DNA of 64,000 bases from Porticoccaceae bacterium. GTDB taxonomy: Bacteria; Pseudomonadota; Gammaproteobacteria; Pseudomonadales; Porticoccaceae. Positions within the stretch are counted from its first letter, which is position 1. Every line of letters begins with the position of its first letter. Below the pieces are notes generated by a model. It did not search any database. It saw only the letters and a list, made by a program, of their open reading frames with translations, and had not been told where the DNA came from. A program made the translations under genes and the position numbers. The DNA lies in the NCBI GenBank assembly GCA_029252555.1, contig JAQXBF010000011.1, positions 1-64,000 of the forward strand. The letters run 5' to 3'. Positions 1 through 64,000 of the stretch are shown one piece after another.

Positions 1-762
1 AGTTGCAGCATTGGAACCATCATGAGGCGCTACAAGGGCACCACAGGCGTCCGTGGCCGCGCCCTGCCAAGCTTCAATCCAGCTCTCATCTCCCATTACA
101 TTGGAGAAGGTACCATCAGCACCAAAACGGTAGATGTCATCGAAGAGGCACGCTCTTCCAGCAATGTCAGCTTCGCCACTGGCATACCAACTCGTATCAC
201 CCTTAGCTGGGCCAACTCCAAAAGCACCGGCCTCAGGAGAAAGCTTCCAATCTCCTGCGATCCCCTCCTCTTCACCCTCTTCTGGGCAACCTGCTGCACA
301 GTAAGTCACGTAGGTCTCGTCAGTAGTCGAGGTTACATCTGTACCGGCAACGCCACTGACATCAGTGAAGGAGATAGTGAAAGTAACAGCACCATCTTCG
401 TCGCCTTCCACCATAGTGCGCTCAGCAGACCAAGATGAATGCTGACCAGAAACAGTCACTGCAGAGCCAAAGATTTCAACGGTAGGCTTGAGCAGTGATT
501 CGCTAGCAGTGAACTCCAGCCTAACTGTGTCTCCGAGCTCGACTTCGTCGCTGGCGTTAAAGCCGTTGGCAATAGTTACACTCGTCAGGGTCGGTGCAAC
601 ACCGTCTGGACCTGGATCAGTTAAAGTAACTTTTTTATCACCACCGCCACCACAGGCCGAAAGGATCAAAGAAAATGAAAGTGCAACAATTGCACCGAGA
701 TGATTGGTTTGCAAAAGGCCTTGTAACCAGCCTGACATACCAACGGTTGTTTGCTGACGCAT
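1..762 (-). CDS. Surface lipoprotein with Ig-like region (3' end outside window)
   Basis: The minus frame is open from an ATG at 762 to the window edge (254 codons, no stop), so the C-terminus lies outside. A strong Shine-Dalgarno (AGGGGGA) precedes the ATG. The N-terminus has a hydrophobic segment ending in a lipobox (LILSAC, then GGGG), which predicts an acylated lipoprotein exported through Sec. After a short linker comes a stretch resembling bacterial Ig-like or cadherin-type modules (VTIANGF..., ...VEIFGSAVTVSG, ...VTFTISFTDVSG). It is followed by an acidic stretch (CPEEGEEEG) and a Trp/Gly-rich block (GDWKLSPEAGAFGVG, GDTSWYASGEADIAGR). Such modules often repeat in large marine surface proteins. 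The specific role is unknown. The gene reads away from the bolA/oad cluster. Confidence 0.8.
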   Translation of the reverse strand, partial: MRQQTTVGMSGWLQGLLQTNHLGAIVALSFSLILSACGGGGDKKVTLTDPGPDGVAPTLTSVTIANGFNASDEVELGDTVRLEFTASESLLKPTVEIFGSAVTVSGQHSSWSAERTMVEGDEDGAVTFTISFTDVSGVAGTDVTSTTDETYVTYCAAGCPEEGEEEGIAGDWKLSPEAGAFGVGPAKGDTSWYASGEADIAGRACLFDDIYRFGADGTFSNVMGDESWIEAWQGAATDACGALVAPHDGSNAAT

Positions 763-940
763 AACTCCCCCTAAAATGAGTTTTTATAATTTGACTTAAT
801 TATAGAAATTAAAACAATTTCAACTATGGATTCTCTGCGCCTTCTGCACCGATCACCACACCAATACGTTGAATAGGGATATATATGCGGTGAATCGGCT
901 AGGACTGAGCCCAACAGCTTAAATGGCTTCCCGCTGGGGT

Positions 941-1261
941 TTAACCCTGCTTGCTACCACCCAAACAGCTGGGGGAATTTGGGGCGCCATCGTCGGTTTC
1001 TGACCATTCTGAAACCGTGTATGTATGCAGCGCTAACGCATGCACTGGCCCGCTGAGTTGCTCTGCTAACAGCTTGTAAACAGATTGGTGCCGCTGCACC
1101 AGGCGCTGGTCTTGAAAGCGGTCCGTCACTAATACCAATTTAAAATGGCTCTCAGACCCAGACGGCACCGAGTGCATATGACTCTCATTGGTCAGCCGTA
1201 TTAAATCTGGGTGGAATTCTGTAACCACAGCATCTTTAATACTCTGCTCTACAGGGCCCAT
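941..1261 (-). CDS. BolA family protein
   Basis: 106 residues. The central part matches the BolA fold: GSESHFKLVLVTDRF, then LVQRHQSVYKLL and GPVHALALHTYTVSEW, the usual family spacing. BolA proteins partner with monothiol glutaredoxins in iron-sulfur cluster handling and some bind DNA; which applies here cannot be read from the sequence. The tail (DDGAPNSPSCLGG) is longer than the core and contains a Cys. The ATG overlaps the oadB stop by one base (TAATG), so the gene is probably translationally coupled as the last gene of the oad operon. That placement is unusual and is listed as a finding. The family assignment is confident; subfamily (BolA, IbaG) is not resolved. Confidence 0.85.
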   Translation of the reverse strand: MGPVEQSIKDAVVTEFHPDLIRLTNESHMHSVPSGSESHFKLVLVTDRFQDQRLVQRHQSVYKLLAEQLSGPVHALALHTYTVSEWSETDDGAPNSPSCLGGSKQG

Positions 1262-2433
1262 TACATGCCACTCACTAGATTAATCATGACGCCCGCGGCC
1301 ACTGCGGAGCCAATAACACCAGCAACATTGGGGCCCATTGCATGCATTAAGAGGAAGTTGTGGGGGTTGGCCTCAAGCCCAACTTTATTGGCAACTCGGG
1401 CAGCCATTGGCACAGCTGAGACTCCGGCAGCACCAATAAGAGGATTCACCTTATGGGTAGACATGGTATTCATCAGCTTAGCCATCAGTACGCCAGAGGC
1501 AGTACCAATGCAAAATGCAATAGCACCCAAGGCCAAAATACCCATGGTCTCAGGGTTAAGAAATTTTTCCGCGCTCATTTTCGAGCCCACACCCAATCCA
1601 AGAAAAATAGTGACTATGTTAATCAAGGCATTCTGAGTAGTGTCGCTCAATCGATTAACCACGCCACATTCTCGCATTAGATTACCAAAACAAAACATAC
1701 CGAGTAGCGGGGCTGCATCTGGCAATAACATCGCCACTAATACCAGCAGGGTTAACGGAAACACAATGCGCTCTGCCTTGGTGACTGGGCGCAACTGCTC
1801 CATTTTAATTTGCCGTTCGGCGGGCGTCGTTAACGCGCGCATAATCGGCGGCTGAATGATGGGCACCAGTGCCATATAGGAATAGGCTGCCACGGCGATA
1901 GCGCCGAGTAAATCAGGAGCCAATTTGCTGGTTACAAAAATCGCCGTTGGCCCATCTGCCCCACCGATAATACCAATGGATGCAGCATCGCGAATACTGA
2001 AGTCAAGAATGCCGAAATGGCTGAGAGCCACAGCACCCAGCACGGTTGTAAATATACCCACCTGTGCCGCCGCCCCTAGCATCAATGTTTTTGGGTTGGC
2101 CAGCAGCGGGCCGAAGTCGGTCATGGCACCGACTCCCATAAATATGACTAGGGGAAACAGACCGGTTTCAATACCTGCATGATAGATGTAGTAGAGTAGC
2201 CCTCCTGGGCTCTCCATATTCCCCAGAGCATCGTAGACTGGCGCAGCATCAAACCCAGCGCCGGGAATATTGGCCAAGATAGTACCAAAGCCAATGGGCA
2301 CCAGTAGTAAAGGCTCAAAGCCTTTGCTGATAGCTAAAAATAGCAGCGCCAAGCCCACGCTCATCATCACCAGCTGACCCAACTGCAACTGCGCTATACC
2401 CGAACTCGCCCACAGGCTGATTAAGTTTTCCAT
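1261..2433 (-). CDS. oadB: Oxaloacetate decarboxylase beta subunit (Na+ pump)
   Basis: 390 residues with many hydrophobic segments, as expected for the membrane subunit that couples decarboxylation of carboxybiotin to Na+ export. Diagnostic stretches are the early [15 protein letters not shown], the conserved [17 protein letters not shown] region carrying the Asp needed for Na+ transport, and the C-terminal [15 protein letters not shown]. Length and order match the family. It lies 18 bases after oadA and shares a one-base overlap with the bolA-like gene. Acting with OadA and OadG it would generate a sodium gradient, which could feed the Na+ symporters also encoded in this window. Confidence 0.95.
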
Positions 2434-2451
2434 AATTCAGAGCCCCTTTCC

Positions 2452-4242
2452 TTAAGCCAGAGTAACCAGTACATCACCCACCGCGCAGTTGTCACCTGCC
2501 TGCACCCGCACGTCAACTATGCTACCCGCCGCTGGCGCACTCACTAAGGTCTCCATCTTCATGGCTTCAAGAATAATAATACTTTCGCCCTCCGCAACTG
2601 CCTGACCAGGCTTAACTAACACTTTAACGACGGTTCCAGCTAATGGGGCATTCACCGGTGACCCTCCTGTCGCTGCCACAGCTGGTGCCTCTGAACTTGC
2701 GCCAGAACTAACAGCACCCACAGCAGAAATGGCGCTGACATCGCCACCATTGGCCACACTAACCGTATAAGACTTGCCTTCAATTTCCACGGTATAAATT
2801 TCTTCACCTGACTCATTGATCTGCACTTCAGGTCCAGCACTAGGTATCGGCTCAAAGGCATCGGGGTTATCTTTATTCTGCAAAAACTTAAGGCCAACCT
2901 GAGGAAATAGCGCGTAGGTCAGCACATCATCAATCTGCCCTTCTCCCGCACAAATCTGGAAACCATGTTCCGCAGAAAGACCTTCTAGCTCTGTCGTCAG
3001 GGCATTTAGCTCTGGCTCAATATTATCTGCAGGGCGGCAAGTGATGGCTTGCTCACCTTCATCCAATACACGGGCCTGTAACTCGGTATTGACTGGCGCA
3101 GGCGCTGCACCGTACTCGCCGCGCAGTACGCCAGCAGTCTCTTTGGAAATGGATTTATAGCGCTCACCCGTCAACACATTGAGCACCGCCTGGGTACCCA
3201 CAATTTGCGATGTGGGCGTGACCAGAGGGATATAACCCAAGTCTTCCCGCACTCGCGGAATCTCGGCCAACACATCGTCCAATCGATTCCCGGCACCCTG
3301 CTGTCGCAGCTGAGATTCCATATTGGTCAACATACCTCCAGGCACCTGAGCAACTAAAATACGTGAGTCAACACCGCGCAATGAGCCTTCAAAAGCACTA
3401 TATTTTTTACGCACCTCTCTGAAGTAAGCAGCAATTTCTTCAAGCTTTTCTATTTTCAGGCCAGTGGCATGCTCTGTGCCTTCAAAGATTGACACCACAG
3501 ATTCTGTCGCGGAATGCCCATAGGTCATCGACATTGAAGAAATAGCAGTATCGACATTATCAATACCAGCTTCGACACATTTGGTGATGGTGGTTGTCGA
3601 CAAGCCAGTTGTGGCATGAGCGTGCAGCTGAAGAGGGATAGAAACTGCTTTTTTCAGCTTGGTAATAAGCTCATAGCCCACATAGGGCATCAGCAGGCCA
3701 GCCATATCTTTAATGCAGATAGAGTCAGCGCCCGCATCTTCAATCTGGCGCGCCTGGTCCACCCATAAATCAATGGTATGCACGGGACTCACCGTATAAG
3801 AGATTGTCCCCTGAGCATGTTTGCCAACTTGCTTAACCGCACGCAGAGCAGTTTCCAAATTGCGCATATCATTCATGGCATCAAAAACACGGAAAACATC
3901 AATACCATTGATCGCTGCTCGCTCAACAAACTTTTCTACTACGTCGTCGGCATAATGGCGGTAACCAAGAATATTCTGCCCACGAAATAACATCTGCTGT
4001 GGAGTATTGGGCATAGCCTTCTTGATTTCTCTTATGCGATCCCAAGGGTCTTCACCCAAAAAACGGATACAGGAATCAAACGTGGCACCACCCCAGGATT
4101 CCATTGACCAATAGCCAATCTGATCTAGCTTTTCAGCAATCGGCAGCATATCGTCAATTCGCATTCTGGTCGCAAACAGCGATTGATGAGCGTCGCGAAG
4201 AACAACTTCGGTTATCCCGAGCGCAGAAGTCTTAGAGGGCAT
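2452..4242 (-). CDS. oadA: Oxaloacetate decarboxylase alpha subunit, biotin protein
   Basis: 596 residues. The N-terminal carboxyltransferase domain starts with the family signature [14 protein letters not shown] and has the metal-site motif [10 protein letters not shown]. An Ala/Gly/Ser-rich linker of about 40 residues leads to a C-terminal biotinyl domain ending in VGDVLVTLA, with the biotinylated lysine in EAMKMET. The carboxyltransferase moves CO2 from oxaloacetate to biotin; the biotin arm then carries it to OadB. The closely related pyruvate carboxylase B subunit has the same domain order, but the neighbouring oadG and oadB settle the call. It lies between oadG (58-base gap) and oadB (18-base gap). 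Confidence 0.95.
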
Positions 4243-4300
4243 AATGATGTCCGTTGTAATTAATATTGCGGTTTAATCTTACATCTTTTTAACTAGGTTT

Positions 4301-4543
4301 CTACTTACGGCCACGATGTTGGTCAATAGCGACTTGAATTGCTTTGGCAATTCGTGGTTCAACTGAACTATTCCCATTTGGCACCTCGGCGCCAGCGGCG
4401 AATGCAACTTCTTCTTCGGTAAAGCGATTAACCAGTGCAGACATTGCAGCAGTAATACCAACTAAAAGCGTCAAAAAAGTAAACACCGTGCCCATGCCAT
4501 AGAGTAATAAATCAAGGCCTTGGGCAATCAGAGAAGTTTCCAT
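4301..4543 (-). CDS. oadG: Oxaloacetate decarboxylase gamma subunit
   Basis: 80 residues from the ATG at 4543. A longer frame begins further upstream but its first 64 residues do not resemble the family and would run into the argS promoter region. The protein has one N-terminal membrane helix (LLLYGMGTVFTFLTLLVGITAAMSA), then a charged cytoplasmic tail ending in DQHRGRK. This is the standard OadG plan: a single-helix anchor that holds OadA to OadB and binds Zn2+ through its C-terminal tail. The ribosome-binding site is weak (ACGGAC). It is the first gene of the operon and is divergent from argS. Confidence 0.88.
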   Translation of the reverse strand: METSLIAQGLDLLLYGMGTVFTFLTLLVGITAAMSALVNRFTEEEVAFAAGAEVPNGNSSVEPRIAKAIQVAIDQHRGRK

Positions 4544-4716
4544 TAATAGTCCGTAGGTAAAACCCGTAGAATTTGAATATGCTTGCCCTGCAACAAGGGC
4601 GGCAGGCGCAACTATATCAATAAGCCTACTTTTTTCAAAGTTTGGCTTTGCTTTCAGTGCCTGTAAACCTACAATCCGCACTTTAACATTGCCTGATCGG
4701 TGGAAAACGCACATAA

Positions 4717-6438
4717 ATGAGTATAAAAGACACACTTATTGAAAGAGTTTCCGCAGCCATGCAAGCTGCAGGGATTCCTGATGACTGCCCACCCATGGTC
4801 GCACTTAGTGGCAAACCTCAATTTGGTGACTATCAGGCCAATGGTGCCATGGGCGCCGCAAAGGCAATGAAAACCAATCCGAGAGAATTGGCACAAGCCA
4901 TCATCATTAATCTTCAACTCGAAGGTATTGCTGAGAGACTGGAAATCGCTGGGCCGGGTTTTATCAATATAACGCTGGCCAATGAATATTTAGCGCAAAA
5001 TCTCGGGGCCAATGCTGAACATATCAATGACAACCCTCAGAATGTGGTGATTGATTATTCCTCCCCCAATCTTGCTAAGGAAATGCATGTAGGTCATCTG
5101 CGCTCAACCATTATTGGCGATGCGATAGCTCGCCTGTTGGAGTATCAGGGCCACAGGGTCACCCGCCAAAACCATATGGGCGACTGGGGAACGCAGTTTG
5201 GCATGCTGATTGCGGAGCTGGAGTTACATCTTGGAGAAGGTGAACAGGCCGACCTAGCACTAAATGATTTAGAACTGTTTTATCAGCAGTCAAAAAAGCA
5301 TTTTGATGCCGACCCAGAATTTGCCGATAAGGCCCGCGCCTACGTGGTTAAGCTTCAATCCGGCGATGCCCACTGTCGCAAACTATGGCAAAAATTTATC
5401 GATGTCTCTGTGGCCCATAATATTGATATCTACAAACAGCTCAATGTAGGTTTGCGAGCAGAACATATTGCTGCAGAAAGCTCCTATAACGATGATCTGG
5501 ACAATGTGCTAAGTGCCCTTGTTGAACAGAGTCTGGCAGTTGACTCCGAAGGTGCCAAAGTTGTGTTTCTCGATGAGCTGGCCGATAAGAATGGCGACCC
5601 CTCACCTATGATCGTGCAAAAATCTGGCGGAGGATTTCTGTATGCCAGCAGCGACTTGGCCTGCCTAAGGTACCGAGTGGGCCCATTGCAGGCCAATCGT
5701 ATTCTGTACTTCATTGATGCTCGGCAGTCTCTGCACATGAAACAGGTTTTTATCACCGGCCGCAAAGCCAACTTTGTACCACCGGAAGTCAGCCTCGAAC
5801 ACCACGCTTTTGGCACCATGATGGGAGCCGACGGCAAGCCCTTTAAAACCCGCAGTGGCGGCACCATTAAGTTAGCCGACCTGGTCGTGGAAGCCGTCGA
5901 ACGGGCAGAATATTTGGTTAGAGACAAGAACCCAGACCTTGCTGAGGAAGATATTAACCTGATTGCTCGGAAGGTAGGTATTGGCGCCATTAAATACGCT
6001 GATCTGAGTAAAACTCGGACTAATGACTACATTTTTGACTGGGATGCGATGCTGTCTTTTGAAGGCAATACCTCCCCCTATCTGCAGTATGCCTATACCA
6101 GAATTCGCAGTATTTTTCGCAAAGCCGGCATACAGCCAGAGGGATTTTCGGCGCCAGTGACTCTAGGCCAGCCCCAAGAAAAAACCTTAGCGTTAAAATT
6201 ACTGCAGTTTAATGAAGTACTGGATCAGGTGGCGGCTGATTGCTACCCCCATACGCTCTGCACTTATCTTTACGAGCTGGCCAGCGCCTTTATGTCATTC
6301 TACGAGCAGTGCCCAGTGCTGAAAGAAGGCGTCGATAACAGCACCCGCCAAAGCCGTCTTCAGCTGTGTGCATTAAGTGCTGCAACTCTGGCTCAGGGTC
6401 TCGATTTGCTGGGCATTGAAGTTATGGAAAAAATGTAA
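4717..6438 (+). CDS. argS: Arginyl-tRNA synthetase
   Basis: 573 residues, the usual length. The N-terminal additional domain is followed by the class I signature at residues 115-134 ([24 protein letters not shown]-type HVGH at 124-127). The catalytic core continues with [18 protein letters not shown], which replaces the canonical KMSKS loop as in many ArgRS enzymes. The C-terminal anticodon-binding helical domain ends in GIEVMEKM, close to the classic PVMVMERM ending. It charges tRNA-Arg with arginine in the cytoplasm, including the tRNA-Arg(ACG) encoded at 28695. It is divergent from oadG across 173 bases and appears monocistronic. Confidence 0.97.
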
Positions 6439-6560
6439 GGTTCGATCAAGCAGGCAAACTCTCCCAGGCTGCGCTAAGTTTAAAAGACTCAACTATCGAC
6501 TTTGTAGCCATGCATCATCTAAGCATCCTGGCCATCATCTGGACCAGTGTATTCGTCGCA

Positions 6561-6665
6561 TCATTTTAAACTCACCGGTCCACTTCTGTGCTCATTAGGC
6601 GCGCTAACGATAGCGCCTACCGCTAGCTTAGTGATATCACCCTGGTGGATTTTGACTCGATGCAC
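6561..6665 (-). pseudogene. Remnant of a macro-domain (ADP-ribose binding) gene
   Basis: In the 341-base gap between argS and putP, the minus strand holds a 34-codon frame starting with GTG at 6665. Its residues 6-23 read IHQGDITKLAVGAIVSAP. Macro-domain proteins of the YmdB/O-acetyl-ADP-ribose deacetylase type open with a very similar GDIT..LAVDAIVNAAN block. The Asp of DAIVNAAN is Gly here and the AAN is changed, then the frame ends at a TGA (6561-6563) before the GGGGVDGAIH loop. No continuation was seen in other frames. I read this as the decayed 5' end of a lost gene. The rest of the gap (6439-6560, 6666-6779) shows nothing recognisable. Confidence 0.55.
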
Positions 6666-6779
6666 TGATTTTTCAACCTCAGAATAGACTTTCGAAGTAT
6701 AGGAAAATACTGTCAGTAAAATGTTTGCCGCCATCACAGCACTACTGCGAACGGACCTTCTGGTTATTTGTTAATAGGA

Positions 6780-8261
6780 CTAAAGCTGGCTGTGCATCTG
6801 ATCGAACCGTTTAACCACGACTGGGTTCAAACTCTTTTTACTCAGCAGACTAAACACAAAAATAGCAATAATGGCGAAAATAAAGCCCGGCACCAGAGCG
6901 TACAAGTCAAAAAGCCCACCCTCTAAACGGGACCAAAGCACCACAGTCAAACCACCTGTCACTACGCCAGCCAATGCTCCCAAGGCCGTCATGCCACGCC
7001 AGTATAAACTGACTAAAAGAGCGGGCCCCAAGGACGCACCCAATCCAGCCCAGGCATAGGAAACAACGTCCAGTACCTTGCTGTCTGGATTCATTGCCAA
7101 AAGAGTCGCGAGCAGGGCCAAAACTACCACGGCGATACGACCAACCTGCAGTCGTTTTTCTGCCGTCAACGGCTCTTTGGTCGCCAATGGATAGAGGTCT
7201 TCCGCCAGAGAGGCAGAACAAACCAATAGCTGAGAGTCCACGGTACTCATAATGGCTGCAAGAATAGCCGCCAGTAAAACGCCAGCCACCAATGGATGGA
7301 AGATCAGGCTGGTCAGCGCGATAAACACCTTCTCAGAATCTACCAATGGTTGATCTAGGAATGCCACGCCACTGAGCCCCACCAAAATAGCTAAGAGGTA
7401 GCAGAGCAGTGCCCAAGAAACACCTATGGCCGCGGCACGAGGCGTATCAGCTGGTGAGCGAATGGCCTTAAAACGCGCCAAAATATGAGGCTGACCAAAG
7501 TAACCCAACCCCCAACCCATGGTGCTAATAATGGTCATCCAGCCCAGAGCCTGACCTTCGGCAGAGGTAAAAATATTTAATAGTTGCGGGTTTTGCTGAT
7601 TGATTTGATCAGCGAATTGGCCTGTGCCTCCAAATTGACTTATGACCAAGACTGGCACAGCCACCAGCGCCAGCAGCATTAAAATGCCCTGAAACACATC
7701 GGTCCAGGACACAGCCAAAAAGCCACCGAATAAGGTGTAGAGCAAGATTAGTGCGACGCTTACAAACACTGCGGTTTGATAGTCAAAGCCAAACACCTCA
7801 TTAAACAACTTGCCCCCGGCAATCAGACCAGAGCCCACATAAAACAGGAAAAACACCAGAATACTGATCGAGGCAATAGACTTTAACCAGGGCGTTGAAT
7901 CAGCAAAACGTCGCTGTAAGTAGGCTGGTAAGGTTACTGCATCATCTAGCTGAGCACTGTAAATACGTAGCCGTTTAGCCATCAATAACCAGTTTGCTGC
8001 CACGCCAATCACCAGACCTATGGATATCCAGGCTGCCTCAAGACCCGCCAGATAGGCATAGCCAGGCAGTCCCAATAGCACCCAGCCGCTCATATCCGAT
8101 GCGCCAGCACTTATCGCAGATACAGTGGGTGATAACTGGCGACCACCGAGAAAATAGTCCCCTGCGCTCTTGGTGCGAATATAGGCGTAAAAGCCTATTC
8201 CCAGCACGATGCTGACATAGATAAGAAAAGCAATAATACTGGGTGCTGTGAGCTGCGACAT
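6780..8261 (-). CDS. putP: Sodium/proline symporter
   Basis: 493 residues with about 13 predicted membrane helices, typical of the solute:sodium symporter family. The N-terminus FLIYVSIVLGIGFYAYIRT, then SAGDYFLGGRQLSPTVSAIS and GASDMSGWVLLGLPG, are hallmark PutP sequences around the first helices, where Na+ and proline bind. SGVAFLDQPLVDSEKVF and AAIMSTVDSQLLVCS also match PutP. It imports proline driven by the Na+ gradient. No putA is visible in the window. The gene is 16 bases downstream of ttcA on the same strand; a functional link is not obvious. Confidence 0.93.
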   Translation of the reverse strand: MSQLTAPSIIAFLIYVSIVLGIGFYAYIRTKSAGDYFLGGRQLSPTVSAISAGASDMSGWVLLGLPGYAYLAGLEAAWISIGLVIGVAANWLLMAKRLRIYSAQLDDAVTLPAYLQRRFADSTPWLKSIASISILVFFLFYVGSGLIAGGKLFNEVFGFDYQTAVFVSVALILLYTLFGGFLAVSWTDVFQGILMLLALVAVPVLVISQFGGTGQFADQINQQNPQLLNIFTSAEGQALGWMTIISTMGWGLGYFGQPHILARFKAIRSPADTPRAAAIGVSWALLCYLLAILVGLSGVAFLDQPLVDSEKVFIALTSLIFHPLVAGVLLAAILAAIMSTVDSQLLVCSASLAEDLYPLATKEPLTAEKRLQVGRIAVVVLALLATLLAMNPDSKVLDVVSYAWAGLGASLGPALLVSLYWRGMTALGALAGVVTGGLTVVLWSRLEGGLFDLYALVPGFIFAIIAIFVFSLLSKKSLNPVVVKRFDQMHSQL

Positions 8262-8277
8262 AGGTTGAATCCTAGTT

Positions 8278-9132
8278 TTATAATAAGTTGATGGCTCGAA
8301 TATGAGTCTCTAACTCATCGTTATCGACGGGCACAGAGCTACGATCTAACTCGAGCCCTGTAAAATCGAATAACGCAGTATCAGCCAACTGCGAGGGTGA
8401 GACATTCTTGATAGCGCCAAAAATGGTGTCGATGCGACCTGGAAATTGGCGCTCCCACTGAACCAACATTTCTTTAACTGCATTGCGCTGCAGGCCATCT
8501 TGAGAACCACAGAGATTACATGGAATAATGGGAAACTGTTTAAGCTCCGCGAGCGCGATTAAATCAGTTTCGCGACAGTAGGCCAGAGGTCGAATTAGCA
8601 TGTTTTTCTTATCATCTGAGAGTAGCTTGGGCGGCATTGCCTTGAGCTTGCCCTGATAGAACATATTTAGAAAAAGGGTTTCGACAATATCATCTCGGTG
8701 ATGCCCCAGGGCCACTTTGGTAGCACCAATCTCTTCGGCAAAGCCATACAGGGTGCCGCGACGCAGCCTCGAGCACAGGCTGCAATAGGTTTTACCCTCG
8801 GGAATTTTGCTTGTCACTATGCTGTAGGTATCTTTCTCAAGAATATGATATTCAATATCCAAGGTATCCAGATAGGTCGGCAGAACAGTCTCGGGAAAAC
8901 CGGGCTGCTTTTGATCTAAATTAACAGCAACAAGATCAAACTTGATGGGCGCATTTCTCTGCAGGGCCATCAAAATATCCAGCATCCCATATGAGTCTTT
9001 GCCCCCAGACAGACAAACCATTATCCGGTCACCCTCTTCGATCATATTGTAATCAGCAATTGCACTGCCCACATTACGCCGCAGACGTTTCTGCAACTTA
9101 TTGGCCTCAAGCTGATTTTTGCGAATAGACAT
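8278..9132 (-). CDS. ttcA: tRNA 2-thiocytidine(32) synthetase
   Basis: 284 residues. It has the PP-loop ATP pyrophosphatase motif SGGKDS (residues 42-47) and two cysteine pairs (CSLC at 117-120 and CNLC at 205-208) of the kind that hold the Fe-S cluster in Ttc[17 protein letters not shown] is the conserved central helix region. The enzyme thiolates cytidine 32 in several tRNAs, including arginine acceptors. The start ATG at 9132 follows a GGAAG-like ribosome-binding site. Divergent from the dead bioA. Confidence 0.95.
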
Positions 9133-9168
9133 GGGAACTTCCGACTGCTGAAAAGCTGGCCATTGTAA

Positions 9169-10074
9169 TTGCTTAGGACAGTATTAACCAAGCCAGACTG
9201 GGGATTTTTTAGATTAGCAGCAGACAATGGATATCACGGCGACACCTTTGCCGCTATATCGGTCTGTGATCCTGTCACCGGCATGCATCATTTATTGGAT
9301 CAGGTTTTGCAGAAACATTATTTTGCACCAGCGCCGCAAACCGGTTTTGATCAGGAGTGGGACGAGGATGATATTGCGGAATTTAGCCAAATCATCACAA
9401 ATAAAAGCCATGAATTGGCTGCAGTTATTTTGGAGCCTATAGTCCAAGGCGCTGGAGGTATGCGTTTTTATTCGCCCCATTACTTAAAACGGGTACGAGA
9501 GCTCTGTGATGAAAATAATGTATTACTGATTGCCAATGAAATTGCCACCAGTTTCGCCCGCACGGGTAAATTATTTGCCTGCGATTAGGCTGAAATATCG
9601 CCGGATATTATGTGTCTGGGTAAAGCGATTACCGGCGGCTATATGACATTGACCGCAACTATGTGCACTAACAGAGTAAGCCGCGGTATCTGCGAAGGTG
9701 AGGCTGGCTGGTTTATGCACGGCCCTACGTTTATGGGCAACCCATTGGCCTGTGCTGTAGCAAATGGCAGCATCAGCTTATTACTAAGTGACGATTGGCA
9801 AAATAATATCCAACGCATTGAAGCATTTTTATCCACAGCGCTGCAGAAATTTTCTAGCCTGAAGACTGTTGCGGACGTTAGAGTTTTGGGCGCTATCGGC
9901 GTGATTGAAATGCATGACCCCGTCACCCTCCCAGACATTCAAAAGCACTTTGTCGCAGCGGGAGTTTGGGTGCGCCCCTTTGGCAAGCTTATCTATGTAA
10001 TGCCGCCATTTATCAGCTCAGATGAAGAACTAAATCAGCTATTTAAGGGGGTTTATTCTGTTCCATCGAAGTAG
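9169..10074 (+). pseudogene. bioA: Decayed bioA (DAPA aminotransferase)
   Basis: Two frames in the same phase, split by TAG at 9586-9588, together read as the C-terminal two thirds of adenosylmethionine-8-amino-7-oxononanoate aminotransferase. Recognisable blocks are NGYHGDTFAAISVCDPVTG, AAVILEPIVQGAGGM, the stop, then SPDIMCLGKAITGGYMTLTA with the PLP-binding lysine, and GPTFMGNPLACAVA. The first 130 or so residues are missing, with no start or ribosome-binding site. The PLP-contacting DEIATGFGRTG segment reads NEIATSFARTG, so the essential Asp is Asn. Truncation, stop and active-site changes together show a true pseudogene. Its end overlaps the convergent lipocalin gene by 22 bases. No other bio genes are in the window. 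Confidence 0.9.
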
Positions 10075-10601
10075 TTGTGGGGAGTTCTCACTATCTTGTC
10101 AGCCTCATAACCCAATTCGACAATAAAGCTAACTAACTCCTGGTATTTGTCTGCTGATATATTAACGTCACGAGCCATAATCCAAACGTAGTCTCGAGCC
10201 GTGCGACCAATCACCGTGTACTGATAATCCGGGTCCAGATAAACCACACGATAGTCTGCCTTAATAGGCCAAATAAATTGCATACCCCAGCTTGCATTGG
10301 TTTTTTTGTTTTTCACAAAGCCACGGGAATGATAGACCTTATCTTCACCGTCGAAACTGTCTTTGTTAAAGCTAAACGTGGTCTCTATGGTCCCATTGTT
10401 ATCCAATTTATAAGACTCAATTGGATTGTGTGCCCCTTTTTCAAGCGCGGTTGGGATGTTGGCAACCACATACCAGTCACCCATAAAGCGCGGCAAATCT
10501 ACGTAGTCGACAGTTTCCATGGGGGCCTGGGCACTCTGCGCATTGCTTACACCAAGCGCTAAAACCACCATACAAAGTCTAACCCAAACTGCCTTTTTCA
10601 T
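10053..10601 (-). CDS. Lipocalin family protein (Blc-like)
   Basis: 182 residues from the ATG at 10601, chosen because GGAGAG lies five bases upstream and it begins a clean signal peptide (MKKAVWVRLCMVVLALG, cleavage near QSAQA). A second ATG twelve bases upstream is possible. The mature protein carries the lipocalin GxW motif (FMGDWYVVANIP), the central FVKNKKTNASWGMQFIWP and VVYLDPDYQYTVIGR, and the C-terminal REL-like region. Bacterial lipocalins of this type act in the periplasm or outer membrane on lipids; here no lipobox Cys is seen, so it may be soluble. It overlaps the upstream DUF1295 gene by 23 bases, suggesting an operon. Confidence 0.88.
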   Translation of the reverse strand: MKKAVWVRLCMVVLALGVSNAQSAQAPMETVDYVDLPRFMGDWYVVANIPTALEKGAHNPIESYKLDNNGTIETTFSFNKDSFDGEDKVYHSRGFVKNKKTNASWGMQFIWPIKADYRVVYLDPDYQYTVIGRTARDYVWIMARDVNISADKYQELVSFIVELGYEADKIVRTPHNYFDGTE

Positions 10602-11418
10602 AGAGCTCTCCATTGACCTGCTCCCGAGGTACCCAAGGGAAAAGTGTATTAGTTGATTGCATATAATGACCGTAGTCAGCTCGGCGCTGGGTAATTCCTT
10701 TTTCCATCAGTCTAATTCCAGACACCTTTAAAAGTAACCCGGTAATCAGAAGGGGGGCCAGCAAGATAAAACCATTTCCGGAGGGAATAGCAAATAGAAA
10801 CCACGCCCACCAAACACAGCATTCGCCGAAATAGTTAGGGTGCCTGCAGTAACGCCACAACCCAGTTTTCAAAGTCTGCTCTTTCTTGATTACTAAACGA
10901 TTGAACCGATATAACTGATTGTCAGCAACGGTCTCAAAAATAATACCGAAACACCAAAGAGCAACGCCAATACTGTTTCCAAGACTCCAGGGGGCATTAT
11001 TAACCATCACGATGGCAAAGATTGAACTCCCAGCCCACGCCAGAATCGGCTGCCAAAAAAGGATAAGATAGAAACTTTTTAATATAAAATTGCTGGAACT
11101 GCGCTCACGGAGAACCTGGTAACGGCGATCCTCCGGCTGATGACGACCCCGTTTAATGGCAAAGTAATTCAACCGCACGGACCAGATACTAACCATTAAA
11201 ATGAGTGCTATTTGGACTTCAGAGAAAGTCTCTGCATCAACCAAATAAACCAATGATGCAACCAAAAATAGTATTGGCCAGCTGTAGTAAATGATGCTGA
11301 TCTTGTCCAGGTACAAACTAATCATCCAGGTACAGCCGGCAATTAAAAAAACCGCTGGGAGGGCCTTTAGCATCATGATAAAAGTCGGTGATAGCTCGAG
11401 AATCATTGTTGTGGACAA
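10579..11418 (-). CDS. DUF1295 / steroid 5-alpha-reductase-like membrane protein
   Basis: 279 residues, about seven membrane helices. The family signature near the C-terminus is present: GLWRYCRHPNYFGECCVWW, followed by the hydrophobic block and SGIRLMEKGI. DUF1295 proteins resemble 5-alpha-reductases and isoprenylcysteine methyltransferases, but the substrate of the bacterial members is mostly unknown. The gene precedes and overlaps the lipocalin gene. Pairing of a lipid-modifying-type membrane enzyme with a lipocalin hints at a role in lipid turnover, which is only inference. Confidence 0.85.
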   Translation of the reverse strand: MSTTMILELSPTFIMMLKALPAVFLIAGCTWMISLYLDKISIIYYSWPILFLVASLVYLVDAETFSEVQIALILMVSIWSVRLNYFAIKRGRHQPEDRRYQVLRERSSSNFILKSFYLILFWQPILAWAGSSIFAIVMVNNAPWSLGNSIGVALWCFGIIFETVADNQLYRFNRLVIKKEQTLKTGLWRYCRHPNYFGECCVWWAWFLFAIPSGNGFILLAPLLITGLLLKVSGIRLMEKGITQRRADYGHYMQSTNTLFPWVPREQVNGELYEKGSLG

Positions 11419-11473
11419 AGCCTATTGTCTTATTATGTGCTCTATACGCCAAGAGTAATTGGGGAGATCAATT

Positions 11474-12112
11474 TTAGGATTTAGACCCTTTTAATCTTTT
11501 CGATTGCGCGAGTTTCTCACTCGTATTCAATCGTGCTGCGCTATTCTTTTTTATCAGTATATAAGTTGACCCGGCACCACCATGCTGCTTCTGTGCCGTA
11601 TGAAAAGCCAGCACCTGATCGAATTGACGCAGCCAATGATTGACACAACTCTTGAGCCTGGCGGGCTGCTCTCTGCCCTCTCCTTTGCCATGAGTCACAA
11701 GAGCGCAACGCACTCCATGCTTCTGGCAGTCTTCAACAAAATCCCAAAGGGCGACTCTAGCCTGCTCGACCGTATGGCGATGAAGGTCGAGCCGCGATTG
11801 AATATCATATTTTCCCATACGCAAATTTTTGTATACCCCACGCTGCACACCTGGGCGGACAAACTCCAAAAAATCATAGGGGTCGACTTGATTTATAATG
11901 CTCGCAGGATCGAGGAAGTTACCTGTCATCTGATGTTCTTGCTGAGCCGCTTTGCGCCTCTCTAAAACGCCGGGAGTGACTGAGACGGTTCGAGGAATAT
12001 GGCTTGCTCCCTTGCCCTGTAACGGCTCTACATCATCACCCACTAATGCACTAAACTCATTCTCGGCATCCGGGATATATTTTTGACTATCAAATTCGCT
12101 GCCAGATGACAT
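11474..12112 (-). CDS. Smr-domain protein (SmrA-like)
   Basis: 212 residues. The C-terminal half is an Smr domain: the LDLHRHTVEQAR motif, then ALVTHGKGEGR with the HGKG signature, and a Lys-rich end. The N-terminal half is polar and low in recognised motifs. Smr domains are nuclease or nucleic-acid-binding modules; the small gammaproteobacterial proteins (SmrA/SmrB) have nicking or ribosome-associated endonuclease activity. SmrB-type collision rescue cannot be told from SmrA by eye. Divergent from the SlyD-like gene over 58 bases. Confidence 0.85.
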   Translation of the reverse strand: MSSGSEFDSQKYIPDAENEFSALVGDDVEPLQGKGASHIPRTVSVTPGVLERRKAAQQEHQMTGNFLDPASIINQVDPYDFLEFVRPGVQRGVYKNLRMGKYDIQSRLDLHRHTVEQARVALWDFVEDCQKHGVRCALVTHGKGEGREQPARLKSCVNHWLRQFDQVLAFHTAQKQHGGAGSTYILIKKNSAARLNTSEKLAQSKRLKGSKS

Positions 12113-12170
12113 TTTTTGCTTCCTGAAAAACTATTTGCTGTATTATGCCGCCAACTGCCTGGAGCGCCTA

Positions 12171-12656
12171 ATGCACGTTGCAACCAACCATGTGATCACG
12201 GTTCACTATAACCTCAGAGACGACAATAACGAACTGATCTTTAGCACATACGCTGAAGATAAACCTACGGTTTACCTCCATGGCCGGCGTCAGATGATCG
12301 CCGGTTTTGAAAGCAAGGTGGCCAAAGCCGTAGTTGGAGATAAATTATCTTTTTCGGTGATGCCCTCGGAAGGCTATGGCTTGCGCAATGTTAATAATAC
12401 CCAGCGCATTCCCAACAAATACCTCAAACATGAAGGCAGGCTCATTGTCGGCAAGGAAATCCATGTTAATACCGACAGTGGCGTAAAACCCGGCACTATT
12501 TTTAAAGTCGGCAAGTTCAATGTGGATGTAGATATGAACCACCCTCTCGCGGGCAAAAATCTCCACTTCGAAGTAGAGATTATAAACCTCCGCAAAGCTA
12601 TTGATGAAGAAATATCCCATGGCCATGTTCATGACGCGGGTAGCTGCAATCAATAG
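12171..12656 (+). CDS. FKBP-type peptidyl-prolyl isomerase, SlyD-like
   Basis: 161 residues from the ATG at 12171, which has GGAG seven bases upstream; the longer frame adds 12 residues unlike the family. The sequence MHVATNHVITVHYNLRDDN, then IAGFESKVAKAVVGDKLSF and PSEGYG, matches the FKBP domain with an inserted IF (chaperone) domain (residues about 70-130). The C-terminus HGHVHDAGSC is a short echo of the His/Cys-rich nickel-binding tail of SlyD. It would catalyse prolyl isomerisation in the cytosol. It is 15 bases upstream of the TauE/SafE gene. Confidence 0.88.
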   Translation: MHVATNHVITVHYNLRDDNNELIFSTYAEDKPTVYLHGRRQMIAGFESKVAKAVVGDKLSFSVMPSEGYGLRNVNNTQRIPNKYLKHEGRLIVGKEIHVNTDSGVKPGTIFKVGKFNVDVDMNHPLAGKNLHFEVEIINLRKAIDEEISHGHVHDAGSCNQ

Positions 12657-12671
12657 CGGCCAATCACACCT

Positions 12672-13436
12672 ATGACTGATTTGGCCTGGTATCAGCTCGG
12701 TTTAATTGCTCTGATATTTATCTGGAGTGGTTTTGTGCGCTCTGGCCTTGGCTTTGGTGGCGCTCTTTTTACCCTGCCATTTTTACTACTGATCCATAAC
12801 GACCCGCTGTTGTTTTTACCTATTATTTCTCTGCATCTACTATTTTTTGCTGGCTTAACGGTAATTCATTCTGAGCGCAACAAGAGTGATACCAAACAAA
12901 GTACTGTCAACTGGGCATTTTTCCGCTATGCACTGTTGATCATGATTCTACCTAAGCTGGCAGGCGTAATAGGGCTCCTAATACTACCCACTGCTTTAAT
13001 GAATATTATTATTTTTTCATTAATCGCTGCCTATTCTTTGACCTATATTCTCGGCAGGCCGATGCAGAGCAGCAGCCGGATGATCGATGTACTGTTTTTG
13101 ATTGCCGCAGCCTATGTCAGCGGCACATCGCTAATTGGCGGGCCATTGGTTATTGCTGTTGCCATGCGCCATATCAAGCCCCATGAATTTCGCAATACAT
13201 TATTTGTTATCTGGTGGATATTGGTCAGTATCAAACTAGGCGCCTTTATTGTCGCCGAAGTCGATATACAGCTGCTCAATGCTCTTTGGCTGCTACCCTT
13301 TGCTGGCATTGGCCATTTTATAGGCCACCGTTTTCATGAAAAACTACTTGAGAAAGATAGCGCCAGCTTCTATAAGAGTCTGGGCTGGATACTGCTTGGC
13401 ACCAGCGTTGTTGGGATATCACAAGCCCTGTCCTAG
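12672..13436 (+). CDS. TauE/SafE family membrane transporter
   Basis: 254 residues with about eight hydrophobic helices in two repeats. The first repeat contains SGLGFGGALFTLPFLLL and the second SGTSLIGGPLVIAVAM, the paired Gly-rich motifs of the TauE/SafE permease family. These export sulfite, organosulfonates or other small anions; the substrate is not predictable here. Co-directional with the preceding isomerase gene and probably cotranscribed. Confidence 0.87.
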   Translation: MTDLAWYQLGLIALIFIWSGFVRSGLGFGGALFTLPFLLLIHNDPLLFLPIISLHLLFFAGLTVIHSERNKSDTKQSTVNWAFFRYALLIMILPKLAGVIGLLILPTALMNIIIFSLIAAYSLTYILGRPMQSSSRMIDVLFLIAAAYVSGTSLIGGPLVIAVAMRHIKPHEFRNTLFVIWWILVSIKLGAFIVAEVDIQLLNALWLLPFAGIGHFIGHRFHEKLLEKDSASFYKSLGWILLGTSVVGISQALS

Positions 13437-13514
13437 GGGCTAACTAAAACTAATCTGGCAGCCTGTTCTGAGTTTGCTAGTATTAATGCTGAAGCCACAA
13501 GGATGTTGTGATCA

Positions 13515-14744
13515 GTGCAGATATATCCAGCCGCTTATCGAGCCTTAACTCCAGCTATCTGTGTCGCCGTTTCGATACTGCTCTGCTGGCAGCAGTCGAT
13601 AGTGTCGACACAGCTGACAGCTCTGCTTCCACAGCTGCCTTGTATCCTGTTATCTATTTCCGCTTTAATCGCTGCTCTGAGCAATCAGAGTAGAGAGCTG
13701 GCAACCAGCTTGTTAATGCGCTGCGCCTATTGGCTAATTCGCAGCTATTTGCAGGCGCCTCTGCAAAGCTTGCCCGCAGCAGAGGTCTTTTATCTGCTGT
13801 ATTATTTTGTTCCCACTGCTGTTTTGCTTCTACTATTTATACCCGAACATGGCTTGCGCCATGCTCAGGGCACAGGCTTGACGCTGCTTCCCTGCACTAC
13901 CCTGTTTATTCTCAGCCAGATTTTCGTTGCCAATCCTGACCTTATGGCACAGATCAGCAAGCGTAATATTGCCGAGCAACTTTGGAATATACATCTTTCA
14001 CCATTATCTGGGTCCTGGTATCTATTGGTGCTGATTTGCGCAGTCAGCATGGCCAGTCGGCGGGGGCATATTTTTGATAGCTCCGCCGCAGGCTGTCTGC
14101 TACTGCTATTTATCACGCTAGGCTGGATTGATGTCGCCAAGATCTCCGCGATTATGTTTATCGGTATCGGAATGCTGTTAACCGTGAATGTCACTCGCGG
14201 GCTTTTTCATATAGGTTTTTATGATGAACTCACCCAGATTGGTAATCGCCATGCGCTTGCAGCTGCAATGAAAACTGTGGGCAATCATTACAGTCTGGCC
14301 ATGGTTGACGCTGACCATTTTAAAAAGATTAATGATCACTTTGGCCATGAGCTCGGTGACTAGGCTCTCAAGGTTATCGCTAGCTGTATCAGCAAAACCG
14401 GTAATGGTGCCCGAGCCTTTCGATATGGTGGTGAGGAATTTTGCTTGCTGTTCAAGGGCAAGAGCCGCGAAGAGGTTGCAGACAGCCTAGAGCAGGTACG
14501 TCAGGCTATCGCCAACTACGACATAGTTATTCGTGACAAAAAGCATCGGCCATCAGAGCATTCTGCGGGTCAGAAAAAGCGCGGAGCGTTTAGACGCAAG
14601 AGTAATTTGCGGCTAACCGTGAGTGTAGGTGTTGTGGACAGCTCTGATGGCGGCACTTTTGAGCAGCTAATCAAATTGGCCGACCGTGCCCTCTACAAAG
14701 CTAAAGCCAGTGGTCGCAACCGGCTCGCATTTGCACAGGCTTAA
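13515..14744 (+). pseudogene. Membrane diguanylate cyclase broken by an amber codon
   Basis: A GTG at 13515 opens a frame of 282 residues ending at TAG (14361-14363); the same frame continues without shift to 14744. The N-terminal ~230 residues form about seven membrane helices. Then a GGDEF domain begins: YDELTQIGNRHAL, MVDADHFKKINDHFGHELGD, stop, ALKVIASC, then the catalytic RYGGEEF and SVGVVDSSDGGTF. Family members read GDQAL at this place, so CAG to TAG is the likely change. Without readthrough the product lacks the GGEEF signature and cannot make c-di-GMP. I see no RxxD inhibitory site. The rest of the domain is well conserved, so the lesion looks recent, or is a sequence error. Confidence 0.85.
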
Positions 14745-14768
14745 TCTCAGAGCCTACCGTTATAGCCT

Positions 14769-15437
14769 TTATATATGGAAGCTGGTGGTTTTCTCCAACG
14801 GGTCTCGCTCGGTGCGTAGATTATTAGCCGGATCAGCTTCATCTATAAAGCCAAAGGACAGGCCCATCATCAATTTATAATGACCCTCGATACCTAGCTC
14901 TTCCCGCACCAAATCTGGAAAACAGCTCACTGATGTCTGGGGACAAGAGCCTATGCCTGCATTGGCCATGGCTAACATCAAAGTCTGAGAATACATACCC
15001 ACATCTCCGGCCAATCTTACCAGCTCAGGGAATTCATCAGTCACAAAAATAAAGGCAATATGGGGCGCATCAAAAAACTCGAAGTTGCGCATCCATGACC
15101 AGGCCCGCTTCTCTGGATTATCTCTGGTCACACCCTGATGCTCCCACAAACCGAGCGCAGAGCAAATTTGGCGTTCCTTGTAGTCGCCACTAAATTTGCC
15201 CTGCCAGGGAAAATCAGGATTACCTGAAGTATCGGTGGCCGCCCTAGCCATCATTTTTTTACGCATGCGATTGCAGGCTTCGCCAGATAAAACATGGACA
15301 TGCCAAGGCTGAACATTACAGTTGGATGGTGCCCAACTAGCCAGCTCAAAGATTTCTTTTAAGGTGTTCTCATCAACCGGTTTGGGCGTAAACCCGCGAA
15401 ATGAATGTCGTGCGCGAACTACTTCTGAAAATTCCAT
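14769..15437 (-). CDS. Nitroreductase family FMN oxidoreductase
   Basis: 222 residues from the ATG at 15437, supported by a strong GGGGGAAG upstream; the in-frame 23-residue extension is unlike the family. The N-terminal RARHSFRGFTPKPVD and the SNCNVQPWHV segment are the FMN-binding Arg and Ser/Asn regions. DVGMYSQTLMLAMANAGIGSCP is the helix that forms the dimer and flavin pocket. The family reduces nitroaromatics, quinones or enones with NAD(P)H; the true substrate is unknown. Convergent with the diguanylate cyclase remnant. Confidence 0.88.
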   Translation of the reverse strand: MEFSEVVRARHSFRGFTPKPVDENTLKEIFELASWAPSNCNVQPWHVHVLSGEACNRMRKKMMARAATDTSGNPDFPWQGKFSGDYKERQICSALGLWEHQGVTRDNPEKRAWSWMRNFEFFDAPHIAFIFVTDEFPELVRLAGDVGMYSQTLMLAMANAGIGSCPQTSVSCFPDLVREELGIEGHYKLMMGLSFGFIDEADPANNLRTERDPLEKTTSFHI

Positions 15438-15515
15438 TATGGCTTCCCCCTGAATAAACGTTTCACAATAATTAATTGGCCGAGACTTTAGCAAACTGTC
15501 GGGCAATTTGCAGGC

Positions 15516-15544
15516 AAAAAAAAGCCCCGTACTAGCCAGGGCCT
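15516..15544 (-). terminator. Rho-independent terminator after acyl-CoA dehydrogenase
   Basis: On the minus strand a short GC stem (AGGCCC with one bulge, pairing GGGCT) is followed by eight T. It lies 44 bases beyond the stop of the acyl-CoA dehydrogenase gene and upstream of the nitroreductase start. Confidence 0.6.
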
Positions 15545-15587
15545 TTAAAAGGATTACTCTGTTGTTTAGCTAACTAGCAGCTGTTAT

Positions 15588-17399
15588 TTAGCTGACATCG
15601 AAATAGTCTTCTGACATGCCCATCACTGACTCAACGTTAGCGCCAATGGTTTTGGCATGAACATGAGCCTGGGGCAGCATTCGCTCAAAAAAGAACTCCG
15701 CTGTCTGCAGTTTTTCTTGTAAAAACTTGGTGTCTCCCTCACCCGCATCTAACTGAGTCTGAGCTACAGAACTCATCTTCGCCCACATAAAGGCCATATA
15801 GGCATAACCGGAGTACATCAGGAAATCGGATGATCCGGCACCAACCGCATCAGGATTACGCTTGCCCTGCATGGCTAATTTGTAGCCCAGGTAGCGCCAC
15901 TTAAGTGCCAACTTTGTAACGGTCCAGGCCTGCTTGCGCAACATTTTATTGCCCTTTGGCCAAGGCAATGATGTAGCCGCAAAACTTAGCATTTCGCCGG
16001 TAAATATCTTTAACTGTGCAAAGCGATCCAGCAGAACTTTGCGGCCGATAAGGTCCAGAGCCTGAATACCAGTAGTGCCTTCATACAATGTGGCAATGCG
16101 GCTGTCGCGCAAAATTTGCTCCATACCCCATTCGTGAATATAACCATGGCCGCCAAATACCTGCACCCCATGATTAGCTGCGATCACGCCCTGCTCGGTG
16201 ATAAATCCTTTCAAAATTGGAGTGCAAAAGCCCAGCCTAGCTTCAGCATTGTTTTTAACTTCTTCTGAGCTACCGCCAACCAAAAGGTCGGCAAACTGAC
16301 TAGCATAGGTCACCATCGCTCGCCCACCTTCAGCCACAGCTCGCTGAGTGAGTAACATACGGCGCACATCTGGGTGAGCCACAATTGGATCCGCTGGGCC
16401 ATCTGGATTTTTAACCCCAGACAATGAACGCATCGCCAGACGTTCGCGGGCATACTTTGACGCACCTTGGAATGAACGCTCTGCAGCGGCAGAGCCCTGG
16501 CTTGCAGTCCCTATACGGGCAACGTTCATATAGGTGAACATTGCATTGAGCCCATTGTGAGGCTCGCCAATTAGAAAACCTGTGGCATCATCAAAATTAA
16601 GCATGGCCGTGCCATTACCGTGGATACCCATTTTATGCTCAATAGAGCCACATCGAACGCCGTTGCGCGCTCCCGCCGACCCGTCTGCTGCAGGAAGAAA
16701 CTTGGGGATGATAAACAACGAGATTCCTTTAGTACCAGAGGGGGCATCAGGTAATTTGGCCAGTACGATATGAACAATATTCTCAGTTAGATCGTGTTCG
16801 CCAGCACTGATAAAAATCTTTGTACCATTAATTTTGTAGCTTCCATCTTCATTGGGAACAGCCTTGGTTTTGAGTTGACCAAGGTCTGTACCGCAATGCG
16901 GCTCAGTGAGACACATGGTACCACTCCAAATACCACTGATTAGCTTGGTCAAATAAGATTGTTTTTGCTCTTCAGTACCATGGTCTTCCAACGTGGCCAC
17001 GGCCCCTTCACTAAGGCCTGGGTACATAGCCCATGCCCAATTGGCACTGGTCAACATCTCATTGATCGCAACTCCGATTGAAGATGGTAGCCCTTGGCCT
17101 CCCATCTCTTGGCTGCCAGTTAGAGATGTCCAGCCCGCTTCAATAAACTTGCTGTAGGCTTCTTTAAACCCTGCGGGAGTGGTTACTACTCCATCGTCCC
17201 AGCTACAACCTTTATCACCAGACTGATACAGCGGCGCTAGCTCGGATTCGCTGAATTTCGCGGCTTCGCTGAAGATCGCATCAAGCATATCTGGGGTAGC
17301 CTGATCGCCACCTTTGACATGCTGGTACTTGGACTGCATATCCATCACGTCATTGAACAGAAATAAGTAGTCTTTTAACGGTACTTTAAAATCAGGCAT
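15588..17399 (-). CDS. Acyl-CoA dehydrogenase with C-terminal extension
   Basis: 603 residues, about 200 longer than short acyl-CoA dehydrogenases. Features: N-terminal helical domain; MCLTEPHCGTDLGQLKT with the FAD-contacting TEP..GTD; INGTKIFISAGEHDL; QVFGGHGYIHEWGMEQILRD; and LYEGTTGIQALDLIGRK with the probable catalytic Glu. A C-terminal domain with a long helical region (from about residue 460) is typical of the group that includes the DMSP-pathway enzyme DmdC (MMPA-CoA dehydrogenase) and FadE5-like enzymes. The start MPDFKVPLKDYLFLFNDV also fits that group. Substrate assignment is open. It lies nine bases after the MaoC-like gene and shares its operon. Confidence 0.9.
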   Translation of the reverse strand: MPDFKVPLKDYLFLFNDVMDMQSKYQHVKGGDQATPDMLDAIFSEAAKFSESELAPLYQSGDKGCSWDDGVVTTPAGFKEAYSKFIEAGWTSLTGSQEMGGQGLPSSIGVAINEMLTSANWAWAMYPGLSEGAVATLEDHGTEEQKQSYLTKLISGIWSGTMCLTEPHCGTDLGQLKTKAVPNEDGSYKINGTKIFISAGEHDLTENIVHIVLAKLPDAPSGTKGISLFIIPKFLPAADGSAGARNGVRCGSIEHKMGIHGNGTAMLNFDDATGFLIGEPHNGLNAMFTYMNVARIGTASQGSAAAERSFQGASKYARERLAMRSLSGVKNPDGPADPIVAHPDVRRMLLTQRAVAEGGRAMVTYASQFADLLVGGSSEEVKNNAEARLGFCTPILKGFITEQGVIAANHGVQVFGGHGYIHEWGMEQILRDSRIATLYEGTTGIQALDLIGRKVLLDRFAQLKIFTGEMLSFAATSLPWPKGNKMLRKQAWTVTKLALKWRYLGYKLAMQGKRNPDAVGAGSSDFLMYSGYAYMAFMWAKMSSVAQTQLDAGEGDTKFLQEKLQTAEFFFERMLPQAHVHAKTIGANVESVMGMSEDYFDVS

Positions 17400-17408
17400 A
17401 GAATTGTC

Positions 17409-18299
17409 CTAGGTAATGCTACCTTCCAGATGAGCTTGCTCAGATGTTTGGTTAAACAGAGAAAACTGCTGTTTCCCCTCAAGTTGCTGGCTATAAAAAA
17501 GCACTTGAGAGGGTAAAAATAAGGGTCGATGGAAAGTGACATCCACCGAATACCCCGCTTCCGGAGTCTGCTGGTCCAGCACGGCAAGACATTTAGCCTT
17601 GCTCCACATGCCATGAGCAATAGCCTGCTTGAAACCAAATAACTTGGCGGTTAAATCAGTCAGGTGGATTGGGTTGTAGTCACCGGAAACACGAGCATAA
17701 CGGCGCCCAGTATCTGCATCTACAAACCACTTTTGCGGATCACCATCGCGACGGATGGGTGCCACAGCATCTCTGGAAATTCCAGTTTTACAGCGGTATA
17801 AAAATGTCGATTCACCAGACCAAACGATTTCATTATCAACCTCGGCACTGACATCAATATTCCACTCTAAACCCTTGGAGGTCAGCACCGAGTTGCCAAT
17901 AGCGGCAGTCATATTAATGTGCTGCCTAATATCAAACTGGTGATGGACCGATATTTGATTGCGCAAATGAACCTGACCCATGGCTCGCATAGGAAAGTCT
18001 TGCTGAATCAAAATCTTTAAAAAGAGCGGGAAGCCCAGCATATGGAGATAGGTCGCTGGCAATTTGGCATTTTGCTGAAACCCGCAAAGTTGCTGGTAAG
18101 CATGGAGATGTTCGGTGTTGATCACCAATGAATTTATCTGGGTGCTAAGCCCGGGTAGTTGGTCGCCCAGCGCGTAATTACCCGACTTAAAAGCGGCTTT
18201 ACCCAGCAGCGAAGGCATACTGGGCAGCTCACGCATCACAATCGGTGGCTGGCTGTGAGTCGGTTTTTGTGTCTGGGCTCCTTTGTTCATGGTCGACAT
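17409..18299 (-). CDS. MaoC-like enoyl-CoA hydratase (hotdog fold)
   Basis: 296 residues from the ATG at 18299; an AAGGAG precedes it by 12 bases, and an in-frame ATG nine codons upstream lacks any such site. The C-terminal hotdog domain has the hydratase-2 motif SGDYNPIHLTDLTAKLFGF with Asp and His, then AIAHGMWSKAKCL. The N-terminal half looks like a second, degenerate hotdog. It would hydrate trans-2-enoyl-CoA to (R)-3-hydroxyacyl-CoA in the cytosol. First gene of a pair with the acyl-CoA dehydrogenase; dehydrogenation then hydration are consecutive beta-oxidation steps. Divergent from the AraC-type regulator, which is the obvious candidate controller. Confidence 0.82.
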   Translation of the reverse strand: MSTMNKGAQTQKPTHSQPPIVMRELPSMPSLLGKAAFKSGNYALGDQLPGLSTQINSLVINTEHLHAYQQLCGFQQNAKLPATYLHMLGFPLFLKILIQQDFPMRAMGQVHLRNQISVHHQFDIRQHINMTAAIGNSVLTSKGLEWNIDVSAEVDNEIVWSGESTFLYRCKTGISRDAVAPIRRDGDPQKWFVDADTGRRYARVSGDYNPIHLTDLTAKLFGFKQAIAHGMWSKAKCLAVLDQQTPEAGYSVDVTFHRPLFLPSQVLFYSQQLEGKQQFSLFNQTSEQAHLEGSIT

Positions 18300-18371
18300 A
18301 ATGGGTACATTCTCCTTGTCAGTCATTGGCTATAAAAAAACAGTGTTTTGTCATTTCGGCCAATTGTGTAT

Positions 18372-18381
18372 GATGATCATC
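18372..18381. promoter_or_regulatory. Palindrome in the maoC/araC divergent control region
   Basis: A perfect 10-base palindrome (GATGATCATC) sits midway in the 156-base intergenic region between the MaoC-like gene and the AraC-type regulator. A short palindrome can occur by chance; it is noted as a candidate operator only. Confidence 0.25.
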
Positions 18382-18455
18382 CTTTATTTGGGCGATGCCT
18401 AAAAGCCACAGTTTAACGAAGCTGTTTTCGCCGCCCTCTCAAATAGGTTCTTTGT

Positions 18456-19490
18456 ATGACAGGTTTAACCGATTCAGGTACTTTGGCTCGTCTCGCCTAT
18501 CAGGGCCTTGTAAATTTGGGCGTTGACGCAGACCTTGTAATGCAACGCTCAGGTCTCAACCCTGACCAGCTCTATCAGGCTAACCTGCGAACAAAATTCA
18601 GTGCCCAACCGCTATTTTGGAAAACCGCGGTTGAACTGTCCGGCGATCCCTGTATCGGGCTTCATCTCGGAGAGAAGATGCCCGTCTACAAGGGCCAGAT
18701 ATTGGAATACCTGTTTCTTAGTAGCCCAACTTTTGGCGATGGTCTGCGCCGAGTGCTCAGCTACCAGCGTTTAATCAGCGATGCTTTGCATGGACAGTGC
18801 TCCGAGCACCCCAGCCCCTGTTTAACCAGCTACTTTGCCGACCATCAGTACGCTACCTCACATCTGGCAGAAGCGATGGTGCTTGGCCTGATACGCTGCT
18901 TTCAGTCTGTGACAGACAATGCTTTCAAGGCGGAAAAGGTGGTGTTTAATCATTCGCCAAATACCAGCATTGAGGAATATGAGCGCATCTTTGAATGTCC
19001 GGTAGAATTTAACGCGGCTTCATTTCAGCTATTTTTCCCTGCCTCTCTGTTAAATCATAGATCACTGCATGCCCAACCTGAGTTGTTAAATTTACATTTA
19101 CAGGCTGCAGATCAACATATTGCGATGTTACAGCAGCAGGACCTGATCGTGAATGTGCGCAGCCAGCTGGCGGGCCTGCTCGAGAGCGGTGAAACAAGCC
19201 TAGAAAATGTCGCCTCGCGGCTAAATATTAGCCCCAGACACCTGCGCCATCAGCTTAATGTTGCGGGCACCAGTTTCCAGCGCTTGCTTAATAGTTACAG
19301 GCACAGCCTTGCCAAGCGCCTGCTTTCTCAGACTGATGAGGCGATCAGTGAAATTGTCTACCTCACCGGCTTTTCCGAACCCAGTACTTTCTATCGCGCC
19401 TTTAAACGCTGGGAAAAGCTGACACCAATCGAATATCGTATGTCTCATCGTACAGACTCGGGCAATGAAAACTCTGTTTCTGAACGATGA
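18456..19490 (+). CDS. AraC family transcriptional regulator
   Basis: 344 residues. The N-terminal ~200 residues resemble the Arabinose_bd-type effector domain common in OruR/ArgR-like regulators (GDPCIGLHLGEKMPVYKGQILEYLFL; HSPNTSIEEYERIFECPVEFN). The C-terminal ~100 residues hold two helix-turn-helix units: LENVASRLNISPRHLRHQL and the second ending EIVYLTGFSEPSTFYRAFKRW with PIEYR. It probably senses a small ligand and regulates the divergent fatty-acid-type operon. Effector unknown. Confidence 0.9.
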   Translation: MTGLTDSGTLARLAYQGLVNLGVDADLVMQRSGLNPDQLYQANLRTKFSAQPLFWKTAVELSGDPCIGLHLGEKMPVYKGQILEYLFLSSPTFGDGLRRVLSYQRLISDALHGQCSEHPSPCLTSYFADHQYATSHLAEAMVLGLIRCFQSVTDNAFKAEKVVFNHSPNTSIEEYERIFECPVEFNAASFQLFFPASLLNHRSLHAQPELLNLHLQAADQHIAMLQQQDLIVNVRSQLAGLLESGETSLENVASRLNISPRHLRHQLNVAGTSFQRLLNSYRHSLAKRLLSQTDEAISEIVYLTGFSEPSTFYRAFKRWEKLTPIEYRMSHRTDSGNENSVSER

Positions 19491-19523
19491 TTCTAGTAGA
19501 ATATCCCACTTTCGAAATTGACA

Positions 19524-19543
19524 CCAGACAATAACTTGTCTGG
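19524..19543 (+). promoter_or_regulatory. Perfect 8-bp hairpin just before the M16 protease ribosome-binding site
   Basis: CCAGACAA and TTGTCTGG flank a TAAC loop. The right arm ends four bases before the GGAG that serves as Shine-Dalgarno for the M16 protease. A TTGACA lies directly upstream (19518-19523). There is no T-run, so it is not a standard terminator. It could be an operator or an mRNA structure. Confidence 0.45.
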
Positions 19544-19561
19544 CTTGGAGCAATAACTTAA

Positions 19562-22480
19562 ATGACCGACAATACACACCCAGCATTTGAACTTTTGCGC
19601 GAACAAGAGATTCCCTCTCTAAAAATAAAGTATCAGGAGTATCGCCACCGCGTAACGGGCGCCCAGCATATTCATCTGGCCGCCGACAACAAAGAAAATG
19701 TATTTTTGGTCGCTCTGCGCACCGTGCCTATGAACTCGACAGGCGTGGCGCATATTCTCGAGCACACAGCCCTGTGTGGCAGTGAAAAGTATCCGGTGCG
19801 CGACCCGTTCTTTATGATGATCCGGCGCTCACTCAATACCTTCATGAATGCTTTTACTAGCAGTGACTGGACCGCCTACCCCTTTGCAAGTCAGAACAAG
19901 AAAGACTTTAACAATTTGTTAGATGTGTATCTGGACTCCGTGTTTTTTGCCCGTCTGGACCCCCTCGACTTTGCCCAAGAGGGTCACCGATTGGAGTTTG
20001 CCGATGCCTCTGATGCCGCATCAGAACTAACCTTTAAAGGGGTTGTTTACAATGAGATGAAAGGTGCTATGAGCTCGATTAATTCAACGCTTTGGCAAAC
20101 CATGAGCAAACACCTCTATCCCACTAGCACCTACCATTACAACAGTGGTGGTGATCCGGCTGACATTCCCGATCTGACCTACGATCAATTTAAGGCCTTC
20201 TATAAAACTCATTACCACCCGAGTAATGCGATCTTTGTGACCTTTGGTGATATTTCTGCCGCTGAGCACCAGATACATTTTGAACAGCAGGCACTGAGCC
20301 GCTTTGGCAAATTGGACTGCAATATCAAGGTCAATGATGAGCAGCGCTACAGCGAACCCCAGTATTTCGAAGAGACCTATGCTTTTGACGAGGGTGAGCA
20401 AGGTTCCACAGCGAACAATACCCATGTGGTTCTGTCCTGGCTGCTTGGAGACTCCACTGATCTGGAGGCCACTATGCAGGCGCGCCTGCTGTCTAGCGTA
20501 CTGCTCGACAATAGTGGCTCACCCCTGCAAAAAGCGCTGGAGACAACTGACTTGGGCACCTCTCCCTCACCGATGTGTGGTCTTGAGGATTCTCAGAAAG
20601 AGCTTTGTTTTGCCTGCGGCATTGAAGGCGCCAACCCTGAGAGTGCAGACCAGATTGAAGCTCTTATATTGGATGTGCTGCGGGATGTTGCTAAAAATGG
20701 TTTACCTCAGGAACAGGTCGCGGCCAGTCTGCACCAACTGGAATTATCCCAGCGAGAGCTGTCTGGTGGCGGCTACCCCTATGGCTTGCATCTAATATTG
20801 ACCAGCCTTACCAGTGCCACCCATCGCGGCGATCCAGTTTCGCTGCTAAATCTAGCCCCGGTTTTGGATAAATTGCAGCAACAGATTACTGACCCAGAAT
20901 TTATAAAGTCTCTCGCCGAGGATCTGCTGGTTAATAACCAGCATCGCACCAGACTCATTTTAAAACCTGACCCCCAGCTTGGTCGGCAGAAAGAGCAAGC
21001 TGAGAAAGATCGCCTGGCCGCAATTAAAGTCTCTCTGTCTGACGGCGAAAAGCAGGCCATTGTAGACAAGGCCGCCGCACTGAAAGAACGCCAGGAGATG
21101 GAAGAAAACCTGGAAATTCTACCCAAGGTCGGCATCGAAGATGTGCCCACAGAGATAGCCTATGCCGAAAAGCACAGCTCTGTAAAAGGCCCAGTACCTC
21201 TGACCAACTATAGTGCGGGCACTAACGGGCTAGCCTATCAGCAGATCATTATGCCAATGCCTGTTCTTAGTGATGCGCAAATGGACTTACTACCCCTTTA
21301 CAGCACCTGCGTAACTGAAATGGGTGTGGGTGAACGAGACTATCAACAGACCCAACTTTGGCACTCCGCTGTTGTTGGCGCCTACTCCGCATCGGCGTCA
21401 GTGCGCACAGACAAAGATAGCCTCGATAAACTCCACGGCAATATCAGCTTTACCAGCAAAGGCTTGGGGCGCAATCAATCTGCCATGATAGATCTTATGC
21501 AGGACTCTCTGCAGCTAGCGCGCTTTGATGAACTTCCGCGGCTGCGTGAGCTGGTGGCTCAGATTCGCACGTATCGGGAGTCATCCGTTACCGGCAATGG
21601 CCATGTGCTTGCGATGACAGCCGCAGCCAGCGGTCTCTCCGCCAATGCTTATCTCAGCCAGCGCTGGGGTGGTATGACTGGGCTAGCACTGCTCAAAGCC
21701 CTAGATCAAAGCCTTAACAGTGAAGAGGGGCTGCAGCATTTATCTGAACAACTTCAGGCAATTCACCAACTGATACTTGCTCAGCCAAGGCAGTATCTAC
21801 TGGTCGCGGAAGGCGAGCGTCTAGAGGAATTTGGAGCTGCAATACAAAGCGGTTTCTCAAGTAGTGCTGAAATGCCCAGCCATAATCTGATTAACTTTAA
21901 ACCAACTTTGGCACCAGTAAACCACTGCTGGACAACCAACACTCAGGTAAGTTTTTGCTCTAAAGCCTACCCCACAGTGCCCACCAGTCACCCGGATGCG
22001 GCAGCACTAAATGTGCTAGGCGGCGTGTTGCGAAATGGCTTTTTACATCGGGCGGTTCGTGAACAAGGCGGAGCCTACGGTGGTGGAGCCTCTCAAGATA
22101 ACCAGACCGGCGCATTCAGATTCTACTCCTATCGCGACCCAAGAATCGCTGGCACTCTGGCAGATTTCGATAACTCTATCAGCTGGTTGCACGAGCAAAA
22201 TCTTGGCTACGATAAAATTGAAGAAGCTATTTTGGGTGTGATTGGCGGCTTAGATAAACCGGGATCACCGGCGGGCGAAGCCATCCAGGCTTTCCATTCC
22301 GAACTAAATGGTCGCGGCAAAGCCTGTACCGAAAAATTTAGAAATCAAGTTCTGGCAGTGACCGAAGCAGACCTTAAGCGGGTTACCAGCACCTATCTTT
22401 GCGAAGACGCAGCTCAGACCGCGGTTATCACCAATAGCGACCTAGCGGCCAGCACAAACCTAGAAATTATTAGCGCTTAA
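19562..22480 (+). CDS. M16 family metallopeptidase (presequence protease-like)
   Basis: 972 residues. The inverted zinc motif HxxEH is at residues 64-68 (HILEH) in GVAHILEHTALCGSEKYPVRDPF, and the glutamate-containing downstream helix is within VYNEMKGAMSS. The length and TSSDWTAYPFAS block are typical of the M16C group (PreP/Cym1/hypA), which form a clamshell from two homologous halves and degrade unfolded peptides. No signal peptide is visible, so it is probably cytosolic. cmoA starts on the base after its stop codon, suggesting cotranscription. Confidence 0.92.
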   Translation: MTDNTHPAFELLREQEIPSLKIKYQEYRHRVTGAQHIHLAADNKENVFLVALRTVPMNSTGVAHILEHTALCGSEKYPVRDPFFMMIRRSLNTFMNAFTSSDWTAYPFASQNKKDFNNLLDVYLDSVFFARLDPLDFAQEGHRLEFADASDAASELTFKGVVYNEMKGAMSSINSTLWQTMSKHLYPTSTYHYNSGGDPADIPDLTYDQFKAFYKTHYHPSNAIFVTFGDISAAEHQIHFEQQALSRFGKLDCNIKVNDEQRYSEPQYFEETYAFDEGEQGSTANNTHVVLSWLLGDSTDLEATMQARLLSSVLLDNSGSPLQKALETTDLGTSPSPMCGLEDSQKELCFACGIEGANPESADQIEALILDVLRDVAKNGLPQEQVAASLHQLELSQRELSGGGYPYGLHLILTSLTSATHRGDPVSLLNLAPVLDKLQQQITDPEFIKSLAEDLLVNNQHRTRLILKPDPQLGRQKEQAEKDRLAAIKVSLSDGEKQAIVDKAAALKERQEMEENLEILPKVGIEDVPTEIAYAEKHSSVKGPVPLTNYSAGTNGLAYQQIIMPMPVLSDAQMDLLPLYSTCVTEMGVGERDYQQTQLWHSAVVGAYSASASVRTDKDSLDKLHGNISFTSKGLGRNQSAMIDLMQDSLQLARFDELPRLRELVAQIRTYRESSVTGNGHVLAMTAAASGLSANAYLSQRWGGMTGLALLKALDQSLNSEEGLQHLSEQLQAIHQLILAQPRQYLLVAEGERLEEFGAAIQSGFSSSAEMPSHNLINFKPTLAPVNHCWTTNTQVSFCSKAYPTVPTSHPDAAALNVLGGVLRNGFLHRAVREQGGAYGGGASQDNQTGAFRFYSYRDPRIAGTLADFDNSISWLHEQNLGYDKIEEAILGVIGGLDKPGSPAGEAIQAFHSELNGRGKACTEKFRNQVLAVTEADLKRVTSTYLCEDAAQTAVITNSDLAASTNLEIISA

Positions 22481-23215
22481 ATGTCCGACTCTAACCACGA
22501 CAATTTATTTGCTAACCCTCTAGGAAAAGTACCCGGCTTCGTTTTTGATCAAGCTGTGGTGGATGTATTTCCGGATATGATTAGCCGCTCAGTGCCCGGC
22601 TATGAAACTATTCTCTCCCACACTGGAGAACTGGCTTATCGCTATGTGCAGCCAAACACCCAATGCTACGATTTGGGCTGCTCATTGGGTGCGTCAACTC
22701 TGGCGATCAGCCAGCGCATCGGAGGGCGGGGCGCCAAGATCATTGCTGTCGATAATTCCAATGCCATGCTGGAAAAATGTTCGGCCATAATGTCCAAGAC
22801 CAAAAGTGCCACTGACATAGAATTGGTCAACGGAGATATCTGCCATATCGAGATCAGCAATGCATCATTAGTAGTTATGAATTTCACTCTGCAATTTGTG
22901 CCCTTGGAACAGCGCCACAGCCTCTTGGAAAAAATCTATCGAGGCCTTAACCCCAGTGGCTGTTTAATTCTTTCTGAAAAACTCAATTTTGAACCCGAGT
23001 CGTTAAATACACTGCTCAGCGAACTGCACCACGATTTTAAACGTGCCCAAGGTTACAGTGATTTAGAAATTAGCCAGAAGCGAGATTCAATTGAGAATGT
23101 ATTGGTGCCTGAAACTCTGGAGACCCATATCAAACGAATAAGGGCCTGCGGATTTCAGTCCGCCAGCCCTTGGTTTCAATGTTTTAACTTTTGCTCTTTG
23201 GTCGCTATCAAGTAG
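22481..23215 (+). CDS. cmoA: Carboxy-SAM synthase
   Basis: 244 residues. The protein opens with the conserved FVFDQAVVDVFPDMISRSVPGY and has the SAM-binding motif YDLGCSLGASTLAI. VVMNFTLQFVP and HHDFKRAQGYSDLEISQKR follow the CmoA pattern. It makes carboxy-S-adenosyl-methionine from SAM and prephenate, the donor that CmoB uses to modify uridine 34 of tRNA. It abuts the M16 gene, is convergent with the aldehyde dehydrogenase gene, and is separated from cmoB by two minus-strand genes. Confidence 0.95.
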   Translation: MSDSNHDNLFANPLGKVPGFVFDQAVVDVFPDMISRSVPGYETILSHTGELAYRYVQPNTQCYDLGCSLGASTLAISQRIGGRGAKIIAVDNSNAMLEKCSAIMSKTKSATDIELVNGDICHIEISNASLVVMNFTLQFVPLEQRHSLLEKIYRGLNPSGCLILSEKLNFEPESLNTLLSELHHDFKRAQGYSDLEISQKRDSIENVLVPETLETHIKRIRACGFQSASPWFQCFNFCSLVAIK

Positions 23216-23225
23216 CGGCTGAACA

Positions 23226-24650
23226 TCAGCCAAGCAGTTTCATTGTCGCTTTAATAATTCTTCTTACCCCTGGAGTATAGGGCGGGTAAAGCATAGCGGT
23301 AGAACTACTCTTATCAACTAGCACACTGCGCTCGTGAGTAAAGGCTCTAAAGCCCCAAACGCCACCAGACTTACCAATGCCACTATTATTAACGCCGCCA
23401 AAAGGCAGGTTTGGATGCAGGAAGTGCATCACGGTCTGGTTAACACAGGTGTCCCCTGCGCTGGTTTCCTGTAGCACCTTGTCAGTGACCTCTTTGTCTT
23501 TACTGTAGATATACAGAGCCAGTGGCTTTGGCTTGGCATTAACGTAGGTGATGGCTTCGTCAATTTCGGAGAAAGTGATGATTGGTAGCAATGGGCCAAA
23601 AATCTCTTCCTGCATAATTGCCGAATCATCGCTCATGCCTTCAATTAAAGTCGGTGCAATAAACCGCCCTTTCTTGGTGACTTCACCACCAGTCAAAACA
23701 ACACCACCCTTTGCTTTCGCATCATCTAACAAGCGGGTAATACGCTGGTGATGGCCTATGTTCACCACGCGACAATAGTCATCATTGCTGCTGGCATCAG
23801 TACCCAGACCATATTGTTTCTTAACTGCTGCCGTCACAGAGGCAACAAATTTATCCTTAATTGACTCATGGACATAGATATAGTCTGGCGCAATACAGGT
23901 TTGGCCATTATTTGAGAACTTACCCCAAGCAATCGATTTGCCAGCCTTTTTAAGATTGGCAGACTTATCGACAATCACAGGGCTCTTGCCCCCTAACTCC
24001 AAAGTAACAGAGGTGAGATTTTTAGCGGCGGCCGCCATTACATGCTTGCCTACAGCAGGGCTGCCGGTGAAGAAGATATGATCAAAAGGTAAGCTGGTCA
24101 GGTAGCTAGCCACATCGGCTTCGCCTTCAAACAATGATACTTCTTCAGGTCTAAATGCTTCTTTAACAATTTGACCGATAACCTTAGACATCTTTGGCGT
24201 CATCTCTGAAGGCTTAATTACCACTGTATTGCCCGCTGCAATCGACCACATCATTGGGCCAAAGGTCAGGTTAAAAGGATAGTTCCAGGGCGAAACGACC
24301 AGAGTAACTCCTTTTGGCTCCTTAACAATTTTCGACTGGGTACCCATCATCGACAGGGTTGATTTGACCGGCTCTGGTTTCATCCACTCTTTAAGCTGCT
24401 TGCGAATATGTTTGAGTTCGGTCAGGACAGGCATGATTTCTGCCATATCGACTTCTGCTGCGGGCTTGCCGAAATCAGCGCCCGCCGATTTATGAATTTT
24501 GTCGTAAGAGGCTCTAAATGCAATTTCGAAGCGCTTTAGCACTGCCAGACGCTGACGATAGTCTGACTTTCGAAGCTCCAAGGCATAAACTTTTTGTTGT
24601 GCAAATACTTTATCGATTTTAGCCTTAACCGCTGGCTTTAATTCACTCAT
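23226..24650 (-). CDS. Aldehyde dehydrogenase (class 3 / coniferyl-type)
   Basis: 474 residues, matching the short class-3 aldehyde dehydrogenases without the N-terminal extension. It has PWNYPFNLTFGPMMWSIAAG, VTLELGGKSPVIVDKS with the general-base Glu, NNGQTCIAPDYIYV with the catalytic Cys, and LPFGGVNNSGIGKSGG. The start has a strong GGGGG ribosome-binding site. Proteins annotated coniferyl aldehyde dehydrogenase share this layout, but many act on medium-chain or aromatic aldehydes. alkB is in the same window but 9 kb away, so a link to alkane oxidation is only a possibility. Confidence 0.9.
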   Translation of the reverse strand: MSELKPAVKAKIDKVFAQQKVYALELRKSDYRQRLAVLKRFEIAFRASYDKIHKSAGADFGKPAAEVDMAEIMPVLTELKHIRKQLKEWMKPEPVKSTLSMMGTQSKIVKEPKGVTLVVSPWNYPFNLTFGPMMWSIAAGNTVVIKPSEMTPKMSKVIGQIVKEAFRPEEVSLFEGEADVASYLTSLPFDHIFFTGSPAVGKHVMAAAAKNLTSVTLELGGKSPVIVDKSANLKKAGKSIAWGKFSNNGQTCIAPDYIYVHESIKDKFVASVTAAVKKQYGLGTDASSNDDYCRVVNIGHHQRITRLLDDAKAKGGVVLTGGEVTKKGRFIAPTLIEGMSDDSAIMQEEIFGPLLPIITFSEIDEAITYVNAKPKPLALYIYSKDKEVTDKVLQETSAGDTCVNQTVMHFLHPNLPFGGVNNSGIGKSGGVWGFRAFTHERSVLVDKSSSTAMLYPPYTPGVRRIIKATMKLLG

Positions 24651-24782
24651 ATTACCCCCAAGGTAGTCTTGATCCGATCGTGCCGCGCACGTCTTTTTTT
24701 TGTTGTTATCGCCTAATAATTATTTTTAAAGGCCCGTTGTGCAAACAATATAAGTGACCCTATGGTATTTAAGTTAGTTCCA

Positions 24783-25016
24783 CTAGTAATGGGGTGGGCA
24801 TTCCCCTGAGCCAGCAGCATTATCGCCCTGCCCCAACGCATCGCGCTCCGCTGCACCGTCTTGTAATACCTCAATGCGCTCCAGCAGAAATCTGTGGGCC
24901 TTTGTCAGAGCATCAACCTCTTGTTGCTGACGAAAAATTTCTTCTTCAAGCTGTGCATTGGCCATTTCCAAATAGGCTAGCTTTTCTTCAAAAGCTTCAA
25001 TTCTTTTATCATCCAT
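24783..25016 (-). CDS. slyX: SlyX family protein
   Basis: 77 residues. The N-terminal ~55 residues form an uninterrupted heptad-rich coiled coil (IEAFEEKLAYLEMANAQLEE), and it ends in PPHY, the signature of SlyX. Function unknown in the family; it is often near slyD/fkpA genes. Here it is divergent from cmoB and 132 bases upstream of the aldehyde dehydrogenase. Confidence 0.9.
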   Translation of the reverse strand: MDDKRIEAFEEKLAYLEMANAQLEEEIFRQQQEVDALTKAHRFLLERIEVLQDGAAERDALGQGDNAAGSGECPPHY

Positions 25017-25064
25017 TATTCATTGGCCTATTTAGTTTCGGGTAACACCATAGCGGAAATGTCA

Positions 25065-25070
25065 TATAAT
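25065..25070 (+). promoter_or_regulatory. Consensus -10 box before cmoB
   Basis: A perfect TATAAT at 25065-25070 lies 26 bases before the cmoB ATG. A poor -35 (GTAACA at 25042-25047) sits 17 bases upstream. Transcription would start inside or just before the hairpin listed next, giving a very short leader. Confidence 0.5.
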
Positions 25071-25092
25071 TGCCTGCCAAATTCGCAGGCAA
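25070..25092 (+). promoter_or_regulatory. cmoB: Hairpin covering the cmoB ribosome-binding site
   Basis: TTGCCTGC and GCAGGCAA, 8 bp perfect, enclose a seven-base loop and end four bases before the cmoB ATG at 25097. The only purine-rich (AGG) Shine-Dalgarno candidate is inside the right arm. Confidence 0.5.
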
Positions 25093-25096
25093 AAAA

Positions 25097-26086
25097 ATGA
25101 TTTCACAAACACTGAATTACGGCCCATTCCTCTCCTGGCTGGAAGATTCTTCCCTTGGCGACTGGGGCCAGACTTTGCCTGAACTTCTTGTCCAGCAACT
25201 GAGACGAGAGCGCTGGGGAGACATGACGGAATGGGAGGAGGCATTAAAGCGTCTCCCTGAGATAGATCCACTTCATATAGAGCTCAAAACCGAGGTCGCT
25301 ATTGGTGACTACAGTCTCATGGATAAGGGCCGACGGCTCGCATTACAAGCCACATTGATGGGGCTGCACCCCTGGCGTAAAGGCCCCTACAGCCTGTTTG
25401 GAATGCCCTTGAATACAGAATGGCGCTCGGACTGGAAATGGGATCGGGTTCTTCCCCACCTAGATCCCCTTAAAAACCGTCTAATACTGGATGTCGGCTG
25501 CGGCAACGGCTACCACTGCTGGCGTATGCTCGGTGCAGGAGCCCAGCGTGTTATCGGCATAGACCCATCAGTCAAATTTGTCTTCCAGTTTCAGGCCATT
25601 AAAAACTTTGCTGGCCGAGATTTACCGGTGGATGTGCTCCCTCTGGGCATAGAGCACATGCCAGAAAAACTGGCTGCCTTTGATACAGTATTCTCGATGG
25701 GCATTCTCTATCATCGCCGCTCGCCAATGGCTCACCTGCGAGAGCTCAAAGAATTATTGCGCCCCGGCGGACAGTTGGTGCTAGAAACCCTGGTCATAGA
25801 TGGGCCTGAAGGAATGGTGCTGGTGCCTGAGGGGCGCTATGCCAAGATGCCTAATGTGTGGTTTTTACCTTCTCCTGACACATTGATCAGTTGGATGCGG
25901 AAAAACGGCCTAAAAAAACCGCGCATGGTTGATGTCAGCACCACAACTGTAGACGAGCAGCGCGCTACGGACTGGATGACCTTCGAGTCTTTGGTGGATT
26001 TTCTCGACCCCAACGACCACAGTAAAACTATTGAGGGGCACCCAGCCCCGCGACGAGCCATATTTTTAGCCGAGGCACCTTTTTAA
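25097..26086 (+). CDS. cmoB: tRNA U34 carboxymethyltransferase
   Basis: 329 residues from the ATG at 25097; nine codons upstream in the same frame are the promoter hairpin. Recognisable CmoB blocks are LIDPLHIE-like PEIDPLHIELKTEVAIGD, LHPWRKGPYSLFG, DTEWRSDWKWDRV-like NTEWRSDWKWDRVLPHL, the SAM motif LDVGCGNGYHCWRMLGAGA, and FSMGILYHRRSPMAHL. It transfers the carboxymethyl group of carboxy-SAM to 5-hydroxyuridine 34. Its partner cmoA is upstream but split off by aldehyde dehydrogenase and slyX. Confidence 0.95.
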   Translation: MISQTLNYGPFLSWLEDSSLGDWGQTLPELLVQQLRRERWGDMTEWEEALKRLPEIDPLHIELKTEVAIGDYSLMDKGRRLALQATLMGLHPWRKGPYSLFGMPLNTEWRSDWKWDRVLPHLDPLKNRLILDVGCGNGYHCWRMLGAGAQRVIGIDPSVKFVFQFQAIKNFAGRDLPVDVLPLGIEHMPEKLAAFDTVFSMGILYHRRSPMAHLRELKELLRPGGQLVLETLVIDGPEGMVLVPEGRYAKMPNVWFLPSPDTLISWMRKNGLKKPRMVDVSTTTVDEQRATDWMTFESLVDFLDPNDHSKTIEGHPAPRRAIFLAEAPF

Positions 26087-26089
26087 ATT

Positions 26090-26784
26090 GTGCAAACAGC
26101 CACTATCAGGCAACACTTCTGCGGTCCACCTAACTCCGGCAATGGCGGCTATAGCAACGGCCTACTGGCAAAAAATATCGTCGGGGCCCGTCAGGTGCGC
26201 CTCTTTACACCACCATTGAATACAGCAATGGATATCTGCCTCAGCGATGATGAATGGTATCTCAAAAACATGGGGATGTATTGGTGGGCACCGCTGTGCC
26301 TGCCACATTGGATATGAATATTCCGCTAGCACCCAGTTTGGAACATCCAATTGCCGGTAGAAATGCATACCCAGAGAATATGGAGCGCAACTTTAACAGC
26401 TGTTTTGTCTGCGGCCCCAACCGCGAGAAAGGTGATGGCATGAGGCTGTTTACTGGCCCCGTGGATGGTTTAGAGCTGCTGGCTTGCGACTGGCAGCCAG
26501 ACGCTAGCCTTGTGGACAGTCAGGGTATAGTTGCCACAGAATTTGTCTGATCTGCACTGGACTGCCCCGGCTTTTTTGCCCTAGGCCTACCCGAAGACAA
26601 AATCAGCCTGCTGGCGCAGACGACCTGCTCAATTGACAAGCCAATACCTGGTAACCAGCCATTAATAATATTTGCTTGGAAGCGCTATATAGACGGTCGC
26701 AAAGGGTTTTCTGCGGCCGCATTGGCCAATTCTGAAGGTGAAGTACTTGCCCGTGCAGAACATCTCTGGATTCAGCTAAAGTAG
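26090..26784 (+). pseudogene. Broken hotdog-fold (thioesterase-like) gene
   Basis: Three pieces form one protein of about 230 residues. Piece one starts at GTG 26090 and opens with IRQHFCGPPNSGNGGYSNGL, the typical start of a family of hotdog-fold thioesterase-like proteins. Near 26258-26264 (an A5 run) the frame shifts by one missing base: WYLK in frame one continues as HGDVLVGTAVPATLD in another. This second piece has NSCFVCGPNREKGDGMRL, also a family block. It stops at TGA (26548-26550) and continues in frame as SALDCPGFFALGLP to a TAG at 26782. Relatives have Trp at the stop position, so TGG to TGA is likely. Three bases after cmoB. Two independent lesions argue for decay. Confidence 0.8.
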
Positions 26785-26795
26785 GCATAAAAAAA

Positions 26796-26815
26796 CCATC
26801 ACTGGTAGGTGATGG
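26796..26815. terminator. Bidirectional terminator between hotdog remnant and ald
   Basis: CCATCAC and GTGATGG pair perfectly over a six-base loop. T4 follows on the plus strand and T7 on the minus strand, so it can end transcription from both convergent sides. Confidence 0.85.
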
Positions 26816-26841
26816 CTTTTCGACCTGACATCTTGGCGAGG

Positions 26842-27956
26842 TTACGTCTTTAATGCCTCATCTGCTGGCACATAGGGATAACCCAGTGCGTCAGCCACAG
26901 CCTTGTAGGTCACCTTGCCCTTGTGGACGTTAAGCCCATTCTGTAAATTTTTGTCTCTAAATAAACTATTGATAGGGTCATCGGCCAGTGCCAGCGCATA
27001 GGGTAATGTCGCATTATTCAGCGCCATAGTCGCTGTGCACGCCACACCACCAGGCATATTAGCCACACAGTAATGCACTACATCATCCACAATAAAAGTT
27101 GGCTCCTCATGGGTAGTCACCTTAGAGGTTTCAAAACAACCACCTTGGTCAATAGCCACATCCACCACCACTGCCCCTTTCTTCATTCGTCCGATAAGGT
27201 CTCGAGACAATAGCTTGGGAGCCTCAGCACCAGGAATCAAAACCGCGCCAATCACCAGATCCGCGTCGAGGGCGTATTCTTCAATTGCGGCATTAGTGGA
27301 GTACACACACCGGACTCTGCCCTCATACTTGGCATCGAGCTCTCGCAAGCGAGGAATAGAACGGTCCAAAATAGTAACATCTGCCCCCATACCCACAGAC
27401 ATAGCCGCCTCATTGTCACCCACAACACCGCCACCAATCACCAGCACCTTGGCAGGAGCAACACCGGGAACACCACCCAGTAGAACACCACGACCGCCCT
27501 GGGCTTTTTCTAGGTGATGGGCGCCAGCCTGCACCGACATGCGGCCCGCGACCTCAGACATAGGTGCTAAAAGTGGTAACCCCCCCTGATTACCGGTAAC
27601 TGTTTCGTAAGCAACACAGATAGCGCCAGATGCCACCAACAACTCGGCCTGTTTGGGGTCTGGAGCCAAATGCAAGTAGGTATATAAAATTTGCCCCTCC
27701 CGGAGCATCTTGCACTCAGATGCCTGTGGCTCCTTGACTTTAATGACCATTTCAGCCCGGGCAAATATCTCGCCAGCCGAGTCAACTATCTCAGCCCCAG
27801 CATCCAAATACTCTGTATCGGGAAAATCAATCGCAGCACCGGCCGAGCGCTCAACTATTACCTGATGCCCCCGCTTAACCAACTCGTTGACAGAGACGGT
27901 GTCATCCCAACGCGATATTCGTGATTCTTAATTTCCTTGGGTACGCCAACTAACAT
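26842..27956 (-). pseudogene. ald: Alanine dehydrogenase with a 5' frameshift
   Basis: An ATG at 27956 with ribosome-binding site AGAGGA begins MLVGVPKEIKNHEYRVGMTP, a perfect Ald N-terminus including the pyruvate-binding Arg15. After codon 20 (27897-27899) five bases stand where six are expected, and the Ald sequence resumes one frame over at VNELVKRGHQVIVE and runs intact to the stop at 26842. The rest has the NAD-binding [18 protein letters not shown] and GVACTATMALNNATLPYAL. If the single-base deletion is real, only an N-truncated 346-residue form from an internal TTG (27882) could be made and it would lack Arg15. A sequencing error is equally possible. Ald interconverts alanine and pyruvate plus ammonia. 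Divergent Lrp-type gene is the likely regulator. Confidence 0.85.
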
Positions 27957-28106
27957 TGCAGAGTCCTCTGTAGGGGGTTGATAAAAGCTTGTAAGCTAAT
28001 AATTTATATTGCTATTCTAAGAGTACATGATAATTTTTCTTGCGCAAAACGGCTATTATTTAGAATATTTTATGATTTATAACAATTAAAACGGGATATT
28101 TTAATT

Positions 28107-28604
28107 ATGACATCCACTTCAGAATCAGCTGACAAACTTGGCAAGATAGACCGCAATATTCTGCGGATACTGCAAAAAGATGGGCGCATAAGCTACACCG
28201 ATCTAGCGCGAGAGGTCGGGCTGTCTGTTACACCCTGTATTGAGCGGGTCAAGCGCCTCGAGCGAAGCGGAACCATTCTCGGCTACTCAGCGAAAGTCTG
28301 CCCACAAAAACTGAATGCAAGCCTGGTGGTATTTGTGCAGATAAGGCTGAACCACACTTCACAAAAGAATTTTGAAGAGTTCCACCGCTCGGTGATGGAC
28401 CTAGAAAATGTGCAGAGCTGCTTCTTAGTTTCCGGTAACTATGACTACCTTTTAAAAGCCAGAGTGGCAGATATGGCAGCTTATAGAGAACTCCTAGGCC
28501 ATCGCATTCTCAAACTGCCAGCTGTGCAAGAATCCACCAGCTATGTGGTTATGGAAGAGTTAAAAGAAACCATGGAAGTGCCAGTGCCCTACAGCCGAAA
28601 ATAA
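28107..28604 (+). CDS. Lrp/AsnC family transcriptional regulator
   Basis: 165 residues. The N-terminal helix-turn-helix is in DRNILRILQKDGRISYTDLAREVGLSVTPCIERVKRLE-type sequence (residues 12-49), then a ligand-binding RAM domain with the pattern VQSCFLVSGNYDYLLKARVAD. It matches Lrp itself in length and style. Lrp-type regulators commonly lie divergent from ald and activate it in response to alanine or other amino acids. The 150-base intergenic region is AT-rich with a small inverted repeat (AGCTT/AAGCT near 27986-27997), a plausible binding zone. Confidence 0.93.
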   Translation: MTSTSESADKLGKIDRNILRILQKDGRISYTDLAREVGLSVTPCIERVKRLERSGTILGYSAKVCPQKLNASLVVFVQIRLNHTSQKNFEEFHRSVMDLENVQSCFLVSGNYDYLLKARVADMAAYRELLGHRILKLPAVQESTSYVVMEELKETMEVPVPYSRK

Positions 28605-28638
28605 CCAGTAAAAACAAGCTAATATCCATGCCTTAAGG

Positions 28639-28667
28639 TTGACTCAAATCCATTGCTCACCTATAGT
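28639..28667 (+). promoter_or_regulatory. Stable-RNA promoter of tRNA-Arg
   Basis: -35 TTGACT (28639-28644), 17-base spacer, -10 TATAGT (28662-28667), followed by a GCGC discriminator. A GC-rich discriminator is typical of tRNA promoters under stringent control. The mature tRNA starts 27 bases after the -10 box. Confidence 0.75.
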
Positions 28668-28694
28668 GCGCTACCTCAGAAATGAGTCCAAAAC

Positions 28695-28771
28695 GCACTC
28701 GTAGCTCAGCTGGATAGAGTACCCGGCTACGAACCGGGCGGTCGAAGGTTCGAATCCTTCCGAGTGCGCCA
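28695..28771 (+). tRNA. tRNA-Arg (anticodon ACG)
   Basis: 77 bases with encoded CCA. Acceptor stem GCACTCG/CGAGTGC, D-arm AGCTCAGCTGGATAGAGT, anticodon stem CCCGG/CCGGG with loop CTACGAA (anticodon ACG at 34-36, A34 to be deaminated to inosine for CGU/CGC/CGA), T-arm GGTTCGAATCC. All four arms fold. Confidence 0.97.
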
Positions 28772-28818
28772 TATACAAAAAAACCCATCTTTTAAGGTGG
28801 GTTTTTTTGTATATGGCG
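28767..28818 (+). terminator. Long palindromic terminator starting within the tRNA-Arg 3' end
   Basis: Two arms of 21 bases (28767-28787 and 28798-28818) pair perfectly around a ten-base loop that can pair further. The left arm includes the last five bases of the tRNA with its CCA; the right arm contains T7. It will terminate the tRNA transcript. Confidence 0.9.
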
Positions 28819-28976
28819 TAAAATCAAATAAGAGCCTACTGTTAAAATCTCGGTAAAACCCCAACCTCAATAAGCTCAAAGACCAGCGTTCTGATCCAAT
28901 CAAAACAACCCCGCGTAATCTTGAAAAGTAACAATAAAAAGATTGAATCAACTCAACGGATTAAAAGGGTAATCAG

Positions 28977-29276
28977 ATGAAGACAAAACTAGCATTTCTT
29001 TGGTTTTACGACTGCTACAACGCAGTGATGGATCACAACAAAAATCCCCTTCGGCATATTCCTGATCCAGTCTCAAGACTTTGGATCATGACCGTACTTG
29101 CTTGGATGTGGTCAGTGGTGTTTGGCGTCTACTTAGGTAGTGTGATTTACATGGGTATTAGCATAGCCTCTCACTTTATACTGCTGTTCATGGTGTCATT
29201 TACAGCGGCCATTTTCTACGACGCTGAACGCCGTCATGACAGCTGGCTGCTCAAACTCAGAGAAGTACAAGGCTAA
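28977..29276 (+). CDS. Small membrane protein, function unknown
   Basis: 99 residues with two hydrophobic helices (LWIMTVLAWMWSVVFGVYLG and ISIASHFILLFMVSFTAA) between polar ends. The N-terminal FLWFYDCYNAVMDHNKNPLRHIPDP and the C-terminal FYDAERRHDSWL face the same side in a two-helix hairpin. I do not recognise a family. The gene is preceded by AT-rich DNA and stands alone between the tRNA and the DUF1244 gene. Confidence 0.7.
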   Translation: MKTKLAFLWFYDCYNAVMDHNKNPLRHIPDPVSRLWIMTVLAWMWSVVFGVYLGSVIYMGISIASHFILLFMVSFTAAIFYDAERRHDSWLLKLREVQG

Positions 29277-29396
29277 AACTTCGGCCCTGGGTCGCGCACT
29301 TGTGACGGGCGTGACCAGTCTTAAGTGCCTTTCAAAAATATTTATGGTCACTATAATTGGTTATCCAGTTTTTCTAACTTTCGGACAACCTAAGAC

Positions 29397-29690
29397 ATGA
29401 TCACATTCTCTCAGCGCACTGAACTTGAAGCCGCCGCCTTCCGGCGGCTTATTCAGCATTTAGATGACAATAAAGACGTTCAGAACATCGATCTGATGAT
29501 TCTCGCTAACTTCTGTCGCAACTGCTTAAGTAAATGGTATGCAGCGGCGGCTAATGAGCGAGATATTGAGATGGACTACGATCAGGCGCAGGGGGCTATC
29601 TATGGCATGGCCTACAGCGAGTGGAAGGATAAACACCAGACACCCGCCACTGCTGAACAGCTAGCGGCCTTTGCCAAACGTCAGAAATAA
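29397..29690 (+). CDS. DUF1244 family protein
   Basis: 97 residues. The body LEAAAFRRLIQHLDDNKDVQNIDLM, then ANFCRNCLSKWYAAAA and AIYGMAYSEWKDKHQ, matches the conserved small alpha-helical DUF1244 family, found widely in proteobacteria and of unknown function. The two nearby cysteines (FCRNCL) are invariant in the family. Convergent with the cysteine synthase gene, with one base between the stops. Confidence 0.9.
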   Translation: MITFSQRTELEAAAFRRLIQHLDDNKDVQNIDLMILANFCRNCLSKWYAAAANERDIEMDYDQAQGAIYGMAYSEWKDKHQTPATAEQLAAFAKRQK

Positions 29691-29691
29691 A

Positions 29692-30768
29692 CTATTCGTT
29701 GAGATGAAAACTCGGCGTGGACAGAGACAGAGCAACCTCCGCGTCATCCATTTCTTCGCCGACCCCCTCGAATAGAGGTGACGACAGATAGCGCTCACCA
29801 GTGTCTGGAAGCATGCACAGAATCACGGTTCCAGGTTCGGCGATCTCGGCGATATTTTGGGATACAGAGAACGTCGAGCCACCAGATATACCCGTGAATA
29901 TTCCTTCCTTCTGCGCCAATAATTGCGAAGCACGAATCCCTTCTTGAGCATCTATGGGCATAAGCTGATCAAAGCGGTTTTGATCGATGGATTCCTGCAA
30001 TACAGCGGGAATAAAGTCTGGGGTCCAGCCCTGAATCATATGGGGTTCAAAGGCAGGGTGACTACCTGCGGGCGCTCCATAGGCTCCGCGCTCTTGGGCA
30101 TACCCACTCTGGATAAGCTGGGCATTAACCGGCTCACTCAGAATTATTTGAGTTTCCGGCCGCTCCTCACGCAGCACCTTAGCCACGCCAGAGAAGGTGC
30201 CACCAGTACCATAACCTGTCACCCAATAATCCAGCCGATCACCGGCGAAGTCGGCAAGAATTTCTTTAGCGGTAGTATTCTCATGAATTTTTGCGTTGGC
30301 ATCTGTTTCAAATTGTCGCGCTAAGAACCAGCCATTCGCATCGGCCAGCTCTACAGCTTTAAGATAACAACCCATGGCCTTATCCGCCTTTGGAGTCAAA
30401 ATTACCTGAGCTCCAAGGAAGCGCATAAGTTTGCGTCGCTCTATTGAGACGCTGGTGGGCATTGTTGCAACAAAAGGATATCCCTTTGCCGCACAAACCA
30501 TCGCTAGCCCAACACCGGTATTACCACTAGTTGCCTCGACAACGGTCTGCCCCGGCTTGAGTTCGCCACTACGCTCAGCTTCTTCGATAATACTGATAGC
30601 CAAACGATCTTTCACCGACCCTGCGGGATTAAAGAATTCGGCTTTTACGTAGAGCCGCACATGGTCTGGCACTAACTTTCTAACGCGGACACAGGGAGTG
30701 TCACCGATAGTATCCAAAATGCTGTCGTATAGCTTTCCGCGCCCTGCTGTTGCTCTTGACTGTTCCAT
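29692..30768 (-). CDS. Cysteine synthase A-like (O-acetylserine sulfhydrylase)
   Basis: 358 residues, fold type II PLP enzyme. The Schiff-base lysine is in NPAGSVKDR (Lys53), the substrate loop is TSGNTG (80-85), the phosphate-binding loop is GTGGTFSG, and the C-terminal GERYLSS is family-typical. Longer than E. coli CysK (323) with an N-terminal addition and a C-terminal tail (SLSTPSFHLNE). It makes cysteine from O-acetylserine and sulfide. CysK versus CysM/cystathionine beta-synthase-like subfamily is not settled by eye. Confidence 0.9.
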   Translation of the reverse strand: MEQSRATAGRGKLYDSILDTIGDTPCVRVRKLVPDHVRLYVKAEFFNPAGSVKDRLAISIIEEAERSGELKPGQTVVEATSGNTGVGLAMVCAAKGYPFVATMPTSVSIERRKLMRFLGAQVILTPKADKAMGCYLKAVELADANGWFLARQFETDANAKIHENTTAKEILADFAGDRLDYWVTGYGTGGTFSGVAKVLREERPETQIILSEPVNAQLIQSGYAQERGAYGAPAGSHPAFEPHMIQGWTPDFIPAVLQESIDQNRFDQLMPIDAQEGIRASQLLAQKEGIFTGISGGSTFSVSQNIAEIAEPGTVILCMLPDTGERYLSSPLFEGVGEEMDDAEVALSLSTPSFHLNE

Positions 30769-30833
30769 GATCGCTACTCCCTCATTTGATAAATGTTTGA
30801 GTTAAGTTCAGAGGGAATCATAAATCAAAGAGC

Positions 30834-31391
30834 TCAGTCGTAAAAGCCAATCTCTGCTACATCAATTTCTGCCTGGTGGTCCCGACCATAAGCCAAAATA
30901 CCAATACTGCGGATGGCGCTGGGCTTTAAAGCCTTGCGCAGCCACGAGCCCGATCGCTCAAAAGCCGAGAGAGGTAACCTAACAACCTGCCATTCGCCTG
31001 TTGTTTCAAAGCCGGCCTGATAATACTGCCAGGGCAGCACCGTGCCAGAGGTGCGCAGGTGAATATAGTAGCCTTGAGAGTTACCGCGAACCTTCAAATA
31101 AACCCCAGCAGCAGAACCTACAGAGCCCTTGGGCACTGTCCTGCGAATCTGGATAAATCCTCCATTGTTCTCGGTAGAAACGCGGCCCGTCATATGGGCG
31201 TAATTCTCTCCGTCTTGCTCCATGTATTCCACGGACCCCTCTGAAATACCCCCCATAACTTGATCGCTAAAATAAGCCCATCCCAGCTGGGATTGCGCAT
31301 TAAAGGTATCAGACAAAAGATTTTCAGCGCCAACGGTTGACGCCGACGCAGACAATGCAACGGTCAAAATAATACCCTTAACTTTGTTCAT
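30834..31391 (-). CDS. CIA30 family protein, secreted
   Basis: 185 residues with a signal peptide (MNKVKGIILTVALSASASTVGA). The mature part has a CIA30-type carbohydrate-binding-like beta fold: WAYFSDQVMGGISEGSVEY, GGFIQIRRTVPKG, GVYLKVRGNSQGYYIHLRTS, and SIGILAYGRDHQAEIDVAEI. The name comes from a mitochondrial complex I assembly factor; the secreted bacterial members have no proven role. Lies 65 bases downstream of nothing on its strand except the TIGR03643 gene, 19 bases away, so these two may be cotranscribed. Confidence 0.85.
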   Translation of the reverse strand: MNKVKGIILTVALSASASTVGAENLLSDTFNAQSQLGWAYFSDQVMGGISEGSVEYMEQDGENYAHMTGRVSTENNGGFIQIRRTVPKGSVGSAAGVYLKVRGNSQGYYIHLRTSGTVLPWQYYQAGFETTGEWQVVRLPLSAFERSGSWLRKALKPSAIRSIGILAYGRDHQAEIDVAEIGFYD

Positions 31392-31410
31392 AATTGGATC
31401 CTATGGGTTA

Positions 31411-31692
31411 CTAGCGTTTGTACTGGGATGGGCAGTATCCCCTACTGACATCAGGCGAGCGCAGAGATAGGTGCTTTGTTTTACGACTGGTAACACGCTT
31501 TCGCCATAGCCGGAATGACCTGGCCTTAACTTGGCTGCGCATCAGGTTGATCACCGCAGACTCATTGAGTCCAAAATTAAATTCAATCGCTTCAAATGGC
31601 GTACGATCTTCCCAAGCCATCTCGACAATCCTCGATAGCTCTGACTGGGTAAATTCTCGAGACGGTTGAGTCCCGACGGGGATAGCTGTCAT
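31411..31692 (-). CDS. TIGR03643 (DUF2805) family protein
   Basis: 93 residues from the ATG at 31692, which has AAAGG nine bases upstream; an ATG 13 codons earlier (31731) is possible. The core FTQSELSRIVEMAWEDRTPF, FGLNESAVINLMR and FRLWRKRVTSRKTKH is highly conserved in this small family of unknown function. A basic helix and an HTH-like spacing suggest nucleic-acid contact, which is inference. An inverted repeat (TTGTATC/GATACAA, 31743-31762) lies just upstream of the longer start. Confidence 0.85.
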   Translation of the reverse strand: MTAIPVGTQPSREFTQSELSRIVEMAWEDRTPFEAIEFNFGLNESAVINLMRSQVKARSFRLWRKRVTSRKTKHLSLRSPDVSRGYCPSQYKR

Positions 31693-31846
31693 GGGAGAGG
31701 CCTTTAGTGTTTTAACTCTTTGTGTACGCATTACAGAGATATTTGTATCAGGCCAGATACAAGAAAGCCCTCCACAAGACTGGGGCGGGCTTAGTGTTTG
31801 TGAAATTGACGTTAGCTGAAGTCAATAAAGCCTTAACTCATGATGG

Positions 31847-32038
31847 TCAGGACCCCATCAGGCCTAACTTCTTAAGTAATGTCAGATCTCGCTTTAAGCC
31901 CTCTTCAATATGAGATTCAATCAAATTGACTCGGTGCTTGGTAAAGCTGTCAGGCACTACTTTTAAGGTAACCAGCTTCTTTGGTTGCTCATTATCGCCG
32001 CTTCTATCATCCTCAGTCTTACTATTAGCTAATGACAT
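31847..32038 (-). CDS. Small acidic/basic protein, function unknown
   Basis: 63 residues, polar, no membrane segment: a charged N-terminus (SKTEDDRSGDNEQPKK), a short beta-like LVTLKVVPDSF, then a helix ending RDLTLLKKLGLMG. Not recognised. The ATG is one base after the stop of the preceding 277-residue gene, so it is almost certainly cotranslated with it and may be a partner protein. Confidence 0.55.
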   Translation of the reverse strand: MSLANSKTEDDRSGDNEQPKKLVTLKVVPDSFTKHRVNLIESHIEEGLKRDLTLLKKLGLMGS

Positions 32039-32039
32039 T

Positions 32040-32873
32040 CTAATCTACTTTCAATAGCCTTAGGCTGTGTTCTAACCCCAGTCGCAGTCCAAATTGATCG
32101 TACAACCACTTGTAATAATCTTCTCGGCCTGCATTAAAATAATTAGCTTTATTAGCCTTGATACACAATATGTAGGGGTAACTTCTCGATGGCCTATGAT
32201 AAATAGGATAGCAGAGAACTGAGCCCTTCTCGTTTTCCTCGAACATATGGTAACGCTGATCAACGGTTTTTTCTGCCTCCCTTTGTATACCTGGGATCAC
32301 CACCACAGATTTTGTTGCCACACAGTGCCTTACAGCACTGTCAGGGCAATCGAGTTCAGATATTTCATGCGTCGGAGGTTCACCCCCATGGGTATACCAA
32401 CTCAATAGCTCTCCTTGAGCGCCTATCTCTGCCAAGCGAACATAGAAGCTGGCATTACCAGCAATCTTCTCAAAAAACTTCCAAACCGTGTTAACAGTAA
32501 AATATATCTGCTGATCGGGCTGGGTAATCGACTTAAACACAGTGCTGGCCTCGGCATTATTGCCATATGCCAGAAACGCCTCACATTCACCCTCAATACG
32601 ATCCGACTTGATGCCCACAATATCCTCAAAGGCCTCTTTCAGAATCAACACATCTTCCCGTTTTAAAATGCCACTTTTCTTGGCTATGGCATTAGCGATC
32701 TTGGGCAAAAGGTTATAAATAGCTAAAAACAACAACGTACTTAAAAAATAACAGCAAGTTATTGGCTGAAAGCCATACGATAGAATTTTCTGAAAGATTT
32801 TTATTAAAAAGGGTTTCGACTGACTCTCTTGACTCTCTGGTGAAATATAAAAATAATAAAAACGGGAATACAT
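32040..32873 (-). CDS. Membrane-anchored protein with GAF-like region, function unknown
   Basis: The C-terminal ~220 residues look genuine: a membrane helix (CCYFLSTLLFLAIYNLLPKI), a linker, then a soluble part with NASFYVRLAEIGAQGELLSW, VRHCVATKSVVVIPGI and KGSVLCYPIYHRPSRSYPYI, the pattern of a GAF-like sensory domain. The first ~30 residues of this frame are doubtful: an overlapping frame upstream, in a different phase, reads EYVDRPWVMVLMAAFNVFPF with a hydrophobic helix followed by RESRESVETLF, and looks like a better N-terminus (see findings). Start and integrity are therefore uncertain. Upstream partner of the 63-residue gene. Confidence 0.5.
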   Translation of the reverse strand: MYSRFYYFYISPESQESQSKPFLIKIFQKILSYGFQPITCCYFLSTLLFLAIYNLLPKIANAIAKKSGILKREDVLILKEAFEDIVGIKSDRIEGECEAFLAYGNNAEASTVFKSITQPDQQIYFTVNTVWKFFEKIAGNASFYVRLAEIGAQGELLSWYTHGGEPPTHEISELDCPDSAVRHCVATKSVVVIPGIQREAEKTVDQRYHMFEENEKGSVLCYPIYHRPSRSYPYILCIKANKANYFNAGREDYYKWLYDQFGLRLGLEHSLRLLKVD

Positions 32874-32895
32874 TGAACGCAGCCATAAGGACCAT

Positions 32896-33277
32896 TACCC
32901 AGGGGCGATCTACATATTCGACAAAAGAAAGGAAACGCTGGGTCCATCTTCCGTTTATTTTATGACTTATATTGCTCGAGCAATTTCCCTGTCATTTTTG
33001 ACGGCGTTTGCGGAAGTATATTCAACGAAACAGCCGCCTGCCGATTATTTTGCATAATTTATCCAAGGGCACACCAATACTGGCCTGTAAAACCAAATTG
33101 GCAGATTTGGGAAATAGGAAAAGTCGTTATACCACTGACGCCCCTATGGGCAAATATTGCCGTATTGCCATCGTTAATATAAAAGGGCTATAGTCTCATC
33201 CATAAAAATAAAATCCTTTCCGCAGAGCCTCGATTATTAAAGGTTTGCGCAGTGCAGCGGATTAATGGAGTCTTAAA
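32896..33277. other. Gap before alkB, no gene seen
   Basis: About 380 bases. The minus strand to about 32960 may code the displaced N-terminus of the preceding membrane protein. The plus strand just before 33278 carries a good ribosome-binding site (GGAGTCTTAAAATG) for alkB. A TATAGT at 33190-33195 could be part of an alkB promoter, but no -35 is clear. A 61-codon plus frame at 33008-33193 has no family resemblance. Confidence 0.6.
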
Positions 33278-34456
33278 ATGGTCACTTATTCAATTGAAGA
33301 TGCCCAGACAGGGTCTATTAGCTACAGCGATAGAAAGCGTTACCTGTGGCTTATCTCAGTCATCATGCCTACTTTCCCTCTGATGGGTGTGTTCATCTTT
33401 TACCAAACCGGTCTCGAGTGGACCCTCTGCTTGCCATTAATAATCAACTACATAGCCATGCCAATTCTCGATTGGCTGATCGGCAGTGATAACAACAACC
33501 CCCCTGAAGAATTAGTGCCGCAGTTGGAAGCCGATAAATACTATCGATATCTGACCTATGCCACAGTGCCAATGCACTTTATAGTGCTGGTCAGTCTGGC
33601 CTATGTAGTGGGTACCAATGATCTCAGTTGGTGGTCAATTCTAGTCACGGCCATTATTGCGGGTGGTTACAGCGGGCTGGGCATCAATACAGCCCATGAA
33701 TTAGGTCACAAGCAGACCAGCATTGAGCAACTTTTGTCCAAAATCACCCTAGCTGTCCCAACTTACGGGCATTTTTGTGTAGAGCACAATCGCGGCCACC
33801 ATGTTCTGGTAGCAACGCCAGATGACCCCGCCAGTTCTCGGATGGGCGAGTCAATATATGCGTTCACCCTCAGGGAAATTCCCGGCACCTTTAAGCGGGG
33901 CTGGAATTTGGAAAAATCTCGCCTGAGCAAACAGGGTAAAAGCACTTGGTCTATTCATAATGATATTCTCCAGTCCTACGCCTTAAGCACTTTACTGCAA
34001 GGTGCATTAATCTCTGCATTTGGCTGGGTCATGGTGCCATTTTTAGCAGTGCATAATGTTTGGGCTTGGTATCAGCTTACTTCGGCCAATTATATTGAAC
34101 ATTATGGTCTGTTGCGTGAGCAAAAAGAGAATGGTCGCTATGAGCGCTGTCAGCCCCACCACTCTTGGAATGCTAATTACATTATGAGTAATCTTGCGTT
34201 ATTTCATTTAGAGCGCCACTCAGACCACCATGCCAACCCAATTCGTCGCTATCAAAGTCTGCGCAACTTTAAAGATATACCTGAACTGCCCAATGGCTAC
34301 TATGGCATGTACTTGCTGGCCTACATCCCCTGGCTTTGGTACCGAGTAATGGATCATCGGGTCCTTGCTCTGCCCCATATCGATGGCGACTTATCCAAAG
34401 TGAATATCTGCCCCCGTAAAAGAGATCAAATTTTCGCTAAATATGGCACTAGATAA
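33278..34456 (+). CDS. alkB: Alkane 1-monooxygenase
   Basis: 392 residues, six predicted membrane helices. The four conserved histidine motifs of integral-membrane di-iron hydroxylases are all visible: HELGHK (140-145), EHNRGHH (169-175), NYIEHYGLLR (271-280) and LERHSDHH (311-318). The enzyme hydroxylates the terminal carbon of medium-chain n-alkanes using rubredoxin and rubredoxin reductase, neither of which is in the window. A GGAG ribosome-binding site precedes the ATG. Alkane oxidation is common in marine gammaproteobacteria. Related fatty-acid desaturase-like or xylene monooxygenase proteins differ in the HYGLxR motif. Confidence 0.95.
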   Translation: MVTYSIEDAQTGSISYSDRKRYLWLISVIMPTFPLMGVFIFYQTGLEWTLCLPLIINYIAMPILDWLIGSDNNNPPEELVPQLEADKYYRYLTYATVPMHFIVLVSLAYVVGTNDLSWWSILVTAIIAGGYSGLGINTAHELGHKQTSIEQLLSKITLAVPTYGHFCVEHNRGHHVLVATPDDPASSRMGESIYAFTLREIPGTFKRGWNLEKSRLSKQGKSTWSIHNDILQSYALSTLLQGALISAFGWVMVPFLAVHNVWAWYQLTSANYIEHYGLLREQKENGRYERCQPHHSWNANYIMSNLALFHLERHSDHHANPIRRYQSLRNFKDIPELPNGYYGMYLLAYIPWLWYRVMDHRVLALPHIDGDLSKVNICPRKRDQIFAKYGTR

Positions 34457-34458
34457 AA

Positions 34459-34728
34459 CTAGCCTGCATCAAAGAAAGTTCCACTCCTAAACCCGCTTTT
34501 GCGGGTGCAGCAGCGTTTTCCAATAGTCCTCTTGATGGTAAAGCCCTTTCCGGCCGTGTCCCGCCCTTCTAACACAATCACCAAACGTTGACGATTTTTA
34601 ATCAGGCGCTGTTGGATTTTTAAAAGTTCTACTTGTAAGCGACGCTTTTCAACTTGATACTCTTGTTACCGCTGTAGGGCGTCTCTAATGTTTTTATCTG
34701 TTTTAATTTCATTGGGAAGAAAAGCCTT
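34459..34728 (-). pseudogene. Remnant of polyphosphate kinase 2
   Basis: The minus strand of the alkB-hydrolase gap holds about 90 codons in one phase. They read KAFLPNEIKTDKNIRDALQR, a TAA (34666-34668), then QEYQVEKRRLQVELLKIQQR, then RLVIVLEGRDTAGKGFTIKR, and become unrecognisable before a TAG at 34459. PPK2 proteins have an N-terminal helix ending RRLQ.EL.KLQ, then the Walker A EGRDAAGKG and TIKR, in the same order and spacing. The family is about 250-300 residues, so over two thirds are gone. The stop and the missing body make it a decayed remnant. I see no functional start. It is antisense to, and downstream of, alkB. Confidence 0.8.
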
Positions 34729-34843
34729 CTATTACTATCAAGATTAGACGCTGTTTAAGAAGATTATTTAAATATGAAACATTTTTAGCCGGCGTATAGG
34801 CAAACATAGGTTAAGAATTAAATAGTAAATATGGGGAACAAGA

Positions 34844-35785
34844 ATGGAGCTCAAAAGCATCGCCTTTGATAATGGAGCAGCTGGCAGCCAATATTATCAT
34901 CAATGGAAGTCAGAAAAAGCGGTAGCCTGGCTCCACATTATGCACGGTATGGCAGAGCACAGCGCTCGGTACGCTGATTTAGCGGCATTTCTCAACCAGC
35001 AGGGCATTATGGTGACCGCAGGCGACCACCGAGGGCATGGCCGTACAGGCGATGCCATGGACAGCCTCTGCCATTTAGGTGACAGCAACAGTTGGAATCA
35101 GATGATTGATGACCAGTGGCAACTCATCATCCATATTGCCGCAGAGCAAAAGCTGCCATTAATAATCATGGGGCACAGCATGGGGTCATTTATGGCCACA
35201 CGGTTCTGCCAGCAATATGGCCTGCAACTTCAGCAGCAACTCGATAACCGGCTGATTGGGCTTGTCCTGTCTGGCTCAAACTACGATGCGCCTGCCACCT
35301 TCAAAGTAGCTGCAGGCGTTGCTTGGATTGAGCGCGCACGCGTTGGTGGGCGAAATACCAGCAATATCCTTGAACAGCTATCCTTTGGCTCATTCAATCG
35401 CTTGTTTAAGCCAGTGCGTACAGAGAAGGACTGGCTATCCACTGACAACCATGTCGTAGACACTTACATTGCCGACCCATGGTGTGGAGGAGCCCTAAGT
35501 ACTCAGTCTTGGTATGACTTTTTAAAGGGGCTGGCACAACTGTCTCAGCCAAAGGCCATGGCCCAAATAGATTCGGCAATACCTATTTACCTGTTCGCCG
35601 GGGATTTAGACCCGGTCGGAGCTAATGGAAAAGGCGTTGAGAAATTGCGACAAGCGTTTCTGCAGGCAGGTACAGCTAATGTAGAAATGAAACTGTATGA
35701 GGGCGGGAGGCACGAAATGCTCAATGAGTCAAATAAACAACAGGTCTATCATGATTTGAACTGCTGGGTACAAGGCCGATTATGA
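34844..35785 (+). CDS. Alpha/beta hydrolase, monoacylglycerol-lipase-like
   Basis: 313 residues. The nucleophile elbow is GHSMG (in LIIMGHSMGSFMATRF). The acid is in LFAGDLDPVGANGKG and the His in GGRHEMLNESNK, completing the triad in the usual order. MHGMAEHSARYADLAAFLNQ and DHRGHGRTG are lysophospholipase/monoglyceride-lipase signatures. No signal peptide, so likely cytosolic. It is the next intact gene after alkB and may help process lipids or esters, but the PPK2 remnant lies between and no operon is evident. GGGGA ribosome-binding site. Confidence 0.87.
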   Translation: MELKSIAFDNGAAGSQYYHQWKSEKAVAWLHIMHGMAEHSARYADLAAFLNQQGIMVTAGDHRGHGRTGDAMDSLCHLGDSNSWNQMIDDQWQLIIHIAAEQKLPLIIMGHSMGSFMATRFCQQYGLQLQQQLDNRLIGLVLSGSNYDAPATFKVAAGVAWIERARVGGRNTSNILEQLSFGSFNRLFKPVRTEKDWLSTDNHVVDTYIADPWCGGALSTQSWYDFLKGLAQLSQPKAMAQIDSAIPIYLFAGDLDPVGANGKGVEKLRQAFLQAGTANVEMKLYEGGRHEMLNESNKQQVYHDLNCWVQGRL

Positions 35786-35925
35786 CAGTGACCATTTGCT
35801 AATGGTAAAGCGCTCGGTGCTAACGGATTTATCCTCAAGCCTCCCGCTCGTGGCACCAATTTTTCTCGCCGCAGGCGTAATTTATGAACCTGACTCTTTA
35901 CACTCAATTTCTGTCGTTCCGGCGG

Positions 35926-35966
35926 TTAAATAAAAAAGCCACCTTTCAGGTGGCTTTTTTATTTAA
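35926..35966. terminator. Bidirectional terminator between hydrolase and tRNA-Pro
   Basis: Eighteen-base arms (35926-35943 and 35949-35966) pair perfectly around TTTCA. The core is GCCACC/GGTGGC with a T6 tract on both strands, so it can end the tRNA-Pro transcript and the plus-strand transcript. Confidence 0.9.
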
Positions 35967-35967
35967 C

Positions 35968-36044
35968 TGGTCGGGACGGCAGGATTTGAACCTGCGACCA
36001 CTACACCCCCAGTGTAGTGCGCTACCAGGCTGCGCTACGCCCCG
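35968..36044 (-). tRNA. tRNA-Pro (anticodon GGG)
   Basis: 77 bases with encoded CCA, CGGGGCG at the 5' end, D-arm AGCGCAGCCTGGTAGCGC, anticodon stem CTACA/TGTAG with loop CTGGGGG (anticodon GGG), T-arm GGTTCAAATCC. It follows the thrS-to-merR cluster, a common gammaproteobacterial position. Confidence 0.97.
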
Positions 36045-36058
36045 ATTTTAGAGGCGCA

Positions 36059-36086
36059 ATCATACAGATCAGGCCTTTTAATGCAA
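36059..36086 (-). promoter_or_regulatory. Likely tRNA-Pro promoter
   Basis: On the minus strand -35-like TTGCAT (36081-36086), a 16-base spacer and TATGAT (36059-36064) are followed by a GC-rich discriminator (TGCGCC). The tRNA begins 14 bases later. The merR gene ends 30 bases upstream, so this would give the tRNA its own start. Confidence 0.5.
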
Positions 36087-36116
36087 CCGTTTATGCTGGC
36101 GTAAAGATACGACAGG

Positions 36117-36476
36117 TCAATCGTGACTCAGTGCGTCTAATATATCTTCTAACTCAGTAATCGTCTGGTCTAGAAGTTGTTTGTAGGGGGTTTGTTCTTG
36201 CTTGGTCGATTCGCCCTCAAGCTTCTGCCTGGCACCGCCAATGGTGAAGCCATGTTCGTAAAGGAGTGAACGGATCTGACGGATTAGAACAACATCTTGG
36301 CGCTGATAATAGCGGCGGTTGCCGCGGCGTTTAACTGGACTCAGGCTGGGAAATTCTTGTTCCCAGTAACGCAAAACATGGGGCTTAACTAAACACAACT
36401 CACTTACCTCACCAATGGTGAAATAACGCTTGCCTGGTATGGTTGGCAATTCGTTGTTATTACTTGGTTCCAGCAT
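36117..36476 (-). CDS. MerR-family regulator
   Basis: 119 residues. The N-terminal helix-turn-helix is [25 protein letters not shown] followed by the wing [13 protein letters not shown], typical MerR. The dimerisation helix continues [11 protein letters not shown] and a short coiled tail ends in DILDALSHD. No metal-binding cysteines are placed as in MerR/CueR. It is the usual small MerR-like partner that follows ihfA in gammaproteobacteria, and overlaps it by 17 bases. Target unknown. Confidence 0.9.
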
Positions 36477-36759
36477 AGGTCTCTACTCTTGCCTTCAACT
36501 TCTGACCCGGCTTGAAGGTAACAACTCGCCGAGCTGAAATTGGAATATCTTCACCCGTTTTCGGGTTTCGTCCCGGCCGACTACTTTTGTCACGCAACTC
36601 AAAGTTACCAAAGCCCGACAACTTTACCTGATCATTGCTCTCTAGGGCGGCGCATATTTCGCTATAGAACATCTCAACGATTTCCTTGGCTTCTCTTTTA
36701 TTGAGCCCAAGTTCATCGAATAACATTTCAGCTAAATCAGCTTTGGTCAACGCACCCAT
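36460..36759 (-). CDS. ihfA: Integration host factor alpha subunit
   Basis: 99 residues from the ATG at 36759 (AGGT ten bases upstream), which gives the standard IHF-alpha start [20 protein letters not shown]. The DNA-binding arm is intact: [20 protein letters not shown] with the intercalating Pro. It bends DNA with IHF-beta, encoded elsewhere. A 26-residue upstream extension in the same frame is unlike the family. Overlaps merR and follows pheT. Confidence 0.96.
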
Positions 36760-36805
36760 TTCGTAATACCTAACTCCACATTCTAAGTTCTGACCTTTAT
36801 CCCGA

Positions 36806-39202
36806 TCAGCCCCTGAGTTCAGCCTTAAATTTATCACCGAGTTCAGTGATAACTCGATCTACCGCCAGATTAATTTCTTCGTCAGTAAGAGTGCGCGAAC
36901 TATGCTGAAACGTCAAGCCTAGCGCAACACTTTTTCCTTTGTTTTCAACATCTTTGCTGTGATACACGTCAAACAACTTTAAATTAGTTAGCTGCTCGCC
37001 TGCCACCGCTTTCGCCGCATCCATCAAATCAGCAGCTTGCACTAAGCTGTCGACAAAAAATGCTAAATCACGCCTAACTTCTGGGAACTTGCTCACTTCT
37101 TTAAACTTTGGCAGCTTGCTTGGCGCAATTTTATCGGCATTTACCTGAAATAAGTAAACTGCCGTGTTTATACCCAAATTAGCCTCGATTTTAGGGTGTA
37201 ATTGCCCTACCCAGCCTATCAGCTCACTATGGCGAATCAGCGCTGCCGACTGCCCTGGGTGCAATGCTGGATGCAGTTGCGCCTCAAATTTAAAATCTCC
37301 CATCAGCCCTGTGTAATTCAATAAAGCTTCAAGGTCTCCCTTAATATCGTAGAAATCGACTTTTTCTTTAGTCGCGGTCCAACCAGTTGGGGTGCGCGAA
37401 CCGCAAATTAAGCCAGCCAATGCCATATTTTGCTCTAGGCCAAGTACCGATTTTTTATCTTGATTAGCGGCCGGCACAAAGCATTGCCCAGCTTCAAAGA
37501 TGCGAACGCGGCTCTGCTGACGATTTAAGTTGTGCACCGCTGTAGTCAGCAGGCCAGGCCACAGACTGGTGCGCATAACCGACATGTCCGCTGAAATTGG
37601 ATTAGCCAGCGCAACCGGCTCTATCTCTGGGTCAATCAGCTTCTGCATGGCTGGGTCGACAAAACTATAGGTCACCGCTTCCTGGTAGCCGCTGGCCACT
37701 AGGTGATTCCTAAATGCAGGAAGGCCTTGAATAGTTTCAGAGTTAGCCTGTAACTCTAGGGCCATAGAGGGTGTTGATGTTGGCAGATTGTTGTAGCCGT
37801 AAATTCTAGCTACCTCTTCAATCAGGTCCTGTTCGATCTCTAGGTCGAAACGCCAGCTTGGGGCAACCCAAGTGGAGCCAGAGCCATTTCTCTCTAACAG
37901 AGTTAAGCCCAGACGCACGAGCATATCGTCAACATCTGAGGCGGCAATGGAAACACCCAGCTGCTGTGCGAGACGGTCATCTCGCAATGTAATTGTTGCA
38001 GATGCTGGCAGATGCGGCTCAGATTCAGTTACTAAAACAGGGCCAGCACTACCACCGCAAATCTCTAACATTAGCGATGTGGCACGCTCGATAGCGGCAA
38101 CCTGAAGCTCTGTGTCAACACCACGCTCAAAACGGTGTGAGGAATCCGTATGCTTGCCATAGTTACGCGCCTTTCCAGCAATAGCCAAAGGATTGAACCA
38201 GGCACTTTCGAACAGTATATCGCTGGTATTATCGCCAACTGCGGACTCATCACCGCCCATAATACCTGCCATAGCTAGGGCTTTAGCCTGGTCTGCAATA
38301 ACCAGAGTTGCTGTGTCAACCACAACCTCAGAATCGTCAAGGAGCTTTAATTTTTCATCACGCCCCATGCGCACCACAATATCTCCGTCAATTTTAGACA
38401 GATCAAAGGCATGCATAGGCTGACCCAATTCAAGCAGGACATAGTTGGTTACATCTACTGCCGGACCCAAACAGCGAACGCCGCTGCGACGCAATTTCTC
38501 TTGCATCCACTGGGGGGTTTGCTGAGTAAGATCAAGACCGCGAATGACCCTGCCCACATAGCGCGCGCAGGCCTCTGGGGCGTCCAGAGAGACTTCCACT
38601 GTGTCCCCAATTGTAGCCTCGACAGGAGCGCAGGTTTGCTGTGTGACAGATGCTTGATTAAGCACACCAACTTCACGGGCTAATCCTCGAATACTCAGGC
38701 AGTCACCACGGTTTGGAGTAAGGTCGACTTCGATAATATTGTCATCAAGATCAAGATATTCAATCAGATCACAGCCCACTGGCGCGTCTGCCGGCAATTC
38801 CCACAGACCTGCATCATCATCGCCCAACTCTAATTCGGATTGCGCGCAGAGCATACCGGAGGACTCAACACCACGCAGCTTAGCCTTTTTAATCTTAAAG
38901 TCGCCGGGCAGTAAGGCACCTACGGTTGCAAATGGCACCTTGATACCAGCGCGAGCATTGGGCGCACCGCAAACCACCTGTGCCGTTTCGCCGCCACCAA
39001 CAACCTGGCAGACGCGCAGCTTGTCGGCATCCGGGTGCTGCTCAACGGCCAGTATTTCACCCACTACCACGCCAGTCATCTGTGGAGCAGCAGGATCCAC
39101 TGCATCCACTTCAAGGCCGGCCATAGTCACCTGAGCCACCAAATCCTCTGTACTGATCGATGGGTTAACTGATTGTCTCAACCAGGATTCACTAAATTTC
39201 AT
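36806..39202 (-). CDS. pheT: Phenylalanyl-tRNA synthetase beta subunit
   Basis: 798 residues, the standard length. Domains in order: N-terminal tRNA-binding OB domain (residues ~40-150, [20 protein letters not shown]), B3/B4 editing domain, B5 domain, the catalytic-like core, and C-terminal anticodon-binding domain ([15 protein letters not shown] to the end, KFKAELRG). It forms the alpha2-beta2 synthetase with PheS. 13 bases after pheS, 46 bases before ihfA. Confidence 0.97.
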
Positions 39203-39215
39203 AATTCACCCCAGC

Positions 39216-40235
<1,020 letters not shown>

Positions 40236-40271
40236 TCACCACATAACCAGATTATGTATCTTATTACTGAT

Positions 40272-40308
40272 AAAAAAATAGGGAAAGAGCAATAGCCCCT
40301 TCCCTATT
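40272..40308 (-). terminator. Terminator/attenuator in the rplT-pheS gap
   Basis: AATAGGGAA pairs perfectly with TTCCCTATT over a 19-base loop, and the right arm (minus sense) runs into T7. It stands 43 bases before the pheS start, the position of the phenylalanine attenuator in enteric bacteria. No Phe-rich leader peptide is visible; the only small frame upstream (ATG-ATT-AAC-AGC-TGA, 40362 to 40348) has no Phe. Confidence 0.75.
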
Positions 40309-40371
40309 CGATTAGCTTCTTATAAAGCTGCTATATAAGCAGTTTATTTCAGCTGTTAATCATCTTGTCTA

Positions 40372-40728
40372 TTAAGCTAGGGCGGCTTTGGCTTGGTTTA
40401 CAACCGCGCCAAAAGCAGCTTTGTCATGCACAGCCAAGTCAGCAAGCACACGACGGTCCAGGGCAATACCCGCTTTGCTGAGACCATTGATCAAACGGCT
40501 GTAGGACAAACCTTCAACACGTGATTGAGCATTGATACGAGCAATCCACAGTCTGCGGAAGGTACGCTTTTTAACGCGACGGTCACGGTATGCATATTGG
40601 CCCGCTTTAGTCACTGCCTGAACAGCTACTCGATAAACGCGGCTACGCGCTCCGTAATAACCCTTTGCTTGCTTTAAAATTTTCTTGTGTCGACGACCCG
40701 CTTCAACACCACGTTTTACTCTAGGCAT
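40372..40728 (-). CDS. rplT: Ribosomal protein L20
   Basis: 118 residues, family length. [36 protein letters not shown] and [20 protein letters not shown] are essentially invariant. Binds 23S rRNA early in 50S assembly and, in E. coli, represses its own operon by binding the leader before rpmI. Lies 31 bases after rpmI. Confidence 0.98.
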
Positions 40729-40759
40729 ATCATTCTCCTACCAAAAATTAGTTAGTGAC

Positions 40760-40954
40760 TTAAACGTTTCGCAACATGCGGTCTACACGCGGCTTATCAG
40801 CAGCATTGAGAATGCTGGTGCCACGAAGTTGACGCTTGCGCTTAGTAGTCATTTTGGTGAGGATATGGCTTTTATGCTGATGCTTGTGCTTATAGCCTGC
40901 AGCCGTCTTTTTGAAGCGTTTTGCAGCTCCACTATGTACTTTAGCTTTTGGCAT
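40760..40954 (-). CDS. rpmI: Ribosomal protein L35
   Basis: 64 residues. [40 protein letters not shown] and [13 protein letters not shown] are family signatures. Between infC and rplT as in all gammaproteobacteria. GGAG ribosome-binding site in the 147-base leader. Confidence 0.97.
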
Positions 40955-41028
40955 TTCTGTTCTCCAATAATAAGAGGTTTATAAAATCAACAAGAGACGC
41001 CCGGACAGCCTGCCAAAAACAATGGCTG

Positions 41029-41043
41029 AGCGCGGGTCGCGCT
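41029..41043 (-). promoter_or_regulatory. GC hairpin in the rpmI-rplT leader
   Basis: AGCGCG pairs with CGCGCT around three bases, midway in the infC-rpmI gap. E. coli represses rpmI-rplT by L20 binding in this gap; whether this hairpin is part of such a site is inference. Confidence 0.35.
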
Positions 41044-41101
41044 AGTTACATCCTGTTGCTACTTCTGGGTACTACTCACTTCTTTCGAAATTCTTTACTC
41101 T

Positions 41102-41629
41102 TTACTTCTTCTTGCTGCGCGGAGCCAACACCATAATCATCTGGCGTCCTTCCATCTTCGGAAACTGCTCTACTTGAGCCAGCTCTGACAAATCTGCTTC
41201 AACTCGCTTCATCATATCCATGCCGAGCTGTTGGTGAGCCATCTCACGACCGCGAAAACGCAATGTAATTTTGGTCTTGTCACCATTCTCCAGAAACTTC
41301 ACCAGATTGCGCAACTTAATCTCGTAGTCGCCCTGATCCGTTCCCGGTCTAAATTTCATTTCTTTTACTTGTGTCTGCTTCTGCTTTTTCTTCTGCAACG
41401 CAACTTTCTTCTTAGCGTCAAAGACATGCTTGCCGTAATCCATGATTTTACACACCGGAGGCTGTGCATCTGGAGAAATCTCTACCAAATCCAATGTCTC
41501 TTTCTGCGCTGCTTCAAGGGCCTCTTCCAGCTTTACTACGCCTACCTGAGAACCGTCTGATGCGACCAATCGAACTTCGGGGGACGTTATATCGTCATTG
41601 AGACGCGCCCGCTTGCTGTCTTTTTTAAT
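41102..41629 (-). CDS. infC: Translation initiation factor IF-3, ATT start
   Basis: 175 residues from an ATT at 41629. Starting there gives [20 protein letters not shown], matching the IF-3 N-terminus, and GGAG lies eight bases upstream, overlapping the thrS stop region. The next usable start (TTG at 41569) would remove 20 conserved residues. The two domains follow: N-terminal to about residue 80 ([17 protein letters not shown]), linker [16 protein letters not shown], and C-terminal to [16 protein letters not shown]-3 proofreads the start codon and represses its own AUU-initiated mRNA. Five bases after thrS. Confidence 0.95.
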
Positions 41630-41634
41630 AAGCT

Positions 41635-43566
41635 TTACTCCGTTTCATCTACACAAGTACGCCCGCGTCGTTCCACTTCCGTCGAAAACATGCCAATTAC
41701 CTCATCTAGAGGCAGGCTGCCAAGGTCTTTTCCGTCTCTGGTTCGGACCGCCACAGTGCGCGATTCTTTTTCTTTATCACCGACAACGAGAAGGTAAGGT
41801 ACCCGTTGCATCGAATGACCGCGGATTTTAAAGCCGATCTTCTCGTTTCTCAAGTCACAATTAGCCCTAAATCCCTTATTTTGCAATGATTTAGCAACTT
41901 CATGGGCATAATCGGCCTGAGAATCGGTAATATTCATCACAACGGCCTGATCCGGGGCCAACCAAAATGGAAAAGCACCTTCGTACTGCTCGATCAAAAT
42001 ACCTATAAAACGCTCAAAAGAACCCAATAATGCGCGGTGTAACATCACCGGCACTTTGCGCGAACCATCCTCGGCCACATATTGGGCATCCAGACGTCCC
42101 GGCATGGAGAAATCTACCTGAATGGTGCCGCACTGCCACACTCGACCAATACAATCTTTTAGGGAAAACTCAACCTTCGGGCCATAAAATGCCCCCTCTC
42201 CCGGCAATTCCTGCCAGGGCAAGTTTTTAGCATCCAGCGCTTTACCCAGCGCCTCTTCGGCACGGTCCCAATCCTCCTCAGACCCCACACGCTTTTCAGG
42301 GCGAGTAGACAATCGATAGATAATCTCATCAAAGCCAAAGTCTGCATAGACCTCGTGTAGAAACTCAATAAATTCCGCCACCTCTGCCTGAATCTGATCT
42401 TCAGTACAGAAGATATGACCATCATCCTGAGTAAAAGAGCGCACTCGCATAATCCCATGCAGCGACCCTGAAGGCTCATTGCGATGGCAAGCACCGAACT
42501 CAGCCAGCCTTAGGGGCAAGTCTCTGTAGCTTCTCAGGCCCTGATTAAACACCTGCACATGACAGGGGCAGTTCATTGGTTTAATGGCGTAATTGCGGTC
42601 TTCCGTTGTAACGGTAAACATATCGTCGCCAAACTTATCCGCATGGCCAGACTTTTCCCACAGGCTAAAATCCACCACCTGCGGGGTTTTGATTTCCTGA
42701 TAGCCGCGCTCAATCTGCTTGTTGCGCATAAAGTCTTCGATAGCTTTATAAACGCTCCAGCCCTTCTGGTGCCAGAAAATCGAGCCCGGTGCCTCCTCCT
42801 GCATATGGAAGAGGTCGAGCTTTTTTCCGATCTTGCGATGGTCGCGCTTCTCCGCTTCCGCGAGACGGTGAATATAAGCTTTAAGCTCTTTTTTGTTGGT
42901 CCAGGCAGTACCATAGATACGCTGCAACATCTCATTATTGCTGTTGCCACGCCAGTAAGCACCAGCTACTTTGGTCAGCTTAAACGCAGATAGCTTGCCG
43001 GTTGAGGGCACATGAGGACCACGACAGAGGTCAATGAAATCGCCCTGGCGATAAAGGCCAATGGCCTGACCAGCAGGAATGCTGGCAATAATTTCAGCCT
43101 TATACTCTTCACCAATGCTGTTAAAAAATTTGACTGCCTCATCGCGATCCCACTCTTCACGGGTCACCGGGAAATCTTCGCTGGATAGCTCTGCCATGCG
43201 CTTTTCAATGGCTTCTAAGTCTTCCGGCGTAAAAGTGCGCTCAAAAGCAAAGTCATAGTAGAATCCATCTTCGATAACCGGGCCAATTGTGACCTGGGCC
43301 GATGGGAATAGCTGCTTAACCGCCATAGCCAGCAAGTGAGCTGATGAGTGGCGGATAATATCCAGCGCTTCATCTGAGCGATCGGTGACAATAGCAAGGG
43401 TTGCATCCTGGTCCATAACATAAGACGCATCGACAACATCACCATTAACAACGCCAGCAAGGGTGGCTTTGGCAAGACCGGCACCAATATCAGCGGCTAC
43501 ATCAGCTACTGAGACGGGCTGTTCAAAAATTCGTTGGGAACCATCGGGAAGGGTAATTGCGGGCAT
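41635..43566 (-). CDS. thrS: Threonyl-tRNA synthetase
   Basis: 643 residues with TGS domain (residues 1-60), the editing domain with [11 protein letters not shown] and the zinc-type second-additional-domain residues, then class II core: [10 protein letters not shown] and [10 protein letters not shown], and the C-terminal anticodon-binding domain ([12 protein letters not shown]). It charges tRNA-Thr and clears mischarged Ser. First gene of the translation operon; the 136-base upstream gap should hold the promoter and, as in E. coli, a possible operator, but no tRNA-like operator was identified by eye. Confidence 0.97.
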
Positions 43567-43702
43567 ACTACTTTCCTTTTCAGTGGTGACCTATACTAGA
43601 GGCCACTTGAGTTAAATGTGGGGAGGCATTCTACCTTCTACAGCCCGCTTTACAAGCCTATTCAGAAATACATTTAGGTTATAATCACACCTTTAACCTT
43701 GA

Positions 43703-44164
43703 ATGAAAATCATCTTGAAAATCTATATCGATGCCGACGCCTGCCCTAACGTTATCAAGGACATTCTCTATCGGGTATCCCAGCGCACCGGCATTGAGGT
43801 GATTCTTGTCGCCAATCAGCCTTTGACAGTGCCACGGATTCCAAGCGTTCGCACTATTCAGGTGAGTTCTGGTTTTGATGTTGCCGACAATCATATTGTT
43901 GAACTAGTTGAAGAAGACGACTTGGTGATTACCGCAGATATCCCACTGGCGGCAGAGGTGATCGACAAAGAAGGTAAAGCACTAAATCCGAGAGGTGAGC
44001 TTTATACCAAGGCTAATATTCGCGCGCGGCTCAATATGCGAGACTTTATGGATTCTATGCGCAACAGTGGAGCTCAGGTTGGTGTAGGGCCGCCGCTAAC
44101 TCAGCGGGACAGAACCGAGTTCGCCAATGCCCTCGATCGTTATGTTGCCCAGTTTAAAACCTAG
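43703..44164 (+). CDS. YaiI/YqxD family protein (DUF188)
   Basis: 153 residues. [21 protein letters not shown] with the NYN/PIN-like Asp, then [27 protein letters not shown], is the conserved DUF188 sequence. The family is predicted to be a nuclease-like fold but the role is unproven. Its TAG overlaps the TAG of the convergent DUF836 gene, so the two genes share their last four bases. Confidence 0.9.
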
Positions 44165-44412
44165 CTCCCCAACATCCGAGAAATCTGCGCCCCAGTAAAT
44201 GGCCAGCCTTTTTCCTGGCCATCTGGTGTTCTAATCACGGGGATGCGAAAACCATACTCTGCCTTTAAGTTAGCGTTATTTTCAATATTCACCTCTACCA
44301 AACCCATTCCCCACTCCTTGATCAGTGGGTAGAGAAGCCCTTTGGCCTGCTCACAGAGGTGACAATTTGGCCCAGTGTAGATCGTAATCTTGCTACCCCC
44401 TGAACTACTCAT
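44161..44412 (-). CDS. Glutaredoxin-like DUF836 protein
   Basis: 83 residues, thioredoxin fold start [19 protein letters not shown] with a CxxC active site (CHLC). The cis-Pro is at IPVIRTPDG. Typical small DUF836 protein; redox partner unknown. It starts four bases inside the end of the threonine-aldolase-like gene and so is probably cotranslated with it. Confidence 0.9.
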
Positions 44413-45497
44413 CCGATTGCCTCCTGCTGCTGGATTCCCACACTAATTAACTTGGAGAATATTACCTGAATCCTTTCATCGGACAAATGAAGTAAATTTT
44501 CGCCTACTGATAACTCAAAATAGGACTGCTCTGGATCATCGGCCACGGCCGCACCTTTAAATATCTGGATTGAATACTCGGCTTCAACTTGATCTCGGGC
44601 TCTATTGGCGGCTTCCACTGAAAATGGCAGGTAAACATGCACCATATTAATTTGCGGTACCTCAGGCATAAATCTTAGAGCTGGAATATCCGCCAGCGCA
44701 AAGACAACTTGCTTAGCCCTCGCACAATAGGCTGGCAGTCGGGACAGGCTGTCATCAAATAGCATTGCCGCTGAGGCCACCTGAGGCGCTAGTGTATAAA
44801 TAGTGCCGCCAGCACGCCGCTGCCAGAGCTTGGTCTGAGCAATAAACTCTTCCGAGCCCAACAACATAGCGCCAGATAATGCGCCAATTCCCTTGTAAAA
44901 AGACACATAAACCGAGTCAAAACCCGCACATATTTCACTGAAATCTCGCTGGTAGAAGCACTGGGCTTCCCAGAGTCTGGCGCCATCCAGATGCAGGCGC
45001 AGCCCTCTACTTTTAGCGGCTTCCACTGCTTGGTTCAGCTGGTCCCAGCTCGGCAACTGCCCGCCCGCCTCGCGGATGGGCAACTCCATTAGCAACGCCG
45101 CCATTTCCTCGTCTAAGGCCTCAATATGCTCGGCCAATAATGGGGAGTATTTCGGCCCCACCAGCGTCCCCCGCAACTTATAAAGGTTGGAATAAGCATG
45201 CTCTTCATGAACTTCAAGATGGCTGGTAGGGTGCATACCAAAATGTTGGCAGTCGGCTTCATCGCACCAAACTTTTAATGCGGTCATCTGGGCAAGGGTG
45301 CCGCTGGGCATAAATCTGGCGGCGGGAAAGCCTAATAATGCCGCGATTTTGGCCTCAAAATCCTCAATGAGGGCACCAGTGCCATAGTTATCAAATTGAA
45401 CATTGTTCTGCTCACACCAGTCGGCGATTTGGCGCATAAATTCAGCAGGATTTCTTGGGCCGCTGCCTGATAATGCTTGAATGCTTAGATCGCCCAT
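44409..45497 (-). CDS. Threonine aldolase family PLP enzyme
   Basis: 362 residues. Start FDNYGTGALIEDFEAKIAALLG, the PLP ring-binding HPTSHLEVHEEHAYS region, RLHLDGARLWEAQ with the PLP Asp, and the Schiff-base lysine in SFYKGIGALSGAML match the beta-eliminating lyase/threonine aldolase family. It probably cleaves threonine or another beta-hydroxy amino acid to glycine and aldehyde. Upstream of and overlapping DUF836, six bases after rlmKL. Confidence 0.88.
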   Translation of the reverse strand: MGDLSIQALSGSGPRNPAEFMRQIADWCEQNNVQFDNYGTGALIEDFEAKIAALLGFPAARFMPSGTLAQMTALKVWCDEADCQHFGMHPTSHLEVHEEHAYSNLYKLRGTLVGPKYSPLLAEHIEALDEEMAALLMELPIREAGGQLPSWDQLNQAVEAAKSRGLRLHLDGARLWEAQCFYQRDFSEICAGFDSVYVSFYKGIGALSGAMLLGSEEFIAQTKLWQRRAGGTIYTLAPQVASAAMLFDDSLSRLPAYCARAKQVVFALADIPALRFMPEVPQINMVHVYLPFSVEAANRARDQVEAEYSIQIFKGAAVADDPEQSYFELSVGENLLHLSDERIQVIFSKLISVGIQQQEAIG

Positions 45498-45503
45498 AGC
45501 CTG

Positions 45504-47681
45504 TTAACCAAAGCTCTCTCGGCGAGTAATCACCCAAACATTATGGATTCGGGGGTTGCGCTCAAAGTCCATATCCAATGTCTGCGGTGTAATGTTTTCG
45601 CAGCTAAACTGGCGCTCGGTCAATTCATCCATTTTGAATTTGCGGAAGTTATTAGAGAAAATCAATGTGCCCCCGAGCGCCAATTTAGCCATTGCAGCAC
45701 GAATCATATCCCCGTGATCACGCTGTATATCCAACACCGCATCCATTTTCTTGGAGTTTGAAAAAGTGGGCGGATCAAGGAAAATAACATCATAGACCTC
45801 CCCCTCTGTTTCAAGCCATTTGAGGCAGTCGGCGCGCAATAATTCATGGTTATTGGCGCTGAGATCGTTGAGCTCAAAGTTACGACCTGCCCAATCCAAA
45901 TAGGTATTGGACATATCAATGCTTAGGGAACTGCGAGCGCCCGCCAATGCCGCCTGCACAGATGCCGCCGCGGTATAACAAAACAGATTGAGAAAACTTT
46001 TACCCCTGACCAAATCACCGATCAAGGCTCGTACTGGGCGGTGATCAAGAAATAGGCCAGTATCCAGATAATCAGATAGGTTGACCTCAAAACGCCCTCG
46101 ACCTTCAGTAACTTCAATGATATCACTGGGCCCTTCTGCAACACGCTGGTACTGACTATCGCCCTTCTGGCGGCGGCGCTCTTTGTAGTGGGTTTTGCCT
46201 CGATAATTAGCAGCAAACTCTTTGACCGCCTGCTTTACCTCTCCAAAACGCTCGCGAGCCACCTTTTCAGAAATGCTGTTGGGGGGTGCATATTCCTGCA
46301 CATAAACCGACTGATCATAAATATCGACAGCCACTGCATATTCGGGGATATCCGCATCGTAGAGGCGGTAACAGTTAATACCGGACTTTTTGCGCCAGTT
46401 ATCCAATTTGCGCTGATTTTTCCTCAGGCGGTTAAGCACCATTCGGGCGCCCTCACTCAGCTCTTGAGCTGGTGCTGGTGTACTTAGGCGCTCTGCAATT
46501 CTGGCTGATTTGGAGGTCATATCCTCAAACACCAGTAGCTTGCAGGGAATGGTGCCGTTATAGAGGCTGTATTGTTTAGTGGGCGAAAGGTCGGTTTCGC
46601 GACCCAAATCTACGTTGCCAGTAAAAATAGCGGCTTTCCAGCCATCAAAATTCTTCTGTAGAACGGTACCGAGCTTTTGATAGAGAGGAATTAGCTCGTC
46701 GATTTCGCCCAAACGCTCACCATAGGGAGGGTTTGTTAACAGCAAGCCTCTCTCAGCGGTGGGTTTACCAAACTGATCTATGGGCTTATGGGCCAGGCGA
46801 ATATGTTCATCCAGGCCCGCATTCTCAATATTCTGAGTGGTAAATTCCAATACGCGGGGGTTGGCATCATAGCCGCGAATATCCAACTCAAGATTCTCAA
46901 GCCCTTTAGCTTTACGTTCTTGGGCTTCAATGACCAGCGAATCCCAAAGCGCTTGATCATGCCGCAACCAATAATGAAACCCGTAGTGCCCGCGCAAAAT
47001 ACCCGGTGCTATATCTGCTGCCATCATAGCCCCTTCAATGATCAAGGTGCCACTACCGCACATTGGGTCTAGCAGGGCTCCCCCCTCGGCAGCAATGTCA
47101 GGCCAGCCAGCTCTGAGTAACAGTGCGACTGCCAAATTTTCTTTAATTGGCGCACTGCCCTGCCCAGTTCTGTAGCCACGACGGTGCAGGCTTTCACCGG
47201 AAATATCCAGGGAGACTGTGGCGCGACCTTTGTGCTGACGCACTTGGATACGGATATCAGGGTTCTTGGGGTCTACATTTGGACGCTCACCCTCGATTCG
47301 GCGGATCCGGTCCACCACTGCATCTTTTACCCGCTGGGAGCCATACATGGTGTTGTCGATGAGGCGCGAGGTGCCAATAAAATCAATGGCAATACTTTGA
47401 GCCGCGGAAAAGTGCCTTTCCCAGGCAATATCGTTGCATTGTTGATATAAATCATCTGCCTCTTTAAGCATAAAACTATGCAGAGGCATAAGCACTCGGT
47501 TGGCTAACCGCGACCAGAGGCAGGCGCGATAGGCTAATTCTAAGGAGCCCTCAAAGTGCACCGCAGCCACAGTTTCCGTGACGCCATTGGCACCCAAGTC
47601 TTGCAACTCATTAGCCAACAATAACTCCAATCCCTTGGGACAGGTAGCTAACCAAGACTGATGATCTAAAGCGACACTCAC
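45504..47681 (-). CDS. rlmL: 23S rRNA dual methyltransferase RlmKL
   Basis: 725 residues from the GTG at 47681 (AGGG nine bases upstream), giving SVALDHQSWLATCPKGLELLL; a 13-residue upstream extension to another GTG has no ribosome-binding site. N-terminal THUMP domain, then RlmL methyltransferase (DPMCGSGTLIIEGAMMA; TNPPYGER) making m2G2445, then C-terminal RlmK (SFLNLFCYTAAASVQAALAG; DPPTFSNSKKM) making m7G2069. The fused form is the gammaproteobacterial type. Divergent from rmf. Confidence 0.95.
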   Translation of the reverse strand: MSVALDHQSWLATCPKGLELLLANELQDLGANGVTETVAAVHFEGSLELAYRACLWSRLANRVLMPLHSFMLKEADDLYQQCNDIAWERHFSAAQSIAIDFIGTSRLIDNTMYGSQRVKDAVVDRIRRIEGERPNVDPKNPDIRIQVRQHKGRATVSLDISGESLHRRGYRTGQGSAPIKENLAVALLLRAGWPDIAAEGGALLDPMCGSGTLIIEGAMMAADIAPGILRGHYGFHYWLRHDQALWDSLVIEAQERKAKGLENLELDIRGYDANPRVLEFTTQNIENAGLDEHIRLAHKPIDQFGKPTAERGLLLTNPPYGERLGEIDELIPLYQKLGTVLQKNFDGWKAAIFTGNVDLGRETDLSPTKQYSLYNGTIPCKLLVFEDMTSKSARIAERLSTPAPAQELSEGARMVLNRLRKNQRKLDNWRKKSGINCYRLYDADIPEYAVAVDIYDQSVYVQEYAPPNSISEKVARERFGEVKQAVKEFAANYRGKTHYKERRRQKGDSQYQRVAEGPSDIIEVTEGRGRFEVNLSDYLDTGLFLDHRPVRALIGDLVRGKSFLNLFCYTAAASVQAALAGARSSLSIDMSNTYLDWAGRNFELNDLSANNHELLRADCLKWLETEGEVYDVIFLDPPTFSNSKKMDAVLDIQRDHGDMIRAAMAKLALGGTLIFSNNFRKFKMDELTERQFSCENITPQTLDMDFERNPRIHNVWVITRRESFG

Positions 47682-47893
47682 AATTATGGCCCTTTCATTA
47701 CTTCTAGGAATAAAACGCACTCTGTATAGACAAACAAAATCTTCGACAGCACTGTCTGATTTTGGTCAACTAGAGGTAGCGCGAAAAGGCGCTTATTCTA
47801 TCGCTCTTTAAACAATTTTGTTTGATAAAAACTGCACTCGGCAGATTTTATAAGCTGAATGGCAGTTTCCTAAATAAACCCTTAGGAGATGAT

Positions 47894-48100
47894 GTGAAAA
47901 AACATAAAAGAGATCAGAACCACCGTTCATTCGTAAAAGGCTATCAGGCCGTGATTCAGGAACGCTCATTGGCAACATGCCCCTATCAAGAACAGTCGAT
48001 TATGGCGTTTCACTGGTCAAGGGGGTGGCGCGAGGGACGCGAGGATTACTGGAACGGATTTAATCAGGCTTCATTCCAGCAGAAAGCCGCTAATTTATAG
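47894..48100 (+). CDS. rmf: Ribosome modulation factor
   Basis: 68 residues from a GTG at 47894 with AGGAG six bases upstream; a longer in-frame stretch upstream has no family resemblance. VKKHKRDQNHRSFVKGYQAV, RSLATCPYQEQSIMAFHWSRG and WREGREDYW are the RMF signatures (CPY and GGWREA-type). RMF dimerises ribosomes into inactive 100S particles in stationary phase, often with HPF. The basic body and neighbouring rlmKL fit the gammaproteobacterial pattern. A TATAAG at 47849-47854 could be its -10. Confidence 0.92.
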   Translation: MKKHKRDQNHRSFVKGYQAVIQERSLATCPYQEQSIMAFHWSRGWREGREDYWNGFNQASFQQKAANL

Positions 48101-48196
48101 CTCCCCTACTCAATTACCAAGCGAAAACTGGTGTTACTAAACAAACTTAAGCGGGAATTTATACCGCTTCTGGCTCACACTTAAAAAGAGCCAACA

Positions 48197-48231
48197 AAAA
48201 GGCCGCAACTCATGCGTAGTTGCGGCCTTTT
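48197..48231. terminator. Bidirectional terminator after rmf
   Basis: Fourteen-base arms (48197-48210, 48218-48231) pair perfectly over CATGCGT, with AAAA/TTTT at the outer ends. It separates rmf from the convergent 127-residue gene. Confidence 0.9.
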
Positions 48232-48254
48232 CTTATTCTGTTAAAAAAGCGCTT

Positions 48255-48638
48255 TTATTTCTTCTTTCCCACCACAAAGTCCGCCGCTGATCTTAGCTTG
48301 TCTTTTTTTCTGATCGTATCGAATGGGTCTTGGCCATCTTTAGCCGCCACCAATCCCGAACTGTCCCCCGAGCTGCCATCAACAGGTTTAATCTTTCCCT
48401 TGCGACCATTAACGGCAAGATAGACCACAAAACCCAAGATAAAAGCCACCCACTTAACCAGAAATGAAAGGCCCAGGTGCTCTGTATAATTATTCAAGCC
48501 GATAAATGCCACAAAATCTTCGTGCATTGCGCCCACCAACCAAAAATACGCGAACAGAGCTGCCGTTGAAATAATGGCGGTTTTGTAGCGATTCCAGATA
48601 TAACCCAACGCGGTTAGCCGAAAGATATTTTTAATCAT
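48255..48638 (-). CDS. Small membrane protein, function unknown
   Basis: 127 residues with two helices (TAIISTAALFAYFWLVGAM and LVKWVAFILGFVVYLAV) and a polar C-terminal tail of about 50 residues (DGSSGDSSGLVAAKDGQDPF...KKDKLRSAADFVVGKKK). The tail suggests a cytoplasmic interaction segment. Not recognised. Its ATG follows the stop of the 78-residue gene with no gap. Confidence 0.65.
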   Translation of the reverse strand: MIKNIFRLTALGYIWNRYKTAIISTAALFAYFWLVGAMHEDFVAFIGLNNYTEHLGLSFLVKWVAFILGFVVYLAVNGRKGKIKPVDGSSGDSSGLVAAKDGQDPFDTIRKKDKLRSAADFVVGKKK

Positions 48639-48875
48639 CTAACCGAACCAACTCAAACCAAGCAGTGCCAGTAGGGCGAGAACACCTTTCTCTTTGATCT
48701 CACTTTTTACTTTGCCCTCCTCTTCTTGCACGACAATTTCCAGCTCATCATGGCTAAAATCTGCAGGCTTTCTGCCCGCCAGCAGAATGCGTGTTTCGGC
48801 TCGTGCAATTGCCTTTTCCCGAAGCCTGCGGCTAATCTTTTGCGGCAAAGAATTAAAAATATCCATAGTCACCAT
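48639..48875 (-). CDS. Small protein with C-terminal hydrophobic tail, function unknown
   Basis: 78 residues: an N-terminal amphipathic basic helix (KISRRLREKAIARAETRILLAG), an acidic middle (HDELEIVVQEEEGK) and a C-terminal tail anchor-like stretch ending VLALLALLGLSWFG. Two ATGs (48875, 48866) are possible starts. Translationally coupled with the 127-residue membrane protein. Family not recognised. Confidence 0.6.
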   Translation of the reverse strand: MVTMDIFNSLPQKISRRLREKAIARAETRILLAGRKPADFSHDELEIVVQEEEGKVKSEIKEKGVLALLALLGLSWFG

Positions 48876-48917
48876 GGTTAAATATTACTATTAAAATCAG
48901 AATGCGTATCGAATTAC

Positions 48918-51900
48918 CTATCGACAGTCCCCTGCCTCCACTGATGCCTGCACCAGGTCTAACAGCTCTCTCAAAGCCACCGAAATCATGGCAAAGTCTG
49001 GTGCTGCACCACGACGCAGGTCCCGCACCATAGACTGCCAGCGATAAATTAGAGGCTGTTGCTGTACCTGCCAGTCCTCAAAGGCAGACTGCATATCATC
49101 GGTTTTCTCGGCCAACAGGCAGGCCGTCAACCGGCGGCGCTGACTTTCCAAATCATCCACATAGGACTCCCGCGCTAAATCCTGCCAGCGATTATCCGGC
49201 TGCAGGCCCACGATCTGTGCCATAAACCAATCGAGGGACAGATGCTCCCCCAGAGTAAAATAAAGCTGAGCCGCCTGTTCTATGGGTTTATTTTGCTTAA
49301 TCGCGGTATCCACTATACCTAAACTTAGGAAGATACTGTCTGACGCCGCTAATCTTGCGGCAAGCTCTGGCGCCACCTGCTGAGAAACCAGTGCCCCTTT
49401 TTCGTGTTCCCAAAGAGCTACCCATTCTAATTGGTCGCGCTTTGGCATATGCTCAATTACAGCCTTCATAGGCCCAGCATACTGCTCAATAATCAGGCCG
49501 CAGTCTAAATTCAAACGCCGGTTGCGCAAGAACCATCTTGTGGTTCGACGTACTAAACGGATTAGCATGTGTAACAGGTCCAACTGCACCTCAGATACCA
49601 AAACTCTATCGGTTTCAATTGTCTGCCACAGTTCATCAATGCCTAAAACATTGATAACCATGGTGTAGGCGCGAATAACTTCACCCGCTGAAGCGCCAGT
49701 AGATTCCATCTGCCTAAAGAAAAAGCTAAAGCCCATTCGATCAACCAGATCATTTGCTAACTGTGTCGCTGCAATTTCCCGGCGCAGTTGATGCCCCGCA
49801 ACCGCATCCCGATAACGACCAATTAACGCCTCAGGGAAAGCCTTATCAATAGACTTGGCCAACCATGGTTCTGATAGTAAATCTGCCTCAAGCAACGCTT
49901 CTTTGAGCATAACTTTGGAATAACAGACTAATACGGATAGCTCTGGTCTTGTCCATACAGGCTTATTGCGATTAATACGCTCGCTCAGCTGGTCGTCTGT
50001 GGGCAAAAACTCTAGCTCTCTGTCTAATCGGCCAGCCTCTTCTAGCCAAGCCATAAAGCGCTGATATTCGGCATGCTGTTGATCGCTGCGGTGCATGGCC
50101 AAGCTTATGGCTTGGGTTTGGCGCTTATTATTATGCAGCACCAAATCTGCCACGCTATCTGTCATGGAAGCCAAAAACTGGTTTCGCTCATCCATACCAA
50201 GCCTGCCAGCGATCAGTTCCTTATTGAGTAATATTTTAATATTGACTTCATGGTCAGAGCAGTCGACCCCTGCGGCATTATCAATAAAGTCGGTGTTGCA
50301 CAGGCCGCCTTTGAGGCAGAACTCAATACGGCCCCGCTGAGTCATACCCAGATTTCCACCCTCACCAAATACGCGACAACGCAATTCTTTGCCATTAACC
50401 CGTAACCCATCATTGGCTCTATCACCCACGTCCGCATTATTCTCGGCAGAGGACTTTACATAGGTGCCAATACCGCCATTCCAGATAAGATCAACCTGAG
50501 ACTTAAGCAGTATGCTTACCAATTCTGTTGGGCTAATGTCATTCTTTTCAATATCAAACCGCGCCTTAATTTCTGGCGTCAGCTTTAAGGACTTTGCCGA
50601 GCGGGAATACAGGGCCCCACCCTTAGATATCAGTGATTTATCAAAATCATCCCAGGTAGTTCTAGGGGTCTCGAAAAGCCGTTTGCGCTCTTTAAAGGTT
50701 GCCGCAGAGTCTGGATCAGGATCGATAAAGATATGCAGATGGTTAAAGGCCGCTACTAGCTGAATATGCTTAGATAGCAGCATGCCATTCCCAAACACAT
50801 CACCTCCCATATCCCCAACGCCTACGACGGTGAAATCCTGTTGCTGAATATCCATACCAATTTCACGGAAATGCCGCTGCACAGCAACCCAGGCCCCTCG
50901 GGCGGTAATACCCATGCCCTTGTGGTCATAACCATTGCCGCCTCCGGAAGCGAAGGCATCTCCGAGCCAGAACTGATTGGCTTCGGAAATCTTATTGGCT
51001 ATATCAGAGAACGTCGCAGTACCTTTATCGGCGGCCACAACCAGATAGGGGTCGTCACCATCCCTGCGTACCACGTCTTGTGGAGGCACTACCTCGCCTT
51101 CAATAAGGTTGTCGCTGATGTCCAAAAGAGCCTGTATATAAAGCATATAACTGGCAACACCCTCTTGCAGCCATGCCTCTCGACCCGCCGCCATACTCGC
51201 CTGTTTGGCAACAAAGCCACCTTTGGCCCCGGTGGGCACAATCACCGCATTCTTCACTTGCTGGGCTTTCACCAGGCCTAATACTTCGGTGCGGTAATCT
51301 TCAAGCCGATCTGACCAGCGCAAACCACCGCGGGCTACCTTGCCACCACGAAGATGCACTCCCTCTACCCTTGGGGAGTAGACAAAGATTTCAAAGGCGG
51401 GTCTGGGTTTGGGGGCCAGAGCAATTTTCTCCGATTCCAGCTTTACCGAGATATAAGACTTATGGGTACCATCAGCAAAGGTCTGGAAAAAATTGGTGCG
51501 TAATGTCGCCTGAATAACCTCAAGATAGCCGCGGATAACATTGTCTTCACTGATATTATCGACGGCGTCCAAAGCCTCAATCACCTTATTAACCAGACCC
51601 GCCGAACGATCCCCACGGCTATCTCCTGCATAACGCGGGTCAAAATAGCTCTTGAATAAAGCTACCAAATTGCGAGTTATATCCAAATAACGCGACAGGG
51701 TATCGGCAATAAAATCTTGGCTATAGGAAATACCCAGCTGCTTAAGATAGCGAGCATAAAGCCGTAACATAGCTACCGCCCGCCAGTCCAAACGCGCGCC
51801 AATCACTAATCGATTAAAGCTGTCATTTTCAGCATCGCCCTTCCATACGGTACTGAGAGCCTCTTTAAAGCTGCTCTGCACCGCTGAGACATCGACATTA

Positions 51901-53771
51901 ACATCTAGAGAAAACGACAGATTAAATTCCTGCATCCACACCTGATGCTCACTGGCTGGCTGAATAAGATAGGGATGTTCCATGACCACTCGGAAGCCCA
52001 GATTTTCCAACATGGGGATCATATCTGACAGTTCCAGTGGCGCATCGCGGTGGAAAAGTGCCAACTGAAGGTCATTGTTTTCCGCCTGATGCTGATGTTT
52101 TAGATCTATGGCAAGGTCAGCGGAATCCTCTAAACGATCAAATAACTCAATATGCGCCAGCGCCTCCTCTGGAGCATAGAGCTCTCGATACGCTGAGGGA
52201 AAAGCGCTTTTAAAACGCCGACCCAGTGCCAGGCCATCTGACTCACCACAGCTGTTTACAGCAACCTCCGCAAACGTGTCGGACCAACCTCTTGTCACCT
52301 GCTTAACAACCTCTTCAAGATGAGCACTGCTAATATCAATATGCTTTTTATTGCTCACCTGATAGACAAGATAAATACGCACCAGCACAGACTCCGGTAA
52401 AAACTGGGTGCTGTATTCATTTTCGGTTGAGTCGAGCTGCTCGCCAACAACCTGCTGAATTTTCTCTCGGGCACTGGTACTAAAGTGCTCTCGAGGAATA
52501 TAGACAATGCAGCTAACAAATTTATCAAAGGGGTCTGGGTGGATAAACACTCGGGTAGCTCGCCGCTCATAAATCTGCCAGATCCCAATGGCCGTTTCAG
52601 CCAGTGCCTCTCGACCCACATGGAACAACTCATCCCGAGGGTGGAAATCCAAAATAGCCATCAGTGCTTTGCCGTCGTGGCTATTTGGGCTAAAACCAGA
52701 ATGCTCCATTACCCAGTTAACCTTTTTACGCAGCAGTGGTATGCGGCGCGGGCTGTAGGAGTAAAATTGTGAGGTATAAAGCCCGAGAAACCGCACCTCA
52801 CCAAATGGCTGGCCTTGCTTATTAAAGCGCTTGACCACTATATAGTCGGAATAGACATCCCGGTGCACCCGAGAGCGCTCTGAGGATTTGGTGACAGCCA
52901 AAAGATCATCGCTCTGGTAAAGGGCACTTACCCCGGGGCTTAGCTCATTGATCAATTCCTGTCGGGCATCGCGGCCATATTTCTTGAATAGGCCACAACG
53001 GCTTTTTGGAGATTCCCGCAGATACTGTTTATCGCCATCGGCAACAAGGTCAAATTCAACACAGCCTGTGAAGGTAAAGTAGCCGTTATAAATCCAACGC
53101 AGAAACTCTAATGATTCTTCCAAATCTTCAAGCTTGGGCGCATTTTCCTGCAGTTCAGCAATTAGATCATCGACCCGTTGACGCATTGGGTCGAACCCAT
53201 CAACCACTACTTCAACATCATCTAATACCGCAATTAATTCGAGATGCAGATCAGCCAGCTCTGACTCGGAGTGGCGATCCACTTCAATGCTGATCAGTGC
53301 TTCACGCTGAGCACCATCCGTATAGTCTTTATGGGTACTTTGCAACAACCCAGATTCATTGCGTACCGCCCACATGGGGTTACTCTGCAATGTATAAATA
53401 TTGAGACCACGGCGATTGAGCACAATGCGCAGGGAATCCACCAGAAATGGCATATCTCGCTGGTTGATATAAATACTGGTATACAGACTGGACCAACCTT
53501 CGGTCTCGGGGCTCGGGTTAAACACCCGGAGTGCGGCATGACAACCTTCGGCTGGCACTATCGCTGCTGCACTAAAATCCAATAGGCCCCAAAGGCTGCA
53601 AAATATGTCCTCTACAGGGCGATTCAAGTAATCGGCATCGGGGTAAAAGTGCATGGCGCTAACAACAAACTGTTCGAATTGCGCGGCCTGTGATTTGCTG
53701 AGTTTTTTCTTGGCAATACTTGCCAGCGACTTCATTAAGTCAGTGCGCTGACCATTGTTTTTTGCGTCCAT
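48918..53771 (-). CDS. NAD-specific glutamate dehydrogenase, large (GDH-180) type
   Basis: 1617 residues, essentially the length of the 180-kDa class known from Pseudomonas and Streptomyces. The N-terminal ~700 residues are ACT-like/regulatory. The catalytic part holds GGLRWSDRLEDYRTEVLGLV and VPTGAKGGFVAKQ with the catalytic Lys, GDMGGDVFGNGMLLS (nucleotide binding), and LIWNGGIGTYVKSSAE. The C-terminal ~400 residues are the helical extension typical of this class. It deaminates glutamate to 2-oxoglutarate plus NH4+, usually for glutamate/arginine catabolism. No obvious regulator beside it; 276 AT-rich bases separate it from moxR. Confidence 0.95.
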   Translation of the reverse strand: MDAKNNGQRTDLMKSLASIAKKKLSKSQAAQFEQFVVSAMHFYPDADYLNRPVEDIFCSLWGLLDFSAAAIVPAEGCHAALRVFNPSPETEGWSSLYTSIYINQRDMPFLVDSLRIVLNRRGLNIYTLQSNPMWAVRNESGLLQSTHKDYTDGAQREALISIEVDRHSESELADLHLELIAVLDDVEVVVDGFDPMRQRVDDLIAELQENAPKLEDLEESLEFLRWIYNGYFTFTGCVEFDLVADGDKQYLRESPKSRCGLFKKYGRDARQELINELSPGVSALYQSDDLLAVTKSSERSRVHRDVYSDYIVVKRFNKQGQPFGEVRFLGLYTSQFYSYSPRRIPLLRKKVNWVMEHSGFSPNSHDGKALMAILDFHPRDELFHVGREALAETAIGIWQIYERRATRVFIHPDPFDKFVSCIVYIPREHFSTSAREKIQQVVGEQLDSTENEYSTQFLPESVLVRIYLVYQVSNKKHIDISSAHLEEVVKQVTRGWSDTFAEVAVNSCGESDGLALGRRFKSAFPSAYRELYAPEEALAHIELFDRLEDSADLAIDLKHQHQAENNDLQLALFHRDAPLELSDMIPMLENLGFRVVMEHPYLIQPASEHQVWMQEFNLSFSLDVNVDVSAVQSSFKEALSTVWKGDAENDSFNRLVIGARLDWRAVAMLRLYARYLKQLGISYSQDFIADTLSRYLDITRNLVALFKSYFDPRYAGDSRGDRSAGLVNKVIEALDAVDNISEDNVIRGYLEVIQATLRTNFFQTFADGTHKSYISVKLESEKIALAPKPRPAFEIFVYSPRVEGVHLRGGKVARGGLRWSDRLEDYRTEVLGLVKAQQVKNAVIVPTGAKGGFVAKQASMAAGREAWLQEGVASYMLYIQALLDISDNLIEGEVVPPQDVVRRDGDDPYLVVAADKGTATFSDIANKISEANQFWLGDAFASGGGNGYDHKGMGITARGAWVAVQRHFREIGMDIQQQDFTVVGVGDMGGDVFGNGMLLSKHIQLVAAFNHLHIFIDPDPDSAATFKERKRLFETPRTTWDDFDKSLISKGGALYSRSAKSLKLTPEIKARFDIEKNDISPTELVSILLKSQVDLIWNGGIGTYVKSSAENNADVGDRANDGLRVNGKELRCRVFGEGGNLGMTQRGRIEFCLKGGLCNTDFIDNAAGVDCSDHEVNIKILLNKELIAGRLGMDERNQFLASMTDSVADLVLHNNKRQTQAISLAMHRSDQQHAEYQRFMAWLEEAGRLDRELEFLPTDDQLSERINRNKPVWTRPELSVLVCYSKVMLKEALLEADLLSEPWLAKSIDKAFPEALIGRYRDAVAGHQLRREIAATQLANDLVDRMGFSFFFRQMESTGASAGEVIRAYTMVINVLGIDELWQTIETDRVLVSEVQLDLLHMLIRLVRRTTRWFLRNRRLNLDCGLIIEQYAGPMKAVIEHMPKRDQLEWVALWEHEKGALVSQQVAPELAARLAASDSIFLSLGIVDTAIKQNKPIEQAAQLYFTLGEHLSLDWFMAQIVGLQPDNRWQDLARESYVDDLESQRRRLTACLLAEKTDDMQSAFEDWQVQQQPLIYRWQSMVRDLRRGAAPDFAMISVALRELLDLVQASVEAGDCR

Positions 53772-54047
53772 GAGCGGGTTTTGAAACCTTTTTAAGTTTT
53801 GTAAGTCTGAAAACTGGTTTTATACAGTTCCTTATCCCTAGGGTAACAAATAGGAATTGAATTTAGATACAAAAATCTTTTTAATTTATACAAAAAGTAA
53901 TGATGTTATGACATCCTAAATATAGATCAAAATACCGGTCAAAATGCAATTCAAAATGAGAGTGTAAAACTGCATTTGAGACTTGCTCTAACAACAACTA
54001 GAATCTCCTCCCGCGTTAACAACCTAACCAATTTGTAGGGGTTACTT

Positions 54048-55001
54048 TTGCAACAGAATATCAACGAACTTAAGCACTGGCTGGCCAGTAAAATCGTCGG
54101 CCAGGAGCATCTTGTTGAGCGCTTAGTGGTGGCTTTGCTCGCCGATGGCCACCTCCTTGTGGAGGGTGCTCCGGGACTGGCAAAAACCAAAGCCATCAAA
54201 ACCTTATCAGAAGGTCTGGAAGCAGACTTTCACCGAGTACAATTTACGCCAGATCTGCTGCCTGCGGATATTACCGGTAGTGATATCTACCGGCCCCAAG
54301 AAGGCACCTTCGAGTTCCAAGCTGGGCCGCTGTTTCATAATCTGGTCCTGGCGGATGAAATTAACCGCGCACCTGCCAAAGTTCAGTCAGCACTTTTGGA
54401 AGCTATGGCCGAACGTCAAATTTCCGTGGGTAAAAATACCTACCAGCTGCCAGAGCTCTTTCTAGTGATGGCCACCCAGAACCCTATCGAACAAGAAGGC
54501 ACCTACCCCCTGCCCGAAGCACAGATGGATCGTTTTCTAATGCATATTATGGTCGACTATCCAGCGCCAGAGACCGAGCGCATGATTCTGGCACTGTCGC
54601 GACAGGAAGCCCTGCATGAGGAGCATGCAGGTATAGCCCCACTAAGCCAAGAGACTCTATTTGAGGCCCGCAAACAGGTACTAGCCGTGCATATGGCTGA
54701 GCCAGTTGAAGAGTATTTAGTACAGTTAATTCTTGCCACCAGGAACACCAGCGCCTATGGTGGTGATCTAGCCCTGTGGTTAGATTTTGGCGCCAGTCCC
54801 AGAGCCACCATCGCCCTGGATCGCTGTAGTCGAGCACTGGCCTGGATGGAAGGCCGTGACTTTGTGACTCCCGATGATATCCGTGCTGTTGCCCATGATG
54901 TGCTGCGCCATCGCTTAATTCTGAGCTTCGAAGCCGAGGCCGCAGGTATCACAGCCAATCAGGTCATCGACAAACTACTCACCACGGTGCCCTCAGCCTA
55001 A
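54048..55001 (+). CDS. MoxR family AAA+ ATPase
   Basis: 317 residues from a TTG at 54048 with AGGGG eight bases upstream. Walker A EGAPGLAKT (39-47), Walker B LVLADEINRAP (Asp102/Glu103), sensor ATQNPIEQEGTYPLPEAQ, and arginine-finger helix FDRFL-like MDRFLMHIMVDYP. MoxR ATPases act as chaperones that activate von Willebrand factor A-domain partner complexes. First gene of the downstream DUF58-DUF4381-batA-batB/C-batD operon. Confidence 0.95.
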   Translation: MQQNINELKHWLASKIVGQEHLVERLVVALLADGHLLVEGAPGLAKTKAIKTLSEGLEADFHRVQFTPDLLPADITGSDIYRPQEGTFEFQAGPLFHNLVLADEINRAPAKVQSALLEAMAERQISVGKNTYQLPELFLVMATQNPIEQEGTYPLPEAQMDRFLMHIMVDYPAPETERMILALSRQEALHEEHAGIAPLSQETLFEARKQVLAVHMAEPVEEYLVQLILATRNTSAYGGDLALWLDFGASPRATIALDRCSRALAWMEGRDFVTPDDIRAVAHDVLRHRLILSFEAEAAGITANQVIDKLLTTVPSA

Positions 55002-55014
55002 CGGCCTGCCACTA

Positions 55015-55965
55015 ATGAACCAGACAGACGATAACCATCCAGCGATTGTCAATCTTAGTGATATGGTCAAGCTTCGCTATGGCGCACGTGAACTCACTGG
55101 GTTTCCAAAAATTCAGGCGCGTCAAATGCTAGCGGGTGGGCATAAATCCCGCTTTCGCGGCCGCGGCATGGACTTTGATTCAGTGCGCATTTATCAGCCG
55201 GGAGACGATGTACGCAGTATCGATTGGCGTGTAACCGCACGCACCCAGACGCCTCATACCAAAATTTTTAGTGAAGAACGGGAGCGCCCGATTTTGGTCA
55301 TCAGTGATCTGCGCAGCTCAATGTTCTTTGGCAGCCAGCGGCTTAAGTCTGTGGTCGCCTGTGAGATATCCGCGGCGCTGGCCTGGGCCGGCCTAGCGGC
55401 TAATGATCGCGCCGGTGGCATGATCTTTGGCGCCCAACAGCAAACCGATGTCAAAGCGCGACGCAGCCACCATGCGGTGCTGCAGTTTATTCATGGCCTC
55501 AAAGAGTTTAGCGCCAGTCTTTTGGAGCCCGAGCCAGATCGCTACAGCCTCGCTGAATTATTGGAAGAATCTCGACGTTTTATTATGCCCGGCAGTACCG
55601 TCTTTATTGTCAGTGACTTCCACGACTTAAATGCTAGTTGCGAGCGTCACCTGTTCGAGCTCGCACGGCATGCCAATCTCAATTTCTGCCATGTCTACGA
55701 CAGTATCGAAACCGAATTGCCACCACCTTCTTTATACGCGGTAAGCGATGGCCAGCAGCAAACCATTCTGGATACCCGAAATGATAAATTGCGCCAGCGA
55801 TTTGCCGATGCCTTTTTAAAGCGCGGCCAGACACTGCGCAAACTTAGTGAGCAGCTCTCTGCCGGGCTACTGCCGTTTGATACTGCAGACAATGTGATGT
55901 CTGTATTGGCGCGGGCCTATGGCAAGCGCCGTACCTCCTCAAGATCTAGCGGGCGATCAAGCTAA
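55015..55965 (+). CDS. DUF58 protein (MoxR partner)
   Basis: 316 residues. The DUF58 core is SRFRGRGMDFDSVRIYQPGDDVRSIDW-type, read here as RGRGMDFDSVRIYQPGDD and RSIDWRVTART, followed by a vWA-like fold region (ILVISDLRSSMFFG). Lies 13 bases after moxR; DUF58 and MoxR are almost always coupled. The C-terminal ~15 residues are Arg/Ser-rich (KRRTSSRSSGRSS). Function within the complex is unresolved. Confidence 0.93.
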   Translation: MNQTDDNHPAIVNLSDMVKLRYGARELTGFPKIQARQMLAGGHKSRFRGRGMDFDSVRIYQPGDDVRSIDWRVTARTQTPHTKIFSEERERPILVISDLRSSMFFGSQRLKSVVACEISAALAWAGLAANDRAGGMIFGAQQQTDVKARRSHHAVLQFIHGLKEFSASLLEPEPDRYSLAELLEESRRFIMPGSTVFIVSDFHDLNASCERHLFELARHANLNFCHVYDSIETELPPPSLYAVSDGQQQTILDTRNDKLRQRFADAFLKRGQTLRKLSEQLSAGLLPFDTADNVMSVLARAYGKRRTSSRSSGRSS

Positions 55966-55978
55966 TGGGTGCCCAGCA

Positions 55979-56473
55979 ATGAACCCAGGCGACCCCCTAG
56001 CGGAACTGCGGGATATCCACCTGCCCCAGGGCGTATCCCCATGGCCATTGGCACCCGGTTGGTGGCTATTGATTATTCTGACTTGCGCTGTGGTTGCAGG
56101 CTTAGTAGTCGTTTGTTCCAAACAGTATCGCGCAAGGCTTTACCGCCGTCAGGCCATGGCCCAGTTACAGCAGATTAAACTGAGCTCAGATGTTCATTTG
56201 GTCGCCGTACTAGAACTGCTTAAGCAGACCGTCAACAGTGCCTATCCAGAGCAAAATTACAGTAGCCTGAGTATTGATGAGTTTATTACATTTTTAAAAC
56301 AGAGCTGTCCAAGAAATGTATTTGAAAATTCCCCTACGAATTTAGAGTCCGCACTTTATTCTGGTGCAGTCGAGTTGGATGTTGTAATCACCGAGCAGTT
56401 TATCGACAGCGCCGAAGAGTGGATTGTCAAACATGTCCCCAGCCACAAACTAAAGTATCGGCCCCTATGTTGA
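55979..56473 (+). CDS. DUF4381 single-helix membrane protein
   Basis: 164 residues from the ATG at 55979. MNPGDPLAELRDIHLPQGVS and PWPLAPGWWLLIILT start the family, the second leading into the only helix (LLIILTCAVVAGLVVVC). The cytoplasmic rest has VAVLELLKQTV and SSLSIDEFITFLKQSCP. DUF4381 proteins are regular members of MoxR/Bat clusters. Overlaps batA by seven bases. Confidence 0.88.
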   Translation: MNPGDPLAELRDIHLPQGVSPWPLAPGWWLLIILTCAVVAGLVVVCSKQYRARLYRRQAMAQLQQIKLSSDVHLVAVLELLKQTVNSAYPEQNYSSLSIDEFITFLKQSCPRNVFENSPTNLESALYSGAVELDVVITEQFIDSAEEWIVKHVPSHKLKYRPLC

Positions 56474-57477
56474 ACCTACTCTGGCCCTGGGCAATGGCAC
56501 TTGCCCCCCTACCCTTTATTTATCGCTGGTGGCGCAGCCCAGCCAAGACTCATGTTCGTGCGCTGCGGGCACCTATACTCGCCAATGCAGCCGATGGTGC
56601 AGCAGCCTCTGGCAGCGGTGGTCAGTGGTTGCAGCAGTTACTGCTACTAATGCTCAGCCTGTGCTGGCTGACCAGCTTATTAGCCCTGGCCAGACCCGTA
56701 TGGATCGGTGAGCCCGTGGCTCTGCCTACTAATGGCCGTGATATTCTGTTGGCTGTCGATATCTCCGGCAGTATGGAGCGGGACGATATGGAGCTCAGGG
56801 GTCGCCAGGTCAATCGTTTGGTCGCGGTAAAATCAGTGGTTGGTGACTTTGTTGTCGAGCGCGAAGGCGATCGCCTCGGGCTTATTCTTTTTGGCGAAAA
56901 AGCTTATCTGCAGACACCCCTCACCTTTGACCGCCTGACCATGCAAACCTTACTAAACGAAGCGCAAATTGGCTTTGCTGGCAACAATGGCACGGCCATA
57001 GGCGATGCCATAGGCCTTGCCGTCAAACGCCTGCAAGCTCGTCCAGAAAATCATCGGGTGGTTATACTGCTTACCGATGGCGCCAACAATGCTGGTGAAT
57101 TAGAACCCTTGAAAGCCGCCTACCTAGCTCGTCGTGCTAAGGTTAAAATCTATACCATCGGCATAGGTGCCGAGGTTCAGGAGACATGGGGGCTCTTTGG
57201 CAAGCGTGTCACTAACCCCAGCGCCGATCTCGACGAAGCTTCCCTAGCCCGCATCGCCGAAGAAACCGGTGGGCAATTTTTCCGTGCCCGAGATCCACAA
57301 GAGCTAAAGTCTATCTATGCCGAGCTCAATCGATTGGAACCTATAGAACAGGACGCAGAGACCATTCGCCCGGTTGCAACCCTATTTCACTGGCCATTAG
57401 CCGCAGCATTTATACTCAGCCTGCTGATGGCCTTTATTCGCTTGGCTGCTGCCAAGGGCGGGGGCGACAATGTCTGA
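56467..57477 (+). CDS. batA: BatA-like VWA membrane protein
   Basis: 336 residues from ATG 56467 (the longer frame lies inside DUF4381). Two helices in the first 80 residues, a vWA domain with an intact MIDAS (DISGS, Asp98-Ser100-Ser102; ILLTDGANNAGE), and a C-terminal helix (FHWPLAAAFILSLLMAFIRL). In Bacteroides and Leptospira the Bat proteins were linked to oxygen tolerance; in gammaproteobacteria the role is less clear. Overlaps DUF4381 and batB/C by 7 and 8 bases, so translation is coupled. Confidence 0.92.
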   Translation: MLNLLWPWAMALAPLPFIYRWWRSPAKTHVRALRAPILANAADGAAASGSGGQWLQQLLLLMLSLCWLTSLLALARPVWIGEPVALPTNGRDILLAVDISGSMERDDMELRGRQVNRLVAVKSVVGDFVVEREGDRLGLILFGEKAYLQTPLTFDRLTMQTLLNEAQIGFAGNNGTAIGDAIGLAVKRLQARPENHRVVILLTDGANNAGELEPLKAAYLARRAKVKIYTIGIGAEVQETWGLFGKRVTNPSADLDEASLARIAEETGGQFFRARDPQELKSIYAELNRLEPIEQDAETIRPVATLFHWPLAAAFILSLLMAFIRLAAAKGGGDNV

Positions 57478-59314
57478 TTTACTGGCTAATCTAGGCGACT
57501 TCCACTTTTTGCGGCCTTGGTGGTTTTTGGGCTTGGTGCCGGTTGTTTTAGTACTCGGCCTGTATCAATGGCACAAACGCAGCGCTGGTAATTGGGAGCA
57601 AATTATCAACCCCGCACTGTTGCCATTTTTACTGCAGGGTGAAGATAAAACTAATAAACAGGCAGGCTGGCTGCTAAGCGGCCTGGGTATGGCCTGGGTA
57701 ATCTGCTGTTTCAGCTTAGCCGGCCCAACCTGGCAGCAATTGCCCCAACCGGTGCATAAAGAAGACAGCGCCATGGTAGTTGTCTTTGACCTGTCACCAT
57801 CCATGTTGGCTGAGGATATTACCCCCAGTCGTTTAGTGCGCGGCCGCTATAAACTTATTGATATTCTTAAAAACCGTCGCGAAGGTTTTGTTGGGCTGGT
57901 GGTCTACGGTGGCGAAGCTCACACAGTGTCGCCCCTTACTGAAGACAGTAATACTATTATCAGCCTGGTTCCTATTCTGCACCCCACCCTGCTGCCAGAA
58001 TATGGTAGCAATACCGAAGAAGCCATAGAAATGGCGATTGAATTGGCGATTAACGGCGGCTATGAACAGGCCGATATAGTATTAATTTCCGATGGTGTTT
58101 CTCGAGCGGCCTTTGGCACTATCCAGTCAATGGTTGCTAAAGCGGGGAACTATCGTCTTTCCATACTAGGCGTCGGCACAAATGAGGGTGCACCAATTCC
58201 GCTGGGCAACAGTGGCTTTGTAAAAGACCGCAGCGGCAATATTCTTATTCCTAAATTAGACGCTTCATCATTACAGATGCTGGCCAATAAAAATGGCGGA
58301 ATTTATCGGGACCTCAGTGCTGACGATAGCGATATCGATGCACTATTGAAAGTCGCAGAGCAGGCATTCCCAAATGCCACCAGAGAGCTCGATCGATCAT
58401 TTGACCTCTGGGATGACCAAGGCTTTTGGCTGATTATTTTATTTATCCCTGCGCTGATACTGAGCTTTCGCAGAGGCACAGTGGTGCTGATACTAATCGC
58501 GCCCCTATTGAGTGTCTCTGATCAGGTGACCGCGTCTATTTGGCAAGACCTGTGGCAGAACCCGGACCAGCAAGGGCTTGACGCATTAGATGCTGGTGAC
58601 GCTGCCACTGCTCAGAGTTTATTTGAAGATAGCCAATGGCGGGGCAGCGCCGCCTACCGCGCGGGTGACTATGAGAATGCAATTGGCGAATTTACGGTGG
58701 GAAATACTGCCGATGCCCATTACAACCGCGGCAATGCTTTGGCTAGGTCAGGAGAGTTAGAGGCTGCTGTTAAAGCCTATGATCGAGCGCTAGAACTACA
58801 GCCTGATATGAAAGATGCTCAGGCTAATCGCGAGCTTGTTGAAAAATTAAAACAGCAACAAGAACAAAAACAAAACGGCGATCAGTCAGAACAAGACAAA
58901 CAGCAAGATAAAGAACAGAACCAAGAGCAGGAGTCTGATCAGCAACAGCAGTCGAATGACGACCAACAAAGCCAGCAGCAAGAATCACCATCTGACGAGC
59001 AGCGAGAGCAAGAGCCAGATAGCGCAGAAGATAAAGAGCAAGAACAGAGCGAAGAAAAAAGCCAGGAACAAGAGCAGGAAGAAAATCAACAGCAAGAACA
59101 AGAACAAGAACAAGAACAAGAACAAGAACAGCAGCTTGAAGAACAAGAGCTCAGCGAAGAAGAAAAACAAAACCAACAGGAAATTGAGCAAATGCTGCGT
59201 CGAGTGCCAGATGATCCCGGCGGCCTGTTGCGCGAAAAATTCCGCTACCAGTCGCGACAGCGTGCACTGGAGCAACGACGCCCTAAACCCCCTAATGAGC
59301 AAGAGCGCTGGTAA
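57470..59314 (+). CDS. BatB-BatC fusion: VWA plus TPR plus Gln/Glu-rich tail
   Basis: 614 residues. Residues 1-95 hold two helices, then a vWA domain with MIDAS DLSPS (Asp107-Ser109-Ser111), a helix near residue 325 (WLIILFIPALILSFRRG), and a TPR region (AYRAGDYENAIGEF, HYNRGNALARSGELEAAVKAYD). From about residue 460 the chain is nearly all Gln/Glu/Asp (KQQDKEQNQEQESDQQQQSN and onward) to about 565, then a conserved-looking end (RRVPDDPGGLLREKFRYQSRQR). BatB and BatC are separate genes in many bacteria; here they are one protein. The low-complexity tail contains a hexanucleotide repeat (next). Confidence 0.9.
   Translation: MSDLLANLGDFHFLRPWWFLGLVPVVLVLGLYQWHKRSAGNWEQIINPALLPFLLQGEDKTNKQAGWLLSGLGMAWVICCFSLAGPTWQQLPQPVHKEDSAMVVVFDLSPSMLAEDITPSRLVRGRYKLIDILKNRREGFVGLVVYGGEAHTVSPLTEDSNTIISLVPILHPTLLPEYGSNTEEAIEMAIELAINGGYEQADIVLISDGVSRAAFGTIQSMVAKAGNYRLSILGVGTNEGAPIPLGNSGFVKDRSGNILIPKLDASSLQMLANKNGGIYRDLSADDSDIDALLKVAEQAFPNATRELDRSFDLWDDQGFWLIILFIPALILSFRRGTVVLILIAPLLSVSDQVTASIWQDLWQNPDQQGLDALDAGDAATAQSLFEDSQWRGSAAYRAGDYENAIGEFTVGNTADAHYNRGNALARSGELEAAVKAYDRALELQPDMKDAQANRELVEKLKQQQEQKQNGDQSEQDKQQDKEQNQEQESDQQQQSNDDQQSQQQESPSDEQREQEPDSAEDKEQEQSEEKSQEQEQEENQQQEQEQEQEQEQEQQLEEQELSEEEKQNQQEIEQMLRRVPDDPGGLLREKFRYQSRQRALEQRRPKPPNEQERW
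59093..59128 (+). repeat. CAAGAA hexanucleotide repeat in batB/C
   Basis: Six perfect CAAGAA units encode alternating Gln-Glu. Unit length is a multiple of three, so gain or loss would change only the tail length. Confidence 0.95.
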
Positions 59315-61036
59315 ATGAACTCACAGTATTTAAAAATTTTTATGGCGGTATCGCTATTAATAATCTCAGCTTTAAGCTGGGCAGATCTAACGGCCAAGGT
59401 TGACCGCTCCGTTTTAGATAACAATGAAACTCTGCAGTTTGTTGTGCGCTACAACGGTCAGGCAATTACATCAGAGCCCGATTTTACCGTGTTACAAAAA
59501 GACTTCGACATACTCAGCAACAATCGCCAGCAGCAGTATTCATGGACCAATGGCAAGTCTCAGTCTTATACTGATTGGAATATGGTGCTTATGCCCAAAC
59601 GCACCGGGGTTATTTTAATTCCCTCAATTAGCTATAAAAACGAAATCAGTAATGCTCTGGAAATAACGGTGCGCTCTGCCAATAAAATAACTGCTGGTGC
59701 CGGCAAACAACCCGTTTATACAGAGACTGTGGTTGATAAAGATGCGGTTTATATTCAACAACAAATTATCCTGACCCAGCGGCTGTATACCTCAGTGCAG
59801 CTTCAGAATTTAACCCTCTCGGAATTGGAAATTACCGATGCCATTGTGCAGCGTGTCGGTGAAAATCAATTCCAAAAAATGATTAACGGCCGCAATTATC
59901 TGGTTATCGAAGTCATCTATGCCCTGTTCCCTCAGGTCAATGGCAAGCTGTACATTCCCGCCCTTCGCTTTGGCGCATTTGAGAGCGGCGGCCGCCAGTT
60001 TGGTGCGTTCTCCAGTCGCGGGAAACAGCTATTTCGCAATACCGAACCCAAGACAATCGATGTTATGGCAAAGCCGACTCATATTCCATTGGACCAATGG
60101 ATGCCAAGCAGCAAGGTGGAACTGCAACAACAGTGGAGTAGTGACCTCAACGATCTGACTGTGGGTGAACCAATCACACGCACCATTAGAATAAAAGCCC
60201 AAGGGCTTACTGGCGCCCAGATCCAGCCCCTGCCAGCATCAGATAGTTTGGATTATAAGATCTATCCCGACCAGCCAAGTATTGAAGACCAGGTAAGCGC
60301 CGGAGGCATTCTTGGCGTGCGAACCGAAACTCTGGCACTGGTGCCCAATCGTGCTGGAGAACTCACCTTACCCAGCATTACCGTTCGCTGGTGGGATACC
60401 AATAAACAGCGTATGCAAAACAGCACATTAGAGCCTGTGACATTGCAGGTTAGGGTCGCGACAACAGCGGCCCCATCGCCCCAGCTTGGTCTCCAACCGA
60501 GTAATGAACCGCTAACGTTGACACCTCTGATATTACAGACTGAAACATCTGAACCCTCATCATTAACCAAATGGTCAATGGCCTTTAATGCCATACTGCT
60601 CACAGCATTGATCGCTGTATTAATATCGACGCGAACCCCATCGGCAGTGGCCGGCACCGATAATCCAGTTACTGACAGCGTGCAGCTAAATTCAAAACAG
60701 AAGCTAAAGAGGGTCGAAAGTCTGGCCGCCAAAGATAACCTGATGGCCATGCGCGACAGCATTTTAGATTGGGGTAAAAGCTTATTTGCAGATAATCCAC
60801 CCAGTACCCTTAAGCAGCTTGCACAACAGCTTGGAGATGATGACTTAGGAGCGGCGTTTGCAGAATTGGATCGCCAACTCTATAAAGGGGATAGCTCAGA
60901 GGACAGGTTGGGGGATAGCTTAGATACTCAACAGTTAGTAAGGCAACTAAAGGCTTACTCCTCTAAGTTGAGCGTGGAATCTCAAAAAGAGCCCAGAGGA
61001 AATAGGTTAAACCCTCTTTACCCGCAGAGTGAATAA
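59315..61036 (+). CDS. batD: BatD-like protein (BAM)
   Basis: 573 residues. Signal peptide (MNSQYLKIFMAVSLLIISALSWA), then beta-rich repeats with LTAKVDRSVLDNNETLQFVV, SKQLFRNTEPKTIDV-type linkers, and a membrane helix about residue 420 (WSMAFNAILLTALIAVLIS). C-terminal cytoplasmic helical region. BatD is the periplasmic partner of BatA/BatB. The ATG follows the batB/C stop with no gap, so the operon is continuous from moxR to here. Confidence 0.9.
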   Translation: MNSQYLKIFMAVSLLIISALSWADLTAKVDRSVLDNNETLQFVVRYNGQAITSEPDFTVLQKDFDILSNNRQQQYSWTNGKSQSYTDWNMVLMPKRTGVILIPSISYKNEISNALEITVRSANKITAGAGKQPVYTETVVDKDAVYIQQQIILTQRLYTSVQLQNLTLSELEITDAIVQRVGENQFQKMINGRNYLVIEVIYALFPQVNGKLYIPALRFGAFESGGRQFGAFSSRGKQLFRNTEPKTIDVMAKPTHIPLDQWMPSSKVELQQQWSSDLNDLTVGEPITRTIRIKAQGLTGAQIQPLPASDSLDYKIYPDQPSIEDQVSAGGILGVRTETLALVPNRAGELTLPSITVRWWDTNKQRMQNSTLEPVTLQVRVATTAAPSPQLGLQPSNEPLTLTPLILQTETSEPSSLTKWSMAFNAILLTALIAVLISTRTPSAVAGTDNPVTDSVQLNSKQKLKRVESLAAKDNLMAMRDSILDWGKSLFADNPPSTLKQLAQQLGDDDLGAAFAELDRQLYKGDSSEDRLGDSLDTQQLVRQLKAYSSKLSVESQKEPRGNRLNPLYPQSE

Positions 61037-61121
61037 AGCTCATAGCCATAGCCTGTTAGCCACTGCATGACAGCAACAGGTAAGTCCGTCTAAAATAAAG
61101 AAATTAATAAGAGTATAGATA

Positions 61122-61445
61122 ATGTCCAGACAACTTGACCACGACGCAGGCGAGAACACTCCGGCCCATAATCTCAGCGGCCAAAATACCAAAGACTATT
61201 GGCAAGCTAATTTACGCTTACTGGGCAAACTATTAATTATCTGGTTTGCGGTTTCATTTGGTTGTGGAATTATACTGGTAGACTGGCTGGACCAATTCTC
61301 AGTGTTCGGTTTTAAACTCGGCTTCTGGTTTGCTCAACAGGGTGCTATCTATGTATTTGTAGCTCTGATCTTTATTTATGCTTGGCGCATACAAATAATT
61401 GAGCGCCAATTTGGCGTAGATGACGATGCTGAGGAGAATTCATAA
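61122..61445 (+). CDS. DUF4212 small subunit of sodium/solute symporter
   Basis: 107 residues. Polar N-terminus, then two helices (LGKLLIIWFAVSFGCGIILV and FWFAQQGAIYVFVALIFIYAW) ending QIIERQFGVDDDAEE. Small DUF4212 proteins are encoded just before a large Na+/solute symporter, and the two act as a pair. The last base of its stop is the first of the next ATG. Confidence 0.9.
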   Translation: MSRQLDHDAGENTPAHNLSGQNTKDYWQANLRLLGKLLIIWFAVSFGCGIILVDWLDQFSVFGFKLGFWFAQQGAIYVFVALIFIYAWRIQIIERQFGVDDDAEENS

Positions 61446-63136
61446 TGAGTACTCAGCTGCTGACCTATCTATTTGTGGGCGCATCTTTCGCGCTGTATAT
61501 CGGTATCGCCATCTGGTCACGGGCAAGCTCCACCAAAGATTTTTATGTGGCGGGGGGCGGAGTGCACCCGGTGGTCAATGGTATGGCTACCGCTGCTGAC
61601 TGGATGAGTGCTGCTTCTTTTATCTCCATGGCTGGCATCATTTCCTTTATGGGTCGCGACGGTTCCGTCTATCTACTCGGCTGGACCGGCGGCTATGTTT
61701 TGCTAGCACTATTGCTGGCTCCCTACCTGCGCAAATTTGGCCGGTTTACCGTGCCTGATTTTATTGGCGAACGTTACTACTCTAACGCCGCACGGATTGT
61801 TGCGGTAGTCTGCCTGATCTTTGTTTCCTTTACCTATGTCGCTGGCCAGATGCGTGGCGTAGGCATTGTATTCTCCCGCTTTTTGGAGGTCGATGTGGGG
61901 ACCGGGGTGATTATCGGTATGGCCGTTGTATTTATGTATGCAGTTCTCGGTGGCATGAAAGGAATTACCTACACTCAGGTGGCTCAGTACACTGTGCTGA
62001 TTTTTGCCTATATGGTCCCGGCGATTTTTATCTCTATTATGATTACCGGCAACCCTATTCCCCAGCTGGGCTTTGGTTCTGAAGTACTGGATGGCTCTGG
62101 GTTATCTGTGCTAGAAAAGCTTGATGGCGTCTTAACGGATCTGGGCTTTAGGGAATATACTCAGGGTAGCAAATCTACTATCGATGTCTTTGCTATTACC
62201 GCAGCATTGATGTTTGGCACAGCGGGCCTACCCCATGTTTTGGTGCGCTTCTTTACCGTGCCCAAGGTCTCTGATGCGCGAAAGTCCGCGGGCTATGCGC
62301 TGGTCTTTATCGCCATTCTCTACACCACAGCGCCAGCGGTAGCCTCCTTTGCCCGGCTCAACCTAGTCGATACGATTCACAACACCAGCTACGAACAGGC
62401 GCCCAAATGGTTTAGTAACTGGGAGAGTACTGGCTTGGTGGGCTGGGAAGATAAGAATAATGATGGAGTCATGCAGTACAGTGCCGGCTCTGAGAACGAA
62501 GTGAAAATTGATCGGGATATTATGGTGTTAGCTAACCCGGAGATTGCTAATCTGCCAGGCTGGGTCATTGCCCTTGTCGCCGCCGGTGGTGTGGCCGCTG
62601 CCCTCTCAACTGCAGCTGGGCTGCTGCTTGTGATTTCCAGTTCAATCTCCCATGACCTATTAAAGCAGACGTTAATGCCCGCAATAACCGAAAAGCAGGA
62701 ACTGCTATTTGCGAGAATTGCCGCAGCTGTGGCTGTCTGTATTGCCGGGCTCTTTGGTATCTACCCGCCAGCCTTCGTGGCTCAGGTGGTTGCCTTCGCA
62801 TTTGGCTTGGCCGCCGCCTCTCTCTTCCCTGCGATACTGCTGGGTATATTCAGTAAACGTATGAATAAAGAGGGCGCAGTCACTGGCATGCTGGTTGGGC
62901 TAATAACTACTTTTACCTATATTGTTTACTTTAAATTTGCCTCTCCTGAACTCAATAATGCCGATTATTGGCTATTAGGTATTTCACCCGAAGGGATAGG
63001 GTTTATTGGTATGTTGCTAAATATTGCAGCTGCTTTCGGGGTGAGTAAAATCACCGCTCCACCCCCTGCAGAGGTGCAGGATTTGGTGGACCATATTCGA
63101 ATTCCCTCAGGGGCGAGTGCGGCCCACAACCATTAG
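61445..63136 (+). CDS. Sodium/solute symporter, VC_2705 type (ActP-like)
   Basis: 563 residues, about 14 helices. STKDFYVAGGGVHPVVNGMATAADWMSAASF and GGMKGITYTQVAQYTVL are SSS-family Na+-site sequences. An extra hydrophilic loop with FSNWESTGLVGWEDKNNDGVM (an EF-hand-like DKNNDG) lies between helices and is typical of this subgroup. It likely imports acetate or another monocarboxylate with Na+. TAATG overlap with DUF4212. Confidence 0.92.
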   Translation: MSTQLLTYLFVGASFALYIGIAIWSRASSTKDFYVAGGGVHPVVNGMATAADWMSAASFISMAGIISFMGRDGSVYLLGWTGGYVLLALLLAPYLRKFGRFTVPDFIGERYYSNAARIVAVVCLIFVSFTYVAGQMRGVGIVFSRFLEVDVGTGVIIGMAVVFMYAVLGGMKGITYTQVAQYTVLIFAYMVPAIFISIMITGNPIPQLGFGSEVLDGSGLSVLEKLDGVLTDLGFREYTQGSKSTIDVFAITAALMFGTAGLPHVLVRFFTVPKVSDARKSAGYALVFIAILYTTAPAVASFARLNLVDTIHNTSYEQAPKWFSNWESTGLVGWEDKNNDGVMQYSAGSENEVKIDRDIMVLANPEIANLPGWVIALVAAGGVAAALSTAAGLLLVISSSISHDLLKQTLMPAITEKQELLFARIAAAVAVCIAGLFGIYPPAFVAQVVAFAFGLAAASLFPAILLGIFSKRMNKEGAVTGMLVGLITTFTYIVYFKFASPELNNADYWLLGISPEGIGFIGMLLNIAAAFGVSKITAPPPAEVQDLVDHIRIPSGASAAHNH

Positions 63137-63190
63137 AGGGCTGTGGCTTATAAAAGGCAAAAAAAACAAGAATTTAAAAAAGGCAGTTTC

Positions 63191-63216
63191 AAAAAAGGGA
63201 GGCTAAAAAAGCCTCC
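63191..63216 (-). terminator. Terminator serving the minus-strand pepN side
   Basis: GGAGGCT and AGCCTCC pair over AAAAA; on the minus strand C then T6 follow. It lies 186 bases beyond the pepN stop. Confidence 0.7.
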
Positions 63217-63235
63217 TAAGCATAGGGTTACATAC

Positions 63236-63300
63236 TGCCCAGACGGAACGCGCTAACGGGAATTAGCTCCCTAGAACTTCAGGATCTGGTCGTCTGGGCA
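63236..63300. repeat. Ten-base inverted repeat around a 45-base loop
   Basis: TGCCCAGACG (63236-63245) and CGTCTGGGCA (63291-63300) are perfect partners; the loop holds a smaller GGGA/TCCC pair. On either strand this could fold into a stem of ten pairs. Its role is unknown and it overlaps the possible coding remnant listed next. Confidence 0.5.
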
Positions 63301-63397
63301 TCGGTTCCGATCGTGCAATATCGGCAAACTGATACTTAAAGCTTAGCCCATAGTTTTGGCCTCTGCCCAAGGTTGTGGAAGATAAAGATACCACCGG
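63263..63397 (-). pseudogene. Possible C-terminal remnant of an outer-membrane receptor
   Basis: Directly downstream of pepN the minus strand has 44 codons open after a TAG (63398-63400) and ending at TAA (63263-63265). The middle reads LGRGQNYGLSFKYQF, which resembles the last beta-strand of TonB-dependent receptors (G..Y...F.Y.F). The final ~20 residues are proline- and arginine-rich and not typical. No start codon, no ribosome-binding site and no upstream body: if real, it is a deletion remnant. Low confidence because it rests on one short motif. Confidence 0.3.
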
Positions 63398-63401
63398 CTA
63401 T

Positions 63402-64000
63402 TTACAAAGACTTCGAGACTATTTCTTGCAAATCCTTAACCAAATTTGGCTTATTCGCAATGTTTTGCAGTGCCTGCTTCATCAGCTCTCGGTTGGGTTC
63501 AGGGAATTTCTTCCACTTAGTTAGGGGCGTGACCAGTCTGGCGGCAACCTGCGGGTTAACCGTATTCAACGCCAGAATCTGTTCGGTTAAGAACTGGTAT
63601 CCAGAGCCATCCGGATTATGGAAATTAATATGGTTGGCATTTGCAAACCCGCCAATCAGACTGCGGATTTTGTTTGGATTGCTCATGCTAAATGCTGAGT
63701 GGTCCATCAAAGTTTGGACCCTCTCCAATCCATTCGGCTGAGCATTGGTAGCCTGAACCTGCAACCACAGGTTCATTACCAGAGCCTCATCTCTAAACTG
63801 TTCTTCAAACTGAGATAAAGCCTTGGCAGCATAGTCTGAGGCCTCTGGGCAATTAACCAAAGCAGTCAGCGCAGCTGCCTGGTCAGTCATATTATCAGCA
63901 CTCTGGAATTGAGCCCAAGCTAACTCAACACCCCTATCCACTAACATCAAATAACCCAAGGCGGTATTTTTAAGGCTGCGACCACCCATTTGTTGAACAT
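63402..64000 (-). CDS. pepN: Aminopeptidase N, 3' end (5' end outside window)
   Basis: The minus frame is open to the window edge. About 199 residues are present, with GGRSLKNTALGYLMLVDRGV and the final FPEPNRELMKQALQNIANKP, matching the C-terminal alpha-solenoid of gammaproteobacterial PepN (about 870 residues). NMTDQAAALTALVNCPEASD and MSNPNKIRSLIGGFANANHINFH are also typical. The zinc site lies outside the window. PepN cleaves N-terminal residues of peptides in the cytosol. Confidence 0.93.
   Translation of the reverse strand, partial: VQQMGGRSLKNTALGYLMLVDRGVELAWAQFQSADNMTDQAAALTALVNCPEASDYAAKALSQFEEQFRDEALVMNLWLQVQATNAQPNGLERVQTLMDHSAFSMSNPNKIRSLIGGFANANHINFHNPDGSGYQFLTEQILALNTVNPQVAARLVTPLTKWKKFPEPNRELMKQALQNIANKPNLVKDLQEIVSKSL

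Follow-up and report, generated by a model that had tools for sequence, protein, structure and literature searches.

Class I PPK2 enzymes, among them those of Francisella tularensis and Sinorhizobium meliloti, phosphorylate nucleoside diphosphates from polyphosphate according to sections of a review (PMC8776046); the same sections state that adenosine tetra- and pentaphosphate can be formed by PPK2s of each of the three classes, and print the Walker A motif as GxxxGK. Ruegeria pomeroyi is another marine bacterium with ppk2 and without ppk1, as given in an extract of PMC3030594. In the excerpted parts of a 2018 survey of 944 genera, 42 are counted as PPK2-only and bacteria without polyphosphate metabolism are described as exclusively host-associated (PMC5932413).

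The DNA analysed, which we refer to as the window, is a 64,000-base stretch from a Porticoccaceae genome of a SAR92-type genus (g1, for which 50 genomes were compared), and lies on contig 40 of a 2.30-Mb, 40-contig assembly that is 97.5% complete. It contains a ppk2 pseudogene, the 5' quarter of the gene, on the minus strand at 34521-34712 (Table 1). A Pfam profile search of the whole genome gave a single PF03976 match, which is this remnant (34516-34668, minus strand, E 1.7e-11, scoring 44.6 bits where the cut-off is 22.3) and is limited to profile positions 4-54, a protein-against-genome comparison placed it at residues 19-65 of the intact ortholog, and a DNA profile exhibited homology over nucleotides 2-199 of ppk2 (window 34711-34521, E 1.6e-35). 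The intact ortholog is the 286-residue PPK2 of a relative in the same genus, G011 (isolate AK_MB88, CALSSA010000001.1). In tblastn against it, codons 20-64 lie in one frame (EYQVEKRRLQVELLKIQQRLIKNRQRLVIVLEGRDTAGKGFTIKR) and share 82% identity over 45 residues, whilst codons 1-13, beginning with the ATG at 34712, lie in a different frame with 12 of 13 residues identical; the two stretches jointly give E 4e-19, a likeness that chance would not produce. By profile match and orthologous position, the remnant is a member of the PPK2 (PF03976) family by descent.

These results bear out most of the initial annotation, made from the letters alone, which had described about 45 residues with PPK2 order in one phase, on this strand and with no intact frame: no continuous frame runs from the start codon, as a frameshift and a TAA precede codon 20, and no open-reading frame of at least 60 aa overlaps the 387-base gap between alkB and the hydrolase. 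It had called the remnant antisense to the alkB surroundings, which is correct for the strand, but the remnant sits between the alkB stop (34456) and the hydrolase ATG (34844) and is not antisense to alkB itself. Its statement that the remnant has no start was mistaken, as the ATG at 34712 begins MKLKQIKTLETPY. The stub retains the N-terminal part together with the Walker A loop (GRDTAGK, codons 52-58 of the stub; the Walker A pattern is GxxxxGK). The Walker B motif, which we take to be the FFDRSWYSR stretch of the ortholog, and the lid module are absent, with codons ~66-286 missing at the locus and unmatched across the genome. Lacking the remainder of the kinase, the stub therefore makes no enzyme.

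Table 1. Features of the ppk2 pseudogene and its neighbours in the window
Feature	Position	Strand	Evidence
ppk2 pseudogene, codons 1-13, start ATG, MKLKQIKTLETPY	34674..34712	-	tblastn, DNA alignment
Frameshift site, 11 bases for 18, TAA 34666-34668	34663..34673	-	DNA alignment
ppk2 pseudogene, codons 20-64, Walker A EGRDTAGKG	34528..34662	-	PF03976, tblastn, PDB matches
71 bases from codon 64 to the alkB stop, ~220 codons missing; inverted repeat 34492-34505	34457..34527	.	Profile match end
Alkane 1-monooxygenase (AlkB-type), convergent neighbour	33278..34456	+	PF00487 E 1.6e-23; PDB 8sbb (alkane 1-monooxygenase) E 4.5e-139
alpha/beta-hydrolase (Hydrolase_4), divergent neighbour, synteny anchor	34844..35785	+	PF12146 E 5.3e-47

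Amongst PDB chains, the best solved relatives of the stub are the class I PPK2 of F. tularensis (4yeg, 5ll0, 5llb and 5llf; E 1e-8). The same protein is close to the intact ortholog (E ~1e-54), yet nearly everything that it carries after Walker A is missing from the stub. The best solved match of the G011 PPK2 is the class II two-domain 3czp (E 2.9e-58), followed by the F. tularensis and S. meliloti PPK2s, and the ortholog falls under the cut-off of NCBIfam TIGR03707 PPK2_P_aer (269.3 vs. 301.8 bits). On this comparison the intact ortholog is a candidate class I-like PPK2; judged from these relatives, the gene before its decay would most likely have encoded a similar enzyme, moving phosphate between polyphosphate and nucleoside diphosphates. 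Full-length copies in g1, g15 and g27 are 67-77% identical to the G011 PPK2 and 14 copies of other genera in the family are 31-36% identical, in a comparison that left out the remaining PPK2 copies, including second copies in G113, G117 and G122.

Two lesions separate the stub from an intact gene. Aligned with the DNA of G011, G004 and G016, codons 14-19 are represented by 11 bases instead of the expected 18, a net loss of 7 that places the start and the main stretch in different frames, with the exact position of the gap within these codons set by the aligner. The single ochre that had been noted before the 45-residue stretch is present, but since it straddles the aligned gap it most plausibly arose with the frameshift, and is probably not a separate mutation. 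The second lesion is a truncation: homology stops after codon ~66, and ~220 of the 286 codons are gone from the locus and have no match elsewhere in the genome. Codon 64 and the alkB stop are separated by 71 bases, with faint homology reaching only to 34521 and an inverted repeat lying between the remnant and alkB.

The alpha/beta-hydrolase gene, matched in 36 of the 50 genus genomes, allowed the same locus to be followed in relatives. In a tree built from 35 hydrolase rows (30 from the genus and five from g27), the window forms one clade with G011, G004, G022, G019, G013 and G041 (SH-aLRT 93), of which G019 and G013 have the hydrolases most similar to its own (80% and 79%). The surroundings of the hydrolase in relatives are combinations of alkB, an XRE/cupin regulator, a propeller-like membrane protein, ppk2 and a HNOB (haem-NO-binding) protein. 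In G011 the order is propeller-ppk2-hydrolase, with ppk2 divergent from the same hydrolase as in the window, but with a full open frame and the propeller gene as its flank instead of alkB. G004 (SI074_bin111) has the order XRE-ppk2-hydrolase and a lesion of its own, one internal in-frame TAG at the residue before GRDAAGKG, which could be a sequencing error. Recoding of TAG was considered and set aside, as the TAG in G037 and G040 reads as the terminal stop, with the match open up to it, and only that of G004 is internal. Another broken copy, in G022 (SI075_bin53), is a stub of codons 6-61 with 2 stops in the stretch matching the remnant, its match beginning ~5 bases from the hydrolase start. 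In G019 and G013, XRE stands immediately ahead of the hydrolase and ppk2 is absent, and G041 has the propeller gene and no ppk2. In the more distant G003, G007, G015 and G045, alkB is again the neighbour of the hydrolase, at a distance of 316-399 bases and with no trace of ppk2, whilst the intact ppk2 of G016, G037, G040 and G046 is located away from the hydrolase. A scan of 1,300 bases of DNA preceding the hydrolase, with a nucleotide profile built from 12 ppk2 genes, covered 30 genus loci (31 records, as the window was included twice; the 36 hydrolase-matched genomes minus six) and found ppk2 DNA only in G011, G004, the window and G022, the next best match having E 4.1.

Smaller traces of gene loss were also seen. 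In one relative, L060:3273-3365 matches no more of the XRE regulator than its final 31 residues, which makes it apparently a further remnant within this variable region. A HNOB gene follows the hydrolase in sub-clade relatives such as G019, G013 and G011, and with no HNOB match in window 28001-41000 it seems that this gene was lost in the window genome too (window 35785-36117). The only RNA element within 33000-36500 is a tRNA-Pro(ggg) at 35968-36044 on the minus strand, ahead of a MerR gene. In an order-level relative (G026:C23; L013, L016) the match to one PPK2 copy is split into two pieces that overlap, the first of them containing a TAG, and this copy is possibly broken.

All ten copies of this PPK2 type in g27 (nine intact, one broken) sit divergently beside the same hydrolase, and for this reason the divergent arrangement was most likely in existence before g1 and g27 separated, and the place is ancestral. 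Over codons 20-64, the stub and G011 differ with pN 0.12 and pS 0.63, and G004 and G011 with pN 0.11 and pS 0.58, values that are imprecise over 45 codons; their likeness suggests that coding constraint acted on the stub through most of its history and that the loss came late, and on this sequence comparison the decay of ppk2 is recent relative to the divergence. The 95% identity to G011 over 60 bases had raised the idea of special nucleotide conservation in the stub, which was rejected, as its pS is near that of G004 and G011. We are highly confident that the remnant is what decay has left of the 5' end of a chromosomal ppk2, a gene that the SAR92-type genus inherited together with its position. 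In the ancestor, ppk2 would have been transcribed divergently from the alpha/beta-hydrolase gene; a small deletion in the window lineage would then have shifted the frame early in ppk2, and removal of codons ~66-286 would have left the 3' end of alkB beside the stub. As the other six genomes of the sub-clade carry the regulator (XRE) or the propeller gene where the window has alkB, one or more deletions probably removed XRE or propeller DNA as well. The exact pre-deletion order alkB-ppk2-hydrolase is seen in no relative and four relatives have alkB beside the hydrolase with no ppk2, so that we infer the breakpoints and the co-deletion of other genes, along with the number and order of events.

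An alternative is that the stub has been kept as regulatory DNA, with a promoter or operator of the hydrolase lying within what was the 5' end of ppk2; deletions would then take the outer end of the gene and spare the inner one. The 5' sequence beside the hydrolase is indeed retained in both g1 stubs (the window and G022) and in the broken g27 copy, G112, and in G022 it reaches almost to the hydrolase start, but G112 also retains a piece from codons 133-172, and G019 and G013 keep the hydrolase where no ppk2 DNA was found. Synonymous identity is slightly higher at codons 1-35 (0.44-0.50 in 15-codon windows, vs. 0.30-0.49 elsewhere), although a pS of 0.63 between stub and G011 does not make nucleotide conservation special, and no promoter-like site lies within the stub, the scanned region having one against 1.0 expected, inside the hydrolase gene. 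We consider regulatory retention unlikely. Still less probable, and by some way, is an assembly error in which a misjoin truncated an intact ppk2; the genome is in 40 contigs and the species is represented here by this one assembly, but the two lesions, an internal net loss of 7 bases and the truncation, are separate, the missing ~220 codons have no match in the rest of the genome, and the same locus is at other stages of decay in relatives. That the stretch encodes a P-loop mini-protein, a short PPK2-like peptide with a function of its own, is barely credible: its Walker A stretch EGRDTAGKGF has two substitutions vs. the G011 ortholog and pN is low relative to pS, yet a stop precedes the 45-residue frame, no start-to-stop reading across the Walker A part exceeds 41 aa (begun at an internal TTG), translation from the true ATG yields 27 aa and departs from the PPK2 frame after ~16 residues, and the counterpart in G022 has 2 stops.

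With the remnant read as an inherited, decayed ppk2, its loss can be set against the other polyphosphate enzymes of the genus. PPK1 (PF02503) was detected in 32 of 112 genomes of the family and PPX/GppA (PF02541) above the cut-off in 31 of 112, both with none in g1, g15 or g27, and hence in 0 of 50 genus genomes, the window genome included. Sub-cut-off PPX/GppA matches occur in 31 of the 50 and were set aside; the one in the window genome looks MreB-like, judged by eye from its sequence. Intact PPK2 of this type is present in five of the 50 (G011, G016, G037, G040 and G046), and the remaining 45 comprise the copy with an internal TAG in G004, the two stubs of the window genome and G022, and 42 genomes with none; several of the 50 are 71-90% complete, which makes single absences uncertain. 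No other PPK2 was found in the window genome, within the limits of an assembly that is 97.5% complete, and the loss of the PPK2 gene proposed in the initial annotation is upheld. With no PPK1 and no above-cut-off exopolyphosphatase in the genus, the loss of ppk2 removed the last standard polyphosphate enzyme detected in the window genome, and from its gene content the bacterium appears to have lost the polyphosphate route of storing and spending phosphate energy. In a genus that shows neither PPK1 nor above-cut-off PPX/GppA, the loss was probably tolerated because standard enzymes would make little or no polyphosphate. Phytase was considered as a partner of PPK2 and rejected, the association being too weak: 9 of the 50 genomes have it, among them three of the five with intact ppk2.

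The remnant alone is an ordinary bacterial pseudogene of the sort skipped by annotation pipelines; its value lies in the decay series, in which intact, nonsense, stub and erased states of one inherited locus are found among close relatives. It also helps to characterise a marine genus in which intact PPK2 of this type was not seen in 45 of the 50 genomes, and PPK1 or above-cut-off PPX in none. Such a genus is a lead against the 'exclusively host-associated' description in the survey (PMC5932413) and no disproof, as the survey's enzyme list appears wider than the set searched here. Beyond the remnant itself, interest lies in this decay series and in a gene pair, PPK2-NUDIX. No published account of ppk2 loss in SAR92-type bacteria or of this pair was found among the titles and abstract openings of the SAR92 and PPK2 literature searched, and neither is mentioned in the excerpted parts of PMC2668756, PMC6588378, PMC4699468, PMC3030594, PMC8776046 and PMC5932413.

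The pair was traced across 20 loci of this PPK2 type (eight in g1, two in g15 and ten in g27). A NUDIX gene (PF00293) lies directly downstream and unbroken in 14 of them (L100-L105, L107-L109 and L116-L120; that of G118, cut by a contig end, is counted here) and ppk2 is intact in all 14, whilst the NUDIX gene is missing or broken in six, in four of which ppk2 is broken, kinship being ignored in both counts. NUDIX is absent in G011 and G016, where ppk2 is intact, and in G004, G022 and the window, where it is broken. G112 (L099:5-558) is another decay event: its ppk2, like that of the window, is broken beside an intact hydrolase, but it is frameshifted and internally deleted and runs into a broken NUDIX gene. 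It seems, then, that ppk2 and the NUDIX gene were lost together. In the genus the NUDIX protein is matched in three of 50 genomes, exactly those where it is adjacent to ppk2. Its nearest solved relative is Ndx1. Hypothetically, a nucleotide-polyphosphate NUDIX enzyme could trim the adenosine tetra- and pentaphosphate made by PPK2. We put forward tentatively, as a possible but doubtful reading, that PPK2 and the adjacent NUDIX protein form a two-gene unit in g1, g15 and g27, where no PPK1 was found, with PPK2 using outside or non-standard polyphosphate and NUDIX trimming over-phosphorylated nucleotides; once either was lost the other would become dispensable, and g1 would be on its way to a free-living existence with no standard polyphosphate enzymes. 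In G040, G064 and G065 (L105:4212-7956, L101:5038-8680 and L102:414-4035; the proteins of G065 identified by their similarity to the G064 ones) the ppk2-NUDIX pair has a TonB-dependent receptor and a phytase gene as neighbours, a cluster which suggests a phosphorus-acquisition island.
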